DNA from: Cryobacterium sp. HLT2-28
GTDB taxonomy: Bacteria > Actinomycetota > Actinomycetes > Actinomycetales > Microbacteriaceae
Assembly (NCBI RefSeq): GCF_004402495.1
Contig: NZ_SOFH01000020.1
Coordinates: 62,001 to 126,000 of the forward strand
DNA: 64,000 nucleotides
Direction of reading: 5' to 3'
How positions within the stretch are numbered: position 1 is the first letter of the stretch; each line of letters opens with the position of its first letter. The position numbers and the translations under genes were made by a program. Positions 1 to 64,000 of this stretch are shown piece after piece. Under the pieces are notes generated by a model. It saw nothing but the letters and a program-made list of their open reading frames with translations. It searched no databases and was not told the DNA's origin.

Positions 1-190
1 TCATGGCCAGCTGCGTCGTCTGGGCGATCATCTGGTTGGTGTCCATGGGAGAACTGGGATCCTGGTTGCGCAATTGCGTGACCAGCAGCGACATGAACGC
101 CTCGGAGTCGAGGGTCTGCTTCGGCGCCCGGACGGGCGCGCTGGTGTACATGCCGGTCATTGCCGGGGCGGCAACTGCGTCGATGGTCAC
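1..190 (-). CDS. flgD: FlgD hook-capping protein, N-terminal part (cut by window edge)
   Basis: FlgD caps the growing hook so that FlgE subunits assemble beneath it. About 63 residues are visible. The stretch SEAFMSLLVTQLRNQDPSSP followed by MDTNQMIAQTTQLA is the classic FlgD N-terminal signature. The start is a GTG at 190 preceded by the purine-rich GAAGAGAGA; the gene begins 17 bp after the fliK stop and is the last flagellar gene visible in this minus-strand operon. The rest lies beyond position 1. The identification is firm from the motif and the fliK-flgD order. Confidence 0.9.
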   Translation of the reverse strand, partial: MTIDAVAAPAMTGMYTSAPVRAPKQTLDSEAFMSLLVTQLRNQDPSSPMDTNQMIAQTTQLAM

Positions 191-207
191 GTTGGTCTCT
201 CTTCTTC

Positions 208-1893
208 TCAGGCCAGGATGTCGATGGTGTGCGTGCTACCGAAGACGGGGGCACGGAACTGGTTCGGGATGCTGTCGCCGGCGCCTCTGACGCGCTCGGT
301 GCGGGCCTCTGGCTGCGGCCGGTCCCGACGGTTCGCGGACGGATCGGAGGGCGAGTCGTGTGCGGACAGGTCGAGGTGGGCGTTCAGCCCGCCACCCGAG
401 AGGTCCCGGCGCAGGTCAGGCAGGATGGCGCGCAGGGCGTCCCTGGCCAGGTCGGTCGGGGCGAAGAGTTCAACCCGGATGTTGTCGCCGTTGACGTGGG
501 CGCGCACGGTGACGGGTCCGAGGTTGTCGGGGCTGACGCTGATCGTGAGCACGTGGTTGCCGTTTGCGGCGCCGGCAAGGCTGAACAGCGGGCGGGCGAC
601 CTGCGCGGCCAGAGGCGCGGCCGGAGCGGGCGCTGGGGGCGCCGGTGCGGCGGCGGCCGAGGCGGGCGCCACTGGAGGAGCCGGGGTGACGACGGCGCCG
701 GCCGGAACCGCGACGGTTGCGGGGGCGGCAGCTGCCTCGTCGACCGGGGCCGCGCCTTCGGTGCCGGTGCGGGTGCGGGCGGTGGCGTTGGCGCCGGCCA
801 CGGCCGCACGCACGGCTGCGGCTCCGGTGGCCGGGACGAGCCCGGCAAGGGCAACGGCGCCGGTCGCCGGGGCCCCGGTGGCCGTGCCGGTCTCGGCCGG
901 TGAACCGTTCTGGGGCCCGGTTCCGCTGATCGTTCCCGCTTCCGTTCCCGGCGCGGCCGTTCCAACACCGGTCGCGGTCGCGGTCGCGTCGATGGTGCGG
1001 GCTGCGGTCGAACCTGCGGCAGCGTCGACGCCGGCGGCTTCGGCCGATTCTGTTGCTGCCGCGGTCGTCGTTGGTGCGGCACGGAGGGCCGGAATGGTTC
1101 CGGCGACGGCGAACGCGACCGCGGCTGTAGTCGTGGTTGCGGCAACAGCCGCGCTCGCGCCTGCATCGCCGACGGGAGTCGCAGCGGAAGCGCCGACGCC
1201 CTCGGCGTTGTCCGATCGGGCGTCGGCCGATCCGGTGTTGGCCGAAGCAGTGTCATCCGACATGGTGTCTGCGGGGCGTGACTGGGCGGACAGGACAAGG
1301 TCGGCGGCCGTGGCGGCCGTGGGCGTCGCCGGGACGATTGCCGGGAAGACCAGAGCTGAGTCGCCCGAGGAATCAGGGGAACCGGCCTCGTCAGAGGCTG
1401 TGTTCGTACCGGTGGCGACCGGCACCGGCGCGAAGGCCGGAGCGGGGGTGCCGAGGGAAGCGGGCACCATCGTGGACGGCATGGGGGCTGCAGCGTCGGC
1501 GGCTCCCCCGCGGTGGCTCGACGTGATCGCGTCCGGCTTGCCGGCGTCCGGCTTGCCGGCGTCCGGCTTGCCGGCGTCCAGTTGGGGGCGCTTGGCCGGC
1601 GAAGCAGGGTTCGCAGTGCGGTTCGAAGCAGGGTTCGGTGCGCGGTTCGAAGCAGGGTGCGCAGTGCGGTTCGCCGTGAGGTCCGCGGACCGGTCTGGAG
1701 CGGCATCCGTGGCCGGCTCGTGGCGGGTGCCACGGCTCGCTGCCGCACCGCGGGCGTCGAGGGTGCCCTGCATGACCGACGCGAACGCGCCGGCGCCGCC
1801 GCTCGCCCCGGCACCGGACGGGGTGCCGGTCTGGCCGCGGGGCGGGGTGGGCGACGCGGCCGGGACGGCCGATCGGAGCAGGGCCGAGGTCAT
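208..1893 (-). CDS. fliK: FliK flagellar hook-length control protein
   Basis: FliK measures hook length and switches export from hook to filament substrates. The 561-residue protein has the usual FliK layout. A long Ala/Thr/Pro-rich, poorly conserved N-terminal two thirds (the ruler) is followed by a compact C-terminal domain at roughly residues 420-520, with NHVLTISVSPDNLGPVTVRA and a RVELFAP motif typical of Flg_hook domains. The ruler contains three exact 15 bp repeats and an imperfect NRTANPAS-type repeat, so length variation is likely. The ATG at 1893 overlaps the stop of the upstream peptidase gene by four bases (ATGA), which suggests translational coupling. Confidence 0.88.
   Translation of the reverse strand: MTSALLRSAVPAASPTPPRGQTGTPSGAGASGGAGAFASVMQGTLDARGAAASRGTRHEPATDAAPDRSADLTANRTAHPASNRAPNPASNRTANPASPAKRPQLDAGKPDAGKPDAGKPDAITSSHRGGAADAAAPMPSTMVPASLGTPAPAFAPVPVATGTNTASDEAGSPDSSGDSALVFPAIVPATPTAATAADLVLSAQSRPADTMSDDTASANTGSADARSDNAEGVGASAATPVGDAGASAAVAATTTTAAVAFAVAGTIPALRAAPTTTAAATESAEAAGVDAAAGSTAARTIDATATATGVGTAAPGTEAGTISGTGPQNGSPAETGTATGAPATGAVALAGLVPATGAAAVRAAVAGANATARTRTGTEGAAPVDEAAAAPATVAVPAGAVVTPAPPVAPASAAAAPAPPAPAPAAPLAAQVARPLFSLAGAANGNHVLTISVSPDNLGPVTVRAHVNGDNIRVELFAPTDLARDALRAILPDLRRDLSGGGLNAHLDLSAHDSPSDPSANRRDRPQPEARTERVRGAGDSIPNQFRAPVFGSTHTIDILA
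1531..1575 (-). repeat. 15 bp tandem repeat x3 inside fliK
   Basis: Three consecutive exact copies of GTCCGGCTTGCCGGC (plus-strand reading) encode DAGKP three times in FliK, followed by a partial fourth copy. The unit is a multiple of three, so copy-number change would alter ruler length without a frameshift. Confidence 0.9.
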
Positions 1894-2519
1894 CGGGAAC
1901 CGCCCTTCAGCAGGGAGGCGAAGGCGGCGTTGACCAGGTCGGTCGAGCCTGCCGCGGCAGCCGGGGCATCCGGAATCACGCGTCGGATGGTGGTGATCTC
2001 CGAGTCGTCCATGTAGGCCTCGACCTTGCTGACCGTGCGGCCCTCGTAGGGTGCGTGGATGACCTTGTGGTTGCCGACGTAGATGAGGATGTGATCGCCG
2101 CCGCCGGTGACGATGAGGTCGCCCGGCTTGGCCTCGGCCAGGGAGGCAACCTCGGTGCCGATCTTCATCTGGCCGGAGACGAGGCGCGGCACGGTGATGC
2201 CCATGTCGGCGTAGACCTTCTGCACGAGGCCGGAGCAGTCCATGCCGCTCTGGTCCTCGCCGCCGAAGACATAGGGAACGCCGAGGTACTTCTCGGCGGC
2301 CTTCACGACGCCCTCGCCGGTCGCGCTGCCGGGATTGGCGGTGGCCGTGCCGGCCGCGGCAGCGCCGGAGGCGGACGCCAGGGCGTCGGCGAACGTGCTC
2401 GAGGCGGCGCTGCCCGCGGCGGTCGTCGCCGCCGACTTGACCGGTGCGGTCGCGGCGGAGAACTGGTCCAGCGTGGCGCGGATGTCGCTGACCCGGCTCA
2501 GCATCGCGACCATCGTCAT
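1890..2519 (-). CDS. NlpC/P60 (C40) cell-wall hydrolase in the flagellar operon
   Basis: This 209-residue protein is a putative peptidoglycan endopeptidase. The C-terminal half (about residues 75-190) is an NlpC/P60 domain. YLGVPYVFGG leads into the nucleophile motif MDCSGLVQKVY (catalytic Cys), and GDHILIYVGN and HAPYEG supply the conserved His and following polar positions. The N-terminal 70 residues are Ala/Thr-rich with no clear signal peptide, so export through the flagellar apparatus is possible (inference). It lies between fliJ and fliK with ATGA overlaps on both sides. By position it may replace the muramidase FlgJ and open the wall for the rod. Confidence 0.85.
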   Translation of the reverse strand: MTMVAMLSRVSDIRATLDQFSAATAPVKSAATTAAGSAASSTFADALASASGAAAAGTATANPGSATGEGVVKAAEKYLGVPYVFGGEDQSGMDCSGLVQKVYADMGITVPRLVSGQMKIGTEVASLAEAKPGDLIVTGGGDHILIYVGNHKVIHAPYEGRTVSKVEAYMDDSEITTIRRVIPDAPAAAAGSTDLVNAAFASLLKGGSR

Positions 2520-2950
2520 CGGAGCAGTCCGTTGCGACCCCGGTGCCAGGACGTGGACGCGATCTCGTCGAGGACGGTCTGTTCGGCGTGCAGGTCTTCG
2601 GCGGCGACCGCCTGGCCGTGCCGGCCCTCGAGCTTCTCCAGGCTCACCGACTCCGCGCGGGTGGCGTCGTAGGCGGCCTGGGCCTCACCGACGGCCGCCA
2701 CGTGGTTGCGGCCGAGGGCATCCATCTCGGCGAGCATGCTGCGGGTGGAGGCGCGGGCCGCGGCGACCGCGTAGAGGGTTTCGGCGCCGGTGACGCTGCT
2801 CGGCAGCACCTCGAGGGTGGCTCGCGCCTGCGCCCGGCGGAGGCTGTTGGCCTTGGCTACGGCGTTGGCGGCGGCAAGGTCGCCGGCGGCCTGGTCCTGC
2901 TGGAGGTGCCTGAGGCGAAGCAGTCCGGCGAGGGCGAAGGTGCGAGCCAT
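2516..2950 (-). CDS. fliJ: FliJ-like flagellar export chaperone/stalk protein
   Basis: FliJ is the coiled-coil stalk of the type III export ATPase FliI. The product has 144 residues, the usual size. It is almost entirely helical by composition, with Ala/Glu/Arg/Gln-rich heptads (AGLLRLRHLQQDQAAGDLAA at the N terminus). Sequence conservation is weak, as in the family. The assignment rests on length, coiled-coil character and position directly after fliI. Its start overlaps the fliI stop as TGATG, and its own stop overlaps the next start as ATGA. Confidence 0.8.
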   Translation of the reverse strand: MARTFALAGLLRLRHLQQDQAAGDLAAANAVAKANSLRRAQARATLEVLPSSVTGAETLYAVAAARASTRSMLAEMDALGRNHVAAVGEAQAAYDATRAESVSLEKLEGRHGQAVAAEDLHAEQTVLDEIASTSWHRGRNGLLR

Positions 2951-4275
2951 CAGAGGCCTCCGAGCTGTCGAGTGAGGGTGGTGAGCTGGTCCCAGGCGAG
3001 GGCGGCCGAGGTCTGGTCGTCCATCCGTTGCTGCAGGAAGGCGTTGATCGCGCCCTCGTGGGCCACGGCTGCGTCGACCAGCGGGTTCGTTCCGGTGCGG
3101 TAGGCACCCACGTCGAGCAGGTCCTGGGCGTTGCGACGAGCCGCAAGCACCTTGCGGAGGAAACCGGCGACCTCGTTCTGTTGCGGACTGTTGACCCGGG
3201 AGGCAACGCGGGAGATCGAGGCGAGGGCGTCGACGGAGGGGAAGTGGCCGGTCACCGCGAGCTTGCGGTCGAGCACGACGTGGCCGTCGAGGATGGACCT
3301 GGCCGCATCCGCGATCGGCTCGTTATGGTCGTCGCCGTCGACGAGCACCGTGTAGACGCCGGTGATCGAGCCGGTCTCGTCGGTGCCGGCACGCTCGAGC
3401 AGCCGGGCGAGGAGGGAGAACGTGGAGGGCGGGTAGCCCCGGGTGGCCGGCGGTTCGCCGACCGACAGGCCGATTTCGCGCTGGGCCATGGCCACCCGGG
3501 TGAGCGAGTCCATCATCAGCATGACGTCGGCGCCCTGGTCGCGGAACGACTCGGCGATGCGGGTGGCGACGAAGGCCGCGCGCAGGCGCATCATGGCCGG
3601 TTCGTCGGACGTGGAGACCACGACGATCGAGCGGGCGAGGCCCTCCGGACCGAGGTCGTCCTCGAGGAACTCGCGCACCTCTCGGCCACGCTCCCCCACC
3701 AGGGCGATGACGGACACCTCGGCGTCAGTGCCGCGCGCGATCATGGAGAGCAGCGACGACTTGCCGACGCCCGAGCCGGCGAACAGGCCCATCCGCTGGC
3801 CCTTGCCGACGGTGGTGAGGGTGTCGAGCACGCGCACGCCGAGCTGGAGTGGCGTGACGATGCGGGAGCGCGCCATGGCGGAGGGGCTGTCGTGGTCGAG
3901 GGAGACCCGGCCGGTGACGACGAGCGGTCCCTTGCCGTCGATCGGGCGGCCGAGGCCGTCGATGACGCGGCCGAAGAGACCCGTGCCGGTCGGCACGAAG
4001 TTCGGGGCGCCGTCCGAGCGGGCCGGGGCGCCGACGCGGATGCCGGTCATCCGGCCCAGCGGCATGCAGCGGATGCCCTCACGGGTCGTTGCGACGACCT
4101 CCGCATCGACCTCGCCGTGCTCGCCGATGGTGACCAGGTCGCCGATGGCGGAGTTGAGGCCGCGCACCTCGAGGCCGAGGCCGACGATGGAGGAGACGAC
4201 GCCGACGCGCTGCGGCCGGGCCGCGGCCAGGGCCGAGCCGAGCCGGGCGGCGTGCGGCTGCCAGGTGAGGGTCAT
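2950..4275 (-). CDS. fliI: FliI flagellar export ATPase
   Basis: FliI is the F1-beta-like ATPase that energises flagellar type III export. The 441-residue protein has Walker A GLFAGSGVGKSSLLS near residue 165, Walker B VMLMMDSLTRVAMAQREIGL, and the GEPPATRGYPPSTFSLLARL segment typical of FliI/YscN ATPases. Length matches the family. The ATG at 4275 overlaps the fliH stop by four bases, so FliH and FliI, which form a complex, are translationally coupled. Confidence 0.96.
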   Translation of the reverse strand: MTLTWQPHAARLGSALAAARPQRVGVVSSIVGLGLEVRGLNSAIGDLVTIGEHGEVDAEVVATTREGIRCMPLGRMTGIRVGAPARSDGAPNFVPTGTGLFGRVIDGLGRPIDGKGPLVVTGRVSLDHDSPSAMARSRIVTPLQLGVRVLDTLTTVGKGQRMGLFAGSGVGKSSLLSMIARGTDAEVSVIALVGERGREVREFLEDDLGPEGLARSIVVVSTSDEPAMMRLRAAFVATRIAESFRDQGADVMLMMDSLTRVAMAQREIGLSVGEPPATRGYPPSTFSLLARLLERAGTDETGSITGVYTVLVDGDDHNEPIADAARSILDGHVVLDRKLAVTGHFPSVDALASISRVASRVNSPQQNEVAGFLRKVLAARRNAQDLLDVGAYRTGTNPLVDAAVAHEGAINAFLQQRMDDQTSAALAWDQLTTLTRQLGGL

Positions 4276-4898
4276 GAGGCACCGCCCAGAAGCACGGCCT
4301 TCGCCCGGGCCAGGGCGGTGCCGATGCGGGCGTCGAGGAACCCGTCGGGGAACTCGGTGATCGCGTCGCCGCGGGCAAGGGTGGGGTCCGCCGCGAAGTC
4401 GACGCCGGCCTGGGCGCGGGTGGCCGGGTCGAGCACGGCCAGGTCGTCGGGGTTCATCCGCACCGAGTGCGGCTGGGCGGCGGTCGAGTGGTCGAGGGCG
4501 CGGCCCAGGGCGAACCGGGCTGAGTTCTCGGCGTCGTCCAGTTCGTGGCCGATGATCGCCTCGGCGAGGTCGAGGGCGGTGGTGACGAGGGTGTTCTCCG
4601 CGTCGCGCAGCACCGGGACCGTGCGCTCGTCGAGGGCGGCGGCGGCGGCCCCGAGCACGGCGACGGCGTGGTCGACCCGGGCCTGGCCGTGGCTCACGGC
4701 CGCGGCGTGCTCGGCCTCGAGACGGGCAGCCCTGGCGGCGATCTCTTCGGCGGCGGCTCGGAGCCCGGCCGCGTAGCCGGCGGCGTGGCCGCGGGCGCGA
4801 GATCGGTCGTCGTCCCGGTCGCCTGTGATGTCCCGGTTGACGTCCCGGAGGGCGGGGAACGACAGGGTGGAGAATCCGCTGTTAGACGACATAGTCAT
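4272..4898 (-). CDS. fliH: FliH-like flagellar assembly protein
   Basis: FliH is the negative regulator and stator-like partner of FliI. The 208-residue product has a variable N terminus, an Ala/Glu-rich coiled coil (about residues 35-95) and a C-terminal FliH/V-ATPase-E-like region with LAEAIIGHEL. The first ATG at 4898 lies inside fliG (17 bp overlap); a second in-frame ATG at 4892 is equally possible. Identification is by position between fliG and fliI plus architecture. Confidence 0.85.
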   Translation of the reverse strand: MTMSSNSGFSTLSFPALRDVNRDITGDRDDDRSRARGHAAGYAAGLRAAAEEIAARAARLEAEHAAAVSHGQARVDHAVAVLGAAAAALDERTVPVLRDAENTLVTTALDLAEAIIGHELDDAENSARFALGRALDHSTAAQPHSVRMNPDDLAVLDPATRAQAGVDFAADPTLARGDAITEFPDGFLDARIGTALARAKAVLLGGAS

Positions 4899-5901
4899 CC
4901 TCGTCTGCTCGCTGCACGGTGATGCTGCCCTGCGCGGCCAGGTCGCGGATGGCGCGCACGATGGTGGCGCGGGCCTCTTCGACCTGCGACACCCGCACGG
5001 GCGCCATGGCCTTGACCTCGTCGTCGAGGATCTCGCGGTTGCGCTCGGACAGGTTGGTGCGGATGGTCTCGACGACGCCCTCGGTGGAACCCTTCATCGC
5101 GACGGCGAGCACGGCGGCGTCGATGCCGCGGAGAACCTGCTGCACGTCGCGGCTCTCGAGCTTGACGATGTCGGCGAAGGTCAGCATCCGGGACCGGACT
5201 TCTTCGGCCAGGACCGGATCGCTCGCGTCGAGGGCCTCGAGCAGGGCGCGTTCGGTGGCGACGTCGGCGCGGTTGATGATGTCGACGAGGGGCTGGATGC
5301 CGCCGACCACCGCGCTGGTGTCCCTCGACGAGGAGATGGCGCCGACCCGGCCCTTGAGCGTGTCGGTGACCACCTTGATCGCCTCCGGAGTGGCGGTGCC
5401 CATGGTGGCGATGCACTGGGCCACTTCGGCCTGCAGGGAGCCGACGAGGCCGGCGAGCACTGCGGAGGCGTGTTCGGGGCGCAGGTGAGCCAGCACCAGG
5501 GCGATGGTCTGCGGCAATTCGCCGTCGAGCAGGGTGAGCACCTGGAGCGGCTCGGCGGTGTCGAGGAACTCGAAGGCCTTGCCGGCCATCGACGACGCCA
5601 CCTTCGTCATCACGCCGGCGGCCTTCTCGGCGCCGAAGGATGCCTCGAGCAGGCCGACCGCGAACGCGTGGCCGCCACGCGGGTTGCGGGCGCCCTTCGT
5701 GGTGATGTCGTGGAACTCGAGCACTGTCGTCTCGGTGACCTCGGGGTCGACCCGGCGCAGCTGCACGATCTCGGCGGCGATGTCCGCGGCCTCGGACTCG
5801 GTGAACTGCTTCATCACTTCGGAGGCGCGCTGGCGGTCCATGTTCATCAGGACCACGGCGACCTTCTGCGTTCCCGTCAGGGGAACCTTCACCTCGATCA
5901 T
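4882..5901 (-). CDS. fliG: FliG flagellar motor switch protein
   Basis: FliG is the rotor protein that bridges the MS ring and FliM/FliN and interacts with the stator. The 339-residue length is typical. Recognisable features are LTGTQKVAVVLMNMDRQRAS at the N terminus, HPQTIA-like ELPQTIALVLAHL near residue 127, and the C-terminal torque-helix region with MFTFADIVKL-like LTFADIVKLESRDVQQVLRG. The start overlaps the fliF stop (ATGA). The C terminus ends in an acidic DEDDYVV. Confidence 0.95.
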   Translation of the reverse strand: MIEVKVPLTGTQKVAVVLMNMDRQRASEVMKQFTESEAADIAAEIVQLRRVDPEVTETTVLEFHDITTKGARNPRGGHAFAVGLLEASFGAEKAAGVMTKVASSMAGKAFEFLDTAEPLQVLTLLDGELPQTIALVLAHLRPEHASAVLAGLVGSLQAEVAQCIATMGTATPEAIKVVTDTLKGRVGAISSSRDTSAVVGGIQPLVDIINRADVATERALLEALDASDPVLAEEVRSRMLTFADIVKLESRDVQQVLRGIDAAVLAVAMKGSTEGVVETIRTNLSERNREILDDEVKAMAPVRVSQVEEARATIVRAIRDLAAQGSITVQRADEDDYVV

Positions 5902-7514
5902 GCGGGCTGCCGGTCATCCATCAGGCCGCGGAGGAACTCGGCGGTCCGTGCGGGGTCGCGCTGGGCGAGGGAGTCGATCTCGACCCGCATCCGGTCGGCT
6001 TCGCCGGTGGCGCCGCTGACGCCGTAGGCGACCGTCGGGGTCGGGTCGATCATGATCGGGCTGTTCTGGGCGGTGATCCCGAACGGGACGTTCGCCGCGG
6101 CGAGCACCGGGCGGGCCTCGATCAGTTCGTCGAGTTCGATCGCTTCCCGGCTCTGCCGGCGCGAGCGACGGGCATAGAGGATGAGGCCGAGCACGAAGGT
6201 GATGACGATGCCGGCGGTGATGATGCCGATGCGCACGATCTCCGCGAAACGATCGGCGGCGGCCGAGGCGTCGGCCGCTTTGAGGGCGGTGGCGGCATCC
6301 GTGGCGCCGGCGGCGTTGAAGCTGACCACCTCGACGGTGACGGCGTCGCCGCGCTTGGCGTCGATTCCGGCGGCCGAGGAGACCAGGGAGGTGACGTCGG
6401 CGACGTTGAGCTTGCCGACGGCGTTGGCGTTCACGGCGACGGAGACGGTCTGGCGGTTGATCTGGCCGGCCGGAATGGTGCGGGTCTCGGTGACCTTGTT
6501 GACGGCGTTGTTCTTGGTGGTGTCGGCGGAGGTGAATGTGCCGTCCTTCCCCGCAGCGCCAGCGGGCACGGCGATGTTGTCCGGCCCGAACACGCCGGTG
6601 GCGGCTCCACCGGCGCCGGAGCCGGAGTAGGTTTCGGTCTTGACGGCCTCGCTGAGCGCGGGGGCGTCCGTGGGGGTGGTGAAGGATTCTTCGACCCGCT
6701 GGGCGGACTGGGTGCTCATGTCGGCGGCGACGACGACCGTGGCGTTGCCGGGTCCGACGACCTTGTCGAGCATGGCCTGCACGGCGCCGCGCACGCGCTG
6801 TTCGTAGTCGCCGGCCTGCTGGTCGGAGGAGCCGGTGGCTCCGACGCCGACGGCGGAGAGCACGACACCCTTGGCGTCGATGACGGCCACGTCGGTGGGC
6901 TTCATTCCGTCGATCGAGGCGCTGGTCAGGTGCACGATGGCCTGCACCTGGTCGGAGTTCAGGGTGACGCCGGTCTGCGTTTCGACGAAGACGGATGCGG
7001 TGGGGTCGGTCTTCTCCGAGGCGAACACGGTGTCCTTGGGGATCGCGAGGCGCACGGAGGCGGTCTTGACGCCCTTCATGGCCTGCACGGTGTTGGCCAG
7101 TTCACCCTCGAGCGCCCGCTTGTAGGTGACCGACTGCTGGAACTCGGAGGCGGTGACGCCCATCTTGTCGAGCAGTGAGTAGCCGCCGGTGGTCGAGGAG
7201 GGCAGGCCGGCCGCCGCGCTCTTGAGGCGCTCGTCGTAGACGTTCTCCTGCGGCACCATGATCGTGGCGCCGCCGTCGCTGAGCTCATAGGGAACGTTGT
7301 CGGTGCGCAGCTGGTCGACGATGGTGTTCGCGTCGGAGCCGCTGAGGCCGGAGAACAACGGGGTGTAGGCCGGTTTGGTGACCCACATGGTGAGCGCCGC
7401 GATGCCGAGCGCGAGCACGGCGACCCCGATAATAGCGACCGTGCGCTGGGCGACGGTGAATTCGCGGATGTTGCGGGAGATGTTCTGGAAGGCCGACGTA
7501 ATGGGGCGGGGCAT
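5898..7514 (-). CDS. fliF: FliF MS-ring protein
   Basis: FliF forms the membrane-embedded MS ring, the foundation of the basal body. The 538-residue protein has a first transmembrane helix near residues 26-46 (AIIGVAVLALGIAALTMWV), a YscJ-like ring-building domain with PYELSDGGATIMVPQENVYD and RLAIPKDTVF, a second periplasmic region, and a C-terminal transmembrane helix (IGIITAGIVITFVLGLILYA). The cytoplasmic tail should bind FliG, which is encoded next. The start overlaps the fliE stop as TGATG. Confidence 0.95.
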   Translation of the reverse strand: MPRPITSAFQNISRNIREFTVAQRTVAIIGVAVLALGIAALTMWVTKPAYTPLFSGLSGSDANTIVDQLRTDNVPYELSDGGATIMVPQENVYDERLKSAAAGLPSSTTGGYSLLDKMGVTASEFQQSVTYKRALEGELANTVQAMKGVKTASVRLAIPKDTVFASEKTDPTASVFVETQTGVTLNSDQVQAIVHLTSASIDGMKPTDVAVIDAKGVVLSAVGVGATGSSDQQAGDYEQRVRGAVQAMLDKVVGPGNATVVVAADMSTQSAQRVEESFTTPTDAPALSEAVKTETYSGSGAGGAATGVFGPDNIAVPAGAAGKDGTFTSADTTKNNAVNKVTETRTIPAGQINRQTVSVAVNANAVGKLNVADVTSLVSSAAGIDAKRGDAVTVEVVSFNAAGATDAATALKAADASAAADRFAEIVRIGIITAGIVITFVLGLILYARRSRRQSREAIELDELIEARPVLAAANVPFGITAQNSPIMIDPTPTVAYGVSGATGEADRMRVEIDSLAQRDPARTAEFLRGLMDDRQPA

Positions 7515-7828
7515 CAGGCCTGCATCCTCATGATCTCGTTGAACGCGTCGACACCCTTGTTGCGCACGGCGGCGACCAGTTCGAGGGTGACCTGCGCCCG
7601 GGTCGACGCGATCGTGGCGGAGTGGATGTCATTGAGGTTTCCGGTGACCGCCTGCACCGCGAGGGTGTTGGAGGTGGACTGCAGGGCCTGCAGGTTGTCG
7701 ACCGCGCCGGCGAGGGCGGAGCCGAAGCCCGCGCCGCCTGCGGCCTGTGTGTTCTGAGTGTTCTGAACGCTGGGCAGGTAGCCGGTGCCGGCCACAGACT
7801 GAAGCATGGGGATTGCGCCGATGGCCAT
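7514..7828 (-). CDS. fliE: FliE hook-basal body protein
   Basis: FliE connects the MS ring to the rod. The 104-residue product has the typical C-terminal FliE segment VTLELVAAVRNKGVDAFNEI ending in MRMQA, which family members share as (A)Y.EIMRMQ. It lies between flgC and fliF with 1 bp TGATG overlaps on both sides. Confidence 0.93.
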   Translation of the reverse strand: MAIGAIPMLQSVAGTGYLPSVQNTQNTQAAGGAGFGSALAGAVDNLQALQSTSNTLAVQAVTGNLNDIHSATIASTRAQVTLELVAAVRNKGVDAFNEIMRMQA

Positions 7829-8220
7829 CAGCCACGTCCGATCTGCAGTGCTGCTTCGTAGCTGGTCTTGGCGCGGTCGACGACGGCGGCGTTGGCCTGG
7901 TAGCCGCGCTGGGCCATGATCAGCTCACCCATCTGCTCGCCGAGGTCGATGTCGGGGCGACGGACGTTGCCATCGGCATCCGCCATCGGGTTGCGGGGGT
8001 CGTTGGTCAGGATGCCGGTCTCGGAGCCGAGCGCCGTGCCGGAGACGTAGGCGCCGGTGACGCCCTGGCCCTCCTGGGCGACGATGTAACGGGCCTGGAA
8101 TGCCTTGCCGCTGGTGGGCGTGACCGTGTTGACGTTGGCGATGTTGTCGGCGACCGCGTCGAGCCACTTGCGGTGCAGGGTGAGGCCGGTGCCGGCGATG
8201 CCGATCGCGTCGATGGCCAT
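7828..8220 (-). CDS. flgC: FlgC proximal rod protein
   Basis: FlgC is one of the proximal rod subunits. The 130-residue protein carries the N-terminal rod motif LTLHRKWLDAVADNIANVNT and the C-terminal motif RGYQANAAVVDRAKTSYEAA, both diagnostic for the FlgB/FlgC/FlgG family. The ATG at 8220 overlaps the flgB stop as TGATG. The same frame stays open upstream of 8220 inside flgB, but the motif and overlap fix the start. Confidence 0.95.
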   Translation of the reverse strand: MAIDAIGIAGTGLTLHRKWLDAVADNIANVNTVTPTSGKAFQARYIVAQEGQGVTGAYVSGTALGSETGILTNDPRNPMADADGNVRRPDIDLGEQMGELIMAQRGYQANAAVVDRAKTSYEAALQIGRG

Positions 8221-8561
8221 CAGTTGGTGCGCATCGCGGAGCGGATCGCGGTGAACGGCCCGTTGATGGCCTGGGCTGCGAACTGGTAGCGCAGCACCGT
8301 CTCGGTGTTGGCGAGGGTCTCGGTGTCGAGGTTGACGTTGTTGCCGTCGAGGCGGGTGGGTTCGAGCGAGCTCGCCGTGGTCGCGTTCGTGCGACCGTCG
8401 CCCGCTTCGACCGACTTGGCCAGGGCTGCCTCGAAGGCGACGCGCTTGGCGTGGTAGTTGGGGGTGTTGACGTTGGCGATGTTGTTCGCGATGGTGCGCT
8501 GGCGCAGGGCCAGTCCGTCCAGGGCACTGGAGAGCGCGGTGGCGGTCACGGATTCGAGCAC
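8220..8561 (-). CDS. flgB: FlgB proximal rod protein
   Basis: FlgB is a proximal rod subunit and the first gene of the long basal-body operon. The product carries LALRQRTIANNIANVNTPNY, the rod-family N-terminal signature. Two starts are possible: a GTG at 8561, giving VLESVTATALSSALDGLALR at the usual distance from the motif and preceded by GGGAAA, or an in-frame TTG at 8582 seven codons upstream with no clear ribosome-binding site. GTG at 8561 was preferred. A sigma-28-like promoter lies about 75-100 bp upstream. Confidence 0.9.
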   Translation of the reverse strand: MLESVTATALSSALDGLALRQRTIANNIANVNTPNYHAKRVAFEAALAKSVEAGDGRTNATTASSLEPTRLDGNNVNLDTETLANTETVLRYQFAAQAINGPFTAIRSAMRTN

Positions 8562-8635
8562 GGTTTCCCGATTCGTCGTCAAATGAAGACGGCCGATCCG
8601 TGGCCTGAGGTTGAGCTATCCCTGCTCGTTCCTTG

Positions 8636-8663
8636 CTATCGACCACCGCGTTAGCAAAGTAAG
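8636..8663 (-). promoter_or_regulatory. Putative sigma-28-type promoter of flgB operon
   Basis: On the minus strand the sequence reads CTTA-N16-GTCGATAG, one mismatch in each box from the CTAA-N16-GCCGATAG seen upstream of fliC and flgN. The spacer includes GCTAACGCG, also present at the fliC promoter, and both regions share TTGAGCTATC a little downstream. The match is weaker than the other two, and a different sigma factor may use this site. Confidence 0.45.
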
Positions 8664-8680
8664 GGGATTCTTAGGAACAA

Positions 8681-8692
8681 ATTGTGCACAAT
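8681..8692. promoter_or_regulatory. Perfect 12 bp palindrome upstream of the flgB promoter
   Basis: ATTGTGCACAAT is a perfect, AT-rich palindrome in a G+C-rich genome. It lies about 20 bp upstream of the putative flgB -35 element, a position suited to an activator or repressor. No family is assigned. Confidence 0.4.
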
Positions 8693-8779
8693 CCCCCGAT
8701 CCCGCTGTTTCACTGGGCGGTGTGCCTCATTCTGGGGGCCGCTGGCGGATGCTGCGCCTCGGCACCGGCCCCCTCCGTA

Positions 8780-8855
8780 CGGCAACTGTTGCCGTGGCGG
8801 ACAAGTGTTGCCCGCACACCGGCGACAGTTGTCCACACCGGCAACACTTTTCTGC
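8780..8855. repeat. Array of four imperfect palindromes (CGGCAAC-N-GTTGCCG type)
   Basis: Four related units start at about 8780, 8798, 8820 and 8839. The first, CGGCAACTGTTGCCG, is a perfect palindrome and the rest are degenerate. Within the array AAGTGTTGCC (8803-8812) and GGCAACACTT (8840-8849) form a 10 bp perfect inverted repeat around a 27-base loop. The array may be an operator cluster for the flgB operon, or a structured terminator for fliD-fliS-fliT read from the minus strand. Confidence 0.55.
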
Positions 8856-9064
8856 AAGCTGGCCAGGCCCGGCAGCCCGGCAGTCGTGAGGATGCGCGGA
8901 TGTGCCCGCCGTGACACCGGAGGTTCGGGCTCCGTCGCCGCGACGGAAACGGCAGGTTGCACACCATGTCTCACGACCATCCTGGCAACCAACGCCCCGC
9001 GGGCGCGGGCTGCGGAAACGGGCGCGGGCTGGCTCGGACCTGGTCTCGACGAGGTAAACCGCCC

Positions 9065-9096
9065 AGAGGCACGACCGCCAAGAGGCACGACCGCCG
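9065..9096. repeat. 16 bp direct repeat x2 downstream of the fliT-like gene
   Basis: Two adjacent copies of AGAGGCACGACCGCC followed by A or G, with a more degenerate third copy after them, lie about 35 bp past the fliT-like stop. They resemble the dispersed, locally duplicated repeats at other gene ends in this window. Confidence 0.6.
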
Positions 9097-9130
9097 AGGG
9101 GCGTGACCAGCGGGGTGGCTCGCGGGCGGG

Positions 9131-9457
9131 TCAGCCGGCTACGTCGAGGTAGACCGCGTGCTCGGTGTGCTGGGTGGAGAGGATGTTGCGCACGGCGGCG
9201 AGGTGCACGCTCGCCGAGCGCCGGGCATCCTCGATCTCGCGGATGAGTTCCAGCTGGCCGGCGAGCAGGCGGCGGGCGCGCGCCTCGAACTCGGCGGGCA
9301 TCTGGCCGAGGTGCTCGGGGGCGAGCCACTGGACGCCGGGGTAGGGTTTCTCCCCCGGCACGACGAGCACCGCGTCGCGGGCGCCGGAACCGAGGCTCGT
9401 CTCGAGCTGGTTCAGCACCTCGAGCCACTCGTCGGCGCTGCTCGACTGCCTAGGCAA
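9131..9457 (-). CDS. FliT-like flagellar protein after FliS
   Basis: This roughly 108-residue protein follows fliS and overlaps it by 8 bp. The TTG at 9457 is chosen because GGGGAG lies seven bases upstream; a GTG at 9472 is an in-frame alternative without a ribosome-binding site. The C-terminal half is helical and charged (ARARRLLAGQLELIREIEDA), consistent with a FliT-type export chaperone. Sequence similarity cannot be judged from motifs alone, so the assignment is positional: fliD-fliS-fliT is a common order. Confidence 0.6.
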   Translation of the reverse strand: MPRQSSSADEWLEVLNQLETSLGSGARDAVLVVPGEKPYPGVQWLAPEHLGQMPAEFEARARRLLAGQLELIREIEDARRSASVHLAAVRNILSTQHTEHAVYLDVAG

Positions 9458-9896
9458 TTCCGAGCTCCCCACCGAGGTGAGCGGACACGGTCTGGGCCGG
9501 GAGCAGGTCGGCGGCCTCGTGCCAGGTCTGGCGCAGCGGCTCGAGCAGCGCGATGCTCTCGCGGGTGCGGTCGACGTCACGGTGGATGTTCGCACTCATC
9601 AGCGAGTTCGACACGTAGGTGTAGATCGCGAAGAGGCCCTCCCCGCCTTCCCACGCCGCAACGTTCAGCGACGTGGACAGCTCGGAGACGATCGCCTGCG
9701 CGTGAATCAGGTTCTCGGATGCGACCTGCCAGTTCTCGACGACCTGAGCGGCTTCCGCGCGGTTCAGGTCAAGCAGGAGGCGATCGTAAAGCATCGTCAG
9801 CAGGCGCACCGGAGTTGCTGAGAGTACGGCCTCGCGGTTCAGCTGCGCCCGGCGTGCCTGGGTTCCGCCCATCATGCTCATCACTGCCATCATCAT
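9450..9896 (-). CDS. fliS: FliS flagellin export chaperone
   Basis: FliS binds the C terminus of flagellin and prevents premature polymerisation. The product (about 148 residues) contains SATPVRLLTMLYDRLLLDLN, the conserved FliS N-terminal helix, and the central YTYVSNSLMSANIHRD, close to the family's Y.Y....L..AN motif. The ATG at 9896 overlaps the fliD stop; several downstream ATGs in the MMMAVMSMMGG start region are possible alternatives. Confidence 0.93.
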   Translation of the reverse strand: MMMAVMSMMGGTQARRAQLNREAVLSATPVRLLTMLYDRLLLDLNRAEAAQVVENWQVASENLIHAQAIVSELSTSLNVAAWEGGEGLFAIYTYVSNSLMSANIHRDVDRTRESIALLEPLRQTWHEAADLLPAQTVSAHLGGELGIA

Positions 9897-11278
9897 CCGT
9901 TCGAGGTTGAACTGCTGAGCCCGGCGACCTGGGAAGACAGCCACGACGACTGTGCCTTCATAGCGCTGAGCTGGGTTTCCAGTGCGGTGTAAGTGCTTTG
10001 AAGGGTCGCCCGGCGAGTGGCCAGGTTGCGGTCCCAGGCCTCGATCCGGGTGCCCAGGTCTTTGACCGTGGACTGCTGGCCGGTGATCTTCGCGGTGATC
10101 TGCCCGTCGTACTTATCGGACACCGCCTTCGCTGCGGCGGCAACGCGGGTGGCGATCTCGGTCACGGCGGTCTTCACCGTGGCCGGATCCTTGGCGAGGG
10201 CAGTCGCGAACTTGGCCGCGTCGAACTCCATGGTGCCGGTCTTGGTGATGCTGATGCCGTACTCCGACGGCGAGTGACCGTTCATGGGGGCGGATGCCGC
10301 GGTCAGCAGTTTCTGCTTAGCGTCGCGCACCGTGCTGTCACCGGTGAACACTCCGGGCGAGAGCACGGCAGCCCCCGCCGCGTTGGTGCTGTTGGTCACC
10401 ACGGACTTCGTGGAGATGAGAGCGAAGACCCCGTTCAGCGAACTGACCAGCCCGGAGGCGATCGAGCCGATCTGCGCGTCGTCGCGCGCGACCTTGACGG
10501 TGACCGGGTCGGTCGAGACCGCGGACACGCTGATCGCGACGCCGGGCAGCAGATTCGAGAAGGTGTTGGTGGACGAGGTGATGGTCTGCGCGGCGGGAGT
10601 GCCCGCCCAGAGGGTGACACTGGCGTCCTGGGCCGTGCGGATGGTCGCGGCACCGGGTGCGGCCAGCAGGTTGGGAGCGGTCGCGGCCGTGACCTCGGCC
10701 TTGGTGCCCTGGTAGACGGTGAACGCGCTGGCTGCTCCAGTGGCGTTTCCGCTGAACTGGAGCCGGTACTGCGGAACGCCGCCACCGTCCACTCCAGAGG
10801 CGACCTTGGTCGCCGTGACGCCGGAACCGGAGGCATTGACGGCCGTGACGATGTCGTCGAGCGACGAGGAGGCCGCCGAGATCTCGGTGCTGACCGCGCC
10901 CAAGACGATCGTGAGCACGGCCGGAGTGGCCGGCCATGCGGTCATCGCGGCCGATACGCCGACCTGGCTGCGGGCCAGAGCGCCGACGACGACGTCGAGC
11001 TGACCTGCACCGGCCCCGGCCGACACCGAGGTTGTGACACTCGGTGAGCTGCTGGAGGACGAGTAGAGGTCGAGCCCGGCGGGCTTCGCGGCCTTCGTGG
11101 CGAGGTCGCCCAGGGCCGAGATCTGGGAGTTGAGTCCCTGCAGCGCCGAGATGAGATTCTGGGAGGTGGTGACCTTGGCCTTGAGCAGGCCCTGCGGAAC
11201 GGCCTCGACCTTCATCAGGGAGTTGATCAGATCGGTGGTGTTCAGGCCCGAGACGAGTCCGTCGATGGCGTTGCTCAT
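9893..11278 (-). CDS. fliD: FliD filament cap protein
   Basis: FliD forms the pentameric cap that folds flagellin at the filament tip. The 461-residue protein starts with AIDGLVSGLNTTDLINSLMK, the FliD N-terminal signature, and has a C-terminal coiled-coil region (IEAWDRNLATRRATLQSTYT) matching the FliD_C leg. A strong ribosome-binding site AAGGAGG precedes the ATG at 11278. The gene is separated from fliC by a large hairpin, so it may have its own promoter or depend on read-through. Confidence 0.94.
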   Translation of the reverse strand: MSNAIDGLVSGLNTTDLINSLMKVEAVPQGLLKAKVTTSQNLISALQGLNSQISALGDLATKAAKPAGLDLYSSSSSSPSVTTSVSAGAGAGQLDVVVGALARSQVGVSAAMTAWPATPAVLTIVLGAVSTEISAASSSLDDIVTAVNASGSGVTATKVASGVDGGGVPQYRLQFSGNATGAASAFTVYQGTKAEVTAATAPNLLAAPGAATIRTAQDASVTLWAGTPAAQTITSSTNTFSNLLPGVAISVSAVSTDPVTVKVARDDAQIGSIASGLVSSLNGVFALISTKSVVTNSTNAAGAAVLSPGVFTGDSTVRDAKQKLLTAASAPMNGHSPSEYGISITKTGTMEFDAAKFATALAKDPATVKTAVTEIATRVAAAAKAVSDKYDGQITAKITGQQSTVKDLGTRIEAWDRNLATRRATLQSTYTALETQLSAMKAQSSWLSSQVAGLSSSTSNG

Positions 11279-11334
11279 GCCGTGCCCTCCTTACGAGTGT
11301 GCGATTGTGCCGAGTGGTGCTGGTGCAAACGTGA

Positions 11335-11392
11335 ATGGCTGGTGGTGACCGAGGGATGAGGTCCAGTTCATCTCTCGATCACCACCAGCCAT
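11335..11392 (-). terminator. Long hairpin after fliC
   Basis: The arms 11335-11353 and 11374-11392 pair over 19 positions with one mismatch (ATGGCTGGTGGTGA on one side, TCACCACCAGCCAT on the other), enclosing a 20-base loop. It lies 42 bp past the fliC stop and about 55 bp before fliD. It should act as a strong terminator or stabilising 3' end for the flagellin message, explaining high flagellin relative to FliD. Confidence 0.8.
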
Positions 11393-11433
11393 AGTTCACC
11401 GTGCGGTTTCCCGAAAGGTTCATCTACTCCGGG

Positions 11434-12594
11434 TTAGCGGAGGAGCGACAGCACGCCCTGAGCGGACTGGTTGGCCTGCGCGAGCATGGCGGTACCGGCC
11501 TGCGAGAGGATGCTGGAACGGGTGTACTTGACCATTTCCTCGGCCATGTCGGTGTCGCGGATTCGCGAGCCGGCAGCGGTGAGGTTCTCCTTGGAGACGG
11601 CCAGGTTCTTGATGACGCTCTCGAAGCGGTTCTGGTCCGCACCGAGCGAGGCGCGAGCCGTCGACACGTTCTTGATCTGGAGGTCGATCAGGCCGATTGC
11701 AGCCTGAGCCCCGGCTGCAGACGTGAAGTCCAGAGCCGAAGCAGTACCAGCGGTGCCAGCGGTCTGGAGTCCCGCAGTCGCCGGCGCAGTGCCAGCAACG
11801 GCGCCGCCGGACAGCGAGCGAACGTTGATACCAGTGGCAGCGCCAGCAGCGTCACGTTCAACCGACGCGTAGAGCTTGCCCGAGAATCCGGAGTCGGCGT
11901 TCAGCGCTGCGGCAATGGAGTCGACCGTGTTCGTGGCCGAGGCAGCACCAAGCGTCACGGTAACAAGGCTGGTGGTGCTTCCCTCCGTGACGGTGAACGC
12001 TGTCGCTCCGGTGGCCGCTGCCGCATTGGCTCCGGTCATTGCGAACGACGTTCCCTTGTTTCCGGTCGAAACGCCGGAAGCGATGGACGCGACATTGGCG
12101 CCGGCTAGGTTGACCTTGATCTGGCTGCTTGCGTCGCCGTTCGCGCCGACCTGGAAGCTCAGTGACGGCTTGGAGCCATCGAGCAGCTGGGTACCGTTGA
12201 AGTTGGTGCCGGCCGAGATGCGGGTCAGTTCTGCGCTCAGCGCGGTGACCTCCGTCGTGATCGCCTTACGTGAATCGACGTTGTTCGAGTCGTTACCGGC
12301 CTGAACGGCGAGGTCACGAACGCGCTGCAGGATCGACTGCACCTCGTTCAGGGAACCTTCTGCGGTCTGGATGACCGAGATGCCGTCCTGGGCGTTGCGG
12401 CTGGCGACCGTGAGGCCACCGACCTGCGACTTGAGGCCTTCGGAGATGGCCAGGCCTGCTGCGTCATCCGCTGCGCGGTTGATGCGGAGGCCGCTGGACA
12501 GCTTTTCCAGGGACTTGGACATGTCGTTCTGCGTTGCGGCCAGGTTGCGGTACGTGTTGTTGGCCGCGAGGTTGGTGTTGATCTGCATACCCAT
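11434..12594 (-). CDS. fliC: Flagellin
   Basis: This is the filament subunit, 386 residues. The N-terminal D0/D1 domain is clear (MQINTNLAANNTYRNLAATQ, then LEKLSSGLRINRAADDAAG), as is the C-terminal D1/D0 domain (LGADQNRFESVIKNLAVSKE, then QANQSAQGVLSLLR). The central part (about residues 165-290) is the variable Ala/Thr/Gly-rich D2/D3 surface domain. The ATG at 12594 is fixed by GGAGGAA eight bases upstream. Expression is expected from a sigma-28 promoter about 65 bp upstream. It is the only flagellin gene in the window. Confidence 0.97.
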   Translation of the reverse strand: MGMQINTNLAANNTYRNLAATQNDMSKSLEKLSSGLRINRAADDAAGLAISEGLKSQVGGLTVASRNAQDGISVIQTAEGSLNEVQSILQRVRDLAVQAGNDSNNVDSRKAITTEVTALSAELTRISAGTNFNGTQLLDGSKPSLSFQVGANGDASSQIKVNLAGANVASIASGVSTGNKGTSFAMTGANAAAATGATAFTVTEGSTTSLVTVTLGAASATNTVDSIAAALNADSGFSGKLYASVERDAAGAATGINVRSLSGGAVAGTAPATAGLQTAGTAGTASALDFTSAAGAQAAIGLIDLQIKNVSTARASLGADQNRFESVIKNLAVSKENLTAAGSRIRDTDMAEEMVKYTRSSILSQAGTAMLAQANQSAQGVLSLLR

Positions 12595-12630
12595 GATGAG
12601 TTCCTCCGTGATGTGGGTGGTGGTGCGCCG

Positions 12631-12644
12631 ACCCATCCATGGGT
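12631..12644 (-). promoter_or_regulatory. GGA-loop hairpin in the fliC leader (candidate CsrA site)
   Basis: On the minus strand ACCCA-TGGA-TGGGT forms a 5 bp stem with GGA in the tetraloop, close to the expected mRNA 5' end; a second GGA lies in the ribosome-binding site GGAGGAA. GGA in a hairpin loop is the known CsrA recognition pattern in flagellin leaders. fliW, the CsrA antagonist, is in this window but csrA is not, so the regulatory role is inference. Confidence 0.4.
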
Positions 12645-12656
12645 TGACACCTTGAG

Positions 12657-12684
12657 CTATCGGCCCCGGGCGGGATCGCGTTAG
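12657..12684 (-). promoter_or_regulatory. Sigma-28 promoter of fliC
   Basis: The minus strand reads CTAA (12684-12681), a 16 bp spacer, then GCCGATAG (12664-12657). This fits the FliA/SigD consensus TAAA-N15/16-GCCGATAA. An A/T tract AAAAATTTT at 12696-12704 falls where an UP element would be. Transcription should start near 12650, giving a leader of about 55 bases. Confidence 0.8.
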
Positions 12685-12708
12685 CCGTTCAGCGGAAAAA
12701 TTTTCGGG

Positions 12709-13521
12709 CTACGCGGACTCGGCCGCGTAGAGTGCGCCGGCCGTGGTGGCCAGGCCGAACATCGACTGGTCGGCGAGGCGGGCAAGATAGGCGCTGCGGC
12801 GGGCCGGCGCGATGCGGGACTCCGGCACGTACTCGGCCTCGGCGTCGTCGGCGTAGTGGGTGCCCATGCCGTCACGGAGCAAACGGATGGCCTCCGCGCG
12901 CTGCTGGGACACGGCCGAGTGGGTGATCCCCAGTTCGGCGGCGATCTCCTTGACGGAGCGGTCGTCGAGGTACACCTGCTGGATGATCTCCCGCATCTTC
13001 TCCGGCAGGGCGTCGATGGCCGCGCGCAGGAAGGCCAGGCGTTCGGCGGAGAGGAGAGATTCCTCGGGCAGTTCGGTGCCGGAGACCAGGAAATCGGCCG
13101 TGGCGTCGTCGAGGGTGGAGAGAGTGCGCTCGGAGTCGGCCAGGCCGGCGGCGGCGGTCTCGCGGTCGACGCCGAGGGCTGCGGCGACCTCGTCGACGGA
13201 GGCTGCGCGGCCGAGGGCGGCGGCCAGCGTCTCCTGCACGGCGCGGGTTTCCTTGATGCGGCGGCGGGCCATCCGGGTGGCCCAGTCGTTGGAGCGCATC
13301 TCGTCGGCGAAGGCGCCGATGATGCGACGACGGGCGAAGGCACCGAAGGGAACGCCGAGTTCGGCGTTGAACGCATCCGCTGAGGTGATGAGGGCGAGGG
13401 CTCCCGCCGAGGCCAGGTCGTCGCGGGAGAGGTGGCGTGCCTTGGCCCAGACTTCGGAGACGAGGTAGCCCACGAGCGGAAGGTTCTCGATGACCAATTG
13501 GTTGCGTTCTGCCCGATTCAC
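12709..13521 (-). CDS. fliA: FliA-type flagellar sigma factor (sigma-28)
   Basis: This is the sigma factor expected to read the late flagellar promoters found here. The 270-residue protein has region 2 (NLPLVGYLVSEVWAKARHLS, then FGAFARRRIIGAFADEMRS), region 3, and region 4 with LPEKMREIIQQVYLDDRSVK and the helix-turn-helix EIAAELGITHSAVSQQRAEA. The GTG at 13521 is preferred because GGAAGG lies six bases upstream; the frame is open to 13605. A C-terminal extension of about 45 residues after region 4 is unusual. No FlgM anti-sigma gene is visible. Confidence 0.9.
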   Translation of the reverse strand: MNRAERNQLVIENLPLVGYLVSEVWAKARHLSRDDLASAGALALITSADAFNAELGVPFGAFARRRIIGAFADEMRSNDWATRMARRRIKETRAVQETLAAALGRAASVDEVAAALGVDRETAAAGLADSERTLSTLDDATADFLVSGTELPEESLLSAERLAFLRAAIDALPEKMREIIQQVYLDDRSVKEIAAELGITHSAVSQQRAEAIRLLRDGMGTHYADDAEAEYVPESRIAPARRSAYLARLADQSMFGLATTAGALYAAESA

Positions 13522-13712
13522 GACGGACCTTCCAGGTAGCTCAAACGGACGGGGTGCGGATCGAGTCTGGCGAGCCAGGTCGAGCGCGTTTTGCCGGGTA
13601 AGCACGAGGACGTTGTCGAACGAAGTGCGGGGTTTCGGGCCCCAGCGGGAGGTTTTCTCTTCCGCCTGTTAAAACGTAATTGTGGGGCGTGCAGCGGAAG
13701 CGGAACGGCTGC

Positions 13713-13766
13713 CCCCACTATGGGGAAACAGACCCCCAGTACGGGGCGAATCACCCCGCAACGGGG
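13713..13766. promoter_or_regulatory. Three phased CCCC-N5-GGGG palindromes (candidate master-regulator operator)
   Basis: CCCCACTATGGGG (13713-13725), CCCCAGTACGGGG (13734-13746) and CCCCGCAACGGGG (13754-13766) are spaced 21 and 20 bp start to start, two helical turns, so they lie on one face of the DNA. They sit about 190 bp upstream of fliA and 90 bp upstream of the flgN promoter. Cooperative binding by a regulator is the natural reading; the protein is unknown. Confidence 0.6.
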
Positions 13767-13853
13767 CACATCCGCCGCGCTGGTCCGCGGATTTTGTCCT
13801 CCTTTCGGTGGACAGGTGCGGGGCCGACCTGACAGTCTGTTTCCCATTCACCA

Positions 13854-13881
13854 CTAACCGTGGCTGCCACCGTGCCGATAG
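13854..13881 (+). promoter_or_regulatory. Sigma-28 promoter of flgN-flgK-flgL-fliW
   Basis: CTAA (13854-13857), a 16 bp spacer and GCCGATAG (13874-13881) match the fliC promoter exactly in both boxes and in spacing. The expected start is near 13888, about 70 bases before the flgN GTG. Confidence 0.8.
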
Positions 13882-13902
13882 TGCCTCTTAGAAGCCGGAG
13901 TC

Positions 13903-13918
13903 CACGCGTTGACGCGTG
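13903..13918 (+). other. Small hairpin in the flgN leader
   Basis: CACGCG-TTGA-CGCGTG is a perfect 6 bp stem with a tetraloop in the 5' leader of the flgN operon. A role in mRNA stability or translation is possible; no function is claimed. Confidence 0.4.
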
Positions 13919-13955
13919 TCACCCGGCATGGAATCGAGAGGCAGGTGGAGGACAC

Positions 13956-14441
13956 GTGGGCGCCAATAAATTGTCAGCGTTGCTGTGGCGCGAACGGGAA
14001 CTCCTCGAACTGCTGATCTTCAAGCTCGACGAGGAACAGCTTCTCCTCACCAATGGCAAGACCCGCTGGCTCCAGCAGGGCACCCGCGAGGTGGAACAGG
14101 TTCTCGGCCACGTGCGCGAGGCCGGCCTGGCCCGTTCGGTCGAGGTCGCCGCAGTGGCCAGCGAGTGGGGAACGGAAGAAGACGCCACGCTGCGCGAGCT
14201 CGTCGCCCACGCCCCCGTCGGCCCCTGGACCGAGATCATGGCCTCGCACTTGAAAGCCCTCGGCGAGCTGACCACCCAGATCAAGGAACTGCGCGACGCC
14301 AACGAGCAGCTGCTCCGGGCCGCCGCCCGCTCCAGCCAGGAGACTCTGGCCAACGTGAACCAGAACCCGAACACCTACGACTCCCGCGGCACCTCCGACG
14401 TGCGCTCCGCCGCCTCCCGACTGTTCGACCAGATCCTGTGA
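13956..14441 (+). CDS. flgN: FlgN-like chaperone for FlgK/FlgL
   Basis: FlgN-family proteins keep the hook-filament junction proteins FlgK and FlgL export-competent. The 161-residue product is nearly all helical, with LLWRERELLELLIFKLDEEQ and LLLTNGKTRWL near the N terminus, the typical FlgN start. The GTG at 13956 follows GGAGGA closely. It is first in the operon and its stop overlaps the flgK GTG, which fits a chaperone made just before its clients. Confidence 0.85.
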   Translation: MGANKLSALLWRERELLELLIFKLDEEQLLLTNGKTRWLQQGTREVEQVLGHVREAGLARSVEVAAVASEWGTEEDATLRELVAHAPVGPWTEIMASHLKALGELTTQIKELRDANEQLLRAAARSSQETLANVNQNPNTYDSRGTSDVRSAASRLFDQIL

Positions 14442-15898
14442 GCACCTTCGGCGGACTGAACACCGCCTACACCGGACTGATCGCCGCTCGAAAGGGCCTC
14501 GAGGTCGTCGGCCAGAACATCGCCAACGCCAACACCCTGGGCTACACCCGCCAGCGCATCACGACGTCGTCGGTCGACGCGATCAGCCGCGTCGGCCTGA
14601 TGAGCGCCGGAGTTCAGGCCGGCCAGGGCGTCAACGTCGACGGCGTCGCCCGCCTCGGCAGCGCCCAGCTGGATGCCCAGGTACGCTCCTCCGCGGCCGG
14701 CGCCGGATACTCCGCCGTGCGTTCCAACGCGCTGACCGCGGTTGAAGGGTCGATGAACGAGCCTGGCAAGAACGGCCTCTCCGCCCAGCTCGACGAATTC
14801 TGGGCGGGTTGGCACGACGTGTCCAACTCCGCCGGCGACGCCGCCCCCGCCGGTGTGCTGCTCGGCCAGGCCGCGGTGCTCACCACCCAGATTCACCAGG
14901 GCTTCCAGGCGGTGGCCAACCAGTGGTCGACCACCCGCGGCAGTGTCGACGGCATGGTCAGCGAAATCAACAACGCGGCCGAGCAAGTCGCCGCGCTCAA
15001 CGTGCAGATCCGCAACGCGCAGACCGCCGGAGGCGGCGCCAACGAACTCCTCGACAAGCGCAACCTGCTCACCACCACCCTGGCCGCCCTCACCGGCGGC
15101 ACGCTCGTCGACCGGGGCGACGGCACCGTCGACGTGCTCGTCGGCGGCAACGCCCTGGTCACGGGCGACTCGGCCCAGAAACTCGTGGCCGTCGGAGCCC
15201 GCACGCTGGCCGAGGGCGGCCCCGCCGTGCACGTCGAATGGGCCGGTAAACCGGCCGCCGGACCGGTCGCAGTCGACGGCGGCGAACTGGCCGGTGCAAT
15301 CTCCCTGCTCGCCCCCGCCGTGACGTCGGGCGCAGGAAAGGGAACCGGAGGCGCCCTGGCCGAAGCCGCCGAGTCGTACAACTCGTTCGCCACGGATCTT
15401 GCCGACAAGGTCAATGCCATCTACAGCACCGGCGACAACTCCACCAAGCCAAACCAAAACTTCTTCCTGCTCGCCGCCGGGATTCCCGCGGCACTCAGCC
15501 TGAGCGTGATCCCGACCACCGCGGCCGAGCTGTCCACCGGCATCGCCGCCAACGGCGCCCTCGACGGATCCACCGCCGACAAGATCGCCCAGCTGGGTGC
15601 CGGCAAGGCCGTCACTGCCGGTGGCGCCGCCATCATCTCCCCCTCGGCAGACTGGTCGAACTTCGTCACCGGCTTCGCCGTCAAGACCCGCACCGAGCTG
15701 CAGCACGCCTCGCTCGCCGACATCACCTCGAATGCCGCCGTCGGCGCGCAACTCTCGAACGCCTCGGTCGACCTCGACGAGGAGAACGTCAACCTGCTCA
15801 TGTTCCAGCACGCCTACCAGGGCGCCGCCCGGGTGATGACCGCCGTGGACGAGATGCTCGACACCCTGATCAACCGCACCGGACTGGTGGGAAGGTAA
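14438..15898 (+). CDS. flgK: FlgK hook-associated protein 1
   Basis: FlgK is the first hook-filament junction protein. The 486-residue product begins FGGLNTAYTGLIAARKGLEV followed by GQNIANANTLGYTRQR, the FlgK signature, and ends with a D0 helix containing LDEENVNLLMFQHAYQGAAR and MLDTLINRTG. GTG at 14438 overlaps the flgN stop (GTGA). The same frame is open further upstream within flgN but has no conserved sequence there. Confidence 0.96.
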   Translation: MSTFGGLNTAYTGLIAARKGLEVVGQNIANANTLGYTRQRITTSSVDAISRVGLMSAGVQAGQGVNVDGVARLGSAQLDAQVRSSAAGAGYSAVRSNALTAVEGSMNEPGKNGLSAQLDEFWAGWHDVSNSAGDAAPAGVLLGQAAVLTTQIHQGFQAVANQWSTTRGSVDGMVSEINNAAEQVAALNVQIRNAQTAGGGANELLDKRNLLTTTLAALTGGTLVDRGDGTVDVLVGGNALVTGDSAQKLVAVGARTLAEGGPAVHVEWAGKPAAGPVAVDGGELAGAISLLAPAVTSGAGKGTGGALAEAAESYNSFATDLADKVNAIYSTGDNSTKPNQNFFLLAAGIPAALSLSVIPTTAAELSTGIAANGALDGSTADKIAQLGAGKAVTAGGAAIISPSADWSNFVTGFAVKTRTELQHASLADITSNAAVGAQLSNASVDLDEENVNLLMFQHAYQGAARVMTAVDEMLDTLINRTGLVGR

Positions 15899-15901
15899 GC
15901 C

Positions 15902-16828
15902 ATGATCTCCCGCGTCACCACCCAGACCCAGATGCGCTCGGCGCAGAGCAATCTGCAGACCAACCTCGCCCGGATGGCCCAGCTGCAGGAGCGGGCATCC
16001 TCGCTCAAGGCCATCGAACGACCCTCGGACGACCCGGCCAAGGCCGCCGATTCCCTGGCCGTGCGCGCCGACCAGCGTGCCGTCGCCCAGTACAGCCGCA
16101 ACGCCGAGAACGGCAACAGTTGGCTGACCACCGCCGACACCGCCCTCTCGAACAGCACTGACCTCCTGAACCAGGTGCGCGACCTCACTGTGCAGGGGGC
16201 CAACGACGGCTCCCTCTCGCAGGCCGCGAGGGAAGCGATCGCCGTGCGCCTCGACGGCCTCAAACAGGACCTGCTCAGCCAGGCCAACTCGAGCTACCTC
16301 GGCCGCACCGTGTTCGCCGGCAACTCGGATGCCGGCGTCGCCTTCAAGCCGGACTACACCTTCACCGGGTCGACCACGGGCAGTGTCGACCGCAGGATCG
16401 ACGCGGACACGACCATCAAGGTCGACGTCGACGGCAGCGAGGTCTTCGACGTGAACGCGACGAACGTGACCTCGGTGTTCACGCTCATCGACAACATCAG
16501 CGCCGCCCTGCGCGGCACGCCGGGCACGGCCACCACGCCGCCCACACTGCCGTCCAACGTCGGTCATTTTCTCGCCGACGTGGACGCCCGGATGAAGACC
16601 GTGCTCACCGCCCAGGCCGACGTCGGCGTGCGCCAGGGCCAGATCCAGAAGGCCGGTGACACCCTCGTGAAGCAGAAGGGCGCCCTCGAGGCGCAGCGCG
16701 CCTCGATCGAAGACGTCGACCTCGGTCAGGCGATCCTCGACCTCAAGCTCCAGGAAGTCACCTACCAATCGGCCCTCGCCGTGACCGCCAAGGTGCTCCA
16801 GCCGACCCTGATGGACTTCCTCCGATGA
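15902..16828 (+). CDS. flgL: FlgL hook-associated protein 3
   Basis: FlgL is the second junction protein, related to flagellin. The 308-residue protein has ISRVTTQTQMRSAQSNLQTN at the N terminus, then IERPSDDPAKAADSL, equivalent to the flagellin/FlgL SDDP motif. The C-terminal helix has EDVDLGQAILDLKLQEVTYQ. It starts 3 bp after flgK, and its stop overlaps the fliW start by four bases. Confidence 0.95.
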   Translation: MISRVTTQTQMRSAQSNLQTNLARMAQLQERASSLKAIERPSDDPAKAADSLAVRADQRAVAQYSRNAENGNSWLTTADTALSNSTDLLNQVRDLTVQGANDGSLSQAAREAIAVRLDGLKQDLLSQANSSYLGRTVFAGNSDAGVAFKPDYTFTGSTTGSVDRRIDADTTIKVDVDGSEVFDVNATNVTSVFTLIDNISAALRGTPGTATTPPTLPSNVGHFLADVDARMKTVLTAQADVGVRQGQIQKAGDTLVKQKGALEAQRASIEDVDLGQAILDLKLQEVTYQSALAVTAKVLQPTLMDFLR

Positions 16829-17238
16829 CTACGAACCGAGCGAGAACAGCCCCGATGAACGCCACCCTCACCTTCGTCTCCCCGCCTCCCGGACTCGCGC
16901 CGCTGACCGAGTTCGCGCTGATCGAGATCCCGGGCGCGGCCGGCCTCTTCACGCTGCAGTCCGCCACCGACCAGCGCACCCGCCTGTTCGTGCTGGATGC
17001 CTCGGTCTACCTTCCCGACTACTCCCCCGTGATCAGCGACGACCAGGCCGGCTCGCTCGAGCTGTCCGACCCGGCCGACGCCCTCGTGCTCGTTGTGACC
17101 AACCCGGGTGAGAGCGGCACGACCGTGAACCTGATGGCTCCGATCGTGGTCAACTCGATCACTGGCCGTTGCGCCCAGATCATCCTCGACGGCCAGGACT
17201 GGCCGCTCCGCGCCGAGCTGGGTGCCCGGTCCGCCTGA
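16825..17238 (+). CDS. fliW: FliW flagellar assembly factor
   Basis: FliW binds flagellin and antagonises the translational repressor CsrA in Bacillus and Campylobacter. The 137-residue product contains VLDASVYLPDYSP (family: F.V.DP...FPDY) and VTNPGESGTTVNLMAPIVVN, which match the FliW core VN..APIVIN. An ATG at 16858 would give a 126-residue form starting nearer the usual family start, but the ATG at 16825 is coupled to flgL (ATGA). No csrA gene follows, unlike in Bacillus. Confidence 0.92.
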   Translation: MTTNRARTAPMNATLTFVSPPPGLAPLTEFALIEIPGAAGLFTLQSATDQRTRLFVLDASVYLPDYSPVISDDQAGSLELSDPADALVLVVTNPGESGTTVNLMAPIVVNSITGRCAQIILDGQDWPLRAELGARSA

Positions 17239-17290
17239 GCGCAGGTTCGGGGCGGATGTCCTGAACGGATGACCTGAGCCGCCTACCTGT

Positions 17291-17324
17291 GCATAGTCTC
17301 AGAGTTTTTCCGGGTCAACTATGC
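17291..17324. promoter_or_regulatory. Inverted repeat upstream of the cytochrome b cluster
   Basis: GCATAGT (17291-17297) and ACTATGC (17318-17324) are perfect 7 bp arms around 20 bases that include a T-run. It lies 52 bp past the fliW stop and about 100 bp before the small membrane protein gene. It may end the flagellar transcript or be an operator for the cytochrome genes. Confidence 0.4.
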
Positions 17325-17421
17325 TGGCCGACGCTCTCTTCGGGAATACCGTTGCGGGTATAGGGCCACGTGCCGGTGACCGATTTCGCCGGGGCAGGTC
17401 CTCCAGGTAATGGAGCCGATC

Positions 17422-17589
17422 ATGCACGATTTCGTCAGCATATTCGCCAGTCTCGACAGTCCGGGGATCTACCTCGGGTGGGGTGCCTTCCAGATCCAGC
17501 TGGGCAACCTGATCGTCATCCTGGTGATGATCCTGCTCTTCGTCCTGGCCCTCTTCCTGCCGTTCCCGAGTGGCCGGAAGCGCAAATGA
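17422..17589 (+). CDS. Small single-pass membrane protein of the cytochrome b cluster
   Basis: A 55-residue ORF starts at ATG 17422 with GGAG six bases upstream; an in-frame ATG at 17410 would add four residues. It encodes MHDFVSIFASLDSPGIYLGW and one strong membrane helix (LIVILVMILLFVLALFLPF) with a basic end (SGRKRK). Its stop overlaps the cytochrome b ATG (ATGA), so the two are coupled. It is probably a small subunit of the same membrane complex. No named family is recognised. Confidence 0.75.
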   Translation: MHDFVSIFASLDSPGIYLGWGAFQIQLGNLIVILVMILLFVLALFLPFPSGRKRK

Positions 17590-18314
17590 GCCTCCGCGAG
17601 AACCCGCCCCGCGAGTCGGCCCCGACACCAGTCAGCACCGGCTCGAACCCCGAGGATGCCGTCTACCACACCTGGACCGGTAGGGCGAGGGTCGCTCTGC
17701 TGCGGCGCCTCCCCGCCGACAAGCTCCTCCCCGAGGACCAGCCCGGCTACGTCGCATCCTGGATCTACGTGTTCGGCATGGGCGCGATCGTCTCCCTGGT
17801 CTTCATCCTCGCCTCCGGCGTCATCCTCGGCCTGAACGGCCCGGCCTGGTACCACCTGTCGGACCTCGGCCACTTCGTGAACAGCGTGCACCTGTGGAGC
17901 GTCGAGCTCTTCTTCATGACCATGGTCGTGCATCTCTGGGGCAAGTACTGGATGGCCGCCTGGCGCGGCGGGCGCACACTGACCTGGATCACCGGGATGG
18001 GCGCGTTCCTGGTCTCGATCGTGACGGCATTCACCGGCTACCTGCTGCAGACCAACTTCGACTCGCAGTGGATCGCGTTCGAGGGCAAGGACGCGCTGAA
18101 CGCCGCCGGCATCGGCGCCTGGTTCAACGTGGCCAACCTCGGCCAGATCTTCATGTTCCACATCATCCTGCTGCCGCTGGCCGTCGGCGCCGTCGTCGCC
18201 CTGCACGTCGTGCTGGTGCGGATGCACGGCGTGGTTCCGCCGCTCGAGGCCGCTGACACCGACGCGCAGCTCCAGCCCGGTGCGCAGGGCGACGCCGGGG
18301 AGGCCGGGCGATGA
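17586..18314 (+). CDS. Diheme cytochrome b, N-terminal (b6-like) core protein
   Basis: This 242-residue protein is a four-helix cytochrome b core. Helix B has two histidines 14 apart (HLWSVELFFMTMVVH) and helix D has FHIILLPLAVGAVVALH, the four axial ligands for two b hemes. TAFTGYLLQTNFDSQW between them matches the quinol-site loop of cytochrome b/b6. The N-terminal 40 residues are cytoplasmic and polar. It is shorter than full cytochrome b (about 400 residues) and resembles cytochrome b6. It lies between a tiny membrane protein and a partner protein, all overlapped by ATGA. No Rieske protein or cytochrome c gene is adjacent. Confidence 0.88.
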   Translation: MSLRENPPRESAPTPVSTGSNPEDAVYHTWTGRARVALLRRLPADKLLPEDQPGYVASWIYVFGMGAIVSLVFILASGVILGLNGPAWYHLSDLGHFVNSVHLWSVELFFMTMVVHLWGKYWMAAWRGGRTLTWITGMGAFLVSIVTAFTGYLLQTNFDSQWIAFEGKDALNAAGIGAWFNVANLGQIFMFHIILLPLAVGAVVALHVVLVRMHGVVPPLEAADTDAQLQPGAQGDAGEAGR

Positions 18315-19264
18315 GCACCACGAATCTGCGCGCCTCCCGCGCCGACAAGGACGGCCTGGCTCGCCGCCCCTGGCGCGGCACCGTGCGCGAATACGACCTG
18401 TTCAAGGAACTCACGGTGGCCCTCGTCGTGATGGGCATCATCACCCTGGGCCTGTCCGCGGTCTTCGGCTCGCCCGACGAGCCGAGCGTCACCCTGAAGT
18501 CCTGGGCGATCGCCGCCCCCGCCGACTTCGTCGCCACCGCCACCGCCGAACTCGGCGGCACCAGCGAGACCGCCGGTTACGGGCCGCCCTACAACAACAC
18601 CGCGGATGCGACCCAGACCCTCGGCCCGCTCGACCTGCAGAGCTTCTCCGGGGTGCAGCTCCCGATCGACACGGCCAACGACCTCGTGATCGACCCGCTC
18701 ACCACGCTCAACTCGCCGCCGCCCGAACTGGCCGACTGGGTCACCGCGAGCGACGCCCAGCGCACCACCTGGACCACCACCTACTCGGATGCCCTCACCA
18801 AGGCCACCGACAACGACCCCGCAAACGTGGCGGCCGGCGACTACGGACCAGTGCCGGTGCTCACCGATTCGCTGCTCACCATGGCGAAGCAGGGCGCGCT
18901 CGACGGCGTGCTCACGGCGAAGGACAAGTTCTACAACTTCGACTACACCCGCGGCACGCTGTTCCTCGGCGACGGGGCGTACTTCGGCGACCTGGCCACC
19001 GCCCAGCACCTCACCGGCGACCAGTGGGGCATGATGAACGAGACCGGGAACACGCCGGGCCAGTCCTGGCTGTGGCTGTTCTCGTTCTGGTACCAGGTGG
19101 AGCCGTTCGCTTCCGCGCCGAACGCCGACCTGCTGGTGGTGCTGCTGATGCTCGTGCTCAGCGTGCTGCTGACGCTGGTGCCGTTCATCCCCGGCCTCCG
19201 GGACATCCCGCGCTGGATCCCGGTGCATCGGCTGATCTGGCGGGACTATTACCGCAGGCGCTGA
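18311..19264 (+). CDS. Cytochrome-b-associated membrane protein with large exoplasmic domain
   Basis: The 317-residue product has one membrane helix near residues 35-57 (LTVALVVMGIITLGLSAVF) and a second near 268-292 (ADLLVVLLMLVLSVLLTLVP). About 200 residues between them are presumably outside. The tail IPGLRDIPRWIPVHRLIWRD is like the C-terminal end of cytochrome b or b6f subunit IV. No CXXCH heme-c motif, Cys pair or Rieske motif is present. Together with the preceding cytochrome b it may make a split quinol-oxidising complex with unknown electron acceptor. Function is inferred from context only. Confidence 0.6.
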   Translation: MSTTNLRASRADKDGLARRPWRGTVREYDLFKELTVALVVMGIITLGLSAVFGSPDEPSVTLKSWAIAAPADFVATATAELGGTSETAGYGPPYNNTADATQTLGPLDLQSFSGVQLPIDTANDLVIDPLTTLNSPPPELADWVTASDAQRTTWTTTYSDALTKATDNDPANVAAGDYGPVPVLTDSLLTMAKQGALDGVLTAKDKFYNFDYTRGTLFLGDGAYFGDLATAQHLTGDQWGMMNETGNTPGQSWLWLFSFWYQVEPFASAPNADLLVVLLMLVLSVLLTLVPFIPGLRDIPRWIPVHRLIWRDYYRRR

Positions 19265-19290
19265 CCGGCGCACGCCGCTGCCGCTAGGCT

Positions 19291-19322
19291 GGTCGCTGAC
19301 ACCCTCACCGGTGTCAGCGACC
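19291..19322 (+). terminator. Terminator hairpin after the cytochrome cluster
   Basis: GGTCGCTGACACC (19291-19303) and GGTGTCAGCGACC (19310-19322) form a perfect 13 bp stem with a 6-base loop, 27 bp past the stop of the last cytochrome gene. There is no T-tract, as is common in high-G+C actinobacteria. Confidence 0.8.
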
Positions 19323-19461
19323 TCGCACCGCGACAGCCCCGGCGTGCCGAACACGCCAGGGCAGAGGACGCACCCCGTCAACGCATTCGACCGCCGCCCG
19401 CTTGAGGCCGACGGCCGAATCGTTATCGCCGCGTCCCGCGCGGCCGTCGAAGAGGTGTGCC

Positions 19462-21243
19462 ATGGGTGACCCGTCCCGAACGAACGCGATCGAGCAGGGT
19501 GTCGTCAAGACCGAGCCGTTCCGGTCGTTCCTCCGCGTGCTCCGGCCCTACCGCGGCCGGCTCTCACTCTCCACCCTCGCCTTCCTGGTCAAGGACAGCC
19601 CGGCATGGGTGCTCCCGCCGTTGACCGCGGCGATCATCGACATCGTCGTCGCGCGCGGCCCTCTGCCCAGCCTGTGGCTGCTGGCCGGGCTGGCGACCGT
19701 GCTGCTCACGCTGAACTACCCGTTCCACATGCTCTACGTGCGCGGCTCCAGCCGGGCCACCCGGTCGATGGCCGTCGACGTGCGCAACGCCCTCACCGAG
19801 CGCCTGCAGCGCCTGTCGATCGGGTTCCACAACCGGCAGAGCGCCTCGATCGTGCAGACCAAGGTGGTGCGCGACGTCGAGAACCTCGAGCTGATGATGC
19901 AGCAGGCGTTCCCGACCGTGCTCTCCACCGTGTTCACCCTCACCGGCGCGATCGTGATCACGGCGATCGCGGTGCCCGCGTTCGTGGGCGTCTTCGCGGT
20001 CACCGTGCCGGTTGCCGCGCTGCTCGTGCGGTACATCCGCACCCGGGCGGGCGCGCGCAACGAGAACTTCCGGCTGGAGGTGGAACGGTTCTCGGCCGGC
20101 GTCGGCGAGATGGCCGCGCTCATCCCGATCACCCGCGGCCACGGGCTCGAGCTGGTGGCCTCGAAGCGGGTCGCCGGGCAGGCCCGCAGCGTCAGTGTCG
20201 CCGGGCAGGAACTGGACACCCTCAACGGCCGGTTCGGCGCGTTTTCCTGGGTCTCCTACCAGGTGCTCGGCGTGGCCTGCCTGGTCGGGGCATCCGCTGC
20301 CTCGATCACCCAGCTGATCCCGATCAGCCCGGGCCAGGTGGTGCTGCTCAGCACCTATTTCACGGTGCTGACCGGGGGAATCGTCAACCTGCTCAATGTC
20401 ACGCCGGTGGTCTCCCGCGGACTCGAGTCGATGCGCTCGATCGCGGAGATCATGGAGGAGCCCGACGTCGAGGTCAACGACGGCCGCGAGCTGGTCGCCT
20501 CGGTCTCCGGCGCGATCGAGCTCGACGGGGTCACCTTCCGCTACCTCGGCGGGCGCCCTGCCCTGACCGAGATCACCCTCTCCATCCGGGCCGGAGAGAC
20601 CATCGCCCTGGTCGGGCCCTCCGGCTCCGGCAAGTCCACCCTGCTCAACCTCGTGCTCGGCTTCGTGCGCCCGACCACGGGACGGGTGCTGCTCGATGGC
20701 CACGATATGAACACCCTGGACATGCGCAGCGTGCGCAGCCACGTCTCGATCGTTCCGCAGGAGTCCGTGCTGTTCGAGGGCACGATCCGTGACAACGTGG
20801 CCTACGGCCTCACCGGGGTCGACGACGAGAGAATCCTCACCGCCCTGCGCGGAGCGAACGCGCTCGACATCCTCGGCCCCGCCGACTCCCCGGGCGGAGC
20901 CGGCCTCGACGCCATCGTCGGCACCCGCGGCTCCGGCCTCTCCGGCGGGCAGCGGCAACGCCTCGCGATCGCCCGGGCCCTGGTGCGCGACCCGCGCATC
21001 CTCATCCTCGACGAGCCCACCAGCGCGCTCGACGCCGACTCGGAGGGCATGGTGAAGGATGCCCTCGCCACCCTGTTCCGCGACCGCACCACCCTGATCG
21101 CCGCGCACCGGCTCTCGACCATCCGGGAGGCCGACCGGATCGCCTACATCGAGAAGGGCCGGATCGTCGAGCTCGGCAGCCACGACGAGCTGATGGCACT
21201 CGGCAACCGGTACGCCCGCATCGTTTCCCGCCAGACCACCTGA
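19462..21243 (+). CDS. ABC transporter, fused permease and ATPase (exporter type)
   Basis: A half-transporter of the MsbA/MdlB class, 593 residues. The N-terminal six-helix permease spans about residues 25-320. The ATPase has Walker A ALVGPSGSGKSTLLNLVLGF, the signature LSGGQRQRLAIARALV, Walker B ILILDEPTSALD and H-loop AAHRLSTI. ATG at 19462 is preferred for its AGAGGTG ribosome-binding site. No second half-transporter is next to it, so it probably forms a homodimer. The substrate cannot be told; the neighbouring esterase offers no firm clue. Confidence 0.88.
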   Translation: MGDPSRTNAIEQGVVKTEPFRSFLRVLRPYRGRLSLSTLAFLVKDSPAWVLPPLTAAIIDIVVARGPLPSLWLLAGLATVLLTLNYPFHMLYVRGSSRATRSMAVDVRNALTERLQRLSIGFHNRQSASIVQTKVVRDVENLELMMQQAFPTVLSTVFTLTGAIVITAIAVPAFVGVFAVTVPVAALLVRYIRTRAGARNENFRLEVERFSAGVGEMAALIPITRGHGLELVASKRVAGQARSVSVAGQELDTLNGRFGAFSWVSYQVLGVACLVGASAASITQLIPISPGQVVLLSTYFTVLTGGIVNLLNVTPVVSRGLESMRSIAEIMEEPDVEVNDGRELVASVSGAIELDGVTFRYLGGRPALTEITLSIRAGETIALVGPSGSGKSTLLNLVLGFVRPTTGRVLLDGHDMNTLDMRSVRSHVSIVPQESVLFEGTIRDNVAYGLTGVDDERILTALRGANALDILGPADSPGGAGLDAIVGTRGSGLSGGQRQRLAIARALVRDPRILILDEPTSALDADSEGMVKDALATLFRDRTTLIAAHRLSTIREADRIAYIEKGRIVELGSHDELMALGNRYARIVSRQTT

Positions 21244-21290
21244 TTTTCCCCGCTCTCCCGGAATCCCGGCTCCAACCGAAAGGCCCCGCC

Positions 21291-22262
21291 ATGCCCCGTT
21301 TCGACCTCAGCCTCCCGGAACTCCGGGAGTACCGCCCCCAGGTCGCCGAACCGGCCGACTTCGACGATTTCTGGCGCAGCACGCTCGCCGAGTCTCGCCG
21401 CTTCCCCACCGAACCCCGGCTGACCCGGCAGGAGTCATCGCTGACCCAGGTCGAGGTCTACGACCTGGTGTTCCCCGGCTTCGGCGGCCAGCCGGTGCAC
21501 GCCTGGTACCTGCTCCCGGCCGGCACCAGCGGGCCTCTGCCCGCGATCGTCGAGTACAACGGCTACGGTGGCGGCCGCGGCCTCCCCCACGAGCGCCTGG
21601 CCTGGGTCACCGCCGGCTACGCCTACCTGTGCATGGACACCCGTGGCCAGGGCAGCGTCTGGGGTTCCGGCGGCGACACCCCCGACCCGAACGGCACCGG
21701 GCCATCCGTGCCCGGGTTCATGACCCGCGGCATCGAGCGGCCGGAGGACCACTACTACCGGCGGGTGTACACGGATGCCGTGCGCGCCATCGACGCGATC
21801 CGCACCCTGGACCGGGTCGACCCGGCTCGCGTCGCGGTGTGCGGCGGCAGCCAGGGCGGCGGCATCGCCCTCGCCGCGGCCGGGCTCGCCGACGGGCTCG
21901 TCGGCGTGCTGCCGGAGGTGCCGTTCCTCTGCCACTTCGAGCGGGCCGTCGGGATGACCGAGGAGGACCCGTACCAGGAGATCGTGCGCTACCTCTCGGT
22001 GCACCGGGACGCCGCGGAGCGGACCTTCCGCACCCTGTCCTATCTCGACGGGGTGAACTTCGCCGCCCGGGCGACGGCGCCCGCCCTGTTCTCGGTGGGG
22101 CTGCTCGACCCGGTCTGCCCGCCGTCGACGGTGTTCGCCGCGTTCAACCGCTACGGCGGCGACGCGGAGATCGAGGTGTACCCGTTCAATCAGCACGAGG
22201 GCGGCGGCGGGCACCACTGGATGCGCCAGGCGGCGTGGCTGGGGCGCGTGCTGGCACGGTGA
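21291..22262 (+). CDS. CE7 acetyl esterase (acetylxylan esterase/cephalosporin deacetylase family)
   Basis: The 323-residue length is typical for the CE7 family, which removes acetyl groups from small acetylated sugars. The family motifs are all present: RGQGSVWG, the nucleophile elbow CGGSQGGGIALA (catalytic Ser), LLDPVCPP (catalytic Asp) and NQHEGGGGHHW (catalytic His). No signal peptide is seen, so it acts inside the cell on imported oligosaccharides. It lies upstream of, and convergent with, the LacI gene of the mannoside locus, and deacetylation of imported manno-oligosaccharides would fit. Confidence 0.92.
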   Translation: MPRFDLSLPELREYRPQVAEPADFDDFWRSTLAESRRFPTEPRLTRQESSLTQVEVYDLVFPGFGGQPVHAWYLLPAGTSGPLPAIVEYNGYGGGRGLPHERLAWVTAGYAYLCMDTRGQGSVWGSGGDTPDPNGTGPSVPGFMTRGIERPEDHYYRRVYTDAVRAIDAIRTLDRVDPARVAVCGGSQGGGIALAAAGLADGLVGVLPEVPFLCHFERAVGMTEEDPYQEIVRYLSVHRDAAERTFRTLSYLDGVNFAARATAPALFSVGLLDPVCPPSTVFAAFNRYGGDAEIEVYPFNQHEGGGGHHWMRQAAWLGRVLAR

Positions 22263-22478
22263 GTGACCTGGCCGAAATCGCGAAATCACCTCACGCGAGG
22301 TGTCTCGACGGGCTCGACCACCGGTCGCTCAGACCGCCGTCGCCCACAGCTTGCCGTCAAATTCGACGGAGATTTTCGCGTTTTGGCGCCTCCCGGGCCG
22401 ATTTTGAGCCGATTCGGGCAGAATTACCGTCGAATTCGACCGGCTCGACCACCGGTGCGGTGAGTGAGCCTGCCGAAA
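22263..22478. repeat. Intergenic repeat pair between esterase and lacI-type gene
   Basis: This 216 bp convergent gap contains two copies of the dispersed element, near 22303-22325 and 22440-22460, each with GGCTCGACCACCGG. The gap is also flanked by near-copies of CGGTGAGTGA and CCGAAATC at both ends, one spanning the esterase stop codon. A short hairpin CACCTC-ACGC-GAGGTG (22287-22302) may be the esterase terminator. Confidence 0.65.
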
Positions 22479-23489
22479 TCAGGTGAGCGGAGGCGGGATC
22501 TCGCCTGACCCGCGGTGGATCACCCGGGTGGGGATCTCGAGCTGCTTGGTGAAATCGGAGGGGTCGGCGAGGCGCTCGAGCGCGAGCCGGGCGGCCGTGC
22601 GGCCGAGCTCCATGGTGTCGTAGCCGACGACGGAGATGCCGAGGGCATCCGCCAGCTCGAAGTCGTCGAAACCGATGAAGGCCACCGCCGGTTCCCGGTC
22701 GCGGAGCACGCGCACCGCCCCCGCGCTCGCCCGGTTGTTGCCGGCGACGATCGCCGTCGGCGGGTCCGCCCGGTCGAGGAGGTCGCGCACGGCCTGCTCG
22801 GCCGAGATGGCCGGGTCGTCGTCGACCCGTTCCCACCGCGCCGTGTCCGTGACCCCCACCTCGCGAAGCGCCTCCCGGTAGCCGGCGAGACGCTCGCGCA
22901 GCGTGTACATCGCGGACGGGTTGCTGACGAAGCCGATCTTGCGGTGACCGAGCGCCGTCAACGACCGCACGGCATCCGCCATGCCCTGGCGGTTCGCCAG
23001 CACCACGGAGTCGGCGAGCAGGTTCCGTGCCGGACGGTCGACGCTGATCACGGGCGTGCCCAGCTGCCGTTCGCCGTCGAGGTAGGACTGGTCGTCGGCG
23101 ACCGGGATGAGCAGCAACGCGCGCACCCGCTGGGCGAGCAGCGCGTCGACGACGACCTCCTCGCTCTCGGGGGTGTCGTCGGTGGTCGCCAGCACCATGG
23201 TGAGCCCGCTCGCGGCGAGCTCCCGCTCGATCCCGGCGGCCACGTGGAAGTAGAACGGGTTGGTGAGGTCGCCGATCACGAAGGCGACGGTGTTCGAGAC
23301 CGCGCCCCGGCGGAGGCTCCGAGCGAGGTTGTTCGGCCGGAAGCGCAGCCGCTTGGCCGAGCCGAGCACCCGCTCCCTGGTCTCCGCGCTCACATTGCCT
23401 GCCCCGGCGAACACCCGGGACACGGTCTTGGAACTCACGCCCGCCAGCCGGGCCACATCGGCCAGGGTGGCGCGGGACTGGGTGGTCAC
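22479..23489 (-). CDS. LacI-family transcriptional regulator
   Basis: The 336-residue repressor has the LacI helix-turn-helix TLADVARLAGVSSKTVSRVF at residues 8-27 and a hinge helix NNLARSLRRG, followed by a periplasmic-binding-protein-like sensor domain (TVAFVIGDLTNPFYFHVAAG, VAGNNRASAGAVRVL, FIGFDDFELADAL). GTG at 23489 has AGGA seven bases upstream; the frame is open to 23627. It is divergent from the sugar ABC operon and probably represses both it and itself through two related operators at 23519-23533 and 23674-23686. The inducer is likely an imported mannoside. Confidence 0.92.
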   Translation of the reverse strand: MTTQSRATLADVARLAGVSSKTVSRVFAGAGNVSAETRERVLGSAKRLRFRPNNLARSLRRGAVSNTVAFVIGDLTNPFYFHVAAGIERELAASGLTMVLATTDDTPESEEVVVDALLAQRVRALLLIPVADDQSYLDGERQLGTPVISVDRPARNLLADSVVLANRQGMADAVRSLTALGHRKIGFVSNPSAMYTLRERLAGYREALREVGVTDTARWERVDDDPAISAEQAVRDLLDRADPPTAIVAGNNRASAGAVRVLRDREPAVAFIGFDDFELADALGISVVGYDTMELGRTAARLALERLADPSDFTKQLEIPTRVIHRGSGEIPPPLT

Positions 23490-23518
23490 TCGGGATTCCT
23501 GGGCACGGACACACCCTA

Positions 23519-23533
23519 TGTCAACGTAGGACA
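23519..23533. promoter_or_regulatory. Candidate LacI-type operator upstream of the regulator gene
   Basis: TGTCAACGTAGGACA has TGTC/GACA arms and the core AACGTAGG, shared with the site at 23674-23686. It lies 30-44 bp upstream of the regulator start, fitting autoregulation. Confidence 0.45.
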
Positions 23534-23652
23534 TTTCGGTAGACATTCTTCCGACATTCGGGGAGATACACACCCATCGACTCCAATGAATGACTGGGAT
23601 TTCGGGCGGCAAAGATGGAGTGGACACGTCAAGACAGCGCTGACATTTGTGC

Positions 23653-23682
23653 TTGACATAGCTTTCTTAAGTCGCCTAACGT
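23653..23682 (+). promoter_or_regulatory. Promoter of the sugar ABC operon
   Basis: TTGACA (23653-23658), an 18 bp spacer and TAACGT (23677-23682) form a sigma-70-like promoter about 90 bp before the binding-protein gene. The -10 box lies inside the operator below. Confidence 0.5.
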
Positions 23683-23686
23683 AGGC
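23674..23686. promoter_or_regulatory. Candidate LacI-type operator overlapping the -10 box
   Basis: GCCTAACGTAGGC has perfect 5 bp arms (GCCTA/TAGGC) and shares AACGTAGG with the site near the regulator gene. Binding here would block the ABC operon promoter. Confidence 0.5.
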
Positions 23687-23773
23687 CCGACAGCAGCACC
23701 GGAGATTCACGATTCGCGAAGTCGCGGTCGTGCCTCAGCGGGTCAAGGGTGACACCGAACAGGAGAAAAACAG

Positions 23774-25069
23774 ATGGCAAAGAAGCTCATCGCAGGAGTG
23801 GCCGTTCTCGCGGCCACCGCATTGCTCGCCGGATGCTCGTCCGGCGCGTCGGGTTCGACCGGCACCGGCAAGGTCACCGGTGAGATCACCGTGCTGACCA
23901 ACCGCACCGACATCGTCGACACGACGTTCAAGGACTACGCCGCCCAGTTCGAGAAGGCGTACCCGGGCACGAAGGTCAAGTTCGAGGCGATCGCCAAGTA
24001 CGAGACCGACGTCGCCACCCGCATGTCGAGCGGCAGCTACGGCGATGTGCTCCTCATCCCGAACACCGTCACGAAGGCGCAACTCCCCCAGTTCTTCGAG
24101 CCCCTCGACAGCGTGAAGAAGCTCAGCGAAACCTACCGGTTCGTCAACGAGGCCGCCTACGACGGCAAGGCCTACGGCGTCGCCCAGACCGGAAACGCCC
24201 AGGGCATCGTCTACAACAAGAAGGTCTGGAAGGCGGCCGGGATCACCGACCTCCCGAAAACACCGGACGAGTTCCTCGCCGACCTCAGCCTGATCAAGGA
24301 CAAGACCGACGCCGTCCCGTACTACACCAACTACAAGGACGGCTGGCCGCTGAGCCAGTGGGACGGCAACCGCGCCATCACCGGCGACGCCGACGAGTCC
24401 AACAAGCTGATCGCCTCCGACGCCCCCTGGGCCACGGGCCAGTACCACGAGATCGCCGACGGACTGCTCTTCGACATCGTCAAGGACGGCCTCAGCGAGG
24501 CAGACCCCACCACGACCGACTGGGAGACCTCGAAGGGCTCCCTCGGCAGCGGCAAGGTCGCCTCGATGGTGCTCGGCTCCTGGTCGATCACCCAGATGCA
24601 GGATGCCGCGGTGACCGCCGGCGGCGACAAGGAAGACATCGGCTACCTGCCCTTCCCGTACCAGGTCGACGGCAAGTTCCACTCGACCGTTGCCGGCGAC
24701 TACAAGAACGGCATCAGCGTCAAGTCCGAGAACAAGGCGACCGCCCGCGCCTGGATCGACTGGTTCGCCCAGAAGTCCGGCTACGCGGCCGCTCAGGGCG
24801 GGCTCTCCCCGCTCGTCGACGGTGAGGTGCCGGCGATCCTCGCCGACTTCACCACGGCCGGCGTCGAGTACCTCGAGCTGACCCCGGCCCCGGCCGGCAA
24901 GGAGACCCTCGAGAACGACATCGTCAGCGCCTCCGAGATCGACCTCACCGGCAACATCTACCGGGCGAAGCTCGTCGATATCGCCCGCGGCGCAGCCCGG
25001 GGCGACAAGGCCTCGTACTTCGCCGAGCTGAACAAGAAGTGGGCCGACGCGGTCAAGTCCGTCGGCTAA
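23774..25069 (+). CDS. Sugar ABC transporter substrate-binding lipoprotein
   Basis: The 431-residue protein is a family 1 extracellular solute-binding protein. A lipoprotein signal peptide ends in LLAGC with the lipidated Cys at residue 21. The mature part has GEITVLTNRTDIVDTTFKDY and a MalE-like fold pattern (AYDGKAYGVAQTGNAQGIVY, WKAAGITDLPKTPDEFLADL). A good AGGAGA site precedes the ATG. It is first in the operon, followed by two permeases. No ATPase is encoded in the window, so a shared MsiK-type ATPase is expected. The ligand is inferred to be a beta-mannoside from the downstream hydrolases. Confidence 0.92.
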   Translation: MAKKLIAGVAVLAATALLAGCSSGASGSTGTGKVTGEITVLTNRTDIVDTTFKDYAAQFEKAYPGTKVKFEAIAKYETDVATRMSSGSYGDVLLIPNTVTKAQLPQFFEPLDSVKKLSETYRFVNEAAYDGKAYGVAQTGNAQGIVYNKKVWKAAGITDLPKTPDEFLADLSLIKDKTDAVPYYTNYKDGWPLSQWDGNRAITGDADESNKLIASDAPWATGQYHEIADGLLFDIVKDGLSEADPTTTDWETSKGSLGSGKVASMVLGSWSITQMQDAAVTAGGDKEDIGYLPFPYQVDGKFHSTVAGDYKNGISVKSENKATARAWIDWFAQKSGYAAAQGGLSPLVDGEVPAILADFTTAGVEYLELTPAPAGKETLENDIVSASEIDLTGNIYRAKLVDIARGAARGDKASYFAELNKKWADAVKSVG

Positions 25070-25156
25070 GCAGCACCCTGCAGGGCCGTTTCCACCCAGC
25101 ACAACCGTTTCCACCCAGCACCATCGTGGGGAGTATCCCCGAAGAAAGGACACCGG

Positions 25157-26116
25157 ATGTCGCAACAACTGGCTCGCCGGACGCCCGGGGATACTCTCCG
25201 CACCATCACCAGCCGCTTCGTCCGCACCGAGGTGCGGGGCGGCAGGACCCACACGGCCATCGTCATGCCCTGGCTGTTCCTGGCCATCCCACTGGCGCTG
25301 CTGCTGACCTTCACCTACATTCCGGTCGGCAACATGATCTGGTACAGCTTCACCTCCTGGGACGGCCTGGACCAGACCAAGAAGGTCGTCGGCTTCGACA
25401 ACTTCCTGCGCATCTTCACCCAGCCGCAGTACTGGCAGGTGTTCGCGGTCAGCCTCTACTACTTCGCCGCGTCGTTCCTGCAGATGGCCCTGGCGCTCTA
25501 CTTCGCCACCATCCTCAGCTTCAAGACCCGGTTCCGGAGCCTGTTCAAGGGCATCCTGTTCTTCCCGTATCTGATCAACGCCGTGGCCATCGCGTTCATC
25601 TTCCTGTTCTTCTTCCGGCCCGGAGGAACCCTCGACGCGGTCCTCGGCTTCCTCGGCATGGGCGGTCTGTCCATCCAGTGGCTCGGCAACCCGGATGCCG
25701 TCAACTTCTCCCTGGCCGGCGTCGCCATCTGGCGCTACATCGGCCTGAACTTCGTGCTCTTCCTCGGCGCGATCCAGTCGATCCCCGGTGAACTCTACGA
25801 GGCGGCCGACCTCGACGGCGCCAACAAGTGGCACCAGTTCCGCTACATCATCGCCCCCGGTATCCAGCGCATCATCAGCCTGTCCTTCATCCTCGCCATC
25901 GCCGGAAGCCTGTCGGCCTTCGAGCTGCCGTTCATCATCACCGGCGGGGCCAACGGCAGCACCACCTTCGTGATCCAGACGATCCAGACGGCGTTCGTGT
26001 TCCGCAAGGTCGGGCTCGCCTCGGCGATGGCCGTGATCCTGCTCATCATCGTGCTGCTCGTCACCTGGATCCAGCGCAAGGTCGTCCCCGACGAGAAAGT
26101 GACCCTGTCCTCATGA
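25157..26116 (+). CDS. Sugar ABC transporter permease (MalF type)
   Basis: The 319-residue membrane protein has six predicted helices, beginning with IVMPWLFLAIPLALLLTFTY. It carries the permease EAA loop EAADLDGANKWHQFRYIIAP, which docks on the ATPase. Its stop overlaps the start of the second permease gene (ATGA). Confidence 0.93.
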   Translation: MSQQLARRTPGDTLRTITSRFVRTEVRGGRTHTAIVMPWLFLAIPLALLLTFTYIPVGNMIWYSFTSWDGLDQTKKVVGFDNFLRIFTQPQYWQVFAVSLYYFAASFLQMALALYFATILSFKTRFRSLFKGILFFPYLINAVAIAFIFLFFFRPGGTLDAVLGFLGMGGLSIQWLGNPDAVNFSLAGVAIWRYIGLNFVLFLGAIQSIPGELYEAADLDGANKWHQFRYIIAPGIQRIISLSFILAIAGSLSAFELPFIITGGANGSTTFVIQTIQTAFVFRKVGLASAMAVILLIIVLLVTWIQRKVVPDEKVTLSS

Positions 26117-26937
26117 TCCGTTCCCTCTGGACCACCGGGAAGTACGCCTCCCTCGTGCTCGGTTCGCTGGTCGCCCTCGTGCCGATCGTGGTGATCGTCT
26201 TCGCCTCGCTCAAGACCAACACCGAATACGCCACCTCCGGCCCGCTCGTGCCGCCGGAGAACTGGCTCAACTTCGGCAACTTCGTCACCGCGTTCGTCAA
26301 GGGACGGATGCTCACCGGCTTCCTCAACACGACCTTCATCGCCGTCGTCTCGGTGACCGGCACCATCCTGATCGGTACCATGGCCGCCTACGTGCTCGAC
26401 CGGTTCGAGTTCCGGTTCAAGAAGCTCGTCTTCGCGCTCTTCCTGATCGCGACCCTCGTGCCCGCAGTGACCACCCAGGTGGCCACCTACCAGGTCGTCA
26501 ACTGGTTCCACCTCGTGAACACCCACGGCGCGGCGATCATCCTGTTCATGGGCACCGACATCCTCTCGATCTACATCTTCATCCAGTTCATGCAGTCGAT
26601 CCCCCGGTCGCTCGACGAGGCCGCCATGCTCGACGGCGCCAGCCGTCTCGGCATCTACTGGCGGATCATCCTGCCGCTGCTCGGCCCGGCCATCGCCACC
26701 GTCGTGATCATCAAGGGGATCGCGATCTACAACGAGTTCTACATCCCCTACCTCTACATGCCCGGCCAGGACCTGGCCGTGATCAGCACCTCGCTCTTCC
26801 GCTTCCAGGGCCCCTACGGCGCCCAGTGGGAGGTCATCGCGGCAGGCATCATGATCGTGATCCTGCCGACGCTCATCATCTTCCTTTTCCTGCAACGATT
26901 CATCTACAACGGCGTGACCTCGGGAGCTACCAAGTAA
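26113..26937 (+). CDS. Sugar ABC transporter permease (MalG type)
   Basis: The 274-residue permease starts at the ATG overlapping the first permease's stop; the same frame is open upstream but not conserved. It has six helices and the EAA loop EAAMLDGASRLGIYWRIILP. The stop overlaps the beta-mannosidase start by 1 base (TAATG), tying transport to hydrolysis. Confidence 0.93.
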   Translation: MIRSLWTTGKYASLVLGSLVALVPIVVIVFASLKTNTEYATSGPLVPPENWLNFGNFVTAFVKGRMLTGFLNTTFIAVVSVTGTILIGTMAAYVLDRFEFRFKKLVFALFLIATLVPAVTTQVATYQVVNWFHLVNTHGAAIILFMGTDILSIYIFIQFMQSIPRSLDEAAMLDGASRLGIYWRIILPLLGPAIATVVIIKGIAIYNEFYIPYLYMPGQDLAVISTSLFRFQGPYGAQWEVIAAGIMIVILPTLIIFLFLQRFIYNGVTSGATK

Positions 26938-29651
26938 TGACGATCCACATCGACCAGACCATGCCCGCCGACCGGGCCGGGTCCGCCAGCCGTGCCGTGT
27001 CTCCCGACCGTGCGCTGATCGCTCCGACAGTCGCCCACCCGATCCGCCGCTCGCTCGGCGCCGATTGGACCGTCGCTGCCCTGGACGGCCCGGTGCCCCG
27101 CGAGGTGCGCCAGGCCGTGATCCCGGCCACCGTGCCCGGCTCGGTGCACACCGACCTGCTGGCCGCCGGGCTGATCCCCGACCCTTACCTCGACGACAAC
27201 GAGCACCGGCTCGCCTGGATCGGCCTGACCGACTGGCGGTACACCAAGACCTTCGCCTGGCAGCCGGGCGGCGGCACGCAGACCGAGCTGGTCTTCGCCG
27301 GCCTCGACACGATCGCGTCGATCGAGGTGAACGGGCACCCGATCGGCGAGACCCGCAACATGCACCGCCGTTACCGGTTCGACCTGCGGCCCCGGCTGCG
27401 GGCAGGGCTGAACGAGCTCACCGTCACGTTCCGCTCCCCCGTGCGGGCAGCGGATGCCGCCAGTCTCGACCTCGGATACCGCCCGCACGTGAACCACCAC
27501 CCCTACAACGCGATCCGCAAGACGGCCTGCAGCTTCGGCTGGGACTGGGGCATCGACACGAGCACCAGCGGGATCTGGCGCCCCGTGACGCTGGAGAGCT
27601 GGTCGGTGGCACGGATCGAGAGCGTGCGCCCGATCGCGACTGTCGGGCGGGTGTCGACGGGCGGGGTCTCGACAGGCTCGACCACCGGGAACGGCTCGAC
27701 CACCGGCAACGGCTCGACCACCGGGAACGGCTCGACCACCGGGAGCGGCTCGACCACCAGCGAGGGCGGGGTCTCGACAAGCTCGACCACCGGCGGGGGC
27801 CACGGCGAGACCACCGGAAGCGTCGACGTGCACGTCGAGGTTGCCCGGGCCGGCGACGAGACGCTGGTCGTCGCGGCATCCGTGGCCGGAGTGACGGCGA
27901 CCGTCGAGCTCGCGACCGGGGAGACGACCGCGGTCGTGCGCCTGAAGCTGCCGGAGGTCGCCCTTTGGTGGCCCCGCGGCTACGGCGAGCAACCGCTCTA
28001 CGACGTGGACGTCACCCTCAGCAGCGCCGCCACCGAACTCGACACCGCGACCAGGCGGGTCGGCTTCCGCACGGTCGAATTCGACACCGCGCCCGACGAC
28101 GCGGGCACCCCGTTCTCAATCGTGGTCAACGGCCTGCCCGTCTTCGTGCGCGGCGCCAACTGGATCCCCGACGACGCCTTCCCACACCGGGTCGACCGGG
28201 CCCGCTACCGGCACCGGATCGAACAGGCCGAATTCGCCAACATCAACCTGATCCGGGTCTGGGGCGGCGGCATCTTCGAGGCGGACGACTTCTACGAGCT
28301 CTGCGACGAGCGCGGCATGCTCACCTGGCAGGACTTCTTGCTGGCCTGCGCCGCCTACGCCGAGGAGGCGCCGCTCGGCGACGAGATCGAGGCCGAGGCC
28401 CGCGACAACGTCGCCCGGCTGGCCGCACATCCGTCGCTGGTCGTCTTCAACGGCAACAACGAGAACCTCTGGGGCCACGAGGAGTGGAACTGGAAGAAGC
28501 GCCTCGATGGCAAGACCTGGGGTGCCGGCTACTACTACGAGGTGTTCCCTCGGATCGTCGCCGAGCTCGCCCCGCACATCGGCTACACGCCGGGCAGCCC
28601 GTTCTCCCCGGGCCCCGCGCCGGACGACGGCGGGCACACGCCCAACGACCAGCGCCACGGCACCATGCACATCTGGGATCTCTGGAACGAGCGCGACTAC
28701 CCCGGCTACCGCGAGTACACGCCGCGGTTCGTGGCCGAGTTCGGCTGGCAGGGCCCGCCGACCTGGTCGACCATGACCGGCTCGATCAGCGACTCCCCAC
28801 TGACCCCGGAGTCGCCCGGCATGCTCGTGCACCAGAAGGCGATGGAGGGCAACGTCAAGCTCACCGACGGCCTGCTCGCGCACTACCCGCTGCCGGACGA
28901 GATCGACGCCTGGCACTGGGCGATGTCGCTGAACCAGGCGAACGCCATCAGCGCCGCGGTCGAGCATTTCCGGTCGCTGCAGCCGCACTGCATGGGCAGC
29001 ATCGTCTGGCAGCTCAACGATTGCTGGCCGGTCACCTCCTGGGCGGCCGTCGACGGTTACGGACGGCCGAAGCCGCTGCTCTACGCGCTCCGGCACGCCT
29101 ACGCCGACCGGCTCGTCACCGTCCAGCCGCGAGACGGCGGGCTCGCCGTGGTCGTCGTCAACGACTCGGCCGAGCCCTGGGCCGGTCCGCTGATCGTCGC
29201 ACGGCTCACCGACACGGGAACCGTGCTCGCCGAGCACAGCGAGCAGGTCACCCTGCCGGCGCGGTCCACCGTGACCGTGCCGCTGCCGGCATCCGTGGCC
29301 CGGCCGACGGATGCCGCGTCGGAGCTCCTGCGCGCGGGCCTTGCCGGCGTGCGCGGCCTCTGGTTCTTCGCCGAGCCGAGGGACTCCCACCTCAGCGCCC
29401 CCGCGCTCGACACCCGGCTCGACCGGGTCGAGGGCGGCTACCGGCTCACCGTCACCGCGCACACCCTCACCCGCGACCTGGCCCTGCTCGTCGACAAGGT
29501 CGACCCGGCCGGCACCGTGGACGACATGCTCGTGACGCTGCTGCCGGGCGAGAGCGCGGTCTTCACCGTCACCTCCGCCGCGGAACTCGATCTGGCGGCC
29601 CTGTCGGCGCCGACGGTGTTGCGCAGCGGAAACCAGCTGGTCGGGCCGTGA
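26937..29651 (+). CDS. GH2 beta-mannosidase with a repeat-derived insertion
   Basis: The 904-residue enzyme is cytoplasmic (no signal peptide) and should release mannose from the non-reducing end of imported beta-mannosides. The N-terminal jelly-roll has AWIGLTDWRYTKTF and FGWDWGIDTSTSGIWRPV. The catalytic barrel has LIRVWGGGIFE, VVFNGNNENLWG (acid/base Glu in NEN) and VAEFGWQGPPTWSTM (nucleophile Glu), as in GH2 beta-mannosidases. Residues about 239-290, between the jelly-roll and the following Ig-like domain, are a low-complexity linker of Gly-Ser-Thr-Thr-Gly-Asn units encoded by a tandem repeat that matches an intergenic repeat family. Its stop overlaps the next GTG. Confidence 0.9.
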   Translation: MTIHIDQTMPADRAGSASRAVSPDRALIAPTVAHPIRRSLGADWTVAALDGPVPREVRQAVIPATVPGSVHTDLLAAGLIPDPYLDDNEHRLAWIGLTDWRYTKTFAWQPGGGTQTELVFAGLDTIASIEVNGHPIGETRNMHRRYRFDLRPRLRAGLNELTVTFRSPVRAADAASLDLGYRPHVNHHPYNAIRKTACSFGWDWGIDTSTSGIWRPVTLESWSVARIESVRPIATVGRVSTGGVSTGSTTGNGSTTGNGSTTGNGSTTGSGSTTSEGGVSTSSTTGGGHGETTGSVDVHVEVARAGDETLVVAASVAGVTATVELATGETTAVVRLKLPEVALWWPRGYGEQPLYDVDVTLSSAATELDTATRRVGFRTVEFDTAPDDAGTPFSIVVNGLPVFVRGANWIPDDAFPHRVDRARYRHRIEQAEFANINLIRVWGGGIFEADDFYELCDERGMLTWQDFLLACAAYAEEAPLGDEIEAEARDNVARLAAHPSLVVFNGNNENLWGHEEWNWKKRLDGKTWGAGYYYEVFPRIVAELAPHIGYTPGSPFSPGPAPDDGGHTPNDQRHGTMHIWDLWNERDYPGYREYTPRFVAEFGWQGPPTWSTMTGSISDSPLTPESPGMLVHQKAMEGNVKLTDGLLAHYPLPDEIDAWHWAMSLNQANAISAAVEHFRSLQPHCMGSIVWQLNDCWPVTSWAAVDGYGRPKPLLYALRHAYADRLVTVQPRDGGLAVVVVNDSAEPWAGPLIVARLTDTGTVLAEHSEQVTLPARSTVTVPLPASVARPTDAASELLRAGLAGVRGLWFFAEPRDSHLSAPALDTRLDRVEGGYRLTVTAHTLTRDLALLVDKVDPAGTVDDMLVTLLPGESAVFTVTSAAELDLAALSAPTVLRSGNQLVGP
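27660..27794 (+). repeat. Dispersed repeat expanded inside the beta-mannosidase gene
   Basis: Five 18 bp units (27675-27764), each beginning GGCTCGACCACC, are bracketed by two nearly identical copies of GGCGGGGTCTCGACARGCTC plus GACCACCGG (27660-27688 and 27766-27794). Every unit keeps the frame and encodes GSTTGN-like residues. The same core occurs between genes near 22310, 22450 and 34065, and in reverse orientation at 31.6-31.9 kb. Confidence 0.85.
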
Positions 29652-30616
29652 CCGCCGCCGCCGAGGCGCTCGACGGCCCGGTCTGCGGGATGACCTGGGG
29701 CTGGACCGGGGTGCGCGGGGACTGGGCCACCGCCGAGGCCCGGAGCTCGATGGCCCGGATGAGCGAGCACGGCGTCAACTGGACCGCCCTGGCCTACGCG
29801 GCCGTGCAGGAGAACGCGCAGTCGACCGATATCCCGTTCGACCGGGAACCCACCGTCACCGACCAGGAGGTGCGCTGGGCGATCCGCGAGGCGAAGGCCC
29901 TCGGGCTCAAGGTCTGCCTGAAGCCCGTGGTCAACTGCGCCGACGGTACCTGGCGCGCCTACATCGGCTTCTTCGACTGGGAGGTTCCCGGCGAGCCCGG
30001 CTGGGCCGACTGGTTCGAGTCGTACACGGCGTTTATCCTGCACGCGGCCCGGATGGCCGAGGCCGAGGGCTGCGAGATGCTCTGCATCGGCTGCGAGATG
30101 GTGCGCGCCGACGGCCAGGGTGCCCGCTGGCGCATCCTGATCGCCTCCGTGCGCACGGTCTACTCGGGGCTGGTCACCTACAACTGTGACAAGTACCAGG
30201 AGGATCACATCGACTGGTGGGACGCGGTCGACGTGATCAGCTCGAGCGGCTACTACCCGCTGGGCTCGTTCCCGGCCGAACTCGACCGGATCGAATCGGT
30301 TGTCGCCCGAGCCGGCAAACCGTTCTTCTTCATGGAGGCCGGCTGCCCGAGCCGCACCGGCTCCGCCGCCAGGCCGAACGACTGGGCGCTGCCCGGCTCC
30401 CCGAGCGGGGCGGATCAACTGGGATACTACGAGGACATGTTCGCCGCCGGCGAGCGGGAGTGGATGCTCGGTTTCATGCTCTGGGACTGGCCGGCCCGGC
30501 TCTACCCGGCCGGCGAGGCATCCCGGAATGACGACTATTGCGTCTACGGCAAACCGGCCGGGGCGTTCCTGACCCAGCACTACCGTGCCCTGCAAGGACT
30601 GACCTCTCATGAGTGA
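29648..30616 (+). CDS. GH113-like (beta-mannanase/mannosidase) glycoside hydrolase
   Basis: The 322-residue protein resembles clan GH-A enzymes of family GH113. MTWGWTGVRGDWATAEARSS starts the barrel. IGCEMVRADGQ offers the acid/base Glu after strand 4, and PFFFMEAGCPSRTGSA offers the nucleophile Glu after strand 7; WMLGFMLWDWPARLYP follows. No signal peptide is present, so it works on imported oligosaccharides with the GH2 enzyme. GTG at 29648 overlaps the previous stop (GTGA) and its end overlaps the kinase gene by 8 bp. Family assignment is from motifs and context. Confidence 0.7.
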   Translation: MTAAAEALDGPVCGMTWGWTGVRGDWATAEARSSMARMSEHGVNWTALAYAAVQENAQSTDIPFDREPTVTDQEVRWAIREAKALGLKVCLKPVVNCADGTWRAYIGFFDWEVPGEPGWADWFESYTAFILHAARMAEAEGCEMLCIGCEMVRADGQGARWRILIASVRTVYSGLVTYNCDKYQEDHIDWWDAVDVISSSGYYPLGSFPAELDRIESVVARAGKPFFFMEAGCPSRTGSAARPNDWALPGSPSGADQLGYYEDMFAAGEREWMLGFMLWDWPARLYPAGEASRNDDYCVYGKPAGAFLTQHYRALQGLTSHE

Positions 30617-31550
30617 CCGACCCCGTTTCCTGTCGATCGATGCCGGCCAGACCGGCATCCGGGCGCTGCTTCGCGGCGAAGGCGCTGCCGAGGAGACCTT
30701 CGAGTTCGCGGGGATCCGCACCGACACCGACCTGATCCCGCAGCTGGTCGACGTGGTCACCCGGGTGGCCGGTGCATCCGGCGCGTCCATCCACACCGTC
30801 AGCGCCGGGATCTCCGGCTTCACCTACTCTCCCGCCGACGCCGACGGGCTGCGCGCGGCGACCGGCGCCCTCGGCGTGCGCGAGGTGTGCCTCGCCCACG
30901 ACTCTGTCACCTCGTACCTCGGCGCGCTCGGCGACGGCCTGGGCGCTGTGATCGCGGTCGGCACCGGCGTGGTCACCCTCGCCGTCGGCGAGTTCGCGGT
31001 CACCAGGATCGACGGCTGGGGCAACCTGATCGGTGACGCCGGCAGTGGCTACTGGATCGGCCGCGCCGCCCTCGACGCGGTCATGCGCGACTACGATGGG
31101 CGCGGTCCGCGCTCGGCGCTGACCGACGCGGTGCGAGAGGACTTCCCCGACCTGGAGACGGCCTACCTCGAACTGCAGGGCGATCCGGGCCGTGTGAGCC
31201 GTATCGCGGCGTACTCCCGGCATGTCACCGCGCTGGCCCCGACGGATGCCGTCGCCGCCGCCATCTGCGTCGCCGCGGCCGCCGAACTCGTGCTCTCGGT
31301 CGCGGCCGGGTTGCGCCGCGTCGGCGAGGGATCCGGCGAGTCCCCGGTCGTCTGCGGCCTCGGCGGGGTGCTGCGGGCACCCGAGATCAATCTGCCGTTC
31401 GAGCAGGGCCTCCGCGCCCTCTGGCCGGCCATCGACATTCGCTCGCCGATGGCCAGCGCCCTCGAGGGCGCCGCGCTCCTCCCTCGCCTCGCCCGTCAGA
31501 GCGCCCTCCGGGACCGAGTTGCGGTCTCCGCCTCGTCCATCGCGGATTAG
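30609..31550 (+). CDS. BadF/BcrA-type sugar kinase, N-acetylglucosamine-kinase-like
   Basis: The 313-residue protein belongs to the ASKHA kinase fold. The phosphate-1 loop is SIDAGQTGIRALL, the phosphate-2 region is VIAVGTGVVTLA followed by GWGNLIGDAGSGYWIGRAAL (typical of GlcNAc kinase-like BadF proteins), and the adenosine loop is VVCGLGGVL. It is last in the operon and overlaps the hydrolase. If it phosphorylates GlcNAc, the imported substrate could be Man-beta-1,4-GlcNAc; if it acts on mannose or glucose, a plain glucomannan fragment is more likely. Confidence 0.75.
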   Translation: MSDRPRFLSIDAGQTGIRALLRGEGAAEETFEFAGIRTDTDLIPQLVDVVTRVAGASGASIHTVSAGISGFTYSPADADGLRAATGALGVREVCLAHDSVTSYLGALGDGLGAVIAVGTGVVTLAVGEFAVTRIDGWGNLIGDAGSGYWIGRAALDAVMRDYDGRGPRSALTDAVREDFPDLETAYLELQGDPGRVSRIAAYSRHVTALAPTDAVAAAICVAAAAELVLSVAAGLRRVGEGSGESPVVCGLGGVLRAPEINLPFEQGLRALWPAIDIRSPMASALEGAALLPRLARQSALRDRVAVSASSIAD

Positions 31551-31964
31551 GCCAGGCCCCGGAGGTCAAGCCCGCCGAGACCGCGAGACCCCACAGTGGT
31601 CGAGCCCCTCGAAACCCCGGAACTAGCGGTGGTCGAGCCCCTCGAAACCCCGCGACACCGAGACCCCGAGATCCCGCGATCCCGCGATCCCGCGATGATC
31701 GAGCTCGTCGAGATCCCGAAACCCCGATGATCGAGCTCGTCGAGACCTGGAGGCATGACTCCTGCGGGCCCACTCACCGGTGGTCGAGTCCGTCGAGACC
31801 CCAGAACTCGCGAAGTCGCGCCCGTCGAGACCCCTGAACTCGCGAAGTCGAGCCCCCGAGCCCCGGAGAACCCGCGGTTGTCGAGCCCGAGGTGGTCCGG
31901 TGCCATGCTTCGGCGATCTCACCTACCGGTGGCTCTGCCGGTCGGGGCCCGGTGAACCTGCCGG
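31551..31964. repeat. Repeat island (GGTCGAGC-N-CGTCGAGACCCC family)
   Basis: This 414 bp stretch between the kinase and the DUF222 gene has no supported gene. It contains about seven degenerate copies of a unit like GGTGGTCGAGCCCGTCGAGA followed by CCCC, near 31596, 31632, 31697, 31727, 31782, 31825 and 31877. A triple CGCGATCC microrepeat lies near 31676-31700. It is the reverse complement of the element found at 22.3 kb and inside the beta-mannosidase. No terminal inverted repeats or transposase accompany it. Confidence 0.75.
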
Positions 31965-33977
31965 TCAGTCGGTGTCCCGGTTCCGGGTTGGCGTGCCCCG
32001 GTCGAGTTGGCGGTGGGTCTTGCTGGGGAGGGGGATGAGCATCTGTTTCGGGTCGACCGAGACCGGCGGCTTCAGCCAGTACTGGTCCCCGCCCCGGAGG
32101 ATGACCCAGCCCGTGTTGTGGAGGAGCAGGTGGTGGGGGTGGCAGAGGCAGACTCCGTCGGCGAGGTCGGTGTAGCCGTGTTCGAGGAGCCACTCCTTGA
32201 GGTGGTGGGCTTCGGTCCAGGCTGGTGGCCGGTCGCACTCGGGCCAGACGCAGCCGCCGTCGCGGGCGCCCAGGGCGGTGCGCTGAGCCGGAGTGAAGAG
32301 ACGTTGTTCCCTGCCGACGTCGATGGGTTGGCCCGTTTTGTCGAAGAGGATTCCCACGTAGCCGGTGTCGCAGAGTTGTCGTTCGACGGTGGCGAGGGAG
32401 ATCGGAGCGGGACTGCCCTCGATGGACCCGTGCCCGGTCGCGAGGACCACGGCCGTGCCCGGCCGGTCAGGTTGGCCGGATGGCCCGATTTGGTCGGCTT
32501 GGCTGGCATGGCCGGTTTGGCCGGTTTGGCCGGTTTGGCCGGTTTGGCTGGCATGGCCGGGTTCGCCGGGTGCGCTCGATTGGCCGGATAGATCGGGCTC
32601 GCTGGGTCGGCCGGATAGATCAGGCTCGCTGGATTGGCTGGGTTGGCCGGGCTGGCTGGAGGGAGCGGCTGTGTCAGGTCTGACCGCTGGAATAGGCCGG
32701 AGGAGTGACCTGCCCGGCGCTCCCAGCGCTTCAGGTGCTCCGGTGGCGCCGGGTTCTGACGGTGTTACTGGTATTGAGGGGGACGTGCCGGCCGGTGCCG
32801 GGGTTGCACTCCCGCTCCCGGTGCTGGTGCCGGCACCGGTGTTGGTGTGGGTGGCGTTGGTGAGGTCTTTCTGGGTGACGATGATGCGCACGGCGGGGCG
32901 GCGGCCGCCGAGCATCTGGCCGGGGTCGACTTCGCCGGCGATCTTGAGCAGTTGCACGAACGAGTCCGCGGCGATCTGCGCGGTGCTGCGGGGGTCGTCC
33001 TGGATGGCCTTGGCCCAGGCTTTGCGCTTTGGGTCGACGAAGCGCACCCCGCCGCGCCTGGGGCTGGTGATCGAGTCGTAGGTGGAGAGCACGAACTCGC
33101 CATCTTCGGGGGCGAAGAGCCCGTGCAGGCGGACCATCCCGTTGGCGAGCCGGTAGACCTTGAGGAACCGGTCGTCGTGGGCCTGTTTCTCGCGGGCGGC
33201 GATGCCGGCCTGGTCGAGGTCGTCGCGCATCCTTCGGGCGCGGGTGAAGCATTGGTCCGCGTTCAACTGACCCGCTTCGGCGAGGAGCCGGCTGAGGGCG
33301 GTGGCGAGTGTGTCGGCGGTGACGGCGGTGTCGATATCGCCCAAGCCCTTGCGAATCGACTCGGCGGCGTCGACGGAGAGGGTCCCGGCGGTCACGGCGC
33401 GAGCGATCGGCGCCTGCCATGACCCCGGGCTGCCCGGATCGGGGGGGACGCTCACGGGTCCGGCCCCGGAACTGTCAGGACCGCCGTCGAGACCGCCCGA
33501 GTCGCCGCCCGCACCACCATCGACACCAGTCCCGTCAGCGCCAGCCCCGTCAGCGCCGGTCCCGCCAGCGCCAGGCCCGCCAGCGGCGGCCCCTTCAGCA
33601 CCGGGCGACCCGGGCGCCTCGAGGCCGTCTGCGGCCTGCCGGTCCGCGGCCTCCGCCCGGGCGAGCATCGTGCCGACGGCGACGAGCTTGAACGCTTCGT
33701 TCTTGCTGGCGCCAGTGACCTTCTGGATCATCGCCTCCGGGGAGAGGAACCCCTGCTGCGCGGCCAGGCCGGAATGGCCCAGCTCCGGGCGGGAGCGATC
33801 GGCGATGGTCGCGGCCATCCACGCGGCGTACACCTCGAGCAGGCGGCGGGCCTTTGCGATCTCCCGCTGACCGGTCAACACGACCGCGTCAGGAAGGGCT
33901 TCCAGGTCGGCGCTGGAGCAGCCCAGGCGGGCGACGGCATCCGCTGCCTGTCTGAGTTGCTCTGCCGGTGAGTCCAT
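31965..33977 (-). CDS. DUF222 / HNH endonuclease-domain protein (13E12-type)
   Basis: This 670-residue protein belongs to the multi-copy actinobacterial DUF222-HNH family. DUF222 covers roughly residues 1-360 (LARRLLEVYAA-type helix, PGQMLGGRRPAVRIIVTQKD). A low-complexity region of Pro/Gly/Ser/Gln (about 380-510) leads to the C-terminal HNH domain: ARDGGCVWPECDRPPAWTEA, HHLKEWLLEHGYTDLADGVC and CHPHHLLLHNTGW, with all metal and catalytic residues intact. ATG at 33977 (MDSPAEQLRQAAD) is preferred; a GTG at 34004 would add nine residues, and a TATCTT box close upstream suggests a nearly leaderless message. Function is not established for the family. Confidence 0.85.
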   Translation of the reverse strand: MDSPAEQLRQAADAVARLGCSSADLEALPDAVVLTGQREIAKARRLLEVYAAWMAATIADRSRPELGHSGLAAQQGFLSPEAMIQKVTGASKNEAFKLVAVGTMLARAEAADRQAADGLEAPGSPGAEGAAAGGPGAGGTGADGAGADGTGVDGGAGGDSGGLDGGPDSSGAGPVSVPPDPGSPGSWQAPIARAVTAGTLSVDAAESIRKGLGDIDTAVTADTLATALSRLLAEAGQLNADQCFTRARRMRDDLDQAGIAAREKQAHDDRFLKVYRLANGMVRLHGLFAPEDGEFVLSTYDSITSPRRGGVRFVDPKRKAWAKAIQDDPRSTAQIAADSFVQLLKIAGEVDPGQMLGGRRPAVRIIVTQKDLTNATHTNTGAGTSTGSGSATPAPAGTSPSIPVTPSEPGATGAPEALGAPGRSLLRPIPAVRPDTAAPSSQPGQPSQSSEPDLSGRPSEPDLSGQSSAPGEPGHASQTGQTGQTGQTGHASQADQIGPSGQPDRPGTAVVLATGHGSIEGSPAPISLATVERQLCDTGYVGILFDKTGQPIDVGREQRLFTPAQRTALGARDGGCVWPECDRPPAWTEAHHLKEWLLEHGYTDLADGVCLCHPHHLLLHNTGWVILRGGDQYWLKPPVSVDPKQMLIPLPSKTHRQLDRGTPTRNRDTD
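32511..32546 (-). repeat. 9 bp tandem repeat x4 in the DUF222/HNH gene
   Basis: Four copies of GCCGGTTTG (plus reading) encode the QTG repeats in the linker between DUF222 and HNH. The region around it has further degenerate copies (HASQ, PSQSSEPDLSG), so the linker appears to grow by slippage. Confidence 0.8.
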
Positions 33978-34092
33978 GCCACGAAGATACCAAAACACGA
34001 ACACAAATGTGAGCGTTTGTCACTACTTGTGGATAACTTATTCGAAGATATATTCTCGGGTCCCGACAGGCTCGACCACAGGGCAGGCGATG

Positions 34093-34614
34093 CTATTCGG
34101 CGGCGGGGAGCAGGGCGGCCTCGAAGGCTACCCAGGCGAGCATCGCGCACTTGACCCTGGCCGGGTAGCGGGAGACGCCGGAGAAGGCGGCCGCGTCACC
34201 GAGGATCTCCTCGTCGGGTTCGATCGTGCCCCGGGAGCGCAGCATCTCCCGGTAGAGGTCGAGCATTGCCCTGGCCTCGGCGACGGTCACGCCACGCACG
34301 GTGTCGTGAAGCACGGATGCCGACGCCATCGAGATGGAGCATCCGTCGCCGCTCCAGGCGAACTCTTCGATGACGGCCTCTTCACCGAGGCCGCGCACGC
34401 CGACCCGCACGGTGACCTCGTCGCCGCAGGTGGTGTTCACCTGGTGCGACTCGCCCACCCGCAGCCCGTCGGGCCCCGGTGCGGCGGACCTAAGCTCGAC
34501 CGACGCAGGCTCGGCCGGGATCGGCGGCAAGCCCTCGGCCGGGGCGCCGTGCCTGGCCTTCGCGTGGTCGAGGATGATCTGCTGGTAGAGCTGCTGCATC
34601 GCGGTGCTGGTCAT
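34093..34614 (-). CDS. sufU: SufU iron-sulfur cluster assembly/zinc-dependent sulfurtransferase
   Basis: SufU accepts sulfur from SufS in Gram-positive Fe-S assembly. The 173-residue protein has the three conserved cysteines in NTTCGDEVTV, SGDGCSISMASAS and RYPARVKCAMLAW, plus the start MQQLYQQIILDHAKARHG typical of SufU. Its ATG overlaps the sufS stop (ATGA), so it is cotranslated with its sulfur donor. The core sufBDC genes are not in the window. Confidence 0.94.
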   Translation of the reverse strand: MTSTAMQQLYQQIILDHAKARHGAPAEGLPPIPAEPASVELRSAAPGPDGLRVGESHQVNTTCGDEVTVRVGVRGLGEEAVIEEFAWSGDGCSISMASASVLHDTVRGVTVAEARAMLDLYREMLRSRGTIEPDEEILGDAAAFSGVSRYPARVKCAMLAWVAFEAALLPAAE

Positions 34615-35927
34615 GAACGGACTCCGAAGAACGGCGCAACCTCGCGCAGGGTTGCCAGGAACTGGTCCACCTCGTCGGTGGTCGTGTAAAGGTAGGTGCT
34701 CGCGCGCGTGGACGCGGTCACGCCGAGGCGTCGGTGCAGCGGCTGGGCGCAGTGGTGCCCGACCCGCACCGCGATTCCGGCCTCGTCGAGGTACTGGCCC
34801 ACGTCGTGCGCGTGCACGCCGGCCAGGTCGAAGCTGGCCAGGCCGATCCGTTCCACGCCGAGGCCCGGCCCCAGCACGCGCACGCCGGGGATGTCGCTGA
34901 GCCCCGCGACGAGGCGCTGGCCGAGCTCCGCCTCCCGGGCCGCGATGCGCTCCATGCCCGTCTCGGTCAGGTACTCCACGGCGGCGGCGAGGGCGATCGC
35001 CTGGGAGATGCGCTGGGTGCCGGCCTCGAACCGCTGCGGCGGGGCGAGGAACTCGGCTGTGTGCATGTCGACGGTCGTGATCATCGAGCCGCCGGTGAGG
35101 AACGGCGGCAGGTCGGCGAGCAGGCCGGCCTTGCCGTAGAGCACTCCGATGCCGGTCGGGCCGAGCATCTTGTGGCCGGAGAAGACGGCGAAGTCCACGT
35201 CGAGGGCGGCGACGTCGACGGGCAGGTGCGGCACCGACTGGCAGGCGTCGAGCAGCACCAGCGCGCCGACCGCTCGGGCCAGGGCGACGAGCTCGGCGAC
35301 GGGATTGATCGTGCCGACGACGTTTGACGCGTGGGTGACGGCGAGCAGGCGGGTGCGGGAGCCGATCACGGCGGCCGCGGCGGCCAGGTCGAGAGTGCCG
35401 TCATCCTGAACCGGGATGAACCGCAGGGTCGCGCCGGTGCGCAGCGCGAGCTGCTGCCACGGGATCAGGTTGGCGTGGTGCTCCATCTCGGTCACCACGA
35501 TCTCGTCGCCCGCGCCGAGCCGGAACCGCTTCGCCGCCTCGCCGCCGAGGCCGAGCGACGCGTTGGAGAGGGAATAGGCCACCAGGTTGACCGCCTCGGT
35601 GGCATTCGAGGTCCAGACGACCTCGTCGGTCTGGGCGCCGATAAAGGCGGCGACCGTGGCGCGGGCGGCCTCGAACGTCTCGGTGGCGCCGAAGGCGAGG
35701 GTGTGCGCCCCGCGATGCACTGCGGCGTTCCGTTGCTCGTAGAACTCCTGCTCCGCCTCCATCACGCTGACCGGGTTCTGCGAGGTGGCCCCCGAGTCCA
35801 GATAGTTCAACGGATGCCCGTTGACCCGGGTTTCCAGGATGGGGAAGTCGTTGCGGATCCGGGCCACCTCCTCGTCCGTCAACGGGCGAGCGGTCGCACG
35901 GGTGGACGAGGTTGTGGGAACGGTCAT
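34611..35927 (-). CDS. sufS: SufS cysteine desulfurase
   Basis: SufS is the PLP enzyme that removes sulfur from cysteine for Fe-S assembly. The 438-residue protein has YLDSGATSQNP near the N terminus, the PLP lysine in FSGHKMLGPTGIGVLYG, and the persulfide cysteine in VRVGHHCAQPLHRRLGV, followed by RASTYLYTTTDEVDQFLATL. The group II (SufS) spacing is clear. A short N-terminal extension (STRATARPLTDEE) precedes the conserved core. It lies upstream of sufU. Confidence 0.95.
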   Translation of the reverse strand: MTVPTTSSTRATARPLTDEEVARIRNDFPILETRVNGHPLNYLDSGATSQNPVSVMEAEQEFYEQRNAAVHRGAHTLAFGATETFEAARATVAAFIGAQTDEVVWTSNATEAVNLVAYSLSNASLGLGGEAAKRFRLGAGDEIVVTEMEHHANLIPWQQLALRTGATLRFIPVQDDGTLDLAAAAAVIGSRTRLLAVTHASNVVGTINPVAELVALARAVGALVLLDACQSVPHLPVDVAALDVDFAVFSGHKMLGPTGIGVLYGKAGLLADLPPFLTGGSMITTVDMHTAEFLAPPQRFEAGTQRISQAIALAAAVEYLTETGMERIAAREAELGQRLVAGLSDIPGVRVLGPGLGVERIGLASFDLAGVHAHDVGQYLDEAGIAVRVGHHCAQPLHRRLGVTASTRASTYLYTTTDEVDQFLATLREVAPFFGVRS

Positions 35928-36085
35928 TGTTTAAGCGTATTCCTTTGCCCGCGGATTGCGCACCGCGTGACGGCCCGCGACCGCACCGTGGCCTATTCAG
36001 GAGAACTGACCGGATGCCGCGGGCCGGCCCCCGCAATCACGCGGAATCCCGACCGCCGGCATCCGTTTTTCCTGAATTCGGCACA

Positions 36086-36194
36086 GGGAGGCGGGAGGCA
36101 GGAGCAGGAGCAGGAGCAGGAGCAGGGGCGGGAGGCAGGAGGCGGGAAGCAGGGGCGGGAGGCAGGGGCGGGAGGCAGGGGCGGGAGGCAGAGG
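36086..36194. repeat. G-rich tandem repeat downstream of modC
   Basis: The plus strand has a run of GCAGGA hexamers (about 36108-36126) followed by 13 bp units GCAGGGGCGGGAG repeated three times (about 36149-36187). GGG/GG runs give G-quadruplex potential, and the tract ends exactly at the modC stop codon. No coding role is apparent. Confidence 0.75.
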
Positions 36195-36950
36195 TCAGGT
36201 GGCCGCGGCCGGGCCGGCGGGGCCGACCGAGAGGTCGAGACCGAAGGTCAGGGCGCGGGTGAACTCGGTCTGCGGCTGCGCGAACACCGCGCGGGTCAGG
36301 CCCTCCTCCACGATCCGGCCCCGGTCGAGCACGATCACCCGGCTGGCGAGGGCCAGGGCGTCCAACGGGTCGTGGGTGACCAGGATGACCGACCGGCCGG
36401 CCAGCACCCGGTGCAGGAGCCGGCGCTGCGCGGGTACCGCAGCCACATCGAGCGCGGTCATCGGCTCGTCGAGCAGCAGCAGCCGTGGATCCGCCGCGAG
36501 GGCCCTGGCCACGGCCACCCGCTGCGCCTGCCCACCGGAGAGCGCGGTCGGCCGCCGGTCGGCGAGGTCGGCGACCTCGGCCGCGGCCAGCCACTCGTCG
36601 GCGACCTCCCGGGACCTGGCCCGGGACTCCCCCGCGCTGCGCGGGCCGAACGCCACGTTGTCCCGCACCGAGAGGTGCGGGAAGAGCAGCGGTTCCTGGG
36701 CGAGCAGCGCCGTGCCGCGGGCGTGCGGCGGCAGCCAGACGCCCGGTCGGCCAGGGCCCAGGTCGAACAGGACCCGGCCGTCCAGGCTGGCCCGGCCGGC
36801 ATCGGGCCGGAGCAACCCGGCGCTGATCTCGACCACGCTGGACTTGCCGGCCCCGTTGGAGCCGAGCAGGGCCACGGTCTCCCCCGGCGCCACAGCGAAC
36901 GAGACGTCGAGGCCACGCCGGGCGACCACGGCCGCCAGTTCGAACGTCAC
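36195..36950 (-). CDS. modC: ModC molybdate ABC transporter ATPase (short form)
   Basis: ModC powers molybdate uptake. The 251-residue protein has Walker A ALLGSNGAGKSSVVEISAGL, the signature ALSGGQAQRVAVARALA, Walker B LLLLDEPMTALD and H-loop VTHDP. It lacks the C-terminal TOBE/Mop domain (typical ModC is about 350 residues), so internal Mo sensing is lost or supplied by the TOBE regulator upstream. GTG at 36950 (VTFELAAVVARR) overlaps the stop of a 25-codon ORF made by a local duplication. Confidence 0.88.
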   Translation of the reverse strand: MTFELAAVVARRGLDVSFAVAPGETVALLGSNGAGKSSVVEISAGLLRPDAGRASLDGRVLFDLGPGRPGVWLPPHARGTALLAQEPLLFPHLSVRDNVAFGPRSAGESRARSREVADEWLAAAEVADLADRRPTALSGGQAQRVAVARALAADPRLLLLDEPMTALDVAAVPAQRRLLHRVLAGRSVILVTHDPLDALALASRVIVLDRGRIVEEGLTRAVFAQPQTEFTRALTFGLDLSVGPAGPAAAT

Positions 36951-37055
36951 GAGAGCACCCGCGGCCGGTGCGCCGCGACCAGGACCGGGACCGGGACGGC
37001 CACGCTCGCCGGCCCGAACGTCACGAGAGCACCCGCGGCCGGTGCGTCGCGACCA
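36941..37055 (-). repeat. 74 bp-period tandem duplication at the modB/modC junction with a 25-codon ORF
   Basis: Copies at 36941-36981 and 37015-37055 match at 40 of 41 bases. Each includes the end of modB (HRPRVLS) and a GTGACGTTC start. The upstream copy yields a mini-ORF at 37024-36947 starting with GTG ([18 protein letters not shown], then HRPRVLS and stop). It overlaps the modB stop by GTGA and the modC start by GTGA, so coupling may pass through it. Confidence 0.8.
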
Positions 37056-37785
37056 TGACCACCACGGCCACGGCAACGAGCACGAGCGCCAGCGCCACCG
37101 CGGCATCCGGGTCGGTCTCCCGCTGCAGGTAGATCTCCAGCGGCAGGGTGCGGGTGACTCCCTCTAGGCTGCCGGCGAAGGTGAGGGTCGCCCCGAACTC
37201 ACCGAGGGCGCGGGCGAAGGCGAGCACGGCACCGGAGACCAGGCCGGGCAGCACGAGCGGAAGCGTCACCCGCCAGAACACGACGCTGGGGGTGGCGCCG
37301 AGGGTCGCCGCGACGGCCTCGTAGCGTGCGCCGGAGGCCCGGAGGGTGGACTCGACGCTGAGCACGAGGAATGGCAGGGCGACGAAGGTCTGGGCGAGCA
37401 CGACGGCGGTGGTCGAGAAGGCGATCTGCAGGCCGAGAACCTCGAAGCTCTGGCCGAGCAGACCCCGGCGGCCGAAGGTCGACAGCAGGGCGATGCCGCC
37501 CACGACGGGCGGCAGCACGAGCGGCAGCAGCACGGCGGCGCGCACCAGCCGCTGCCCGGGGAACCGGCTCCGGGCCAGCACCAGGGCCATCGGCACCCCG
37601 AGGACCAGGCAGAGCACGGTGCTCGCTGCCGCGGTGCGGAGGCTCAGCAGCAGCGCGGTGACCGCGGACGGCGAAGTGACCAGGCTGCCGAAGTGGGCCC
37701 AGTCCACCCGGCCCGTCATGCCTGCGATCGGCAGCACGATGAAGAGCGCGCCGAGCGCGGCGATGGCAAGGATCCAGCGCGGCAC
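37021..37785 (-). CDS. modB: ModB molybdate ABC transporter permease
   Basis: ModB is the membrane channel of the molybdate transporter. It has five or six membrane helices and the EAA-type loop [20 protein letters not shown], with [20 protein letters not shown] and TLPLEIYL, the ModB signature. The start is unclear: GTG at 37785 ([12 protein letters not shown], 254 residues) begins just before helix 1, while TTG at 37872 would add 29 residues and overlap modA by 14 bp. Neither has a strong ribosome-binding site. Confidence 0.88.
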
Positions 37786-37858
37786 GCCGAGCGTGACCGG
37801 TCCGACCGATCCGGCCGGTCCGGTCGGTCCAGACCCCCAGGCCGGCCGACCCGTCAGC

Positions 37859-38656
37859 TCAGGGAGCGCCAAAACCGGCCGCCGCGAGAATCTTCCGACC
37901 GGCCGCGCCGGTGACGAATCGGGCGAAGGATGCCCCGAGCGCCGCCTGCGCACTGCCGGCCACCACCCCGATCGGGTAACTGTTCACGGCCCGATCGGAC
38001 TCGGGGAACGGGATCCCCTGCACGGAGTCGCCTGCCGCGGCGACATCGGTGACGTAGACGAGCCCGGCATCCGCTTCCCGGGAGGAAACCTTGCCGAGCA
38101 CGTCGGTGACGGCGTTCTCCTCGCTGACCGGGGTGAGGCTGACGCCCGTCGCCTCCTCGATCTTCGCGGCCGCGGCGCCGCACGGCACCTGGGGCGCGCA
38201 GGTCACCACGGCGACTCCGGGGCGGGCCAGGTCGGCGAACGACCCGATCTGCGCGGGGTTGCCGGGCGGGACCGCGATCTCGAGCGTGTTGGTCGCGAAG
38301 ACGGCCGGCTTCCCGGTCACGAGGCCGGCGTCCGCCAGCCGGGCCATGTTCTTCGTGTCTGCGGCCGCGAAGACGTCGGCCGGGGCACCCTCGGTGATCT
38401 GGGTGACGAGATCGGCCGAGCCGGCGAAGTTGAGGGTCACCGTGACCCCGGGGTGGGCGACCTCGAACCGGTCGGCCAGCGCGGTGAACGTGCCGGTCAG
38501 GGACGCCGCGGCGAACACAGTGAGCGTTCCGGAGAAAGCGGATGGCGCGCCTGCAGCGGACGGCGGACCCGAGCCGGCCTGACCCGCACAGCCCGCGGTG
38601 AGACCGGTGGCCAGGACCAGCACGACCGCGGCAGCCGGCCGGCGACCCGGCTTCAC
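37859..38656 (-). CDS. modA: ModA molybdate-binding lipoprotein
   Basis: The 265-residue product captures molybdate outside the cell. A lipoprotein signal ends in LTAGC (Cys 23). The mature part has [40 protein letters not shown] and AAADTKNM, the ModA ligand loops, and [10 protein letters not shown] near the C terminus. GTG at 38656 overlaps the stop of the regulator gene (GTGA), so the four genes form one operon. Confidence 0.93.
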
Positions 38657-39057
38657 TGGTGACCCCTCGGCGTCTCGACGATGACAGTGGTCGCCTTGAC
38701 CACGGCGACGGCGACGGAACCGGGAACGAGGCCCAACTCTCGCACGGCCTCCGTGCTCATCAGCGAGACGACCCGGTGCGGGCCGCACTGCAGTTCGACC
38801 TGGGACATGACCGGATCGCTGAGCACGCTGGTCACCAGGCCGATGAAACGGTTGCGGGCCGAACTGGCGGTGTCGGCCGGGTCGGCCGGCGCCAGTGCGT
38901 TCTCCCTGGCCAGGGTGGCCAGGTCGAGACCGTCGACGACCATCCGCCCCGAATCGTCCGTGGACGCGGCCAGGGTGCCGTTGTCGATCCACCGGCGCAC
39001 GGTGTCATCGCTTACCCCGAGGTACCCCGCGGCGTCTTTGATCCGTATCTGCGACAT
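38653..39057 (-). CDS. HTH-TOBE molybdate-responsive regulator or Mo-binding protein
   Basis: The 134-residue protein joins a MerR/excisionase-type helix-turn-helix (IKDAAGYLGVSDDTVRRWID) to a C-terminal Mop/TOBE domain (SARNRFIGLVTSVLSDPVMS to VAVAVVKATTVIVE). The TOBE domain binds molybdate or tungstate oxyanions. It leads the mod operon and probably controls it. ATG at 39057 has AGGA eight bases upstream; ATG at 39066 is an alternative. An inverted repeat 16 bp upstream of the start could be its operator. Confidence 0.85.
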   Translation of the reverse strand: MSQIRIKDAAGYLGVSDDTVRRWIDNGTLAASTDDSGRMVVDGLDLATLARENALAPADPADTASSARNRFIGLVTSVLSDPVMSQVELQCGPHRVVSLMSTEAVRELGLVPGSVAVAVVKATTVIVETPRGHQ

Positions 39058-39072
39058 GGAACGCATCCTATT

Positions 39073-39086
39073 ACCGTATTTGCGGT
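39073..39086. promoter_or_regulatory. Inverted repeat upstream of the mod operon
   Basis: ACCGTATTTGCGGT has ACCG/CGGT arms around an AT-rich centre, 16 bp upstream of the regulator start, where it would cover the promoter. It is a candidate autoregulatory site for the HTH-TOBE protein. Confidence 0.45.
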
Positions 39087-39158
39087 TTTGCTTGCCCGGC
39101 CGAGGCCCGTTCGGGGCGTTCGGGCCGGTCGCGCCGGTCGGTGGGGCAGGATGGAGGC

Positions 39159-39725
39159 GTGAAAGCACCCGCGACAGCCCCGATCCGCGTCCCGCACCCG
39201 GAGCGCACCGCCCAGGTCATCGTGGCGTCCACGCGCGCGGCGGCGGGCATCTACCCGGACCGGACCGGCCCCGTCATCGACGCCTGGCTGATCGACCGCG
39301 GCTGGACCGTGCTCGGCCGCCACGTGGTGCCCGACGGCGACCCGGTCGGGGTGGCACTGCGGGCCGCGGTCGACGCCGGCTACGACCTGGTGATCACCAC
39401 GGGCGGCACCGGCGTCAGCCCGCACGACCACACCCCCGAACAGACCGGGCCGCTGCTCGACCGGGAGCTGCCCGGCCTGATGGAGGAGCTGCGCCGCCGG
39501 GGCGCCGTCTCGACGCCCCTGGCCGTGCTCTCCCGCGGCCGGGCCGGCATCGCCCGCGGCCGCACCCTGATCGTCAACCTGCCCGGCTCGAGCGGTGGGG
39601 TGCGCGATGGTCTCACCCTCCTCGACGACGTGCTCGATCACATCCTGGACCAGCTGCACGGCGTCGACCACTCCGCCATCGACCAGCCAGACGTCGACCA
39701 CCCTGGCGCGGACCCCTTCGCCTGA
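39159..39725 (+). CDS. mog: MogA/MoaB molybdopterin adenylyltransferase-type protein
   Basis: Mog-family proteins adenylate molybdopterin before Mo insertion. The 188-residue protein has AQVIVASTRAAAG, DLVITTGGTGVSPHDHTPEQ and LIVNLPGSSGGVRDGL, all standard MPT-binding motifs. GTG at 39159 is chosen for AGGA seven bases upstream. The C-terminal 30 residues (HGVDHSAIDQPDVDHPGADP) are an unusual acidic His/Asp-rich tail. The gene is divergent from the mod operon and upstream of a molybdoenzyme. Confidence 0.9.
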   Translation: MKAPATAPIRVPHPERTAQVIVASTRAAAGIYPDRTGPVIDAWLIDRGWTVLGRHVVPDGDPVGVALRAAVDAGYDLVITTGGTGVSPHDHTPEQTGPLLDRELPGLMEELRRRGAVSTPLAVLSRGRAGIARGRTLIVNLPGSSGGVRDGLTLLDDVLDHILDQLHGVDHSAIDQPDVDHPGADPFA

Positions 39726-39823
39726 CTTTCGCGCTATCGTGCCTGCACACCGCCTGCTCCGAGGGCATTGGTGTGAAGAGGCCGTGAGGATGCGCGCCGG
39801 GTCGTCGACCCCGTGCTACTCAG

Positions 39824-39855
39824 CTAAGTTTTATCTTGGAAACCTAGCAACTTAG
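39824..39855. promoter_or_regulatory. Inverted repeat upstream of the xanthine-dehydrogenase-type genes
   Basis: CTAAGTT (39824-39830) and AACTTAG (39849-39855) are perfect arms with an AT-rich centre containing TATCTTG. It ends 17 bp before the ATG of the FAD subunit and overlaps the only promoter-like sequence in the gap, suggesting an operator. Confidence 0.5.
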
Positions 39856-39872
39856 TTCATTGGGGATAAGCG

Positions 39873-40733
39873 ATGGATCTGAACACCGTTCTGACTCTCA
39901 CCTCTGCCCGCAGCCGCGACGACCTGGCCGCCCTCGGGCCGACGGTGGCGCCGCTGGCCGGCGGCACCGACCTGTTCGGCGAGCCGCAGACCCACCTGAC
40001 CGGGCTGGTCGACCTGCAGAGCCTCGGCTGGGAGCCGCTCACGGTCACCGATGGGGGCCTCGACATCGCCGCCACCTGCACCATCGCCCAGCTGTCCCGG
40101 CTGCCGGAAGCGATCGGGCTGGCCGCGCATCCGCTCTTCTTCCAGTGCGCCGCCGCACTCTACGGCTCGTTCAAGATCTGGAACGTCGCCACGGTCGGCG
40201 GCAACCTGTGCGCGTCGCTGCCGGCCGGGCCGATGACGGCGCTGGCCGCGGCCCTCGACGGCGAGGTCCTCCTCTGGCGCGCGGACGGCAGCGACGAGCG
40301 CCTGCCCGCCGTGGACTTCGTGACGGGCAACCAGGCCAACCGGCTGGACCCCGGCGATGTGCTGCGCTCGGTCTTCCTCCCGGCGTCGACGCTGCGCTCC
40401 CGCACGGCCTTCCGCCGGATCGCCCTCTCCCCGCTCGGCCGCTCCGGCACCCTGCTGATCGGCCGCTCCGACGCCGACGGCGGCTTCGCGCTCACCGTCA
40501 CCGCCGGCACCGTGCACCCGGTGCAGCTCCGCTACGACTCCGCCCCCTCGGCGAGCGCGCTCGCGCGCGACATCGCCGCGATCGACGCCTGGTTCACGGA
40601 TGCCCACGGCGCCGCCGACTGGCGCCGCGCCGTGAGCGGCGTGCTGGGCGAGGAGATCCGGGCCGAACTCACTCACGGGCAGGGCAACCCGGGCTACTCC
40701 TGGGAGGACGCGCGCGAGGGGGTGCGGGCATGA
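39873..40733 (+). CDS. FAD-binding subunit of a xanthine-dehydrogenase-family molybdoenzyme
   Basis: The 286-residue subunit carries electrons from the Fe-S clusters to NAD or another acceptor. FAD motifs of the CoxM/XdhB family are visible: PLAGGTDLFG near residue 28 and WNVATVGGNLCASLPAGPMT near residue 104. GGGGAT precedes the ATG. Its stop overlaps the start of the Fe-S/Mo subunit (ATGA), so the pair encodes the enzyme. A purine substrate is suggested by the guanine deaminase gene nearby. Confidence 0.9.
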   Translation: MDLNTVLTLTSARSRDDLAALGPTVAPLAGGTDLFGEPQTHLTGLVDLQSLGWEPLTVTDGGLDIAATCTIAQLSRLPEAIGLAAHPLFFQCAAALYGSFKIWNVATVGGNLCASLPAGPMTALAAALDGEVLLWRADGSDERLPAVDFVTGNQANRLDPGDVLRSVFLPASTLRSRTAFRRIALSPLGRSGTLLIGRSDADGGFALTVTAGTVHPVQLRYDSAPSASALARDIAAIDAWFTDAHGAADWRRAVSGVLGEEIRAELTHGQGNPGYSWEDAREGVRA

Positions 40734-43426
40734 GGCTCGCCGTGAACGGGTCGCCGGTCGACGCCCAGGCCGCCCCCGGGCAGTGCCTGCGCTCCTTCCT
40801 GCGCGAGCAGGAGCACTTCGAGGTGAAGAAGGGCTGCGACACGGGCGACTGCGGCGCCTGCTCGGTGCTGGTCGACGGCACCCCCGTGCACTCCTGTGTC
40901 TTCCCGGCCTTCCGCGCCGAGGACACGCAGGTCACGACGGCGGCCGGACTGGGCCTGCCCGGCAACCTCGCACCGGTGCAGCAGCGATTCGTCGACGCCG
41001 GCGGCTTCCAGTGCGGCTTCTGCACCCCCGGCATGGTCGTGACCGCCTCCACCCTGACCGAGCACGACCACGACGACCTGCCGCGCCTGCTCAAGGGCAA
41101 CCTGTGCCGCTGCACCGGATATCGCTCGATCGCGGACGCCATCCGCGGCACGCACACACCCTCGGACGGGTCGGCGTGCGCCCCCGTCGAAACTCCCGCC
41201 GAAACTCCCGCCGAGACTCCCGCCGACGCCCCCGCCTCGACTCTGGGCCGGGTGATCCGCACCGGCAAGGTCGGCACCTCGCTGCGCGCCCCGGCGAGTG
41301 AACGGATCGTGAGCGGGCAGGAACCGTACACGCTCGACGTCGCCGTGCCCGGCCTGACTCACCTGAGTGTGCTGCGGAGCCCGCATGCCCACGCGCGCAT
41401 CCGCTCGATCGACACCCGGGCGGCCGCCGCCCTGCCGGGCGTGCACGCCGTGCTCAGCCACGCCGACTCCCCCGCCACCCTCTACTCCACCGGCCGGCAC
41501 GAGGACCGGCTCGACGACCCGGACGACACCCTCGTCTTCGACCGGGTGCTGCGGTTCCGCGGCCAGCGGGTCGCGGCCGTCGTCGCCGACACCGTGGCGA
41601 TCGCCGAGGCCGCCTGCCGGCTGATCTCCGTCGACTACGAGCTGCTGCCCGCGGTCTTCGACCCGGCCGAGGCCCTCCTCCCGGGGGCCGCCCTCGTGCA
41701 CGGCGACAAGGACGCCGTCGAAAGCCGCCTGGCCGACCCGGGGCGCAACCTCGTCGCCGAGCTGCACGGCGAGTACGGCGATCTCGAGGCCGGCCTGGTC
41801 GAGGCCACCCGGCTCGTCACCGGAGACTGGCAGACGCAGCGGGTGGCGCACACCCAGCTGGAGACCCATGCCACGATCGGCTGGCTCGAGGACGACCGGC
41901 TGGTGCTCCGCACGAGCTCCCAGGTGCCCTTCCTGGTGCACCGGGAGATCTGCCGGCTGTTCGACCTGGACCCGGCCGGCGTGCGCGTGTTCACCGCCCG
42001 GGTCGGCGGTGGCTTCGGCGGCAAGCAGGAGATCCTCACCGAGGACGTCGTCACCCTCGCCGTGCTGAAGACCGGGCGGCCGGTGCAGTACGAGTTCAGC
42101 CGCACCGACGAGCTGACCGCGGCGCCGCTGCGCCACCCGATGCGGGTGAAGGTCACCCTCGGCGCGACCGACGAGGGCCGGCTCACCGCGCTCAAGGTCG
42201 GCGTGCTCTCCGACACCGGCGCCTATGGCAACCACGGCCCCGGGGTGATGTTCCACGGCACCTCGGAGTCGGTGAGCCTCTACGCGGTGCCGAACAAGCG
42301 GGTGGATGCCCAGAGCGTGTACACGAACAACCTCCCCTCCGGCGCGTTCCGCGGCTACGGTCTCGGCCAGGTGATCTTCGGGATCGAGTCCGCCGTCGAC
42401 GACCTCGCCCGCGACCTGGGGATGAACCCGTTCGACCTGCGGCGGCTCAACTGCGTCGGCCCAGCCGACCCGCTGGTGGTCACCCAGGTGGAGGGCGACG
42501 ACCTGATCTTCGGCAGCTACGGCCTCGACCAGTGCCTCGACCTGGCCCAGGCCGCGCTCGAGCGAGGCAACGGTGTGGCGGCGCCCGACGGCCCGCAGTG
42601 GCAGGTGGGCGAGGGAATGGCGACCGCGATGATCGCCACCATGCCGCCGCGCGGGCACTTCGCGCACGCCTCGGTGACCCTGGAGCCGACCGGCCGGTAC
42701 ACGGTGCGGGTCGGCACGGCCGAGTTCGGCAACGGCACGACCACCGTGCACGCCCAGCTCGCGGCGACGGCGCTGAACATCGACCCCGGCCTGATCGACA
42801 TCCTGCACTCCGACACCGACGCATCCGGTTACGACACGGGCGCGTACGGCTCGGCCGGGGTCGTCGTCGCCGGCAAGGCCGTGCTGCGTGCGGCGACGCG
42901 TCTGGCGGAGAAGCTCAGCGCCGGGACATACGGGCCGGCCCCCGTGAGCGCCGAGGCCGACGAGGATGGCGCGAGGCGCTCGGTCGCGTTCAACGTGCAG
43001 GCGTTCCGGGTGGCGGTGTCAACCCTCACCGGGGAGGTGCTCATCCTCCAGTCGATCCAGGCCGCGGACGCCGGGGTCGTGATGAACCCCGACCAGTGCC
43101 GCGGCCAGATCGAGGGCGGCGTCGCCCAGGCGATCGGCTCGTCGCTGTTCGAGGAGGTCATCCTCGACGGGGCCGGCCGGGTCACCACGAGCGTGCTGCG
43201 CAACTACCACATCCCGCTGCTGGCCGACCTGCCGGTGACCGAGGTGTACTTCGCCGAGACGACGGATGCGCTCGGCCCGCTCGGCGCGAAGTCGATGAGC
43301 GAGTCGCCCTACAACCCGGTCGCCCCGGCCCTGGCCAATGCGGTGCGCGACGCCATCGGCATCCGCCCCTACGAGCTGCCGATGTCGCGCGACCGGATCT
43401 GGCGCCTGATGCACCCCGGCGCCTGA
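40730..43426 (+). CDS. Fused [2Fe-2S] and molybdopterin subunit, xanthine-dehydrogenase family
   Basis: The 898-residue protein joins two normally separate subunits. Residues 1-145 hold the plant-type [2Fe-2S] cluster (Cys 36, 41, 44, 56) and the second cluster (Cys 94, 97, 125, 127 in QCGFCTPG and LCRCTGY). A PETPAETPADAP linker leads to the Mo domain: RVGGGFGGKQEI, SGAFRGYGLGQ and, near the C terminus, GAKSMSESPYNPVAPALANA with the active-site Glu. The substrate is probably a purine, but aldehyde or other N-heterocycle oxidation cannot be excluded. Confidence 0.88.
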   Translation: MRLAVNGSPVDAQAAPGQCLRSFLREQEHFEVKKGCDTGDCGACSVLVDGTPVHSCVFPAFRAEDTQVTTAAGLGLPGNLAPVQQRFVDAGGFQCGFCTPGMVVTASTLTEHDHDDLPRLLKGNLCRCTGYRSIADAIRGTHTPSDGSACAPVETPAETPAETPADAPASTLGRVIRTGKVGTSLRAPASERIVSGQEPYTLDVAVPGLTHLSVLRSPHAHARIRSIDTRAAAALPGVHAVLSHADSPATLYSTGRHEDRLDDPDDTLVFDRVLRFRGQRVAAVVADTVAIAEAACRLISVDYELLPAVFDPAEALLPGAALVHGDKDAVESRLADPGRNLVAELHGEYGDLEAGLVEATRLVTGDWQTQRVAHTQLETHATIGWLEDDRLVLRTSSQVPFLVHREICRLFDLDPAGVRVFTARVGGGFGGKQEILTEDVVTLAVLKTGRPVQYEFSRTDELTAAPLRHPMRVKVTLGATDEGRLTALKVGVLSDTGAYGNHGPGVMFHGTSESVSLYAVPNKRVDAQSVYTNNLPSGAFRGYGLGQVIFGIESAVDDLARDLGMNPFDLRRLNCVGPADPLVVTQVEGDDLIFGSYGLDQCLDLAQAALERGNGVAAPDGPQWQVGEGMATAMIATMPPRGHFAHASVTLEPTGRYTVRVGTAEFGNGTTTVHAQLAATALNIDPGLIDILHSDTDASGYDTGAYGSAGVVVAGKAVLRAATRLAEKLSAGTYGPAPVSAEADEDGARRSVAFNVQAFRVAVSTLTGEVLILQSIQAADAGVVMNPDQCRGQIEGGVAQAIGSSLFEEVILDGAGRVTTSVLRNYHIPLLADLPVTEVYFAETTDALGPLGAKSMSESPYNPVAPALANAVRDAIGIRPYELPMSRDRIWRLMHPGA

Positions 43427-43435
43427 CCCCGGGGG

Positions 43436-46400
43436 TTACCGGCCCCGCTTCTGGTCGTCGACGAGCACGGCCACGGTGCGGGCGGGAGCGGTGACCGTGC
43501 CGGTGGCCGTGTCCCAGGTCGTGGTCTTGACTACGGCATCCGTGCCCGTCGCCTGGGTGCGGCTGAGCTGGTAGCTCTTGCCGGCCAGCTCCGTCAGCAC
43601 GATCGTCTGCGGTTCGGGGCTCGCGTTGAACACCGTGAGCACACCGTCGATCTTGCGGTCGACGTCGGCGCCGACGGTGTCGTCGAGGCGCATCACGATG
43701 ACACCGGGGATCTCGGTCGGACCTCCCGCCGGGAAGGTCAGTTTCTGCTTGATCAGCTTCGCCTCGCCGAGCCGGAACAGCTCGGTCGACTGCTTGAGCC
43801 GAAGCAGATCCTGCGCCTGGCTCGACGCGGCCGCGATGTCGGCCGGGGTCGGCACGAGCGCCGGGTCCTCGAGCAGCGGCCGCTGGATGTCCCATTTGTC
43901 CTTGTTCGCGGCCGCCGACGGCAGGCCCACCCCGAAGTTGTTCGTCTGGCCGGTCCAGTCGATCCGGTTGAACCAGTCACCCGAGTTGTAGCTGTCCCGG
44001 TCGAGGGACTTGGAGCGCAGCAGATCGGTGCCCGCGTGCCAGAGCGACGGTGCCTGGGAGAGGGTCGCGGTGGCCAGGGAGAGGGTGTTCATCCGCACCC
44101 GGTCGGTCATCGCGGAGTCGGCCGGCATCTTGAGGGCGAGCAGGTCGAAGAGCGTCTCGTTGTCGTGAGCGTCGACATAGTTGATCACCTCGGCCGGCTG
44201 GTCGGCGTAGCCGGCCGGGGACCCGTTGTAGTCGAGCTGGTCGCCGCGCTTCACCGTGCCGTCGCCGGTGACGAAACTGAAGTCACGGAGGTTCCCCGCG
44301 AGCCCCAGCCGCACCAGGTCGCTGGCCGTGGCCAGCTTGGCCAGGGCCTGCTCCGGGGTGCCGTTGATCGCCGCGCCGTTCGGATCGGTGCCGAGCCCGG
44401 TGCCGAAGCCCTGCTGCTGCACCGTGCCGCCGTCGACGGGACTGCCGCCGTGCACGGCGTCGCGCAGCCGGTCGTTGAAGGTGCCGATGCCGGTGCCGCC
44501 GAGCTGGCCCTGTTTCGCCTGCTCGAACAGCGCGTTCTTCGCCACCTCACCGAAGTCCCAGCCCTCGCCGTAGAGGTAGATGGCCTTGCCGTCCACTCCG
44601 TCCTTCTTCTCGGTCAGCGTGTTCAGCGCCTTCCGCACGTTCAGCAGGTTCTCCTTCGAGTGGTGACCCATCAGGTCGAATCGGAAGCCGTCGACCCGGT
44701 ACTCCCTGGCCCAGAGCACGACCGAGTCGACCATCAGCCGTTCGGCCAGCCGGTGCTCGGTGGCCACGTTCTGGCAGCAGGTCGAGGTCTCGACCGCGCC
44801 CAGCGGGTTCAACCGGTGGTAGTAGCCGGGCACGACCTTGTCGAGCACGGACTTGGCCGTCTGGCCGCTCGCCGCGGTGTGGTTGTAGACCTCGTCGAGC
44901 ACGACCTGGAGGCCGTCGTCGTGCAGGGCGCCGACCATGCTGCGGAACTCCGCCACCCGGGCTCCGCCGCGCGGGTTGACCGCATAGGAGCCCTCCGGCG
45001 CCTGGAAGTGCAGCGGGTCGTAGCCCCAGTTGAAGCCGTCGGTGTCGGCCACCGCCTGCACGCACGCCTGCTGCTCGGGCGAAGCCGGCCCGAAGGAGGC
45101 GAGGTCACAGGCCGGAACGGCCTGCGTGCTGCGGTCCTCCTCGATTGTGGCGATGTCGAAGGTGGGCAGGAGGTGCACGGTGTTGAGTCCGGCATCCGCC
45201 AGCTCCTTCAGGTGCTTTGTGCCGGCGCTGTCCACGCCGAACGCGCCGTAGGTTCCGCGGAGCGCCGCTGGCACGCTCTGGTCGGAGATCGAGAAGTCAC
45301 GCACGTGCAGTTCGTAGATCGAACGGTCCACGACGTTCTCGATCTCGGGCGACTCGGCCCGCTCCCACTTCTTCGGCCGGAAGTCCCGGTTCGACAGGTC
45401 GACGAACACCGACCGGGTCGAGTTGGTGGTCAGGGCCACCGAGTAGGGGTCGGTGACCTGGTTCACCTCGATCTTGCCGGTGGTCGGTGCGAACACGGTG
45501 ACTTCGAACGCGAAGGATGCGTCGGCCCAGCTCTTCTGGCCCGTCGCCGTCCAGGTTCCGTCGGTCTGGCGTTTCAGCGCGACCCGTTCGGGTTCGGCGG
45601 CGTCCCCGGCGGTCCAGGCGAGCAGGTCCACCTTCTGCGCGGTCGGCGCCCAGACCGAGACGGTCGGCCGTTTCTTCGACCAGGTGACGCCGAGCGGCCG
45701 GGCGGTGGCGACATCCGCGTAGAGGTCATCGAGCACGCCGGGCAGTTGAACCCCGGTGAGCGCGCTCAGCACGTCGCCGGCGCCGGCCTGGCTGACCTGC
45801 AGCTGGGTGGTGAGCAGCGACTCGATTGCGGCACGGTCGGTGCCGACCGGGCGCAGCACGACGGAGTTCGCCAGTGCGGGGAACGCCTTCTTCTGGGCGT
45901 CGGTCAGCCCGTCCTTGTCGTAGGCGAGTTTCACGGCGTCGCCGCCGGTCACGGCGCCGTCGACGAGGGCAAGGGTCGCGTCCGGCGAGGAGTGCAGGGC
46001 GTAGACGAGGTCGGCCGGATCAGTGTTCACCGGCAGCAGGTCGCGCGGCCAGGCCAGCGTCTTCTCGCTCAGCCAGTGGGCGCGCTGCTGGCCGGTGCCG
46101 GCGAGCGGCGGGTCGGTGGCTTCGATGGTGAGCACGTGGCTGGCCAGGTTGTAGTTGAAGGTGGTCTGCTTGCCTTCGGTCACGCTGAAGCCGATGTTGG
46201 CGCCGTTCGGCACGCCGTTCGCGCCGTAGTTCTCGTCCCAGCCGAGATTGTGCGCCACCTTGCCCTCGTAGCTGCCGGTGGGCAGGGTGCTGGTGCTCCA
46301 GCTGAGGATGCCGTCACCGTCCACGTCCTGCAGCCAGGTGGCGAGGCAGTCGGGTTTCCAGTCTCCGGGGCACCCGGCCTCCTCCTGGAAGGAGCCGGCG

Positions 46401-49177
46401 GCGACGACGATCGGGCCCTGCGCGGTGTTCTGGAAGAAGTTGTTGCGCGGGTCGAAGTAGAACGTCACCGGTCCGCCGGGTGCGGTGAAGGCGACGTTCG
46501 CGCCGTTCGGCACCCCGCCTGCCCCGTAGTTGATGTCCCAGGAGCCGTTGATCGCGATCTTGTACTCGTAGGCGCCGGCCGGCAGGTCGAAGGTGCCGGC
46601 GTAGACGCCGTCGGCGCGCTTGGTGAGCTTCGCGGCCTCGCAGCCGGGCTGCCAGTCGCCCGCACAGCCGATCTCCGAGTCGAGGCTGCCAGCGACCGTG
46701 ACCAGGTCGATGGCGGGCGTCGGCGGCGCGGTGTCGGCAAGGGAGACGGTGTTGCCCACCGAGGCGTAGGTGGAGGCGGCGGCGCGCTGGCCGGCGGCAT
46801 CCGTGGTCACCGCGCGGTATTCGACCAGGGTGCCCTTGGCCAGCCCTGCGGTGTCGTGGAAGACCCGGGGGGTGGTGTCCTCCGCGGTGCCGAGGGCGCT
46901 CCAGTCCGGGGAGCCGACGACGCGCCAGGCGAAGCCGGTCTCGGCCCAGGTGCCCTCGTCGACCGCGGCGGCCACGGGTGAGACTCCGGATACGCCGGCG
47001 CCGGCCTTCGGGGCGGCGACCGTGATCGCGGTGGCCGCGGAAGGCGCGGTGACCGGGCGGTCGGCGACGAGCACGACCGAGCCGAGCGCGGGAACGGTGA
47101 CCGAGAGGTCACCCGTTGCCGAGGCGGTGCCCGGCGTTCCGGCTCCGTAGAGCACGGAGAAGGCCGCGTTGCCCGTGAGGGTCGGCACGGTGACGGTCTT
47201 GGCGGCAGCCGAGTTGTTGACGGCGACGAGGTGCTCGATCTTCGCGGTGCGGTCGACCCGGCTGAAGGCGTAGACGCCGGCTCCGCTGTCGGTGTAGCGC
47301 TCGATCTGGGCGCCGGTGGCCAGGGCCGGGTTGTTCTTGCGCAGCGCGGAGAGGGCGCTGATATGGGTGCAGAGCGGGACGTCCGTGCCGAACCGGTCGA
47401 CCGACCCGGCCGTCTCCCCCGTGATCAGCGGCTGGTTCTGGTAGTCGGCGACCTGGCTGGCGAACAGGGACTGGCGGGCGTCCTTGTCGCCGCCGGTGCC
47501 GGCGAAGCCCTGCTCGTCGCCGTAGTAGACGACGGGCTGGCCGCGGGTGAGGTACATCAGGTCGTGGGCGAGCTTGTCCCGCTGCACCGGTGAGTCTGTG
47601 TTCTTCAGGAAGGAGCCGATCCGGCCCATGTCGTGGTTGCCGAGGAAGGTCGGCAGGGCGTAGGCGTTGGAGTCGGGGGTGGTGTACCGGTCGTCGCTGG
47701 CGAACAGTTGGCTGAGACCCTTGGCCGAGTTGCCGGCCGCGAAGCTCGTGGCCTGAGCCTGGAAGCCGAAGTCGAGCACAGAGCTGAGGTCGGTCTTCCG
47801 CACATAGGGAGAGGTCTTGGCGGCATCCGCGTCATAGACCTCGCCGAACATGAAGAAGTCGGGCTTGCCGTTGGCCCGGGCATAGTCGCGCACCGCGGTG
47901 GACCAGGTCTGCCAGAACTCGAGGTTCACATGCTTGACGGTGTCGATGCGGAAACCGTCGATGCCGAGGTCGACCCAGGTCTTGTAGACGTCGATGAAGC
48001 CGTTCACGACGGTCGGGTTCTCGGTCATCAGGTCGTCGAGGCCGGAGAAGTCGCCGTCGAGGGCGCTCTCCCCCTCAAAGGTCGAGTCGCCGCGGTTGTG
48101 GTAGAGCGTGGGGTCGTTCAGCCAGGCCGGCACCTTGCGGTTCGCGTTCTCGGCGCTGAGCGTCGGCGTGTACGGGAACGAGGTCGTGTCGAGCACCGGG
48201 AAGTCGGGCTTTCCGGCATAGTCGGCGGGGTCGAAGGCGACGCCGGCCGCGGTCGTATACGGCGAGGTGGCCTTGTCGATGTAGCTGTACCTCTTCTCCG
48301 CGTTGTCGATCAGGTCGGCGGTGTGGTTGGTGATGATGTCGAAGTAGACCTTGATGCCGCGGGCGTGCGAGTCGGCGATCAGCGCCTCGAGTTCGGCGTT
48401 CGTGCCGAGGTGCGGGTCGATCTTCGTGAAGTCGGTGATCCAGTAGCCGTGGTAGCCGGCCGAGGCGTTCACTCCGACGCCCTGAACCGGGTTGTTCATG
48501 AACGAGGGCGTGAGCCAGAGGGCGCTCGTGCCGAGCCCCTGAATGTAGTCGAGGGAGGAGCGGAGGCCGGCGAGGTCGCCGCCGTTGTAGAAGCCCTTGT
48601 TGGTCGGGTCGAAGCCGGAGACCTGCGGGTCGGCGCCGAGGCCGGCCGTGTTGTTGGTCGGGTCGCCGTCTCTGAACCGGTCGGTCATCACGAAGTAGAA
48701 CTGTTCGTTGCTGCCGGGTTCGCGGATGGGGGCGGTCGCGAGCGGGGCATCCGCCGCGGAGTACGGTCCGGCGAGGCTGAGCGCCTCAAGCCCGACCCGC
48801 TTCTTGGCGAGATCGAAGGTGAACCGCAGGGTGCTGTCGCCGGCGATGGTCAACGGGATGTTGTCGGCCCCGCCATCGAGCCCGTACGCGACATCCCAGC
48901 TGTCGTTCAGCGCCACCTTGTAGTCATAACTGCCGGCGGGGAGGGTGAACTCGGCCGCCCACACCCCGTCGACCCCGGTCGGGGCGAGGTCGGTGGCATT
49001 GCAGTCCGGCGCCCAGTCGGCGGTGCAGCCGAGCTCGTTCTGGAGGCTGCCGACGAGGGCGACGGTCGGTGTGGCTGCCGCGGCGGCGATCGGGGCGAAG
49101 ACGAGGCCGGAGACGATGATCGCCCCTGATCCGATCGTGGCCAGGATGCGGCGTGCGGCGGTGCGTTCGGTCAGCAT
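43436..49177 (-). CDS. Secreted amylopullulanase with two GH13 modules and three X25 modules
   Basis: The 1913-residue enzyme has a signal peptide (TIGSGAIIVSGLVFAPIAAA). An X25 starch module follows at about 40-125. The first GH13 domain is an alpha-amylase (nucleophile in DGFRIDTVKH near 409, acid in FGEVYD near 443, FLGNHD near 512). Two more X25 modules lie near 829 and 929. A CBM48-like domain near 1180 precedes the second GH13, a pullulanase (DGFRFDLMGHHS near 1499, YGEGWDFGE near 1539, DAHDNETLFD near 1671). ATG at 49177 has GGGGAGA upstream. No LPXTG or membrane anchor is seen. The gene converges on the dehydrogenase operon with 9 bp between the stops. Confidence 0.93.
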   Translation of the reverse strand: MLTERTAARRILATIGSGAIIVSGLVFAPIAAAAATPTVALVGSLQNELGCTADWAPDCNATDLAPTGVDGVWAAEFTLPAGSYDYKVALNDSWDVAYGLDGGADNIPLTIAGDSTLRFTFDLAKKRVGLEALSLAGPYSAADAPLATAPIREPGSNEQFYFVMTDRFRDGDPTNNTAGLGADPQVSGFDPTNKGFYNGGDLAGLRSSLDYIQGLGTSALWLTPSFMNNPVQGVGVNASAGYHGYWITDFTKIDPHLGTNAELEALIADSHARGIKVYFDIITNHTADLIDNAEKRYSYIDKATSPYTTAAGVAFDPADYAGKPDFPVLDTTSFPYTPTLSAENANRKVPAWLNDPTLYHNRGDSTFEGESALDGDFSGLDDLMTENPTVVNGFIDVYKTWVDLGIDGFRIDTVKHVNLEFWQTWSTAVRDYARANGKPDFFMFGEVYDADAAKTSPYVRKTDLSSVLDFGFQAQATSFAAGNSAKGLSQLFASDDRYTTPDSNAYALPTFLGNHDMGRIGSFLKNTDSPVQRDKLAHDLMYLTRGQPVVYYGDEQGFAGTGGDKDARQSLFASQVADYQNQPLITGETAGSVDRFGTDVPLCTHISALSALRKNNPALATGAQIERYTDSGAGVYAFSRVDRTAKIEHLVAVNNSAAAKTVTVPTLTGNAAFSVLYGAGTPGTASATGDLSVTVPALGSVVLVADRPVTAPSAATAITVAAPKAGAGVSGVSPVAAAVDEGTWAETGFAWRVVGSPDWSALGTAEDTTPRVFHDTAGLAKGTLVEYRAVTTDAAGQRAAASTYASVGNTVSLADTAPPTPAIDLVTVAGSLDSEIGCAGDWQPGCEAAKLTKRADGVYAGTFDLPAGAYEYKIAINGSWDINYGAGGVPNGANVAFTAPGGPVTFYFDPRNNFFQNTAQGPIVVAAGSFQEEAGCPGDWKPDCLATWLQDVDGDGILSWSTSTLPTGSYEGKVAHNLGWDENYGANGVPNGANIGFSVTEGKQTTFNYNLASHVLTIEATDPPLAGTGQQRAHWLSEKTLAWPRDLLPVNTDPADLVYALHSSPDATLALVDGAVTGGDAVKLAYDKDGLTDAQKKAFPALANSVVLRPVGTDRAAIESLLTTQLQVSQAGAGDVLSALTGVQLPGVLDDLYADVATARPLGVTWSKKRPTVSVWAPTAQKVDLLAWTAGDAAEPERVALKRQTDGTWTATGQKSWADASFAFEVTVFAPTTGKIEVNQVTDPYSVALTTNSTRSVFVDLSNRDFRPKKWERAESPEIENVVDRSIYELHVRDFSISDQSVPAALRGTYGAFGVDSAGTKHLKELADAGLNTVHLLPTFDIATIEEDRSTQAVPACDLASFGPASPEQQACVQAVADTDGFNWGYDPLHFQAPEGSYAVNPRGGARVAEFRSMVGALHDDGLQVVLDEVYNHTAASGQTAKSVLDKVVPGYYHRLNPLGAVETSTCCQNVATEHRLAERLMVDSVVLWAREYRVDGFRFDLMGHHSKENLLNVRKALNTLTEKKDGVDGKAIYLYGEGWDFGEVAKNALFEQAKQGQLGGTGIGTFNDRLRDAVHGGSPVDGGTVQQQGFGTGLGTDPNGAAINGTPEQALAKLATASDLVRLGLAGNLRDFSFVTGDGTVKRGDQLDYNGSPAGYADQPAEVINYVDAHDNETLFDLLALKMPADSAMTDRVRMNTLSLATATLSQAPSLWHAGTDLLRSKSLDRDSYNSGDWFNRIDWTGQTNNFGVGLPSAAANKDKWDIQRPLLEDPALVPTPADIAAASSQAQDLLRLKQSTELFRLGEAKLIKQKLTFPAGGPTEIPGVIVMRLDDTVGADVDRKIDGVLTVFNASPEPQTIVLTELAGKSYQLSRTQATGTDAVVKTTTWDTATGTVTAPARTVAVLVDDQKRGR

Positions 49178-49224
49178 TGACTCTCCCCGTTCGGCCCGTT
49201 GCAGCGCAATGGACAACGGATCAG

Positions 49225-49254
49225 ACGCTACTCCGCGCCGCGCCGATCATGCAA
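49225..49254 (-). promoter_or_regulatory. Candidate amylopullulanase promoter
   Basis: On the minus strand TTGCAT (49254-49249), an 18 bp spacer and TAGCGT (49230-49225) resemble a sigma-70 promoter. The -35 box overlaps the proximal operator at 49250-49263, which is a repression geometry. Confidence 0.4.
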
Positions 49255-49263
49255 GCGTTTACA
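49250..49263. promoter_or_regulatory. Proximal LacI/MalR-type operator
   Basis: TGCAAGCGTTTACA is an imperfect palindrome with the central CG of LacI/MalR/CcpA-type sites, 73 bp upstream of the amylopullulanase start. It matches the perfect site 109 bp further upstream at 11 of 14 positions or more when read as TGCAARCGYTTRCA. Confidence 0.6.
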
Positions 49264-49358
49264 GGCATTTCCTCGGGATTTGGTCTGCTTGGGCCGGATC
49301 ACCCCGTTTTGTCCCTCATCGGAGAGCCAAAACGACGCTTTCCGGCTCGACGGGAGTC

Positions 49359-49372
49359 TGCAAACGTTTGCA
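49359..49372. promoter_or_regulatory. Distal LacI/MalR-type operator (perfect palindrome)
   Basis: TGCAAACGTTTGCA is a perfect 14 bp palindrome of the form used by MalR-type maltose/starch repressors. Centre-to-centre distance to the proximal site is 109 bp, allowing DNA looping. No cognate malR gene is in the window. Confidence 0.65.
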
Positions 49373-49421
49373 CCCTCGCCGTGAGCAGCGGCCATCCGAC
49401 GGAGACCGACCGCGCCAAATG

Positions 49422-49459
49422 CGCCGCTGCGCTGCAGGCGCGCCTGGAGCGCAGCGGCG
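49422..49459. repeat. 38 bp near-perfect palindrome
   Basis: CGCCGCTGCGCT and AGCGCAGCGGCG form 12 bp arms; after a single G/G mismatch the centre CAGGCG/CGCCTG continues the palindrome. It lies about 100 bp upstream of guaD, between divergent genes, so a terminator role is unlikely. It could be a large dimeric operator or a mobile palindromic element. Confidence 0.6.
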
Positions 49460-49560
49460 GAAGTGGCGCGCTCGACGCCAATTGCGACAGCCCGCCGCAC
49501 AGCGTGATCAGCGGTCGCCGGGACCGGCTCACTCCAAGCCGGGAATGCTAGACAGGAGGC

Positions 49561-51039
49561 ATGACTTCGATTCGTGGAGCCGCGCAGGTCTATCGCGGTC
49601 ACGTCTTCCACATTGCCGGCTCGCCCACCGTGTCGGAGGCGAGGCGCCATCTCGTCTCCCTGCCCGACGGCGCCCTCGTCACCGGCGGGGAGGGCCAGAT
49701 CGACTGGGTCGGCGACTTCGCCGCTCTCCCCGCGGAGTTCGCCGACCTGCCGGTGACCGACAACCGGGGCGGCTTCATCCTGCCCGGCTTCGTCGACACC
49801 CACCTGCACTTCCCGCAGACCTATTCCACGGATGCCTACGGCGGCGGGCAGTTGCTGGAGTGGCTCGACAATTGCGTCTTCCCGGCCGAATCCAAACTGA
49901 AAGACCCCGAGTTCGGCGCCCGGATCGCGCGGGACTTCACCCGCCGGCGGATCGCGGCGGGCACCACGAGCGCCCTGGTCTTCGGGTCGGCGTTCCCGCC
50001 CGCGCAGGACGCCCTGTTCGCCGAGTCGGAGCGGGCCGGCCTGCGCCTGGTCAGCGGGCGCGGCATCCAGACCATCGGCTCCGAGTCGTCGCGGGCGCTG
50101 CTCACCGGAGAGACCGAGGCCCTCGACCTGGTCACGGCCGAGATCGACCGCTGGCACGCGGTCGACACCGGCGACCCGGCAACGGCGCTGCTGCAGGTGG
50201 CGGTCGTTCCCCGGTTCAGCCTGTCCGTCACGCCGACCACGCTCGCCGGGCTCGGCGAGCTCTACGATGACGTGCGCGGCCGGGGCGTGTACTTCCACAG
50301 CCACCTGAACGAGAATAACCGGCCGGGCACCGGTGAGATCGACGCGGTGAAGGCGATCTACCGCGTCGACACCTACCTCGACACCTACGACGGCCAGTTC
50401 CTGCCCGGTTCGGTGCGCGGCGGGTCGAGCCTGCTCGGTCGCCGGAGCATCCTGGCCCACGCCGTGCACTGCGAGGATGCCGAACTCGCCCGGCTGGCCG
50501 AAACCGGCACCTCCGTCGCGCACTGCCCGACCTCGCAACAGTTCCTCGGCTCGGGCACCATGCCCTGGCTGCGCACCACCGGGTTCGGGGTGAACGTGGC
50601 GATCGGATCGGACATCGGCGCGGGCGACGAGTGGCTGGTCTCCCGGGTGCTCAACGACTGCTTCAAGGTGCACCTGTCCGAGCCGGGCGACGCCGGGCTG
50701 TCGATCGACCCGGCCGCCCTGCTCTTCACCGGCACCCTGGCCGGAGCCCGCGCCCTCGACATGGAGGCGCGATTCGGAAACTTCGACGTCGGCAAGGACG
50801 CGGACTTCTTGCTGATCGAACCGGACCGCTGGGAGCCGCTCGCGAGCGTGCTCGAGCGGGGCATCCGCGCCGACGATGCGGAGATGGCCACCGACCAGAC
50901 CCTGTTCGCCCTGCTGCTGGCGTTGCGCCAGCCGGCGATCACGGGCGTCTTCGTGCGCGGCCGCCGGGTCCAGGCACCGGAACCCGAGCACCGGTCGCCG
51001 GTGTCCGCGCGCGTGACCGGGCGGCCCGAACGGGCCTGA
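49561..51039 (+). CDS. guaD: Guanine deaminase
   Basis: The amidohydrolase converts guanine to xanthine. The 492-residue protein has the metal motif LPGFVDTHLHFPQ, the HSHLNENNRPGTGEI motif typical of guanine deaminase, AHAVHCEDAEL and GSDIGAGDEWLVSRVL. Its product xanthine would be the substrate of the xanthine-dehydrogenase-type enzyme encoded at 39.9-43.4 kb. The stop codon lies in a 14 bp tandem duplication. Confidence 0.93.
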   Translation: MTSIRGAAQVYRGHVFHIAGSPTVSEARRHLVSLPDGALVTGGEGQIDWVGDFAALPAEFADLPVTDNRGGFILPGFVDTHLHFPQTYSTDAYGGGQLLEWLDNCVFPAESKLKDPEFGARIARDFTRRRIAAGTTSALVFGSAFPPAQDALFAESERAGLRLVSGRGIQTIGSESSRALLTGETEALDLVTAEIDRWHAVDTGDPATALLQVAVVPRFSLSVTPTTLAGLGELYDDVRGRGVYFHSHLNENNRPGTGEIDAVKAIYRVDTYLDTYDGQFLPGSVRGGSSLLGRRSILAHAVHCEDAELARLAETGTSVAHCPTSQQFLGSGTMPWLRTTGFGVNVAIGSDIGAGDEWLVSRVLNDCFKVHLSEPGDAGLSIDPAALLFTGTLAGARALDMEARFGNFDVGKDADFLLIEPDRWEPLASVLERGIRADDAEMATDQTLFALLLALRQPAITGVFVRGRRVQAPEPEHRSPVSARVTGRPERA

Positions 51040-51069
51040 GGCTCAGGGTGTGAGGCTCAGCACCTGAGG
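51037..51069 (+). repeat. 14 bp tandem duplication spanning the guaD stop
   Basis: TGAGGCTCAGGGTG, TGAGGCTCAGCACC and a partial TGAGG follow each other, beginning with the guaD stop codon itself. Confidence 0.8.
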
Positions 51070-51079
51070 CCCCGCTCCT

Positions 51080-51107
51080 GGAACTCAGATCCTGAAACTC
51101 AGATCCT
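51080..51107 (-). repeat. 14 bp tandem duplication spanning the SHOCT-gene stop
   Basis: On the minus strand AGGATCTGAGTTTC is followed by AGGATCTGAGTTCC. The first copy contains the stop codon of the SHOCT gene and the second repeats the last codons and stop outside the gene. Confidence 0.8.
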
Positions 51108-51347
51108 GCCGAGCAGTTCCTGCCGTTTCGCCTCGTACTCGGTCTCGGAGAGCAGGCCCTCGTCCCGGAGCCCGGCCAGCGCCTGCAGTGCGGCGACCGG
51201 ATCAGTGCCGGGGGCGGGCTGCCCCGCCCGCGACGATCCTCGGCCAAGACGCAGGGCCACGAGAACGATCAGCAGGACGACGACCGCCAGGGCGACCAGG
51301 ACCGCGAGGATGATCAGGACGTGCCAACCGGTGAGGTTGTTCAGCAT
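51099..51347 (-). CDS. Small SHOCT-domain membrane protein
   Basis: The 82-residue protein has an N-terminal membrane helix (VLIILAVLVALAVVVLLIVL) and a C-terminal SHOCT domain (ALQALAGLRDEGLLSETEYE, then AKRQELLGRI). SHOCT modules are short oligomerisation helices found in many actinobacterial membrane proteins. The gene converges on guaD. The specific role is unknown. Confidence 0.82.
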   Translation of the reverse strand: MLNNLTGWHVLIILAVLVALAVVVLLIVLVALRLGRGSSRAGQPAPGTDPVAALQALAGLRDEGLLSETEYEAKRQELLGRI

Positions 51348-51395
51348 GTGTTCCCCCTTCGACTGCGCCGGCCACCGCCCACGCTGGTGCCGACT

Positions 51396-51881
51396 CTAGT
51401 CCGCCGGGGGTCTGCCCGAGGCGCGCAGCACCGCCGGGGTACGACCGGCGTCCGACCACGGCCCGGCCAGGCCGATCACCGCGATGGCCGAGGTCGGCAT
51501 CGGAACGGATTCCCCGGTCAGCAGCGCGGCGAGGTTCTCGATCCCCGGGTTGTGGCCGACCAGCACGACGGTGCCGGCGTCGTCGGGGAGCTCGCGCAGC
51601 ACGCCGAGCAGTTGCCCGGCCGAGGCGGCATACGCGCGGTCGTCCACCAGGGTCGGCGGCACGGCGTCGAGTTCCGCCGAGGCCAGTTCCCAGGTGCTGC
51701 GCGCCCGGTTCGCCGACGAGACGACGGCGAGGTCGATGCCCGGGATGCTGCGGGCCAGCCACTTCCCGGCGCGCGGCGCCTGGTGGCGGCCCCGACCGTT
51801 CAGGGGGCGGTCGACGTCGGCCTCGTCACCCGACCAGTCGGACTTGGCGTGCCGCAACAGGATCAGCGTGCGCTCAGGCAT
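51396..51881 (-). CDS. SixA-like histidine phosphatase
   Basis: The 161-residue protein belongs to the histidine phosphatase branch 1. LILLRHAKSDWSG is the SixA-type RHG-equivalent motif with the catalytic His, and VVLVGHNPGIENLAALLTG carries the second His. Family members dephosphorylate phosphohistidine or small phosphoesters; the substrate is not known here. It lies alone between the SHOCT gene and the nucleotidyltransferase. Confidence 0.9.
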   Translation of the reverse strand: MPERTLILLRHAKSDWSGDEADVDRPLNGRGRHQAPRAGKWLARSIPGIDLAVVSSANRARSTWELASAELDAVPPTLVDDRAYAASAGQLLGVLRELPDDAGTVVLVGHNPGIENLAALLTGESVPMPTSAIAVIGLAGPWSDAGRTPAVLRASGRPPAD

Positions 51882-51955
51882 GACCCCAGTCTGCCACGGT
51901 CGTCCGGACGCGGTCCGGACGCGGTCCGGGCAGGCGACGGGCAGGCCGCCCTACG

Positions 51956-52639
51956 ATGGCAGGCATGATGCCCCTCGCTCCCCCGGTTGCCGGTCTCGTG
52001 CTCGCGGCCGGCGCCGGCTCCCGCTACGGTCGCCCAAAGGCGCTCGCCACGACCCCTGAGGGCACGTCCTGGCTGGTCAGGGCCGTGCATACCCTGGCCG
52101 CCGCCGGCTGCCACCCGGTGATCGTCGTGCTCGGGGCCGGCGCCGACGCAGCGGAGGCGCTGCTCGGCGACCACCATCCGGGCGAGCTGGTGGTCACCCG
52201 GGCCGAGGACTGGGCCGACGGGCTCTCCGCGTCACTCAGGGCGGGGCTGCGGGCGGCGGCGGCGCTCGGCCCCGGTCCGCTCGCCGTGGCGGTCGTCCCG
52301 GTCGACGTGCCCGGGCTGGGCGAGGCCACCGTCCGGCGGCTGATCGGCCCGGCAGCGCTCGGTCCGGCAGCGCTCGGTCCCGACACCCTGAGGCGGGCCT
52401 GTTTCGAGGGGAGACCGGGGCATCCGGTCGTGATCGGGCGCGCGCATTGGGCCGGCCTGATCGCCTCGGTCAGCGGGGACACCGGAGCCAGGCCCTACCT
52501 GCTCGCGCACCAGGCCGTGCCGGTGGAATGCGGCGACCTGGAGACCGGCGCCGACATCGACGTGAACATCGACGTGGACATCAACGCCGGCGTCGAACGG
52601 GAGACCGGCGGGACGCCCGGGCATCCGCCCGATCGGTGA
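51956..52639 (+). CDS. MocA-like nucleotidyltransferase (molybdenum cofactor cytidylyltransferase family)
   Basis: The 227-residue protein has the nucleotidyltransferase signature GLVLAAGAGSRYGRPKAL near residue 13, VVPVDVPGLGE for metal binding, and GRPGHPVVIGRAHW, the MobA/MocA C-terminal motif. MocA makes the cytidine form of the cofactor used by xanthine-dehydrogenase-type enzymes such as the one at 39.9-43.4 kb. An acidic DID/DVN/DVD tail ends the protein. ATG at 51956 is used; ATGs at 51965 and 51968 are possible. Confidence 0.85.
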   Translation: MAGMMPLAPPVAGLVLAAGAGSRYGRPKALATTPEGTSWLVRAVHTLAAAGCHPVIVVLGAGADAAEALLGDHHPGELVVTRAEDWADGLSASLRAGLRAAAALGPGPLAVAVVPVDVPGLGEATVRRLIGPAALGPAALGPDTLRRACFEGRPGHPVVIGRAHWAGLIASVSGDTGARPYLLAHQAVPVECGDLETGADIDVNIDVDINAGVERETGGTPGHPPDR

Positions 52640-52720
52640 CTCCCGCGCGGCATCCATGGAATCATGGGGTTTCCGCGCCCGCCACCGCCCACCCGGCCGT
52701 CACCGTACCCGAAGGATCCC

Positions 52721-53410
52721 GTGCTCGAGACACTCCGCCGCCACCCCGCGAACCTGCACCTGGGGCTCATGCTCGCACTCACCTTCTCCACCGGCGTGGC
52801 GGATGCCGTGGGCTACCTCGGCCTGGACCGGGTGTTCACCGGCAACATGACCGGCAACGTCGTGATCCTCGGCATGGCTCTGGCCGGGGCGAACAACCTG
52901 CCGGTCGCCGGCCCGCTGCTGGCGCTGTTCACGTTCATGCTCGGCGCCGCCGTCGGCGGGCGGGTGCTGCGCCCGGTCGCGATCGGCTGGACGACGCACG
53001 CCAGTGTGCTCTTCGGCCTGCAGGGACTGGTGATGGCCGCCCTCTCGATCGCCCTGTTCCTCGGCGGTGGCCGCCCGCCGGCACCCTTCGACCTCGTGAT
53101 AACCGGCTTCCTCGCCGCGGTGATGGGCCTGCAGGCGTCGATCGCCCGCCACATCGGGGTGAAGGACGTGACCACGGTGGTCGTCACGTCGACCATCACG
53201 GGCTTCGCCGCCGACTCCCGGCTCGGCGGCGGCAAGGGCCAGCCCTGGTTCCGCCGGCTCGCCGCGATCGTGCTGATCGGCGCCGGCGCCGCGGTCGGCG
53301 CGCTGCTGCTGATGACGCACATCGGCTGGGGGGTCGCCCTGTCGGCGGCGATCACCCTCGTCGTCACCGCGCTCGGGCACGCGGCCGGCCGCCCGCACCA
53401 CGCGCCCTGA
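52721..53410 (+). CDS. DUF1275 (YoaK-type) membrane protein
   Basis: The 229-residue protein has six likely membrane helices and the DUF1275 hallmarks STGVADAVGYLGLDRVFTGN followed by MTGNVVILG, with LQASIARHIGVKDVTTVVVT further on. GTG at 52721 is chosen for AAGGA shortly upstream; the frame is open to 52664. The function of the family is unknown. It lies 81 bp after the nucleotidyltransferase gene. Confidence 0.9.
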   Translation: MLETLRRHPANLHLGLMLALTFSTGVADAVGYLGLDRVFTGNMTGNVVILGMALAGANNLPVAGPLLALFTFMLGAAVGGRVLRPVAIGWTTHASVLFGLQGLVMAALSIALFLGGGRPPAPFDLVITGFLAAVMGLQASIARHIGVKDVTTVVVTSTITGFAADSRLGGGKGQPWFRRLAAIVLIGAGAAVGALLLMTHIGWGVALSAAITLVVTALGHAAGRPHHAP

Positions 53411-53486
53411 CCGGGCAAGGACCCTGCGGAGGACGACCGCGTCGGACCCGGTGGAATTCCGGTGCCCGTCGTGGGAGCCTTGAGGG

Positions 53487-53771
53487 GTGCCGAAGACTGT
53501 CGAACGCCCCGATCTGCAGGAGACGGTGTCACTGGATCGTCCGTGGATCACGATCGTCTGGGACGACCCGGTGAACCTGATGTCCTACGTCGCCTACGTC
53601 TTCCGCAGCTACTTCGGCGTCACCGCCGAGGAGGCGGAGCGCCTCATGCTGCAGGTGCACAACACCGGCCGGGCCGTGGTCGCCACCGGCAACCGTGAGG
53701 CCATGGAACGCCACGTCGAGGCCATGCACGGCTACGGCCTGTGGGCGACGCTGGCCAGGGCCGACTCGTGA
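53487..53771 (+). CDS. clpS: ClpS adaptor protein
   Basis: ClpS delivers N-degron substrates to ClpC/ClpA-ClpP. The 94-residue protein has [20 protein letters not shown], the N-end-binding region with its DDPVN motif, and [20 protein letters not shown]. The GTG start is preceded by GGAG. It overlaps the DUF2017 gene, the standard actinobacterial neighbour. Confidence 0.95.
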
Positions 53772-54319
53772 TGCAATTCGAGCCGTCCGCGGAAGGTCGC
53801 GTGTCCGCGCACTTCGAATTGGTCGAGGTGGGGCTGCTCCGACTCGCCACCAGCCAGCTGGTGGAACTTTTGGAGGCCGCCGATGCCCACGCGCCAGGCA
53901 CGGCCGCCGACCCGGCCCTGAAACGGCTGCTGCCGGATGCCTACCTGGACGACCCTGAGGCCGCGGCGGAGTTCCGCCGGTTCACCGCCGGCGATCTCCT
54001 CGACCGCAAGGTGCTCAATGCGAAGGTGGTCCTGGCGACCCTGGGCGAGGAGCCGCTCGACCCGATCTCCGACGAACCGGACGAGGCGCTGCTCCACGAC
54101 TTGCCGGACGACGCCCCGCTGACGATCGTGCTTGACCCGCCCGACGTGCAGTCCTGGCTGCGCACCCTCACCGACCTGCGGTTGACGCTGGCCGAGCGTC
54201 TCGACATCGGGCCGGACGGCCGGCCGCAGCGAGAGGACGAGGACGCCCCGTTCCTGCGGGACGTCTACGAATGGTTCGGCATGGTGCAGGAGTCCCTGGT
54301 CTACGCCATCGACGTCTGA
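53768..54319 (+). CDS. DUF2017 protein, ClpS neighbour
   Basis: The 183-residue soluble protein belongs to DUF2017, nearly always found after clpS in actinobacteria. It is helical, with [20 protein letters not shown] and the C-terminal [19 protein letters not shown]. The GTG at 53768 overlaps the clpS stop (GTGA); ATG at 53771 is one codon later. Its role is unknown, presumably in the ClpS pathway. The stop lies in a 16 bp tandem duplication. Confidence 0.85.
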
Positions 54320-54348
54320 GCCGAGCGACGTCTGAGCCGAGCGACGTC
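54311..54348 (+). repeat. 16 bp tandem duplication spanning the DUF2017 stop
   Basis: GACGTCTGAGCCGAGC occurs twice (54311-54326 and 54327-54342) and is followed by a third GACGTC. The first copy holds the last two codons and the stop. Confidence 0.85.
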
Positions 54349-54373
54349 GGACCGGGGCGCGGCACCGAAGCGC

Positions 54374-55687
54374 CTAACCGACCACGGGAACGGCCAGCAG
54401 CGCCGCACGGGCGCGGCGCGGGCCCTCGCCGTCGGCGAGGGAGGCCCGCAGCCGGTCCAGGCGCAGCCTGGCCGCGCCGTCGAGCGCGAGCAGGGCCTCG
54501 GCCGCCACTCGCAACTCGTCGGCCGTCACAGCGTTCGGGTCGAGGGACAGCCCGAAACCGGCCCTCTCCAGGGCGGCTGCACCGGTGAACTGGTCGGTCG
54601 AGAACGGAAGCACCAGCAGCGGAACCCCGGCGGTCATCGCCTCGGTGACGCTGTTGTTGCCTCCGTGGGTGACGGTGAGTGCCGCGTGGCGGAGCAGGGT
54701 GACCTGGGGCAGGAACCCGCGCACCAGCCAGGAACCGGGGATCGGCCCGAGTTCGGCCGGGTCTGTCGCGCCGGTGGCGATGGCAACCCGCACGTCGAGC
54801 CCGCGCAGCGCCTCCGCCACCCGGGCGAGCACGTCGCCGCGCACCGAGAGGAAGCTGCCGAAGCTCACGTAGACGACCGGCCGGTCGGCGGCGGCCAGCC
54901 ACCGGTCGGCCTCGTCGTCGGCGGCCTCCTCGCGCACCGCGGAGCCGAGGAAGGCGTGCGGGGGCAGCAGGGCGGTTCGCGCCGGGTCGTGCAGTTCGGC
55001 CGGGTAGTTGAGCAGGAGCACATCGCCCGCCTCCATGAAGGCGTCGCGGCTGGGCATCGCCGCCGGGTCCAGGCTGAACAGGGCCGCGTTCCACTGGGCC
55101 GTGAACGCGGCACTCACCTCGTCGCAGGCCAGGTGCAGGGCCTCCAGCGCGGCCGGGCCGGGCCGGAACGCCACCGGCCATTCCGGCGGGTAGCCGTAGA
55201 CCTCGTCGCCGACCGGCAGCGCGGACGGGTGCCCGAGCACGACGTCGGCGTGACGGATGCCCGCACTCTGCAGCGCGAGCCTCGCACTGAACGCGAGGTG
55301 GTCGACGATCACCTGGTCGGGCTGCACCTCGGCGACGATCCGCTGCACCTCCCGGGCAACCTCGACCGGGTTCCAGAGCAGGTCGTTGCTGCGCGCCTCG
55401 GCCTGGAACAGGAGCGTCTCCACCATGCCGCGGCGGGTCGCGGCGAAGAACCCGCGGAGGGCGTCGTCTTCGCCGCTCGGCTGCTGCTCGGCCCGGATCG
55501 TGCCCGGGTTGGAGCCCCGGCCCAGTTGCAGGTTGACCCGTTCGAAACCGAACGCCCGCACGATGTCGGCCGTGGCCGGTCCGCTGGCCACGACGACGCG
55601 TTCACCGGCCTGCTGCCAGGCGGTGCCGAGAGTGGCCAGGGGGAAGAGGTGGGAGGCGTAGTCGGGGCTGATGATCAGCAGGGTCAT
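54374..55687 (-). CDS. Family 1 glycosyltransferase (UGT/MGT type)
   Basis: The 437-residue GT-B enzyme has LLIISPDYASHLFPLATLGT at the N terminus, VVYVSFGSFLSVRGDVLARV in the middle and the C-terminal sugar-nucleotide motif VTHGGNNSVTEAMTAGVPLL with VLPFSTDQFTGA. This is the MGT/UGT pattern, usually acting on small hydrophobic acceptors such as natural products, carotenoids or xenobiotics. It follows three overlapping 5-residue mini-ORFs after the HEAT-GT4 gene. Confidence 0.88.
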   Translation of the reverse strand: MTLLIISPDYASHLFPLATLGTAWQQAGERVVVASGPATADIVRAFGFERVNLQLGRGSNPGTIRAEQQPSGEDDALRGFFAATRRGMVETLLFQAEARSNDLLWNPVEVAREVQRIVAEVQPDQVIVDHLAFSARLALQSAGIRHADVVLGHPSALPVGDEVYGYPPEWPVAFRPGPAALEALHLACDEVSAAFTAQWNAALFSLDPAAMPSRDAFMEAGDVLLLNYPAELHDPARTALLPPHAFLGSAVREEAADDEADRWLAAADRPVVYVSFGSFLSVRGDVLARVAEALRGLDVRVAIATGATDPAELGPIPGSWLVRGFLPQVTLLRHAALTVTHGGNNSVTEAMTAGVPLLVLPFSTDQFTGAAALERAGFGLSLDPNAVTADELRVAAEALLALDGAARLRLDRLRASLADGEGPRRARAALLAVPVVG

Positions 55688-55735
55688 GTCAGGTTCCTCA
55701 TCAGGTCTGGTTCCTCATCACGTGTGGTTCCTCAT
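55684..55735 (-). repeat. 17 bp tandem triplication forming three coupled 5-residue mini-ORFs
   Basis: Between the HEAT-GT4 stop and the GT1 start, TGATGAGGAACCACACG, TGATGAGGAACCAGACC and TGATGAGGAACCTGACA follow each other. They read as mini-ORFs 55735-55718 (MRNHT), 55718-55701 (MRNQT) and 55701-55684 (MRNLT). Each starts inside the previous stop (TGATG), and the last stop overlaps the GT1 start (ATGA). Each copy also carries a ribosome-binding-like GAGGAA. Confidence 0.9.
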
Positions 55736-57972
55736 CAGGAGAGGCTCATCGCCCAGGCGTTCGGCCCGTCGGTGACGGCGACCTCCCGGTAGACGGCGGC
55801 CAGGGTGGACGCCATGGCCTGGATCGTGAAACCTCGTGCCACCATCTCGCGGGCACGGTCGGCGAACTCCGGTCCGGACGGGCCGGCGGCGACCGTGAGG
55901 GCAGCGGCGATCCCGCCGGCCAGCGCGGTCGGGTTGCCGGTGTCCACGAGGAAGCCTGTCACTCCCTCCTCCACGTAGGTGGCCGGCCCCCCCGAGTGCG
56001 GCGCGACCACGGGGAGGCCGGTGGCCAGTGCTTCGAGCAGGGCGATCCCGAACTCCTCCTTCACGCTGGCGCAGACATAGACGCCGTTCGGGCCGGCCAG
56101 GCCGGGCCGGCCGGTGCGCGCGGCCGCGAGCCAGCGGGCCACGGTGTCGTTATTGCGGTGCCCGGCGAGCAGCAGTCCACGTTCGATGGCCCCGTCGAGC
56201 GGAACGGCCGCGGCCATCCGGTCCAGTTGTGCGCGCTCGTCGGCCGACGGCGTGCGAAGGTCCCCGCCGACGATGAGCAGGTTGCAGGCCGCGGACAGTG
56301 CCGGGTCCGCCGACCAGGCCTCGACGAGCGCGGCCATGCCCTTGACCCGGTGCAGCCGGCCCACCGTGACGGCGAGCGGCAGCCCGCGTCGCTCGGGCGG
56401 GAGGGCCGCCAGCAGGTCGTCGAGCTCGACGAACGCCACCGCGCCGGCCGCGTTCAGCCGATCCGGGTCAACGGCGGCGGACCCGTCGAGGGACGCCGTC
56501 GCGTCCGCGAGGGAACGCTCGATCACGGCCAGGTCGATTCCCTCCGCGATCACCGAGTGGCGTTCCGGGTGCTGCCGGATGTCGATTCCGACGAGCTCGC
56601 GCATGTCGCGCCGCAGGTCGGGCCGGGGGAAGAGCACGGTGTGCGCGGCATCCGCTGCCAGCCGCTGCACCAGCCGCACCCGGAACCAGAAGTGCTCGGC
56701 CTCGTCCACGGTGCCGAAGTTCGCGCGGGTCAGGGTGCCGGTCGCATCCAGCGAGTGGATGACGCTGTGCGGGTCGGGTGCCACCGTGAACACGATGGGG
56801 ATGTCCAGTTCGCGGGCGACCGTGGAAGCGGCGAGAGTGCCGACATCGGCCATCCTCAGGTGGATCGCATCGACCGTTCCCGCTGCGCGGAGGATGCGCC
56901 GGATGCCGCGCTGGGTGGCGATCCGGCGCGGCCAGGCATCGACCGAGGCGACCGGTTCGCCAAGGAACGGGACGGTCGCGAAGGCGTGCCCGGCCAGGGT
57001 CGAGCTGACCTCGGAGAGGCAGTCCAGGGCGTCGGCGAAACCGCCCCGGGAGAGTGTGAGCACCCGTTCGACCCGCTGCTCCCTCGGAGCATCCTCGCCG
57101 CCGGACAGGAAGGCGTGCTCCCCCGGCGTCGGGCCGGCGACGAGGGCGTCGCCGAGGCGCACGAGCAGGGTCGCGATGCCGCCGTTGTCGCCGGCGCCGA
57201 CCTGGCTGAGGTCACGGTCGATGTCGGCGTGCAGGAAAAGCTGGGCGATGGTGGCCCCCTGGCTCCACGGCGCGCGCGGATAGTTCGGCACGGTCAGGTC
57301 GACCAGGGCGAGCCTGGCCACCTCGGCCAGCACGTCGTCGCCCCGGGCAAGCTCGGTGACGATCGCGGTGTTGGCGTCGTTCGGGCCGAGGTCGCCGAGG
57401 GCGGCGATCGCGGCGACACGCACCTCGGTCGGCTCGGCCGGGTCGACGGCGACGCGGCGCAGCAGGCGCTCCGGGATGCGGCCGGTGACGAGGCCGATCG
57501 TCTCGACCAGACGGGACCGTGCCCCGGGTTCGACGACGCCGACCAGGGCACCCTCGAGGGCGAGCCCGACGTGCTCCGGCACCGACGACGCCCACTGTTC
57601 CAGGGTGCGCTGGGCGATCATCCCGGGGAATCCGCCGGCGACGACCATGGCCACGAGCCCGGAGATGGCGTCGAGGCGGGGCAGGCGGGCACCGAAGGCC
57701 CAGGCCGTGTGCTCGCGGATGAACAGGGTGTCATGGCCCAGCAGGGTGACCAGCACATCGTCCGCCGACTCGTCGAAGACCTGGGCGAGCGAGTGCATCG
57801 CCGCGATCGCGGTGAGCTGGTCGCCCGGGTCGACCGCGGCCTGGGCGAGCAGGCGAACGGCCCGCACGCCGCCGTCCCTGCTCGCGGCGACGGTCAGGTC
57901 GTCGGCGGCCCGGATGCCGTCCAGGATCGAACGCGTCTGGCGCATGGTGTCCAGGGTCGTATGGGTTCCCAC
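55735..57972 (-). CDS. HEAT-repeat and GT4 glycosyltransferase fusion
   Basis: The 745-residue protein has an N-terminal alpha-helical repeat domain (about 1-230) with HEAT-like units (LTAIAAMHSLAQVFDESADD, EVRVAAIAALGDLGPNDANT). The rest is a GT-B glycosyltransferase: IHLRMADVGTLAASTVAREL, PLAVTVGRLHRVKGMAALVE and the family 4 motif VCASVKEEFGIALLEALATG with LPVVAPHSGGP. GTG at 57972 has GGAGA seven bases upstream. The substrate is unknown; the HEAT part may hold a partner or the membrane. It is upstream of a GT1 gene in the same operon. Confidence 0.85.
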   Translation of the reverse strand: MGTHTTLDTMRQTRSILDGIRAADDLTVAASRDGGVRAVRLLAQAAVDPGDQLTAIAAMHSLAQVFDESADDVLVTLLGHDTLFIREHTAWAFGARLPRLDAISGLVAMVVAGGFPGMIAQRTLEQWASSVPEHVGLALEGALVGVVEPGARSRLVETIGLVTGRIPERLLRRVAVDPAEPTEVRVAAIAALGDLGPNDANTAIVTELARGDDVLAEVARLALVDLTVPNYPRAPWSQGATIAQLFLHADIDRDLSQVGAGDNGGIATLLVRLGDALVAGPTPGEHAFLSGGEDAPREQRVERVLTLSRGGFADALDCLSEVSSTLAGHAFATVPFLGEPVASVDAWPRRIATQRGIRRILRAAGTVDAIHLRMADVGTLAASTVARELDIPIVFTVAPDPHSVIHSLDATGTLTRANFGTVDEAEHFWFRVRLVQRLAADAAHTVLFPRPDLRRDMRELVGIDIRQHPERHSVIAEGIDLAVIERSLADATASLDGSAAVDPDRLNAAGAVAFVELDDLLAALPPERRGLPLAVTVGRLHRVKGMAALVEAWSADPALSAACNLLIVGGDLRTPSADERAQLDRMAAAVPLDGAIERGLLLAGHRNNDTVARWLAAARTGRPGLAGPNGVYVCASVKEEFGIALLEALATGLPVVAPHSGGPATYVEEGVTGFLVDTGNPTALAGGIAAALTVAAGPSGPEFADRAREMVARGFTIQAMASTLAAVYREVAVTDGPNAWAMSLS

Positions 57973-58205
57973 GGGGTGTTCTCCCTGTCGTCGGGGCGGT
58001 CTGTCGTCGGGGCGGGCTGGCGTCGGATGCGGTCTGGTGCTGCCGATGATACTTCGGAACGGGAAACTCCTCGGATTGCCGGTGGGGAATCCGCTCCCGG
58101 TCGATTCAACGCTATTGGCCTGACCAGCAATCAGATATCGGCTGGGAATCAGCCGAGACTCCGCCGACGGGTTTACTTGGCGGTCACAGGGGGCAGGATG
58201 GATGC

Positions 58206-60521
58206 ATGACACGTCGTGCACCGATCGAAGACATCAACGAGAGCAACCTGCGCGTCAAGAAGCCGAAGAAGTCCGCGGCCGGGCTCGAGGCTGTGGCGGT
58301 CGCGCTCGAGCGCGGGATTGCCCAGGCCGGCGTCACCCGCACCGCCCGCGCGCTGCTGCGGTTGAACCAGCGCGACGGCACGGACTGCCCCGGCTGTGCG
58401 TGGCCGGAGTCGCAGGGCCACCGCAAGACGGCGGAGTTCTGCGAGAACGGCGCCAAGGCCGTCGCCGAGGAGAGCACCGTGCGCACCGTGACGCCCGCTT
58501 TCTGGGCCGAGCATTCGATCGCGGAACTGGCCACGAAGACCGAGTACTGGCTCGGCAATCAGGGCCGGATCACGCATCCGGTGGTCATCCGTCCCGGTGA
58601 CACGCACTACTCGCAGATCACCTGGAACGACGCGTTCGAGCTGATCGGCGAAGAGATCCGGGCGACGACGCCGGACCGCACCGTGTTCTACACCTCCGGT
58701 CGCACCGCCAACGAATCGGCGTTCCTCTACCAGTTGTTCGCCCGCTCGATCGGCACGAACAACCTGCCGGACTGCTCCAATATGTGCCACGAATCGTCGG
58801 GTTCGGCATTGAACCCCACGATCGGCATCGGAAAGGGCACCGTCTCCCTGGACGACATCCATAACGCCCAGCTGATCCTCGTCGTCGGCCAGAACCCCGG
58901 CACCAACCACCCACGGATGCTGTCCGCCCTCAAGGAATGCAAGGACAACGGCGGCAGGATCGTCGCCGTCAACCCGCTGCCGGAGGCGGGGCTGTTCAAC
59001 TTCAAGGACCCCCAGTCGGTGTCGGGCCTGATCGGCGACGGCACCGCCCTCGCCGACGAATACCTGCAGATCAAGGTCGGCGGCGACCTGGCCCTGTTCC
59101 AGGCGCTCGGCCACCTGCTGCTCGAGGAGGAGGAGCGCGTGCCCGGCTCCGTCGTCGATCACGCGTTCGTCGAAGCCAACACCGCGGGCCTGGACGAGTA
59201 CCGGGCAGCCCGCAAGGTGATCGACTGGGACGAGACCGAGAAGGCGACGGGGCTGTCCCGGCTGCAGATCGCCACGGTCGCCCGCCTCCTGGTCGACTCG
59301 AAGGCCACCATCATCTGCTGGGCGCTCGGCCTCACCCAGCAGCCCCACTCGGTGAACACGCTCAAGGAGATCATCAACCTGCTCCTGCTGCAGGGCAACT
59401 TCGGCAAGCCCGGCGCGGGCGCCTGCCCGGTGCGCGGACACTCCAATGTGCAGGGCGACCGCACGATGGGCATCTGGGAGAAGCCGAAGGAGTCGATGCT
59501 GGCCGCGCTGGATGCTGAGTTCGGCATCCAGTCCCCGCGGGCGCACGGTCTTGACTCCGTCGACACGGTCGAGGCCTTCGAGAACGACGACATCGACGTG
59601 TTCGTCTCCATGGGCGGCAATTTCGCCCTTGCCTGCTCCGACACCGAGGCCCTCGAGGCCGCGATGCAGCGGGTCGGCCTGACCGTGCACGTGTCGACCA
59701 AGCCCAACCGGTCGCACATCATGCACGGCAAGACCTCGCTGATCCTGCCGACGCTCGGCCGCACGGACACCGATGACAAGCATCCCGGCGGCCGCCAGGT
59801 GCTCTCGGTCGAAGACTCGATGTCGGTGGTGCGCACCACGCAGGGGCGCCTCGACCCGGTCTCCGAGCACCTGCTCGCCGAGCCGGTCATCGTGGCCCGG
59901 ATGGCCAGCGCCACCCTCGGCGATGACCACGTGATCGATTGGAAGGCCATGGCCGAGGACTACGACGTCATCCGTGACCGCATCTCCCGGGTGATCCCGG
60001 GCTTCTCCGATTTCAACAGGCGGCTCAAGACGAAGAACGGTTTCGTGCTGCCCAATCCTCCGCGCGACACCCGCAGCTTCGCCACCGACATCGGCCGGGC
60101 CCGGTTCACGGTCAGCCCGCTCGAGTACCTGACCCCGCCGCCCGGGCACCTGATCCTGCAGACCATCCGCAGCCACGACCAGTACAACACCACCTTCTAC
60201 GGCCTGGACGACCGCTACCGCGGCATCTCGGGCGGCCGCCGGGTCATCCTGATCCACGAGGACGACCTCACCGAGCTGGGGTTCACGGACCGCGACCTGG
60301 TCGACGTGATCAGCACATTCCGGGGCGAGGAACGCCGGGCGAACGAGTTCCGCCTGGTGGTCTACCCGACCCCGCGAGGCTGCGCGGCGGCCTACTTCCC
60401 CGAGGCGAACGCCCTGATGCACCGGGAGCTCGTGGCCCGGGAGTCGAACACCCCCGGCTACAAGGCGATGGCCGTGCGGTTCATCGCGCACGAGCCGGCC
60501 GGCGTGCCGCAGCTGAGCTGA
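58206..60521 (+). CDS. FdhF/YdeP-family molybdopterin oxidoreductase
   Basis: The 771-residue protein belongs to the formate-dehydrogenase-alpha-like (YdeP) group. A reduced Fe-S motif CPGCAW lies at residues 61-66 with another Cys near 79. The Mo-bis-MGD domains follow, with SGRTANESAFLYQLFARSIG, NNLPDCSNMCHESSG, VVGQNPGTNHPRML and CPVRGHSNVQGDRTMG. The C-terminal domain has HLILQTIRSHDQYNTTFYGL. Classic formate dehydrogenases have four N-terminal Cys, so electron transfer may differ. fdhD and moaA nearby fit maturation of this enzyme. Formate oxidation is plausible but not proven. Confidence 0.85.
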   Translation: MTRRAPIEDINESNLRVKKPKKSAAGLEAVAVALERGIAQAGVTRTARALLRLNQRDGTDCPGCAWPESQGHRKTAEFCENGAKAVAEESTVRTVTPAFWAEHSIAELATKTEYWLGNQGRITHPVVIRPGDTHYSQITWNDAFELIGEEIRATTPDRTVFYTSGRTANESAFLYQLFARSIGTNNLPDCSNMCHESSGSALNPTIGIGKGTVSLDDIHNAQLILVVGQNPGTNHPRMLSALKECKDNGGRIVAVNPLPEAGLFNFKDPQSVSGLIGDGTALADEYLQIKVGGDLALFQALGHLLLEEEERVPGSVVDHAFVEANTAGLDEYRAARKVIDWDETEKATGLSRLQIATVARLLVDSKATIICWALGLTQQPHSVNTLKEIINLLLLQGNFGKPGAGACPVRGHSNVQGDRTMGIWEKPKESMLAALDAEFGIQSPRAHGLDSVDTVEAFENDDIDVFVSMGGNFALACSDTEALEAAMQRVGLTVHVSTKPNRSHIMHGKTSLILPTLGRTDTDDKHPGGRQVLSVEDSMSVVRTTQGRLDPVSEHLLAEPVIVARMASATLGDDHVIDWKAMAEDYDVIRDRISRVIPGFSDFNRRLKTKNGFVLPNPPRDTRSFATDIGRARFTVSPLEYLTPPPGHLILQTIRSHDQYNTTFYGLDDRYRGISGGRRVILIHEDDLTELGFTDRDLVDVISTFRGEERRANEFRLVVYPTPRGCAAAYFPEANALMHRELVARESNTPGYKAMAVRFIAHEPAGVPQLS

Positions 60522-60531
60522 GGTGTCGCCG

Positions 60532-61065
60532 ATGACCGAGCAACGCCCCTGGACCGGCCACGTCTTCATCGCGACGAGCGTCGACGGCTACATCGCCCGG
60601 CCGGACGGAAGCCTCGACTGGCTCACCGACCGGCCGGGACCCACCGGCGACGGCGGCTACACCGAGTTCACGGCCACGATCGACCACCTGCTGATGGGCC
60701 GCGGAACCTATGAAACAGTGGCGGCATTCGATCCATGGCCGTACACCCGGATGAAGGTGATCGTGCTCAGCAGCACCCTCGACGCGCTCGACGACCGGGT
60801 CACGGTGGTGCGCAACCTCCCCGAGGCGATCGCCGCCCTCACCGCCGCGGGTGCCGACCGCGTATACATCGACGGCGGCCGGGTCATCCAGTCCTGCCTC
60901 GCGGCGGGCCTCATCGACGACCTCGTGATCACTCGGGTGCCCGTGCTGCTGGGCGAGGGCATTTCGTTGTTCGGAGCGCTTCCGGCGGATGTCCAGCTCG
61001 AGACCCTGGGAGTCGCGCCGATCGGCGGCGGCATGGTCCAGGAACGTTACACCGTCGTGCGCTGA
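60532..61065 (+). CDS. Dihydrofolate reductase-like (RibD C-terminal) family protein
   Basis: The 177-residue protein has the family start GHVFIATSVDGYIARPDGSL, HLLMGRGTYETVAAF in the middle and VYIDGGRVIQSCLAAGLIDD near the C terminus. It is an NADPH-binding fold related to RibD and DHFR; the real substrate is unknown. ATG at 60532 is used; a GTG at 60523 is in frame. Its 3' end overlaps the convergent fdhD by 19 bp. Confidence 0.88.
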   Translation: MTEQRPWTGHVFIATSVDGYIARPDGSLDWLTDRPGPTGDGGYTEFTATIDHLLMGRGTYETVAAFDPWPYTRMKVIVLSSTLDALDDRVTVVRNLPEAIAALTAAGADRVYIDGGRVIQSCLAAGLIDDLVITRVPVLLGEGISLFGALPADVQLETLGVAPIGGGMVQERYTVVR

Positions 61066-61910
61066 GCCTCGGCCCGGGCGCCCTCGACGATCCGCTCGGC
61101 CCCGGCGTAGATCACCATCGAGTTGCCGCGGAGGAATCCGATGAGCGTCATGCCCACCTCGGCCGCGAACTCGGCCGCCAGCGACGACGGCGCCGAGACT
61201 GCGGCAAGCACCGGGATGCCGGCCATCATCGCCTTCTGGGCCAGTTCGAAGCTGGCCCGGCTCGACACCATCAGCACCGTGCCGGTCAACGGGAGCAGGT
61301 TCTCCTTCAACGCCCAGCCGATCACCTTGTCCACCGCGTTGTGCCGGCCGACGTCTTCGCGCAGCACGAGCATCTCTCCGGTGACGCCGTCGAACAGCGC
61401 GGCGGCGTGGAGTCCGCCGGTCTTCTCGAACACGGCCTGCCGGGTGCGCAACCGGTCGGGGAACGAGGCGAGCAGTTCCGCGTCGACCCGCACCGGGTCA
61501 TCCATTACCGGGAAGGAGGATTTGGTGCGCACGGCATCGATGCTCGCCTTGCCGCAGAGGCCGCAGGAGCTGGTGGTGAGGAACGTCCGTTCCAGGCTCG
61601 GGTCGGGGGGCCTGACCCCGGGCGCGAGGGAGACGTCGAGCACGTTGTAGGTGTTGAGGCCCTCGTCGGTGGCGCCGGCGCAGTACCGGGCGGTGACGAA
61701 GTGCTCGCCCCGGGTGATGACACCCTCCGAGACGAGGAAGCCGGCCGCCAGGTCGTAGTCGTTGCCCGGGGTGCGCATGGTCACGGCCAGGGAACGGCCG
61801 TTCACCCGGATCTCCAGCGGCTCCTCGACGGCGAGCACGTCTTCGCGGGTGGTGGGCGGGTGCCCGACGGTCAGGCGGACGACCTTGCGTCTTGCGGTGA
61901 TCCTGCTCAT
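61047..61910 (-). CDS. fdhD: FdhD formate dehydrogenase sulfurtransferase
   Basis: FdhD transfers sulfur from a cysteine desulfurase to the Mo centre of formate dehydrogenases. The 287-residue protein has the family's SSCGLCGKASID motif (two Cys about residues 116-119) and LVLREDVGRHNAVDKVIGWA, with SSRASFELAQKAMMAGIPVL near the C terminus. It fits the FdhF/YdeP-type oxidoreductase upstream. It lies 39 bp downstream of moaA on the same strand. Confidence 0.95.
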   Translation of the reverse strand: MSRITARRKVVRLTVGHPPTTREDVLAVEEPLEIRVNGRSLAVTMRTPGNDYDLAAGFLVSEGVITRGEHFVTARYCAGATDEGLNTYNVLDVSLAPGVRPPDPSLERTFLTTSSCGLCGKASIDAVRTKSSFPVMDDPVRVDAELLASFPDRLRTRQAVFEKTGGLHAAALFDGVTGEMLVLREDVGRHNAVDKVIGWALKENLLPLTGTVLMVSSRASFELAQKAMMAGIPVLAAVSAPSSLAAEFAAEVGMTLIGFLRGNSMVIYAGAERIVEGARAEAQRTTV

Positions 61911-61949
61911 CAGTCGTTGCCCCTTCTTCGTCGTGCCGCCGGTCGATTC

Positions 61950-63068
61950 CTAGCCACCGATGTAGGACATCTCGATCTTCTTCTTGCCGGCGGCCCGAAG
62001 CTGAATCGTCTTCGCGCTGCGCAGCTGCGAGTACCGGTCGGTGCGTTCCCGCCAGATCTGCGCCATCACGGTGGCGAGCTGTTCGTCGGTGCAGCCGCCG
62101 CGCATCAGGGCGCGCAGGTCGTGCCCCTCGGTCGCGAACAGGCAGGTGAACAGCTTGCCGTCGGTGGAGACCCTCGCCCGGGAACAGGACTGGCAGAACG
62201 ACTGGGTGACGCTGGAGATGACGCCGATCTCGCCGCTCCCGTCGCGGTACCGCCAGCGCCTCGAGGTCTCGCCGTCGTAGTTCGGGGCCACCTCGTCCAG
62301 GGGCAGCTCGGCGTTGATCAGGTCGATCACCTCGCGGGAGGGCACCACGGCGCCCATCTCCCAGCCGTTGCTCGAGCCCACGTCCATGAACTCGATGAAC
62401 CGGAGGATGTACGGCGTGCCCTGGAAGTGCCGGGCCATGGCCACGATGTCGTGCTCGTTCTGGCCGCGCTTGACCACCATGTTGATCTTGATCGGGCCGA
62501 GCCCGGCCTCGTGGGCGACGTCGATCCCGTGCAGGATCTTCGCGACCGGGAAGTTCACGTCGTTCATCGCTCGGAAGGTGGCGTCGTCGAGCGAATCGAG
62601 CGACACGGTGACCCGGGTGAGCCCGGCATCCTTCAGCGCCTGCGCCTTCACGGCGAGCGCCGATCCGTTCGTGGTCAGCGCGATGTCGATGGGCCGGCCG
62701 TCGGGGGTGCGGAGGGCGGCGAGCATGGCGACGAGTTCCTCGAGGCCCTTGCGGAGCAGCGGCTCACCGCCGGTGAGGCGGATCTTCTCCACTCCGTGGG
62801 CGACACTGATCCTGGCCAGCCGGGTCATCTCCTCGAAGGAGAGCAGCTCGTCGCGTTCCATGAAGGCGAAGTCCTTGCCGAAGACCTCCTTCGGCATGCA
62901 GTAGACGCAACGGAAGTTGCAGCGGTCGGTGACGGAGATGCGCAGGTCGTGCAGCGGCCGGTTCATCGTGTCGGTGACCAGGCCGGTGGGCGGGGTGGTC
63001 ACCTCGGGGAGGTCCGCCAGGGAGCGATAGAACCTGGGGACGGGGTCCTGGAGTTCGGCGCCGGTCAT
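61950..63068 (-). CDS. moaA: MoaA GTP 3',8-cyclase
   Basis: This radical-SAM enzyme starts molybdopterin synthesis. The 372-residue protein has the SAM cluster motif CNFRCVYC (Cys 50, 54, 57), [19 protein letters not shown], the C-terminal cluster Cys in [19 protein letters not shown], and the essential C-terminal Gly-Gly (YIGG). The first 35 residues are variable. No moaC or moaE is nearby. Confidence 0.96.
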
Positions 63069-63122
63069 GTCTCCACACTAATCGCGGCGGCTGGGAAGGA
63101 TAGGCCGCGGCAGCCAGGAAAG

Positions 63123-63166
63123 GGCGTGGGTCGAACCTGCCTGTCCTGGCAGGCTCGACCCACGCC
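63123..63166 (-). terminator. Terminator hairpin of the formaldehyde dehydrogenase gene
   Basis: GGCGTGGGTCGA (63123-63134) pairs with TCGACCCACGCC (63155-63166). After an A/C mismatch, CCTGCC pairs with GGCAGG around a 6-base loop. It lies 13 bp past the stop of the dehydrogenase and about 55 bp before moaA. Confidence 0.85.
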
Positions 63167-63178
63167 AGACGGCGCCGC

Positions 63179-64000
63179 CTACTTCACGTAGCCGTTCGGG
63201 TTGAGGACATACTTCGTGGCCGCGCCGGCGTCGAATTCGGCATACCCGCGCGGGGCATCCTCGAGCGTGATCGCCCGGGCGTTGACCGCCTTCGCGATCT
63301 GCACCTTGTCGTGCAGGATCGCCATCATCAGCTGCCGGTTGTACTTCATCACCGGGCACTGCCCCGTGGTGAACGACAGCGACTTGGCCCAGCCGAGTCC
63401 CAGCCGGAGCGACAGGGCGCCGATCTTCGCCGCGTCGTCGACCCCGCCCGGGTCACCGGTGACGTACAGCCCGGGGATGCCCATGGCACCACCGGCGGCC
63501 GTGACCGTCATCAGCGAGTTCAGCACCGTCGCCGGCCGTTCCTCGCCCGCGCTCTGGCCGTGGCCGCGCGCCTCGAAACCGACCGCATCCACGCCGGCGT
63601 CAACCTCGGGAACCCCGAGAATCTGCTCGATCTGATCCTGCGGCTCACCCTTGCGAAGGTCAATCGTCTCGCAGCCGAAGCTGCGGGCCTGGGCCAGCCG
63701 CTCCTCGTTGAGGTCACCGACGATGACGACGGCGGCACCCAGCAGGTGGGCGGATGCCGCGGCAGCGAGGCCGACCGGCCCTGCCCCGGCGACATAGACC
63801 GTCGACCCCGTTCCGACGCCCGCACTCACCGCTCCGTGGTAGCCGGTGGGGAAGATGTCGGAGAGCATGGTCAGGTCCATGATCTTCTCCAGCGCCTGGT
63901 CGCGGTCCGGGAACTTCAGCAGGTTCCAGTCCGCGTACGGCACGAGCACGTACTCGGCCTGTCCGCCGACCCAGCCGCCCATGTCGACGTAGCCGTAGGC
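63179..64000 (-). CDS. Glutathione-independent formaldehyde dehydrogenase (C-terminal part, cut by window edge)
   Basis: The visible C-terminal 273 residues match the zinc-dependent formaldehyde dehydrogenase of the Pseudomonas putida FdhA type, which oxidises formaldehyde to formate with tightly bound NAD. Key parts are YGYVDMGGWVGGQAEYVLVP, LTMLSDIFPTGYHGAVSAGV and the NAD motif VYVAGAGPVGLAAAASAHLL. The catalytic zinc Cys lies in the missing N-terminal part. Its product formate could feed the FdhF-type enzyme at 58.2-60.5 kb. Confidence 0.9.
   Translation of the reverse strand, partial: AYGYVDMGGWVGGQAEYVLVPYADWNLLKFPDRDQALEKIMDLTMLSDIFPTGYHGAVSAGVGTGSTVYVAGAGPVGLAAAASAHLLGAAVVIVGDLNEERLAQARSFGCETIDLRKGEPQDQIEQILGVPEVDAGVDAVGFEARGHGQSAGEERPATVLNSLMTVTAAGGAMGIPGLYVTGDPGGVDDAAKIGALSLRLGLGWAKSLSFTTGQCPVMKYNRQLMMAILHDKVQIAKAVNARAITLEDAPRGYAEFDAGAATKYVLNPNGYVK

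Follow-up and report, generated by a model that had tools for sequence, protein, structure and literature searches.

A ladder of three overlapping mini-ORFs in 17-bp units between two Cryobacterium glycosyltransferase genes, and a frame skew of similar ladders in Microbacteriaceae

Introduction

Reinitiation of translation at a downstream gene is sensitive to its distance from the preceding stop codon. For E. coli, a spacing of +38 nt is reported to lower reinitiation by 80–90% in two gene pairs and to abolish it in a third, ~20 nt left almost no coupling across six pairs, and in two pairs the final 15 nt of the upstream gene were enough (PMC10666635). In H. volcanii, mutation of the Shine-Dalgarno (SD) sequence reduced reinitiation by 20–80% in six of seven pairs and increased it in one, with abolition in none of the pairs reported there (PMC6728339). 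According to the review by Brown and Wade (PMC12548453), it is still debated whether ribosomes remain on the mRNA after termination and restart, and how far they travel.

Two kinds of element place a short open reading frame (ORF) at such a junction. MIRUs (mycobacterial interspersed repetitive units) are short repeats carrying an ORF that is coupled to the next gene at −4 spacing; the same review describes them as scattered over many sites and presumably mobile (PMC12548453). In the senX3-regX3 MIRUs, units of 77 and 53 bp are described, three in a row (PMC4213456); by our own arithmetic, both lengths are 2 mod 3. In bicistronic designs and boosting short ORFs, the short ORF holds the next SD sequence near its stop (PMC13255528); the synthetic bicistronic designs reported include Corynebacterium glutamicum and others. 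Here we describe a gene junction at which three overlapping five-codon mini-ORFs stand in series, and compare it with the same junction in relatives and with similar arrays across Microbacteriaceae.

Results

A three-unit mini-ORF ladder separates two glycosyltransferase genes

The window, i.e. the whole 64,000-nt stretch analysed, comprises bases 62001–126000 of a contig in a 3.7-Mb draft assembly of 32 contigs, and its nearest named relatives are Cryobacterium species (Microbacteriaceae). Two glycosyltransferase genes and the elements at their junction lie on the minus strand:

55735..57972, minus strand: HEAT-repeat/GT4 glycosyltransferase gene (HEAT-GT4), 745 aa, GTG start at 57972
55735-55737, minus strand: HEAT-GT4 stop codon TGA, sharing a TGATG overlap with mini-ORF 1
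55684..55739, minus strand: 17-bp tandem array, as called by Tandem Repeats Finder
55718..55735, minus strand: mini-ORF 1, ATGAGGAACCACACGTGA, peptide MRNHT, by direct sequence reading
55701..55718, minus strand: mini-ORF 2, ATGAGGAACCAGACCTGA, peptide MRNQT, by direct sequence reading
55684..55701, minus strand: mini-ORF 3, ATGAGGAACCTGACATGA, peptide MRNLT, with an ATGA overlap with the GT1 start
55694..55699, minus strand: GAGGAA, Shine-Dalgarno-like, within mini-ORF 3 and 6 nt 5′ of the GT1 ATG
54374..55687, minus strand: GT1 (UDPGT/MGT-like) glycosyltransferase gene, 437 aa, ATG at 55685-55687

The GTG start of HEAT-GT4 was set by similarity to the MATHTAL... start of the relatives. Its product matches Glycos_transf_1 in Pfam (E 4.7e-20), with a HEAT_2 match under its cut-off; the GT1 product matches UDPGT (E 1.7e-18) and the NCBIfam model MGT (E 9.8e-37, under that model's cut-off).

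The first-pass annotation had described three 17-bp copies between the HEAT-GT4 stop and the GT1 start, joined by stop-on-next-start overlaps and encoding three differing peptides, and direct reading of the minus strand bears this out. The units are TGATGAGGAACCACACG, TGATGAGGAACCAGACC and TGATGAGGAACCTGACA, followed by TGACC; links one to three are TGATG, overlapping by 1 nt, and the fourth is ATGA, overlapping by 4 nt. The copy structure was also called independently by Tandem Repeats Finder (period 17, 3.3 copies, 87% matches, score 84). The two large genes themselves do not overlap directly, the gap from HEAT-GT4 to GT1 being +47 nt. Mini-ORF 2 has an in-frame GTG 3 nt 5′ of its ATG, on the stop of mini-ORF 1, as a possible second in-frame start. 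The further claim that each unit carries its own GAGGAA holds for its presence but needs amending as to its place: the motif sits inside the mini-ORF, ahead of the next start. Its spacing is 9 nt to the ATGs of mini-ORFs 2 and 3 and 6 nt to that of GT1, while mini-ORF 1 has no GAGGAA upstream of its own start.

Across the three successive copies, 14 of 17 columns are identical. When the whole window was shuffled 60 times with dinucleotides preserved, the best 17-bp match reached 7–9 of 17 each time, and a chance origin of the array was rejected on this comparison. Likewise, a genome-wide dispersed repeat family was rejected, since three of the four exact occurrences of TGATGAGGAAC in the 3.7-Mb assembly lie in the ladder. 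Short tandem arrays as such are common in the window, with two more at the edges of the HEAT-GT4/GT1 pair. In RNA folding, neither the window junction (z −0.66) nor those of three relatives (z −1.08, 0.07 and −0.17) exceeded shuffled sequences in structure, and RNA structure was rejected as a coupling switch.

Unit number at the junction follows a 17-nt series among sister lineages

We examined the HEAT-GT4/GT1 junction at 79 named loci besides the window, having kept 80 of 85 stretches that matched. The two genes share 4 nt (ATGA/GTGA) in 68 of the 80 junctions and 1 nt in two, i.e. they are directly coupled by a −1 or −4 overlap in 70; three others overlap by 26 nt. A positive gap was found in seven: the window (47 nt), Cryobacterium sp. 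MP_M3 (30 nt), C. algoritolerans (13 nt), C. frigoriphilum (121 nt), C. melibiosiphilum (62 nt), Lacisediminihabitans changchengi (31 nt) and Naasia (86 nt, counted to a GT1 position that is no start codon). Among the 39 rows formed by the window and L032–L069, a few of them non-Cryobacterium, the spacing is −4 in 31 and −1 in two.

The C. fucosi junction has a gap of −4 nt and zero units. Together with C. algoritolerans, MP_M3 and the window (13, 30 and 47 nt), it completes the series −4+17n for n=0–3, so that the comparison of copy number in relatives called for by the first-pass annotation returns 0, 1, 2 and 3 units in four sister lineages. In a tree of 15 rows, these four species form one clade (support 100/99) with zero-unit outgroups; the window and MP_M3 are sisters (100/100), and C. 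algoritolerans and C. fucosi are weakly so (93/92). With the latter support weak, the zero-unit state of C. fucosi is possibly ancestral or possibly a loss. The range of 0–3 copies is one across species, compared between species with one strain of the window's species.

This gap series in sister lineages shows that the units were born by local tandem duplication; on the compared sequences, the array arose by stepwise 17-bp duplication at the HEAT-GT4/GT1 stop/start overlap. On visual comparison, the units look like the 3′ terminus of HEAT-GT4 (CGATGAGCCT...), a likeness from which the duplicated piece is probably the overlap region. The earlier suggestion of a slippage product of one ribosome-binding site is thus upheld as to tandem duplication, for which the 0-1-2-3 copy series speaks, but not as to extent: by eye, the gene-end/overlap region was involved, beyond the ribosome-binding site alone.

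Six positive gaps lead to a real GT1 start, and the ATG/GTG chain is unbroken in three of them, namely in the window, in C. algoritolerans (peptide MRSLR) and, as a single 12-codon GTG mini-ORF, in Lacisediminihabitans changchengi. MP_M3 (peptide MRDLT) has two units, the second of them without an ATG (TGAGG), and its chain stops 13 nt 5′ of GT1; this second unit contains GAGGAGGA, for which the anti-SD energy is −11.5 kcal/mol versus −5.6 kcal/mol in the window. No ATG/GTG chain was present at the junctions of C. melibiosiphilum, which has a 14-bp array without ATG, and C. frigoriphilum. These three positive gaps without an intact chain show that the HEAT-GT4/GT1 junction can live without a relay of ribosomes from one mini-ORF to the next, and a strict relay requirement is unsupported.

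TGATG arrays at gene junctions are skewed to 2 mod 3

Of 398 Microbacteriaceae genomes, 21 contain the pattern TGATG-N12-TGATG-N12-TGATG, with 28 matches listed. Its reversal, found in six genomes (15 matches), is a weak control, as GTAGT holds a stop triplet and its frequency differs. Versions of other period were found as follows: 16 bp in 9 of 398 genomes, four of these being 8-bp arrays, which leaves five; 14 bp in 14 of 369, plus one 7-bp array; 13 bp in 5 of 369 and mixed 13/14 in 8 of 369; 20 bp in 7 of 369, 19 bp in 5 of 369 and mixed 19/20 in 3 of 369. The period counts cover 13, 14, 16, 17, 19 and 20 bp and leave out the period-8 arrays (four genomes) and the period-7 array (one genome). 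By genome, 17 exceeded 16 bp (p 0.002), with p 0.06 for 14 versus 13 and p 0.77 for 20 versus 19; pooled, 2 mod 3 outnumbered 1 mod 3 by 42 to 15 (p 4.6e-4).

Arrays were classed by script (open frames and GC pattern) and by eye, a bridging array being one at or just before which a gene ends and in or just after which another starts on the same strand. Bridging arrays numbered 5 of 15 at 14 bp, 11 of 24 rows at 17 bp and 1 of 7 at 20 bp, versus 0 of 5 at 13 bp, 1 of 5 at 16 bp and 0 of 5 at 19 bp; among the 24 period-17 rows, L148 stands for one array in two registers, and L153 repeats the G172 junction from a second contig. On the script's own classes, 17 bridging TGATG x3 arrays are 2 mod 3 (14, 17 or 20 bp) and one is 1 mod 3 (binomial p 1.4e-4), or 15 versus 1 (p 5.2e-4) after merging two hemB-hemL and two moeZ-moeA cases. 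Arrays away from gene ends had no skew (14 versus 11, with 13 in place of 14 when the array in two registers is left out). Where a gene end had no recognised gene after it, the script gave 15 versus 3, which became 12 versus 3 (p 0.035) after hand removal of L153 and of L137 and L155, two 17-bp arrays that the script's GC-pattern threshold placed in the gene-end class and that bridge by eye. The skew of bridging arrays differed from that of all non-bridging arrays with p 0.047 and from that of arrays without a gene end with p 0.006. Since it also appears at gene ends lacking a next gene, the skew is a property of gene ends generally and is strongest at bridges. Among the matches listed from viral contigs, none of 81 period-17 and 67 period-16 arrays was a bridging ladder (80 of 100 period-17 and 80 of at least 120 period-16 stretches), bridging there meaning that the first TGA closes an ORF of at least 60 codons and the last ATG opens another.

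Chains of overlaps reach the next gene in all 19 ladder junctions

Taking the script-classed bridges together with L137 and L155 as 19 ladder junctions, we walked from the stop of the first gene along TGATG, ATGA, GTGA or TAATG overlaps, GTG being allowed as a start. The chain arrives at gene 2 in 19 of 19, over gaps of 30–81 nt and by two to five mini-ORFs; the one exception concerns the first step in L134, where the start lies 2 nt past the stop and not on it. In the only bridging 16-bp array (L195), the chain fails. Steps from TGATG to TGATG measure 14, 17 or 20 bp, some 12, 15 or 18, and none is 1 mod 3. The step lengths selected by the search pattern are fixed by construction, and the independent part consists of the irregular extra steps of 12, 15 or 18 bp (in L220, L212, L133 and L139).

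The gene pairs at these ladders, named by reading their Pfam domains, are:

hemB-hemL (ALAD, Aminotran_3): L140 scanned, L139 assigned by protein ends
moeZ-moeA type (ThiF and rhodanese, MoeA): L145 scanned, L146 assigned by protein ends
purD-purC (GARS, SAICAR_synt)
dgt-dnaG type (HD, DnaG domains)
Nramp-DtxR/MntR type; 3HCDH-hydrolase; CN_hydrolase-GT4; LuxR-PALP
DUF1990-radical SAM; HTH-MFS; histidine phosphatase-GNAT
DUF2017, then a protein outside the domain scan
MoxR-type AAA, then a protein without a Pfam match (L138)
moxR-DUF58: found in two genera, with a 17-bp unit in L134 and a 14-bp unit in L221

The contig edge truncates the first gene of L134, whose moxR call was made by eye on a protein tail matching that of L221. 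Neither protein flanking L155 had a Pfam match at E 1e-6.

Single mini-ORF bridges are in excess, and ladders have weaker SD sequences than direct overlaps

Single bridges were counted in 120 stretches of 20 kb from 44 Microbacteriaceae genomes, with predicted starts from a self-trained gene caller (1964 genes, 1251 same-strand junctions); many of the genomes came from contig names of the array search, and the stretches were placed blindly. We compared junctions having a start codon other than that of gene 2 on the first stop with controls having the same frame without a start codon. For gaps of 0–150 nt, the mini-ORF ended on the gene 2 start in 37 of 79 cases versus 101 of 375 controls (OR 2.4, p 7e-4). 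The excess was also found for gaps of 0–80 nt (30 of 57 versus 77 of 239, p 0.0055) and −10 to 60 nt (24 of 45 versus 72 of 196, p 0.044), and was not significant for 0–40 nt (16 of 30 versus 47 of 133, p 0.096). Single mini-ORF bridges are thus commoner than frame alone predicts, the starts being predicted ones.

Mean anti-SD energy 5′ of gene 2 was −3.67 at ladders (n=19), −5.84 at direct overlaps (n=366), −4.81 at plain gaps of 25–90 nt (n=228) and −3.03 at random positions (n=2400). Ladder SD sequences are weaker than those of direct overlaps (p 0.003), with no significant difference from plain gaps (p 0.11) or random positions (p 0.07). The anti-SD duplex of GT1 in the window, at −5.6 kcal/mol, is no weaker than the mean of gapped genes. 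As the window thus lies at the better end of the ladders, its GAGGAA appears to be a real SD sequence there and no common feature of ladders.

Discussion

The frame skew at bridges and the unbroken chains favour serial termination-reinitiation as the reason why such duplications are tolerated, and we consider this relay reading of the array rather probable. As 17 is 2 mod 3, each duplicate would form a mini-ORF from the previous stop to the next start, and it would be as a set of such closed mini-ORFs that the 17-bp array is tolerated. A ribosome ending HEAT-GT4 would restart on the overlapping ATG, translate five codons, stop and restart; after three such steps, it would get to the GT1 ATG over +47 nt, a distance that one termination-reinitiation event alone would probably span poorly. 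Given the published steep decay with distance, a 47-nt gap should decouple GT1 unless the mini-ORFs carry the ribosome or GT1 is started afresh. Were the first duplication 1 mod 3, the restarted ribosome would, to go by the skew, be left out of frame across the start of gene 2; a 0 mod 3 duplication would merely lengthen the second protein. Because a 1 mod 3 array with an even number of steps would relay too, it is at the first duplication that filtering would take place. We infer both the use of the chain by ribosomes and selection as the cause of the skew.

At the window junction, the GAGGA SD before GT1 probably contributes some independent initiation, and we favour a mixture of relay and own SD there. 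Were restarts less than fully efficient, GT1 made per HEAT-GT4 is predicted to fall by a constant factor per unit. The relay proposed in the first-pass annotation thus gains from the family-wide frame skew and the excess of mini-ORF bridges but loses its strict form, given the three Cryobacterium gaps without an intact chain; it is also compatible with that annotation's duplication proposal, as the two concern the same array without conflict. More widely, serial reinitiation may be exploited and policed in Microbacteriaceae, such that duplications survive almost only at 2 (or 0) mod 3 and ladders carry translation 30–81 nt to the next gene (hemL, dnaG, purC and moeA types among them) without a strong ribosome-binding site, each rung being a constant attenuator. 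We advance this wider proposal tentatively, as plausible though short of probable.

Neutral slippage, in which GT1 is initiated afresh at its own SD and the mini-ORFs are a by-product of a unit that happens to contain TGATG, would fit the three other Cryobacterium species with a positive gap and no intact chain, the SD that is fair in the window (−5.6) and strong in MP_M3 (−11.5), and the frequency of short tandem arrays in the window, including those at the edges of the gene pair. However, it predicts neither the 2 mod 3 skew at bridges (17 versus 1), nor the weak SD sequences behind other ladders relative to direct overlaps, nor the excess of single mini-ORF bridges, and we regard it as unlikely, if a serious contender. 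Another possibility is that unit number is itself selected, or variable within the species, and sets the GT1:HEAT-GT4 ratio by constant attenuation per unit. The 0–3 copies across four sister species would suit such a dial, and geometric attenuation is what a serial relay with incomplete restarts should produce; yet the overlap state prevails in near relatives (31 at −4 and two at −1 of 39) and nothing ties copy number to expression, which makes this quite improbable. That the peptides or codons themselves act, as a leader-peptide attenuator or as regulatory peptides, is suggested by the presence of three short ORFs, two of them preceded by an SD-like sequence, but the peptide differs per unit and species (MRNHT, MRNQT, MRNLT, MRSLR, MRDLT), which speaks against a peptide function, no single-codon run occurs and RNA structure is at chance level; we give this very little credence. 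Finally, an assembly error in the repeat, conceivable for a 32-contig draft and named by the first-pass annotation as one thing that would undo its reading, is improbable in the extreme, as the assemblies of relatives have 2, 1 and 0 units, and these differ in sequence. A 51-bp array is, moreover, shorter than usual sequencing reads.

Under the relay reading, natural ladders of two to five mini-ORFs, together with one-unit relatives, offer a ready series for studying successive restarts and the yield per restart. Without any experiment, the frame skew hints on a genome scale that ribosomes restart at TGATG efficiently enough for selection to act on it. Ladder junctions would pass for ordinary 30–80 nt spacers unless their mini-ORFs are read. 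None of the titles and abstracts searched, with subscription papers mostly outside that scope, described ladders of tandem mini-ORFs or a 2 mod 3 rule for coupled junctions; the kind of element is known from MIRUs, and neither the frame rule nor short multi-rung ladders of local origin were found in the searched literature.

Compared with known systems, every link of the ladder is a standard −1 or −4 overlap as in overlapping gene pairs (ATGA/TGATG), but 47 nt separate the two window genes, with three mini-ORFs linking them by successive overlaps. Like VNTR or phase-variation loci, the junction has a short tandem unit whose copy number varies between lineages; it differs in that the variation seen is between species and that unit length at gene junctions is skewed to 2 mod 3. 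Unlike a leader-peptide attenuator, the window ladder has no regulatory codon run, its peptides vary and its fold is unremarkable (z −0.66). With bicistronic designs it shares mini-ORFs that hold an internal putative SD (GAGGAA) and a stop/start overlap; it is, however, natural, with three in series, and other natural ladders are mostly without a strong SD. The nearest precedent among the sources consulted is the MIRU: as there, the window unit holds an ORF overlapping its neighbours (TGATG, ATGA), but the unit is 17 bp as opposed to about 53–77 bp, and it appears to stem from the local gene end rather than from a dispersed family.

Arrays at the HEAT-GT4/GT1 junction in related bacteria

In Cryobacterium melibiosiphilum, the junction between the two glycosyltransferase genes (HEAT-GT4 and GT1; locus L050, before position 3501) carries a 14-bp array of ~4 copies, TGATACCTGCTTCC, that lacks an ATG. 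The corresponding junction of C. frigoriphilum (L049, likewise before position 3501) also holds an array, whose sequence is unlike that of C. melibiosiphilum, and the two are independent expansions. At the junction of Lacisediminihabitans changchengi (L075, before position 3501), a GTTCAGTGAGGTTCAGA-like stretch is present twice, a doubling that creates one GTG mini-ORF bridging HEAT-GT4 and GT1. The two genes overlap by 26 nt, not 4 nt, in a Propionibacteriaceae bin, Pedococcus and Raineyella (L067, L072 and L078).

Further arrays in the window

Further tandem arrays in the window include:

54299-54348, 16-bp array, ~3 copies, between the DUF2017 gene and the convergent GT1 stop
57985-58036, 16-bp array, ~3 copies, directly upstream of the HEAT-GT4 start (GTG 57972)
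36090-36191, 13-bp array, ~8 copies

The stop codon of DUF2017 falls inside the array at 54299-54348, making this a further stop-containing array, at the far end of the HEAT-GT4/GT1 pair. With the array upstream of HEAT-GT4, the pair is thus bordered by short arrays, three in all and unrelated to one another.

TGATG arrays in viral contigs and at other genes

Among the viral TGATG arrays examined, true tandem repeats made up 41/81 of those with a period of 17 bp versus 15/67 of those with a period of 16 bp, 67 being the arrays kept; by the rule used, none of either set bridged two ORFs. Within Microbacteriaceae, an 8-bp array of 36 copies, TGATGCCC (L190, genome G193), can be read as linked ORFs of two codons each (ATG CCC TGA) and has no clearly bridged gene pair. 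Other TGATG arrays start at a gene's stop codon, with a period of 14 bp (L224, L227, L216 and L226) or 17 bp (L131), and no downstream gene was recognised after them; the periods of such gene-end arrays are likewise mostly 2 mod 3. Ladders at other gene pairs include the hemB-hemL junctions of two genomes from one genus (L139 and L140; G135 and G197), where 17-bp units resemble the hemL start (TGATGGGACTGTGCTTC), and the moxR-DUF58 junction, which in different genera carries units of 17 bp (L134, G172) and 14 bp (L221, G339).
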